This document shows positions 1 through 12,202 of a DNA stretch of 12,202 nt, piece by piece. The stretch is taken from assembly GCA_029857855.1 (NCBI GenBank), contig JAOUGG010000025.1, forward strand, positions 1-12,202, in the 5' to 3' direction. Within the stretch, counting starts at the first letter, position 1, and the number at the start of each line of letters is the position of its first letter. The translations under genes and the position numbers were made by a program. The notes under the pieces are model-generated. The model did not search any database and was not told the origin of the DNA. It saw only the letters and a list, made by a program, of their open reading frames with translations. Source of the DNA: Acidimicrobiia bacterium (GTDB lineage Bacteria; Actinomycetota; Acidimicrobiia; Acidimicrobiales; SZUA-35).

Positions 1-2322
1 GAAGGAAGGCATGATCTCGGTGGTGTCGCCGGTGTCATCATCGATCGGGCTCCGCAGCAGGATGCGGACGGTGGGGTAGTGGCGGATCAGATCGCCCCGC
101 ACCAGCAGCACCAGTGTTTCGTCCTCGCCGCCGGCCAGGTCGGCCAGCTCGAACTTTTCCAGCCATGTCTCCATCGGGTCGATATCGGTCGCGGTGCGGT
201 CGGGTCGCTCCCAGAACCGGCGGAAGGTGGTTGAACCGAGTTGGGCGGGGAACTCACGCCACACCAACTCCTCGGTCATCTCGGTGTTGGCCCCGGCCAG
301 GAAGGAGGCCACGAATTCGGGGTTGGCTATGGCCATACGGACGGCGTTGTCGGGAAAGGCCGATGCCCCTGGCATGAGGAGGTCGGATCCCAGCTCGACC
401 AGTGACCAGACGAGGGCCTCCTCGATCATCGGTCCGATCTTGATCCGACTCGGGAGTTCGTCGCCCGGCACCCCCGTGAGCCCGAAGATTTGGGGGAGTG
501 CCGAGATGCGCCGTTCGGTTCGGGCTCGGGCCGATCCGATCGGATCGATGCCCTGGGTGGCGACGGCGGCCACGTCGTCGAGGCCAAGTGTTTCCGGTGA
601 GCCGAGGACGATGTTGACCGTCGATCGTGATGGAGAGCGCGGTGACAGGAAACCGGACTTGCCTCTCGTTGGCGGCCGCTCGATGATGATGTCGCCCGGT
701 GGCGGTTGATTGCCTGGCGGATCGTCGACTGGTAGGGGCCGGTACTTGTCGCGCACCGGGTGGGCGTGCATGGTCCCGGCGGGCTCCAGCGGCACGCCGA
801 ATTGCAGCTCCGCCCGTTGGGTGGTCGATCCGAAGGTGACCCCGATGGCGGCGTTGACCGTCGCCACATCGACCACCCGTTTGGCCGCCGCCTTGGTGAC
901 GATGCCGCTCGGCCGCATGACCCGCTGGTAGGCCGTGGTGACCAGCGCCGACGGAATCGTGCTGTCGGTCAGCAACACCCGAGGGGGTTCCCCGTCGTCA
1001 TCTCGGAGAAAGCTGAGCTGGTGCCAGGTCAGCGCCACCCGCTGGTGGGAGTCGAGCTTGTCGACACGGGATTTCACTGTGCGTCCGACTTCGGACTGGA
1101 GCCGGGCGAACGACAACTGGCGATTGGTTTCCCGCAGTTCGCCGGCTTGTTGCCAGGCCATGGCCATGAACCGTTCCTGGTTGCGTCGCACGACCAGTGC
1201 GCCGAGTCCGGCGGCGGCCCGCCAGATCGGTTCGACGTTCACCTCTCGAGCCCAACCCTCATCGGGGACGGTGTGACGGCCCAGAGCATAGGCCCCGTGG
1301 AACGGGACGGTAACCACCGGGTCGGGTGCATCGGGCCGCAACTCGGGGCGGATATCACCCTGATTCAACAGCTCGACGACTTCGGCCTCGAAGTGGATTT
1401 TGGCCGACGGCCCCAGTGGCTGAGGTTCGACGCCGACGTCCCAGATGGCCCCGCTGTAGTCGACGACTGTTTCGTCGTCGGGGGTCTCCTTGGGCCATTG
1501 ACCGATCGGCCCGAGATCGTCGACCGCCATCGGGGTGATGCCGAGCCGAAGTTTCGGGTCGTCGATCGGGCCGAGCCGCTCGCACAGTTCCTCGAACGAT
1601 CCGGCCTGCCCGGTGGTGAACGTCCACGATTCGTAGACGGTGAGATCGGCCTGCTCGGCGGTGGACCACGCCGGCTGCAGCATTGTGCCGTCGTTGTCGA
1701 CCTTGAAGGCGTTGACCAGTGCCGCCCGGTACTCGGTGCCCGGCAACAGCCTTCGGGGGCAGACGAGGCGGGCGATCACCGCCCCCGGCTGATCGGCCAC
1801 GGCGGCCGCCACGTCGTCGAGTTCCACTGCCGACTGCACGTGGGCCCAGGCCCACATCTCGGAGGGGTGGGGGAGTTCGGAACCGGCCACGATGAGGCGG
1901 GCGGGCCGATCCTCGGAGCCGGATATGTAGTCGGCCTCGGCCGCCACCACACAGACGAGCACGACCCACGGTCGAAGGAATCCACTCGATCCGGGGCCGG
2001 CCGGGGTCACCACCCAGGGCAGGTCGGGGGTGGCCACCTCGACCAGCGGGAAGTAGCCGTATTCCGCCTCGCCGGCCGATGGTGCCGGGTAGCGGCGGAC
2101 GATCATCGAGGATGAGATACCGCTGACGTGGTCGGCGGGGCGCAGAGCGATCGGAGCCGTTGCCCGTTGGCCGTTGAGGTCGATGTAGGCATCGAGCGGG
2201 GCCGATCGGGGGAGGTCGGACTGTCCGTCGTCGGTTTCGGTGATGGTCAGGGCGATGCCTCGCCTGAGCCAGGGCAGGAAACGCAGGGTTTCCGTTTGCG
2301 GTTCTTTTCGCGGCTCCGGCAT
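1..2322 (-). CDS. Large conserved protein of unknown function, third gene of the operon; 3' end lies outside the window
   Basis: The frame is open from the ATG at 2322 to base 1 with no stop (774 codons read by hand), so the N-terminus is complete and the C-terminus is missing. The start is well supported: GAGGAG lies 6 nt upstream and the ATG is one base after the stop of the preceding gene. Visible landmarks are FLPWLRRG (residues 15-22), CPRRLLPGTEYRAALV (about 188-203), RRNQERFMAMAWQQAGEL (about 379-396), a Pro-rich linker (about 530-567), NTEMTEELVWREFP (about 679-692) followed by FRRFW, and LVRGDLIRHYP (about 740-750). From memory, unverified, this order of motifs belongs to a widespread uncharacterised bacterial family whose members end soon after such a motif, so perhaps a hundred residues are missing. 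No signal peptide or membrane segment is seen; one moderately hydrophobic stretch near 120-140 contains WVVLVCVVAAEA. No catalytic function can be assigned. Gene reality is very likely; function is unknown. Confidence 0.88.
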   Translation of the reverse strand, partial: MPEPRKEPQTETLRFLPWLRRGIALTITETDDGQSDLPRSAPLDAYIDLNGQRATAPIALRPADHVSGISSSMIVRRYPAPSAGEAEYGYFPLVEVATPDLPWVVTPAGPGSSGFLRPWVVLVCVVAAEADYISGSEDRPARLIVAGSELPHPSEMWAWAHVQSAVELDDVAAAVADQPGAVIARLVCPRRLLPGTEYRAALVNAFKVDNDGTMLQPAWSTAEQADLTVYESWTFTTGQAGSFEELCERLGPIDDPKLRLGITPMAVDDLGPIGQWPKETPDDETVVDYSGAIWDVGVEPQPLGPSAKIHFEAEVVELLNQGDIRPELRPDAPDPVVTVPFHGAYALGRHTVPDEGWAREVNVEPIWRAAAGLGALVVRRNQERFMAMAWQQAGELRETNRQLSFARLQSEVGRTVKSRVDKLDSHQRVALTWHQLSFLRDDDGEPPRVLLTDSTIPSALVTTAYQRVMRPSGIVTKAAAKRVVDVATVNAAIGVTFGSTTQRAELQFGVPLEPAGTMHAHPVRDKYRPLPVDDPPGNQPPPGDIIIERPPTRGKSGFLSPRSPSRSTVNIVLGSPETLGLDDVAAVATQGIDPIGSARARTERRISALPQIFGLTGVPGDELPSRIKIGPMIEEALVWSLVELGSDLLMPGASAFPDNAVRMAIANPEFVASFLAGANTEMTEELVWREFPAQLGSTTFRRFWERPDRTATDIDPMETWLEKFELADLAGGEDETLVLLVRGDLIRHYPTVRILLRSPIDDDTGDTTEIMPSF

Positions 2323-2323
2323 C

Positions 2324-5300
2324 TCAGTCTCCTCGTTCCAGGACCGATGTGGCCGGTACCACCACGAACCGCCCTGCGGTCGAGTCGGCTCCGGACCTGA
2401 GGGCGGCGAGTGCGTTGTACTGGTCAACACCGCCGGCCGGAACGTTGTTGCGGTCCAGAATCTGTGTGGCCTCCCAGCCGTTGTCGGCTCGTGCCACGGT
2501 GTAGGTCGTCGGCTCGACCACCAGCAGCGGCTCGAAGCTCGATTTCATCCGGGCCAGCCCGGCTGCGAAGGCACCGGTGCCGATGGAGTTCTCCAGGGTG
2601 CCTTCCTCGTAGTCGGTCGTGACCGAGGATGTACTGGCCTCGACGGGTACGGCGATTTCGTCGCTGCCGAAGGTGACGCCTGCCTTCATCTCCTCGAACG
2701 AACTTCGCGAAAGCCGCTCGGAGGTTCCGAGGTCCTCGAACTGGGCGGGGGCGAACCAGTCGTTGGCGTACGTCCGGTCGCCGTCCACGAATGAGGTGGC
2801 GCCGATCCCGTAGTCGGTCACCGTCAGCAGGTCTTGTCCCGCGGCCGGCACTGCCTGACCGACGAGCTCGAGCGTGCGTTCCAGCGGGGCAACGCTCTGG
2901 CGGGCTTCGAGGTTGTGGTCGGGCCGGATCCAAACGACGTCTCCGGCGCCGTCATCGTCGGCCCCGCCGGCCGAACCTTCGTAGATGAGCCCGGCCGCCA
3001 AGCCGGCGACGGGGGCCGACTCCCGCCAGGCCGAAACCGACTGCAGCGCCGCTATCGCGTCGTCGAGCGGGCGGGCGATCGGTCTCGGCTCGGACCCGGC
3101 ACCCATTCCCACATCGAACGCGAAGTTGACCTTGAGCCCGAAGAACTTGAACGATGCCGTACCCACCGCGGCCCACGGGTCGGGTCCCTCCAGCATGAAC
3201 GTGAGGCTGACCCCCATGAGCTCGCGGTCACCCGAGTAGACCCCGACTCCGGCCGCCATGGAGGCCATGATGCGGAACGGGGAGAACTGCAGCAGCACGT
3301 CGAACGAGAACCAGCCCCGGGCCGAGTAGGTGGCCAACCCCACCTTGACGATGGCCTCCATGTTGACAGCGGAGCCGAACTGCAGGGAGTTCGAGGTGAC
3401 GGCGAAGTAGGACTCCACGCCCACAAAGACGTTGTCGGCCACATCGATGGAGGCGAACATTCGCCGCAGGTCGTGCATGTGGGCTGGAACCACGCTCGGC
3501 GGTTCGAACCCGGGGTGGAAACCGCCGACCGACAGCAGGAAATACGGCTGCCGGCCGACGCTGAGGAACATCGCCATGTCGCCGCCGAGGTCGATGGTCT
3601 CCAGCAGCCGTGAGTCGTACAGCGATGCCGTGAGCGAGAAGGTGCCGGCGGCGATGTCGACCACCCCCAGCGCATCCATGTTGAGGGTGAGCAGCGGTTC
3701 GTCCGGTGTGGGCAGGGTGGCGGCCACCGACCCCATCACCGCGATCAACCCGTCGGGGAAACTGATGACGATGCCCAGCTGGGCGGTGATGCTCTTGGGG
3801 CTGCCCCAGCCGATCTGGATGACCGGGCCGACCACGGTGTTGCCATCGGTGAGCGGGAAGTACTCGTCGATCTGGGCCGCCAGTTCCAGCGAGTTGTTGA
3901 CCGGGTCGTCGGGAAACAGGAGGGCGTCGACTGCCCCTGATCGCAGCCCTGAGGCCAGCGCTTCGGCGTCGAGCGAGCGGTTCAGCGCCAACAGACCGCC
4001 GATACCTTCGAGGGTGAACCCGAAGCCGATGGGAATGCCGGGGAAGGTGGCGGTCAGGCTGGCGTAGAACGCCCAGCCCGACGGGTCGCCGGGAAGGCGG
4101 GTGTCGACGATGACAAACGCGTCGATGCCGACACTGACCACGTCCAGGGTCAGCCCGCCGAGGTATCGCCCGGTGTCCTCGAAGTACTCGACGAAGCCGC
4201 CGCCGGTGATCGTTTCGGTGGTGATCTGGAAATCGATCCGGCTGGGGGGAGCCAACCCGAAGCCGATGCCGAGTGGCCCGAGGCTGCCACCTGATTCGGA
4301 GACGTCGAGGTTCGAACGCAACCCGAAACGGTCGACGCCGACGGCGAAGATCAACAGTTCAGCGGTCAGATCGGCGGTCACGTCCAGGTCGAGGAAGCCG
4401 TCCTGATCGACTCCGGCGGTCAGGTGAAGCACTTCAACGGTGATCGGGCCGATTGTTCGGAACACCGGGATGGTGATGTCGAACCGGGCGCCGCCCTGGA
4501 AGTGGAAGCCGATATCGGATGACCAGCCGATGGTCAGATCGAAGTCGCTTTCGATGTCGCTGTCGGGCAGCACCTGCCGGGCGAACGTGTCGGCGCCCCC
4601 GGTGCCGAGCACCAGCGACAGATCATTGAGGGCGAGAGTGACGTCGACGGTGCCACCGGAGTTGTCCTGTTCGACGGCGGCAGCCAGCTCAATCGAACCG
4701 AGATCCAGTCGGGACCCACCATCGCGTCCGAACAACACCATCTTGGCCCCGTCGGGGTCGATCTTCCGCAGGGTGATGGCGAACCGGAACGCGCCGGAGG
4801 TGTCTCCCGCCACCAGGTCGGCGTACAGGTCGAGGTTCAAGGGCGGGTGAATGATCAGCGCCGGACCGATCCCGGCGTCGAGTTCGGTGTCGATCTCGAG
4901 CGACCATCCCGACCCGAGATCGCGATCGGTCTGCCAGTTCCCGAACGCGTAGGGGACGAGCGCCAGACCGGCACCGTCCGGTGTGCCCGGCAGCAACGGG
5001 GAGACCCCGAGCCCGGCTTCGGCATAGTCGTCGGGCCAGAACCCGAACTGCTCGATCGGGATTCGCAGCTCCTGGGGATCGTCCTCGATCGCAGTTCGGC
5101 CGAGGGCCGCCGCCAGCTCGGGATCCTGGTCCCGGAGTGCGCCCGGCAGGCGAAACGACCGGACCAGACGATCGAGCTGGCCGACCATCATGTCGATGTC
5201 CGGGGCCGCGGTGTCCCAGTCGTAGACGAGGTCGAACAGACTCATCGGATCGCTCAACAGCATGGGAAGCCGATCCCAATGCACGATCCGGAGAACGAAC

Positions 5301-5791
5301 TCGGGCTGGTGGATCGCCGGATTGGCCTCGGTGGGAACCTGCTCGACCACTCCGAGGTTGGCCGCGATGCCGAGAAAACCCGGTCTGCGGCGGCCGAGGT
5401 GGATGATGACCAGGTAGTCGACCAGGCGGCGGACGAATACCTGACGTATGCCGCTCTCGTCGATGGCGTTCGACCCGATCGCCGATTCGATGTCGTCGAG
5501 GAGGTCGGCGGCCGCGGCAACGAGACCGGCCAGATCGTCGAGCAGCCCAATGACGACGTCGACCGGGTCACCGTGGCCGCCTTCGGTGGCCTCGATGGCG
5601 CCCCGGACCTCGTCGACCAGATCACCGATTGCCTGCCAATCGCTGCTCAACTGGCCGATGGCCGAGAACTCCCAACCCAAATCGGCCAGCAGTCCGGTGG
5701 CGGCGTCGACCGAGTCGAGCCGGGACAGCGGAAGGAAGGCCGAGCCGAACTCCTTGATCACCAGGTTGACGGCCGCCATATTCGTGCTCAT
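2324..5791 (-). CDS. DUF6603-domain protein, 1155 residues
   Basis: The start chosen is the ATG at 5791 (MSTNMAAVN), which overlaps the upstream stop as ATGA. An in-frame ATG at 5926 exists, but its extra 45 residues are Arg-rich and lie wholly inside the upstream gene. Residues 1 to about 130 look helical (SAIGQLSSDWQAIGDLVDEV, then LLDDLAGLVAAAADLLDD). A long beta-rich body follows. The central part, about 570-895, matches my recollection of DUF6603: GFGFTLEGIGGLLALNRSLD, ALLFPDDPV, IGWGSPKSITAQLGI, LYDSRLL, SVGGFHPGF, TSNSLQFG and FDVLLQFSPFRI. The C-terminal third has LEARQSVAPLERTLELVG and DWFAPAQFEDL...LSRSSFEEMKAGV, which also recur in this family. The function of DUF6603 is not known to me. 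Alternating hydrophobic beta strands suggest a large repetitive beta structure such as a fibre or barrel-like shell. There is no signal peptide and no transmembrane helix. Translation is probably coupled to both neighbours. Confidence 0.9.
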   Translation of the reverse strand: MSTNMAAVNLVIKEFGSAFLPLSRLDSVDAATGLLADLGWEFSAIGQLSSDWQAIGDLVDEVRGAIEATEGGHGDPVDVVIGLLDDLAGLVAAAADLLDDIESAIGSNAIDESGIRQVFVRRLVDYLVIIHLGRRRPGFLGIAANLGVVEQVPTEANPAIHQPEFVLRIVHWDRLPMLLSDPMSLFDLVYDWDTAAPDIDMMVGQLDRLVRSFRLPGALRDQDPELAAALGRTAIEDDPQELRIPIEQFGFWPDDYAEAGLGVSPLLPGTPDGAGLALVPYAFGNWQTDRDLGSGWSLEIDTELDAGIGPALIIHPPLNLDLYADLVAGDTSGAFRFAITLRKIDPDGAKMVLFGRDGGSRLDLGSIELAAAVEQDNSGGTVDVTLALNDLSLVLGTGGADTFARQVLPDSDIESDFDLTIGWSSDIGFHFQGGARFDITIPVFRTIGPITVEVLHLTAGVDQDGFLDLDVTADLTAELLIFAVGVDRFGLRSNLDVSESGGSLGPLGIGFGLAPPSRIDFQITTETITGGGFVEYFEDTGRYLGGLTLDVVSVGIDAFVIVDTRLPGDPSGWAFYASLTATFPGIPIGFGFTLEGIGGLLALNRSLDAEALASGLRSGAVDALLFPDDPVNNSLELAAQIDEYFPLTDGNTVVGPVIQIGWGSPKSITAQLGIVISFPDGLIAVMGSVAATLPTPDEPLLTLNMDALGVVDIAAGTFSLTASLYDSRLLETIDLGGDMAMFLSVGRQPYFLLSVGGFHPGFEPPSVVPAHMHDLRRMFASIDVADNVFVGVESYFAVTSNSLQFGSAVNMEAIVKVGLATYSARGWFSFDVLLQFSPFRIMASMAAGVGVYSGDRELMGVSLTFMLEGPDPWAAVGTASFKFFGLKVNFAFDVGMGAGSEPRPIARPLDDAIAALQSVSAWRESAPVAGLAAGLIYEGSAGGADDDGAGDVVWIRPDHNLEARQSVAPLERTLELVGQAVPAAGQDLLTVTDYGIGATSFVDGDRTYANDWFAPAQFEDLGTSERLSRSSFEEMKAGVTFGSDEIAVPVEASTSSVTTDYEEGTLENSIGTGAFAAGLARMKSSFEPLLVVEPTTYTVARADNGWEATQILDRNNVPAGGVDQYNALAALRSGADSTAGRFVVVPATSVLERGD
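2329..2334 (-). promoter_or_regulatory. Ribosome binding site of the third operon gene
   Basis: GAGGAG on the minus strand, 6 nt before the ATG at 2322. It lies inside the last codons of the DUF6603 gene. It fixes the start of the downstream gene and implies translation on the same mRNA, with re-initiation or coupling after the TGA at 2324-2326. Confidence 0.75.
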
Positions 5792-8676
5792 GACCTTGGG
5801 GGTGCCGGGGGTAGGTCGGCGTCGACGAAGTGGTTCTTGAACGAGTTTCGAACGGCGCTGAGGGCCTCCACGTCGGGATGGTTGAGTTCGTAGCCTCGAC
5901 TGCCTCGGCCGACGAACTGAGGCCAATCGGTCACTTGCCTGATCGTACGTCTGAGCTCTCCGCCGATGGCGTCGACCTCGTTCTGCAACGCATTGATCAG
6001 CGCCCCCTCGTCCCAGTTGTCGGGGTTGGGGTCAGCCACCGCTGCGGCCCCGGCGGCAGTCACCGCAGCTCGGAGGCGCGCCCCGGCGTACCCCGGCCCG
6101 GGGTCGTCGTCGGGCCCGAGGCTCTCGATCAGGGACCCCGGATCGTAGATGTGCCAGCGATGGAGCATGCCGGCCGCCTTCTCCGAGGTGAACACCTCGC
6201 CGATGGTGGCAGAGCGCCCGTCGATCTGCGGCCCGAACCCGTCGGGAAACGGCGTGTCCCGGACGTCGCGCAACCGGATCCGGGCCATGAACCACATGGC
6301 CCGCTGGAACCCTTCGACGGCCCGCCCGGCCATGGCCCAGCGGTAGGCCCAATGCCAACTCCGGTAGTAATCGAAATCGTATCGATCGGTGGACGTGGTG
6401 GTGTATCGACCGTCGTCGGTTTGGGCCGTCACCATGCTCTTGTATTTGCGGTGCACGTCGTCGAAGAGCGCGCTTCCGCTCCGGTCGGCGCCGTTGATCC
6501 AGGATTCCTCGATCCGAAGACCGAATCGGCCGACCGTCTCGTGGAATGCCGCGCCATCGAAGGCGGCCAAGAAGGCGAGGAACCCGCAAAGTTCCCCTTC
6601 CTCCACGATGCCGGTGCCGGTTTCATACAATCCCAGCGTCCAGTGGGCGGGACCCAGCGACACGTAGGCCCTGTCGTAGCAGTTGACGCTGTCGAAGAAG
6701 CCGAGACACTCGACCTCCGATACGGCTCGAACCACCTTGAAGGTGGCGAGTTGTCCCGGTGACAGATCGGCCAGCGCCACCCCCAGCAGCAGATCCGACA
6801 TGATCTCGCGGGCAGGCCAAACCGACGAATAGACCTTCTTCCACACATCGGAATCGGCGGGCGCTTCGAAATTGAGGTGTGGTCGCGTTGTCGGCCCTCC
6901 GTGACCGCCCGACCCACGGACGTAGCATCCGACGTCGATCAGGTTGCCGTCGTGCAACCTCGCGTCGTCCGATGGCTCGTAGTACCCGCTCAAGTCGAGG
7001 GCGAACATGAGTCTGGTGTCGGCATCGAGGAACGCCGCGACCGTGGCGTCGTCGTGCAGCCAGATGTTCTCGTACTCGCCGATGGGTGACACCGGTGCGG
7101 TGGCCACGCCGGCGGGTGGGCTGCCCGGCGGATCCCAGGTCGTGTCCCAGGCCTCGATCACAACCGGGCAGCGCCATCCTCGCCGCTTCCACAGCTCGAT
7201 CAAGATCCGGGTTCCGATGTTGGCCACGCCCGAGATCGGGCCGCTGTAGGGGTAGAGGTTGAGCACCTGCTCAAGCCGATCGATGTAACGGGGTTCCTCG
7301 TCGGGGGTGGCCGTCTCGGTTGCCAGGAACTGCATACCGGCATAGATCTGGAACTCCCGAATCGCCCACTCGGTGCGCCGCCCGAAGTCGCCGTCAGGGT
7401 TGCCGACACCTCGGAATCCCAGCTCGTTCAGGTCCCACTGGAGGCTGTCGACGTAGGAGCCGGGTACCCCGCCGGCTTCGCCGCCCCACACCCGGCGGTC
7501 GTCGTTGTCGCCGCGCTGCAGGTCGTGGCCGCCGTAGGCGTCGGCGCCGTCCTGCAGCGAGTCGGGAAAGACGCCGACGAGTACCGGCAACCAGATGGTG
7601 CCGGCGGCCGACTTCCCCCATCCGGTCGAAGGCGTGGCACCACCGGTGACGTGGGCTCCGGCGTCGTACTCCGTGGCCAGCGTCACCAAAGCATCCTCGT
7701 CGTCCAGTAGCTCGTCGACCGACAGATCCTGCCAGGCCGGCCAGCGGGCCCGCAGGGCGGCCAGGTAGGCGGCGGCCAGGGCGATGCCGGCCTTGGGGAA
7801 CCGGGCCAGGTTGAACAGATCGGTCTTGTTCTCGACAGGGAGCGCATCGAAGTCGGTCCACAGGAGATGGTCCATCGCCGAGCCGTTGGACCCGTCGGCC
7901 GCCTTCTCCCGCCAGGTGATGTAGGGGTCTCCGTCGAGACCGTCAGGGCCCACCAGCGCGGCCATGTTCGGGGGTCGCCATTGGGCAACGCCGAGCCGGT
8001 CGTCGAGATCGTCGGCCAGGTTGAACCGCCAGGCGCGGTTGATGTCGTCGGCCGCCCACGCCAGTTTCTGGTCTCGGCCCGGCGTCCAGACGGTGAGCCC
8101 GACCTCCTGCTGCTTGGGCGCTTGCATGCAGCCCTGATAGATCACAACGGCCAGGAAGCGGGGCGGCAGGTTGTGCTCGGCCGCCGATTCGTTGATGTAG
8201 CCGCGGAAGTCGCCGGTCACCTCGGCGGTGGTGACCGGATCGCCGGCGGCCAGGGCGTAGAGGGCCTCGTAGCCCGGGATGTAGTTGTGGCCGAACCCGA
8301 ACCCCTCGAACCGGGGGCGAATGTCCTGGAACATGGTCAGTGAGTGCATCACGGCTCCACCCCGGAGCAGCTCAACCGTCACCTCGAGCAGTCCGATCAC
8401 CAGCGGCTGATACGAGGTGACCCCGTCGGTGGTGGTGACGGTGGCGATGGTGGGCGACGAGATGGGATCGAACGTCCACCGGTACTGGTCGATCTGTTCG
8501 TCGGTGGTGACGAACACGGCGTAATCGATCACCGAGGTGATGCCGATCGGGGAACTCAGTGAACTGACGAGGGCGATGTCCTCGCGGTCACCGGCGCCGG
8601 GGATGATCTCGGCCTGACCGAGGTCGGCGGCGCGGAATCCCGCCGGTAGGCGGGATTCGGTGGTACGGACTCCCAT
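5788..8676 (-). CDS. Large protein with a peptidoglycan-binding domain and lysozyme-like regions, first gene of the operon
   Basis: This is 962 residues from the ATG at 8676. Residues about 35-120 look like an Ig/PKD-type beta domain (VFVTTDEQIDQYRWTFDP). Residues about 155-350 recall a lytic-transglycosylase fold: AAEHNLPPRFLAVVIYQG at the position where active enzymes have Glu-Ser, and LATEYDAGA near the usual AYNAG. The expected catalytic Glu is Gly here (residue 182), so this part may be inactive. Residues about 406-448 form a clear peptidoglycan-binding type 1 domain (VDSLQWDLNELGF, DGDFGRRTEWAIREFQ). Residues about 485-840 form a second conserved block: CPVVIEAW, then VVRAVSEVECLGFFDSVN, YDRAYVSLGPAHWTLG and GELCGFLAFL. 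This resembles a lysozyme-like glycosidase, with Glu654 or Glu656 as candidate acid; that is inference. The C-terminus is Pro-rich. There is no signal peptide, so export by the Sec pathway is not evident. The ATG lacks a clear Shine-Dalgarno sequence, and a 7-bp tandem repeat fills that position. Confidence 0.88.
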   Translation of the reverse strand: MGVRTTESRLPAGFRAADLGQAEIIPGAGDREDIALVSSLSSPIGITSVIDYAVFVTTDEQIDQYRWTFDPISSPTIATVTTTDGVTSYQPLVIGLLEVTVELLRGGAVMHSLTMFQDIRPRFEGFGFGHNYIPGYEALYALAAGDPVTTAEVTGDFRGYINESAAEHNLPPRFLAVVIYQGCMQAPKQQEVGLTVWTPGRDQKLAWAADDINRAWRFNLADDLDDRLGVAQWRPPNMAALVGPDGLDGDPYITWREKAADGSNGSAMDHLLWTDFDALPVENKTDLFNLARFPKAGIALAAAYLAALRARWPAWQDLSVDELLDDEDALVTLATEYDAGAHVTGGATPSTGWGKSAAGTIWLPVLVGVFPDSLQDGADAYGGHDLQRGDNDDRRVWGGEAGGVPGSYVDSLQWDLNELGFRGVGNPDGDFGRRTEWAIREFQIYAGMQFLATETATPDEEPRYIDRLEQVLNLYPYSGPISGVANIGTRILIELWKRRGWRCPVVIEAWDTTWDPPGSPPAGVATAPVSPIGEYENIWLHDDATVAAFLDADTRLMFALDLSGYYEPSDDARLHDGNLIDVGCYVRGSGGHGGPTTRPHLNFEAPADSDVWKKVYSSVWPAREIMSDLLLGVALADLSPGQLATFKVVRAVSEVECLGFFDSVNCYDRAYVSLGPAHWTLGLYETGTGIVEEGELCGFLAFLAAFDGAAFHETVGRFGLRIEESWINGADRSGSALFDDVHRKYKSMVTAQTDDGRYTTTSTDRYDFDYYRSWHWAYRWAMAGRAVEGFQRAMWFMARIRLRDVRDTPFPDGFGPQIDGRSATIGEVFTSEKAAGMLHRWHIYDPGSLIESLGPDDDPGPGYAGARLRAAVTAAGAAAVADPNPDNWDEGALINALQNEVDAIGGELRRTIRQVTDWPQFVGRGSRGYELNHPDVEALSAVRNSFKNHFVDADLPPAPPRS
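8635..8658 (-). promoter_or_regulatory. Perfect 10-bp inverted repeat in the first codons of the operon's first gene
   Basis: Arms 8635-8644 and 8649-8658 are exact reverse complements with a 4-nt loop (UACC in the mRNA). The hairpin begins 18 nt after the A of the start codon and covers about codons 7-14. The mRNA part CUACCGGC inside it is also complementary to GCCGGUAG, which occurs three times in the tandem repeat just upstream of the ATG. The hairpin and the leader-repeat pairing are therefore mutually exclusive, and the second would place the AUG in a loop. A role in controlling translation is inferred. Confidence 0.5.
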
Positions 8677-8681
8677 GGTCT

Positions 8682-8723
8682 GCTACCGGCTACCGGCTAC
8701 CGGCTACCTGCTGCCGGCTACCG
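8682..8723. repeat. Tandem heptamer repeat, six copies, in the operon leader
   Basis: On the plus strand the unit is GCTACCG: copies at 8682, 8689, 8696, 8703 (last base T), 8710 (GCTGCCG) and 8717. Four copies are exact and two carry one substitution each. The array ends 5 nt before the ATG at 8676, where a Shine-Dalgarno sequence would be expected. Seven is not a multiple of three, so copy-number changes would shift any reading frame crossing it and would alter leader length and folding. Confidence 0.9.
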
Positions 8724-8799
8724 GTTGGATTGGCGGTGGCGCGACGAGCCGTTGGACGCCTGACCGTTGACAGTGAGCGCCATCGGTTGCCCGTAGCAC
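8704..8799 (-). other. Possible short leader ORF with a very strong Shine-Dalgarno sequence
   Basis: GGAGGAGGG (8805-8813) lies 5 nt before a GTG at 8799, far better than anything before the ATG at 8676. The GTG frame gives 31 codons (VLRATDGAHC...) and ends at a TAG inside the heptamer array. It is in the same frame as the 962-residue gene but separated from it by two in-frame TAGs in the repeat. A second short frame starts at the ATG at 8783 (MALTVNGQAS..., 21 residues, stop at 8718-8720) and has the higher third-position GC (18 of 21 codons by hand) but no good ribosome site. Either could be a leader peptide or the eroded N-terminus of the downstream gene. Coding status is uncertain. Confidence 0.3.
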
Positions 8800-8834
8800 T
8801 GTTTCCCTCCTCCACCACGCCCCTCTGCCGGCTC

Positions 8835-8851
8835 GTCCGGGTCGCCCGGAC
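8835..8851. promoter_or_regulatory. Perfect 7-bp inverted repeat at the predicted transcript start
   Basis: On the minus strand this reads GTCCGGGCGACCCGGAC: two 7-bp arms around a 3-nt loop. It starts where transcription from the proposed -10 box (8858-8863) would begin, so it would form a 5'-terminal hairpin of the operon mRNA or serve as a 17-bp operator. No T-run follows on either strand, so it does not look like an ordinary intrinsic terminator. Confidence 0.4.
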
Positions 8852-8857
8852 AACGAA

Positions 8858-8887
8858 ATCCTAATCTCTGGCCACAACCAGGTGCAA
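8858..8887 (-). promoter_or_regulatory. Candidate promoter of the three-gene operon
   Basis: On the minus strand TTGCAC (8882-8887) and TAGGAT (8858-8863) are 18 bp apart. The -10 fits the TANNNT pattern of GC-rich actinobacteria; the -35 matches only its TTG. Transcription would start near 8851, giving a leader of about 175 nt before the ATG at 8676. It lies in the only sizeable gap upstream of the operon. The remaining bases of this gap, up to the stop at 8927, show no clear terminator for the oxidoreductase gene. Confidence 0.35.
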
Positions 8888-8926
8888 ACGATTATCGGCA
8901 GGCTGGAAATGGGGTTGACGCGTGGG

Positions 8927-10135
8927 TCACGGCAGCGACACGTAGCCGTGCTTCGCCTTCCAGATGAAGTACTTCTCGAAGGCGATCTTCATGGCGTGGG
9001 CCTGCGGGCCGGGGATCATCACGCTGTGCTTGCGGGGCGGGAGCATCTTGTCGGCCAGGATGATCACGCCGTTGTTGCCGGCGTCCATCACACAGATGGC
9101 TCCGATGTCGCCGAACGTCTTGTGGACGTCCGGCTCCTCGCCCCGGATCTGGGCGGCGACATTCTTGGCCGCCACGTGGGCCTGCTGCTCGGTGGGGAAC
9201 CCGGTCTTCGGGATGCCCACCGGGTTGGCCGTGTGCCAAGGCACGTCAACCGCGGCGGCGATGCCGACCGCATACACGTTGTCGTAGGGTTCGGTCTGGT
9301 AGGTGTCGCGGACCGGGACATAGCCCTTGTCGTCGCTGATCTCGGTGGCCTTGCGCACCACGTCCTGACCGACGAATGGCGGGATGATCATGGCGTAGTT
9401 GAAATCGAGTTTCCGGTCGTCGGCCAGCACGAGCCGCCCCTCGTCGACGTACGACATGCCGGTGTCGAGCACCGCCGAGATCTTCTCCTTCTTGAGGAAC
9501 ATCTCGAGCAGGGTCTCGCCGTGTTTTAGGCCGCCGATTCCGAAGTGGCCGAGTTCCGGCTCGGGCGAGACGTACGTCATCGGCACCTGCTTCTTGATGC
9601 CGTTCTTGCGGAGCTGGTGGCTCACGTTGAACAGGAACTCGTACGCGGCACCGAAACAGCCGGCGCCCTGGGTGGCGCCGATCACGATCGGGCCCGGGTT
9701 CTCGAGGAACCGCTTCCAGCCCTCGCCGGCCTTGATCGCCTCCTCGAGGGTGGTGATGTTGTAGGCGTTGCCGTTGGGCCCGAGGCCGGGAACGACATCG
9801 TGGTTGTTCTGGTAGCCGGTGGCGATGATCAGATAGTCGTAGCCGTAGGATCCCTGCGGTGTCAGCACCTGCTGCTGATCGAGCAGCAGTTCGGTGGCCG
9901 GTGCGTGCACGAAGTCCACATCGTGGTTCTCGAAGGTCGGGGCTACGGGGAAGGTGATGTCGTCCGGCGTGCGCTTCCCGAAGGGCAGCCAGATCAGTGA
10001 TGGATTGAACAGAAAGCGATCGGAGGGCGAGATGACCGTGACGTCGACATCGCCGTCGAGCTCGTTCTTCACCGAGATGGCCGCCGTGAGGCCACCGAAA
10101 TTGCTCCCGAGCACCACAACCTTTTTTCGTGACAT
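8927..10135 (-). CDS. sqr: Sulfide:quinone oxidoreductase-type FAD/NAD(P)-binding flavoprotein
   Basis: This 402-residue protein probably oxidises sulfide to sulfane sulfur and passes electrons through FAD to membrane quinone, acting at the inner face of the membrane. Domains: an N-terminal Rossmann FAD motif (VVVLGSNFGGLTAAI, residues 6-20), the second nucleotide-binding strand ending DYLIIATGY (100-108), QGAGCFGAAYEFLFN (156-170) with Cys160, the FAD-contacting DNVYAVGIAA (285-294), and IGAICVMDAGNNG (344-356) with Cys348. These are the only two cysteines and correspond to the redox pair conserved in the SQR family; the third cysteine of some members (near residue 128) is absent here. The C-terminal HAMKIAFEKYFIWK looks like the amphipathic membrane-anchoring helix. 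Start: GAGGAG lies 7 nt before the ATG. It has no signal peptide, which argues against a periplasmic flavocytochrome c subunit. A related type II NADH dehydrogenase-like activity is the main alternative. Confidence 0.8.
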   Translation of the reverse strand: MSRKKVVVLGSNFGGLTAAISVKNELDGDVDVTVISPSDRFLFNPSLIWLPFGKRTPDDITFPVAPTFENHDVDFVHAPATELLLDQQQVLTPQGSYGYDYLIIATGYQNNHDVVPGLGPNGNAYNITTLEEAIKAGEGWKRFLENPGPIVIGATQGAGCFGAAYEFLFNVSHQLRKNGIKKQVPMTYVSPEPELGHFGIGGLKHGETLLEMFLKKEKISAVLDTGMSYVDEGRLVLADDRKLDFNYAMIIPPFVGQDVVRKATEISDDKGYVPVRDTYQTEPYDNVYAVGIAAAVDVPWHTANPVGIPKTGFPTEQQAHVAAKNVAAQIRGEEPDVHKTFGDIGAICVMDAGNNGVIILADKMLPPRKHSVMIPGPQAHAMKIAFEKYFIWKAKHGYVSLP

Positions 10136-10165
10136 GTCAAAACTCCTCGTTCTTTGGCTCGGCTC

Positions 10166-10408
10166 TCATTGTCGTCGGTCACCGATTGAGCCTCTAGGGC
10201 CAAAGGGCTCTGCCCGGTGACGGCTACCGAGCCGTCGGGCTCGAGCAACACGATGTCGGCCACCGATCGTGATCGTGTCGCCCGTCGCCGATCGGCCGGG
10301 ATCGTGGTCGACGATTCTCCCGCCGGCGACGGTGAGCGGGGTCGGTCCTCCGCCACCGAACCGGGCCCCATCTCGGATGATCAACGCCGACGTGGGAACG
10401 CTCGTCAT
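10166..10408 (-). other. Coding-like stretch with an apparent frame switch; possible gene remnant upstream of the oxidoreductase gene
   Basis: An 80-codon frame from the ATG at 10408 begins MTSVPTSALIIRDGARF and has G/C at the third position in about 80% of codons down to about 10262. It then turns Arg-rich, with about 45% third-position GC. In the next frame the sequence from about 10260 (ADIVLLEPDGSVAVTGQSPL) again has about 80%. This is what a single-base insertion near GGTGGCC (about 10258-10264) would produce. The second frame runs without a stop across the start of the oxidoreductase gene. The opening loosely recalls the N-terminus of amidohydrolases (LIIRDGA...LTVAGGRIV), but the match is too short to name. 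It occupies most of the 342-base gap 10136-10477. It may be a remnant, a small real gene or chance. Confidence 0.3.
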
Positions 10409-10448
10409 GGCAACCAATGCCAACTGCAGGCGAAAACGGAGATTCTCG

Positions 10449-10462
10449 AACCGGTACCGGTT
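10449..10462. promoter_or_regulatory. Perfect 14-bp palindrome, candidate operator for the transporter gene
   Basis: AACCGGTACCGGTT is an exact palindrome ending 15 nt before the GTG start at 10478. It sits where the spacer of the transporter promoter would be, immediately before a possible -10 box. A dimeric repressor site is the simplest reading; no regulator gene is visible in the window. Confidence 0.4.
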
Positions 10463-10463
10463 G

Positions 10464-10469
10464 TACCAT
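10464..10469 (+). promoter_or_regulatory. Possible -10 box for a leaderless transporter transcript
   Basis: TACCAT (TANNNT) ends 8 nt before the GTG at 10478, so transcription would begin at or next to the start codon. No convincing Shine-Dalgarno or -35 element is present. Leaderless mRNAs are common in actinobacteria; the assignment is otherwise weak. Confidence 0.25.
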
Positions 10470-10477
10470 GGCGCCGA

Positions 10478-11644
10478 GTGAACGACATTCGATCGGTGCT
10501 CATCTACAGCACCTACTTCGTCCTCACCGCGGCTCTCGGCGTGGTTTTCGTGCTTCTCGAGGATCTGCAGGCCCGCCACGGCTTGGCCGACTGGGAGGTC
10601 GGCCTGATTGCCGGCACCGGTTTCGGTGCGGCGCTGGTCGTACAGACGATGCTGTCACCCCTCGCCGACCGTGGGGTGAAGGTTCCGCTATCCATCGTCG
10701 CCCTCGGTGCCGGGGTTCTTGGCCCCGTCGGTTTGGCCTACGGATCGTCCACGCTGGTTCTTGCCGGCAGTCGTGGCTTGTCGGGCATCGGGCTTGGCCT
10801 GTTCGCCCTGCTGGCCCGCAAGGCGCTGATCGGCCTCGACGCCACCGGCGGTGGGGCGAAACTCGGGATGCTGCTGTCGGTGGCGGTCGCCGGCTTCATC
10901 TCCGGCCCGTTCATCGGCTACCTCTTCGAGCCGTGGGGATTCGAGGCCCCGTTTCTCGCAGTGTCCGCTGCGCTGATCGTGGTCGGAGCGCCGGCGACGA
11001 TGGCCATCCTCCGCTCCGAGTTCGCCACGACGCCGGTCGACTACAGCGTGATCGGTCAGCTCCTGCGGCGCCCGCGGATCCAGTCCGCCCTGCTGGTGCA
11101 GTGCATCGTGCTGGGCTACGTCGGCGTCTTCGACTCCATTGTCGACCGGTTCCTCACCGATCTCGGCGCCTCCACCGGCGACGTCGCCCGGGCCATCATG
11201 GTCGTCGGCTTCCCGATGCTGATCCTCCCCCGCATCGCCGGCAACTGGGCCGAGGCGCTCGGCGGGACGAGGGTCATGCTGCCGGCGCTGTTGTGTCTGG
11301 TGCCGATCATGGTCGGCTATTCGCTGGTGCCGACGGCCCTGTGGTTCGCCGCCGTCGGGCTTCTGCACGGTTCGGCCGAGTCGTTCGCGTCGATCAGCTC
11401 CCAGGTGTTGGTGCTCGAGGTGACCGGAGCGGAGAAGGCGGCGGTCGGCACCGGTCTGCTCGACGCCGCCGGGCTCATCTCCGCTGCGGTGGCCGCCGGA
11501 CTGGCCCCGCTCATCTACGGGGCATCCGGCAAGGGTGTTTTCGTCATCACCGCTTCTGCCGGGGCGATGTTTGCCGGGCTGGCCCTCTGGCGCATCCGTG
11601 ATGCCGCGGAACTCGATCGGGTCGCCGCAGCCGCCCCCGTCTGA
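10478..11644 (+). CDS. Major facilitator superfamily (MFS) transporter
   Basis: This 388-residue integral membrane protein has about twelve hydrophobic helices, the normal size for the family. Starting at the GTG at 10478 gives VNDIRSVLIYSTYFVLTAAL, with helix 1 at once. A longer in-frame start at 10217 would add 87 polar, Arg-rich residues with no resemblance to an MFS N-terminus and is rejected; a GTG at 10496 is a close alternative. The loop between helices 2 and 3 carries SPLADRGVKVPLS, the MFS motif A (G-x-L-A-D-R-x-G-R/K type). Helix 4 has GSRGLSGIGLGLFALLARK. After the mid-protein loop (SEFATTPVDYSVIGQLLRRP), the second half has six more helices including GLLHGSAESFASISSQVL. Such proteins move small solutes or drugs by proton coupling; the substrate cannot be read from the sequence. 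It is transcribed divergently from the oxidoreductase gene, with a palindrome just before its start. Confidence 0.85.
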   Translation: MNDIRSVLIYSTYFVLTAALGVVFVLLEDLQARHGLADWEVGLIAGTGFGAALVVQTMLSPLADRGVKVPLSIVALGAGVLGPVGLAYGSSTLVLAGSRGLSGIGLGLFALLARKALIGLDATGGGAKLGMLLSVAVAGFISGPFIGYLFEPWGFEAPFLAVSAALIVVGAPATMAILRSEFATTPVDYSVIGQLLRRPRIQSALLVQCIVLGYVGVFDSIVDRFLTDLGASTGDVARAIMVVGFPMLILPRIAGNWAEALGGTRVMLPALLCLVPIMVGYSLVPTALWFAAVGLLHGSAESFASISSQVLVLEVTGAEKAAVGTGLLDAAGLISAAVAAGLAPLIYGASGKGVFVITASAGAMFAGLALWRIRDAAELDRVAAAAPV

Positions 11645-11654
11645 TCGATCGGAG

Positions 11655-11684
11655 TCGGTCGGCGCGGTCGATGCGCCCGGCCGG
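11655..11684. terminator. Possible hairpin between convergent genes
   Basis: GGTCGGCGC (11657-11665) can pair with GCG and CCGGCC (11673-11682) with a 1-nt bulge and one G-U pair, around a 7-nt loop; two weak pairs extend it outwards. It sits in the 50-nt gap between the stop of the transporter and the stop of the facing gene. There is no T-tract, so it would be an atypical, possibly bidirectional, terminator. Confidence 0.3.
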
Positions 11685-11694
11685 TGGACGATAA

Positions 11695-12069
11695 CTACTC
11701 GGAGAGAAGCGCGCTGATCGTGTCGTCGTCGAGTCCGGTCGGGCCGAGCGGTCGGGTCGACTCGAGACCGCCGGTGGTCTGAACGCCGGCACAGTCCTGG
11801 CGGAGACTCTCCTTGGCCGCGTCGTGGTCCTTGGCGGCTCGATTGCGCTGGGTGACCACCCAGGCCATACCTCCACCGGATGTGATGGTCGCGATGCCAC
11901 TGACGATCGATGTCGGGTTGTTCCCCCACAACAGCGAAACGACGAGCAGGATGCTGGCGACGGCCGTCGCTGCGGAGACGCCGTAGACGAGCGCCCAGAA
12001 CCGGTTCAACCGTTTGAACTTTGCTCGCTCGTCTCGAATTGCGGCCTGGCATGCCGGTGAAACGGACAC
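11695..12069 (-). CDS. Small two-helix membrane protein of unknown function
   Basis: The GTG at 12069 is chosen because AAGGAG lies 5 nt upstream, giving 124 residues. Longer in-frame starts exist at 12084 (MEGATV, whose own codons contain that AAGGAG) and 12180. A basic N-terminal segment (AIRDERAKFKRLNRF) is followed by two hydrophobic segments, FWALVYGVSAATAVASILLV and IVSGIATITSGGGMAWVV, separated by LLWGNNPTS. Next comes a charged stretch (TQRNRAAKDHDAAKESLRQD) that looks like a short helical coil, then a Pro/Gly-rich tail ending LDDDTISALLSE. Two cysteines flank the membrane part (PACQAA and RQDCAG). The two-helix plus coil topology recalls SLATT-type and similar small membrane proteins, but I see no diagnostic motif and do not assign a function. 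It converges on the transporter gene. Confidence 0.7.
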   Translation of the reverse strand: MSVSPACQAAIRDERAKFKRLNRFWALVYGVSAATAVASILLVVSLLWGNNPTSIVSGIATITSGGGMAWVVTQRNRAAKDHDAAKESLRQDCAGVQTTGGLESTRPLGPTGLDDDTISALLSE

Positions 12070-12122
12070 CGTCGCTCCTTCCATTGCGTCGTGCAGTCGA
12101 CCGAGATCGGCCGGCCGCTGAC

Positions 12123-12128
12123 ATGTTA
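12123..12128 (-). promoter_or_regulatory. Possible -10 box for the small membrane protein
   Basis: TAACAT on the minus strand, which would start transcription near 12116 and give a 5' leader of about 47 nt before the GTG at 12069. No good -35 is visible at the right distance. No gene is seen on either strand from 12070 to 12202. Confidence 0.2.
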
Positions 12129-12202
12129 GACTCTTGTCGCTTCCACCACGGTCGGCAAGCAGCAAAGGGGATTCGTCCACCGGCTGATGCTGTTGCGTCC
12201 GG

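Follow-up and report, generated by a model that had tools for sequence, protein, structure and literature searches.

The DNA analysed here, hereafter the window, is a stretch of 12,202 nucleotides that makes up one whole contig of an acidimicrobial draft genome (978 contigs, 81% complete). Its minus strand carries three genes, which we term p1, p2 and p3 (Table 1). The first-pass annotation had described them as encoding 962, 1155 and more than 774 residues, with a 4-bp ATGA overlap and a 1-bp gap, and the coordinates bear this out: the p3 ATG sits one base past the p2 stop, and 774 residues of p3 are visible before base 1 of the contig. The tight coupling of the trio likewise holds, and close spacing of p2 and p3 recurs elsewhere, with a gap of ≤10 nt in 55 of 88 neighbouring pairs. 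We infer that the genes of the conserved core described below are co-transcribed.

Table 1. Features of the window and the basis on which each was assigned.
Feature	Position	Strand	Basis
p1	8676-5788	minus	ATG start, 962 aa
p1 N-terminal module, residues 1-375	7552..8676	minus	24% identity with the Desulfotruncus slot protein (L067)
p1 PG-binding and conserved C-terminal module, residues 381-921	5914..7536	minus	sequence comparison
p1 PG_binding_1 domain, residues 407-448	7333..7458	minus	Pfam, E 4.1e-9
ATGA shared by the p1 stop and p2 start codons, 4 bp	5788..5791	minus	sequence reading
p2, DUF6603 protein, first gene of the conserved core	2324..5791	minus	ATG at 5791, 1155 aa
p2 predicted N-terminal helices, residues 4-145	5357..5782	minus	AlphaFold2 model
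p2 predicted giant amphipathic beta-meander, residues 240-896	3104..5074	minus	AlphaFold2 model, alternating hydropathy
DUF6603 match within p2	2720..4459	minus	Pfam
p3, second gene of the conserved core	1..2322	minus	ATG at 2322; cut by contig end, at least 774 aa
Flavoprotein oxidoreductase (Pyr_redox_2), ordinary neighbour	8927-10135	minus	Pfam
Major facilitator transporter (MFS_1), ordinary neighbour	10217-11644	plus	Pfam

Short direct repeats of the GTAGCCG type lie immediately 5' of the p1 start codon (about 8679-8730). A separate contig of 3745 bases from the same genome carries parts of p4 and p5, the remaining two genes of the core, overlapping by 4 bases. Since these parts sit on another contig, the window most likely ends on the left at a break in the assembly.

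A conserved core of four genes

Comparison across genomes showed that the conserved unit is p2-p3-p4-p5, with p1 lying outside it. We scanned a genome collection (84,980 species as described) with a p3 alignment, which returned 397 loci, and fetched the best 80 by p3 similarity with up to 10 kb per side; the frequencies given for the core thus come from a chosen set. Adding the window, eight of the 13 plasmid records and two more loci with DUF6603, the family of p2, gave a set of 91 loci, in which genes were called by a codon-usage script trained on core genes. One plasmid record with DUF6603 and without p3 was also examined.

First, p3 was found in 89 of the 91 loci, p2 in 86, p4 in 82 and p5 in 76. 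The p2 and p3 genes occur together in 85 of the 89 p3 loci, and in the remaining four p3 lies at a contig end or within 450 bases of one. Second, the order p2-p3-p4-p5 on one strand was observed in every locus showing these genes except the broken L049, which looks decayed, with p3 in pieces and p4 not found. The nine loci missing p4 comprise seven at contig ends by their coordinates, L049, and L004, which shows just a weak DUF6603 match. Third, the genes are closely packed, with median spacings of −0.5 nt for p2-p3, 6 nt for p3-p4 and 4.5 nt for p4-p5; these counts, like those of the slot below, leave out L094 and L096-L099. The middle halves of the called ORF lengths span 996-1170 residues for p2, 905-1056 for p3, 1456-1728 for p4 and 534-607 for p5. 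Finally, p3 adjoins DUF6603 in every one of the 13 plasmid records that have it; of the 14 with DUF6603, 13 hold both. Thus, the trio of the first-pass annotation survives as the p2-p3 pair within a larger unit, p2 and p3 are not the rare neighbours that would have told against it, and p1 drops out of the core.

Hosts of the core include Pseudomonadota, Actinomycetota, Bacteroidota, Bacillota, Chloroflexota, Myxococcota, Nitrospirota, Acidobacteriota, Verrucomicrobiota, Cyanobacteriota and haloarchaea, and the nearest core to that of the window in our set is alphaproteobacterial by the p3 tree. The distribution is sporadic: DUF6603 was matched in 3 of 61 near genomes (the source genome included) and in none of 11 other genomes of the same genus. 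Among 396 genomes of the phylum, DUF6603 was found in 12, p5 in 10 and both in 8, in a count that scored three candidates per genome and may have missed p5. Of the 12 DUF6603 genomes, nine have an adjoining p3, a tenth shows a weak p3 match (28 bits) and the last two show no p3. In the two genomes with p5 alone, that gene lies on contigs 3170 and 4865 bases long.

Two records bear viral labels. The first, L111 (MT835531.1), labelled 'Bacteriophage', shows the end of p2 and p3-p5 among bacterial-looking ORFs and is probably no phage. The second, L110, is a 4 kb IMG/VR contig with a 42-residue match to the p5 N-terminus at its end (3927-4052); its other ORFs look like replication genes by eye.

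Comparison with contractile systems

The trio had been proposed to form a phage-tail-like particle or its cargo. Proteins without Sec-type signals but with a cell-wall module would suit a part or cargo of a contractile injection system or tailocin, and among nine genomes with both DUF6603 and p3, the source genome included, a sheath (PF04984) was found in two and a tube (PF06841) in three. Extracellular contractile injection systems, as portrayed in passages of two accounts (PMC8213781, PMC11297309), are multi-gene assemblies with variable toxins, found in environmental bacteria and archaea. However, neither sheath nor tube was found in two core genomes on single contigs (97% and 100% complete), so that a contractile tail seems dispensable. 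The source genome likewise gave no match to PF04984 or PF06841, which at 81% completeness is not conclusive alone. Further, p2 had no match in 50,697 phage records, and the PHROGs matches of p1-p3 were limited to the peptidoglycan-binding stretch of p1. These observations argue against the proposal, and we regard such a part or cargo role as highly improbable.

p2 and the DUF6603 family

The assignment of p2 to DUF6603 (PF20248) was confirmed: residues 445-1024 match positions 3-501 of the 502-position profile with E 2.1e-97 and 327 bits against a curated cut-off of 27. The membership of p2 is clear, yet no function is attached to the family; the Pfam entry reads 'Family of unknown function'. 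In agreement with the earlier suggestion of a poorly described system, no paper in the literature collection searched names 'DUF6603' or 'PF20248'. For p3, searches of Pfam, PHROGs and NCBIfam gave nothing at E ≤ 1, and none of the solved chains aligned was a close match.

Some DUF6603 members occur in other gene contexts (L096, L097). In L096 (3367-12698), the DUF6603 gene has a weak metallo-beta-lactamase-like gene upstream, and a neighbour resembles the N-terminal third of p3. Locus L016 carries a second DUF6603 gene (590-2524) several kb upstream of its core. A subtype seen in L052, L053, L057 and L074 has a p2 of about 1500-1600 residues and an extra gene of 370-401 residues between p2 and p3.

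The AlphaFold2 model of p2 (pTM 0.54) predicts a giant beta-meander in which we counted 33 strands of at least 8 residues each. In its predicted long run of amphipathic beta-strands, p2 is like SprA (the type 9 secretion translocon), LptD and PapC, and the matches to the model include 8gl8 (E 2.6e-4), LptDE (E 6.9e-6) and PapC (E 1.2e-5). In contrast to these barrels, p2 also occurs in Gram-positives and archaea and is without a Sec-type signal, only 1 of 98 p2 ORFs passing our hydropathy rule for the signal that outer-membrane beta-barrels bear. The TM-score over the query is ≤0.15 among the 50 matches listed, and another structural alignment gave rmsd values mostly of 6-14 Å. The predicted sheet also invites comparison with lipid carriers: p2 might wrap lipid as the beta-belt of apolipoprotein B does, with the enzyme carried on a lipoprotein-like particle or envelope coat. 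Against that beta-belt the p2 model shows an rmsd of 9.0 Å and 7% identity, and we deem such an assembly quite unlikely.

A variable enzyme slot upstream of p2

Our analysis showed that p1 is one occupant of a variable slot before p2 that holds other enzymes elsewhere. Defining the slot as a same-strand gene of at least 120 residues within 400 nt before p2, we found it occupied in 72 of the 89 loci with the upstream side in view, and in 48 of these 72 the gene lies ≤10 nt from p2. Among the Pfam families listed (25 of 50) for 65 of the 72 slot proteins (E ≤ 0.001, some below the curated cut-off; seven proteins of at least 1400 residues were left out), PhoD was the most frequent with 21, followed by M64 (10), S8 (3), PLD (3), PG_binding (2), M23 (2) and DUF2515 (2), with tyrosinase, Het-C, galactose-oxidase-like and WD40 proteins as singles. 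Individual scans added a beta-lactamase-like match and, below cut-off, DyP (a peroxidase, L058) and OmpA. In L089, the slot is empty and an S8 peptidase gene follows p5 with a 4-base overlap. Most of these enzyme types act outside the cytoplasm.

The slot protein of the window, p1, is itself modular by sequence comparison. The cell-wall domains attributed to it stand as far as PG_binding_1 is concerned; the 'lysozyme-like regions' were not confirmed, this domain being the sole Pfam match at E ≤ 1, with weak PHROGs endolysin and NCBIfam matches spanning just the same stretch. No catalytic domain was recognised in p1 in Pfam, PHROGs or NCBIfam. The Desulfotruncus slot protein that resembles its N-terminal module has an M23 peptidase domain as its C-terminal part, and much of p1 residues 381-921 recurs in seven actinobacterial slot proteins, where it follows a PhoD-like part in the same chain. 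The C-terminal module of p1 has conserved acidic and aromatic positions.

We then mapped slot classes, assigned from Pfam and BLAST clusters, on a FastTree phylogeny of 91 p3 proteins, which was built with long-branch warnings; 58 of the 91 rows were labelled, 22 without a slot gene and 11 'other' being dropped. The tree requires at least 24 changes among 15 classes, against a minimum of 14 and 30 to 36 in 200 label shuffles. Because the 'S64' class rests on a below-cut-off match and is tied to the S8 proteins by a C-terminal module, we recounted with merged classes, obtaining 24 changes in 14 classes (shuffles 28-36) and 21 in 13 (shuffles 24-29). The observed changes fall below the shuffle range, and the slot class is therefore partly inherited and often replaced. 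Swaps are seen between rather similar cores: p3 identity is 64% between L060 (S64-like) and L027 (tyrosinase), 59% between L053 (S8) and L052 (M64), and 60% between the window (PG-binding) and Pelagibius L005 (OmpA-like, weak).

A module of ~125 residues is common to the C-termini of two S8 (L057, L080) and five trypsin-like slot proteins (L028, L029, L047, L060, L066). It also occurs as a lone small gene upstream of the slot in L060 (4632-5048, 138 aa) and L028 (3794-4090, 98 aa). A profile of the module picked out these 7 among the 72 slot proteins; among 760 other called genes it matched the two small genes and no more, and it matched none of 72 reversed slot proteins. We regard the module as a possible docking part. 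Its presence on two enzyme types, the fixed set of genes immediately preceded by a variable enzyme, and the weak, below-cut-off DyP match in the L058 slot would also suit an enzyme nanocompartment, with p2-p5 as a shell and the slot protein as packaged cargo, targeted in some cases by the C-terminal module. Four giant subunits instead of one repeated shell protein, and outward-binding modules on some p5, speak against this arrangement, which we judge very unlikely.

A constant core plus a variable hydrolase is also the architecture of the NLR-like (Avs) antiphage systems. The core might sense infection and release or activate a swappable toxic enzyme (protease, phospholipase or peptidoglycan hydrolase) inside the cell, as intracellular defence or cell suicide. 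The swappable hydrolases, the sporadic distribution, the absence of Sec-type signals, the presence of the core on plasmids (two of them with recombinases or integrases nearby), Het-C in one slot and, in L058, a gene with a caspase domain (20370-22178) that lies 21 nt downstream of p5 are all consistent with such a role. Unlike the Avs systems, the Pfam-scanned p2-p5 have no NTPase domain, the one weak match being a helix-hairpin-helix below cut-off in the L060 p5. PADLOC gave no match at E ≤ 1 for p1, p2 and the L005 p3, p4 and p5, which weakens a defence role. As effectors inside the cell, peptidoglycan-binding proteins, tyrosinase, galactose oxidase and PhoD would be unusual, and PA14 on one p5 variant also fits poorly. 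Overall, we consider defence unlikely.

Signals and cellular location

The earlier reading that these proteins are without signal peptides extends to almost the whole set of core and slot proteins. Under a simple hydropathy rule on the first 45 residues, which is crude and not a trained predictor, Sec-type N-termini were called in 1 of 98 p2, 0 of 90 p3, 0 of 88 p4, 0 of 74 p5 and 0 of 72 slot proteins; the N-terminus of p1 is not hydrophobic by this rule. The PhoD slot protein of L073 (3121-6375) has a Tat-type motif, the sole case among the 72 slot proteins by pattern. Some p5 proteins carry PA14 (with a weak F5/8C match), TIG or WD40 modules. In haloarchaea, the annotations of p4 and p5 read 'BGTF surface domain' and 'lamin tail domain'. 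On account of these p5 modules and surface-type annotations, we place the putative complex outside the cytoplasm. The gene after p5 varies by locus, 27 such genes falling into 25 BLAST clusters.

A proposed modular system for enzyme presentation or delivery

The most likely reading, which we hold tentatively, is that the core is part of a modular system, as yet undescribed, by which an exchangeable enzyme is presented or delivered outside the cytoplasm. It draws on the observed gene order, conservation and enzyme swapping, on the absence of Sec-type N-termini by the hydropathy rule, and on the predicted beta-meander of p2; complex formation, an extracellular site, delivery and membrane contact are what we infer from there. 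A constant core, p2-p3-p4-p5, is encoded with one exchangeable enzyme, usually directly upstream of p2, the slot being held in the source genome by the peptidoglycan-binding p1. The core proteins would assemble into a complex whose task is presenting or delivering the slot enzyme, either at the envelope or past it. Within it, p2 may supply a giant amphipathic beta-sheet contacting lipid or membrane, p3 may act as a scaffold, and p4 and p5 may form outward parts, sometimes binding glycans.

Several observations count against presentation or delivery. By our rule, 17 of the 89 loci have no slot gene; Het-C, WD40 and DUF2515 slot proteins are not obviously extracellular enzymes; and 65 of the 72 slot proteins are without the shared C-terminal module. 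No secretion route was seen from the Sec-type N-termini or the genes after p5, and the p2 model has a pTM of 0.54 and low similarity to its structural matches. Further, in 3 of the 12 DUF6603 genomes of the phylum the cassette is absent or the p3 match weak.

A more specific form of this proposal is that the core represents a new class of delivery machine in bacteria and archaea. Here four giant signal-less proteins would act together, p2 inserting in the membrane a beta-structure of at least 30 strands, its width sufficient for a folded enzyme to pass or be presented, and the enzyme being freely exchanged by swapping the gene directly upstream. We view this form as doubtful. We found no known system with the same core, p4 and p5 having been compared at the level of sequence.

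Together the core genes encode roughly 4000 residues. Their order is the same in many phyla and in both bacteria and archaea, and the set is headed by an enzyme that can be exchanged. Should the core prove to export, display or deliver enzymes that have no signal peptide, it would add a route of enzyme traffic to cells with or without an outer membrane, and the natural swapping of enzymes would then show the basis on which cargo is selected. Should its function instead lie in defence or in the envelope, the system would still be of a new, testable kind.
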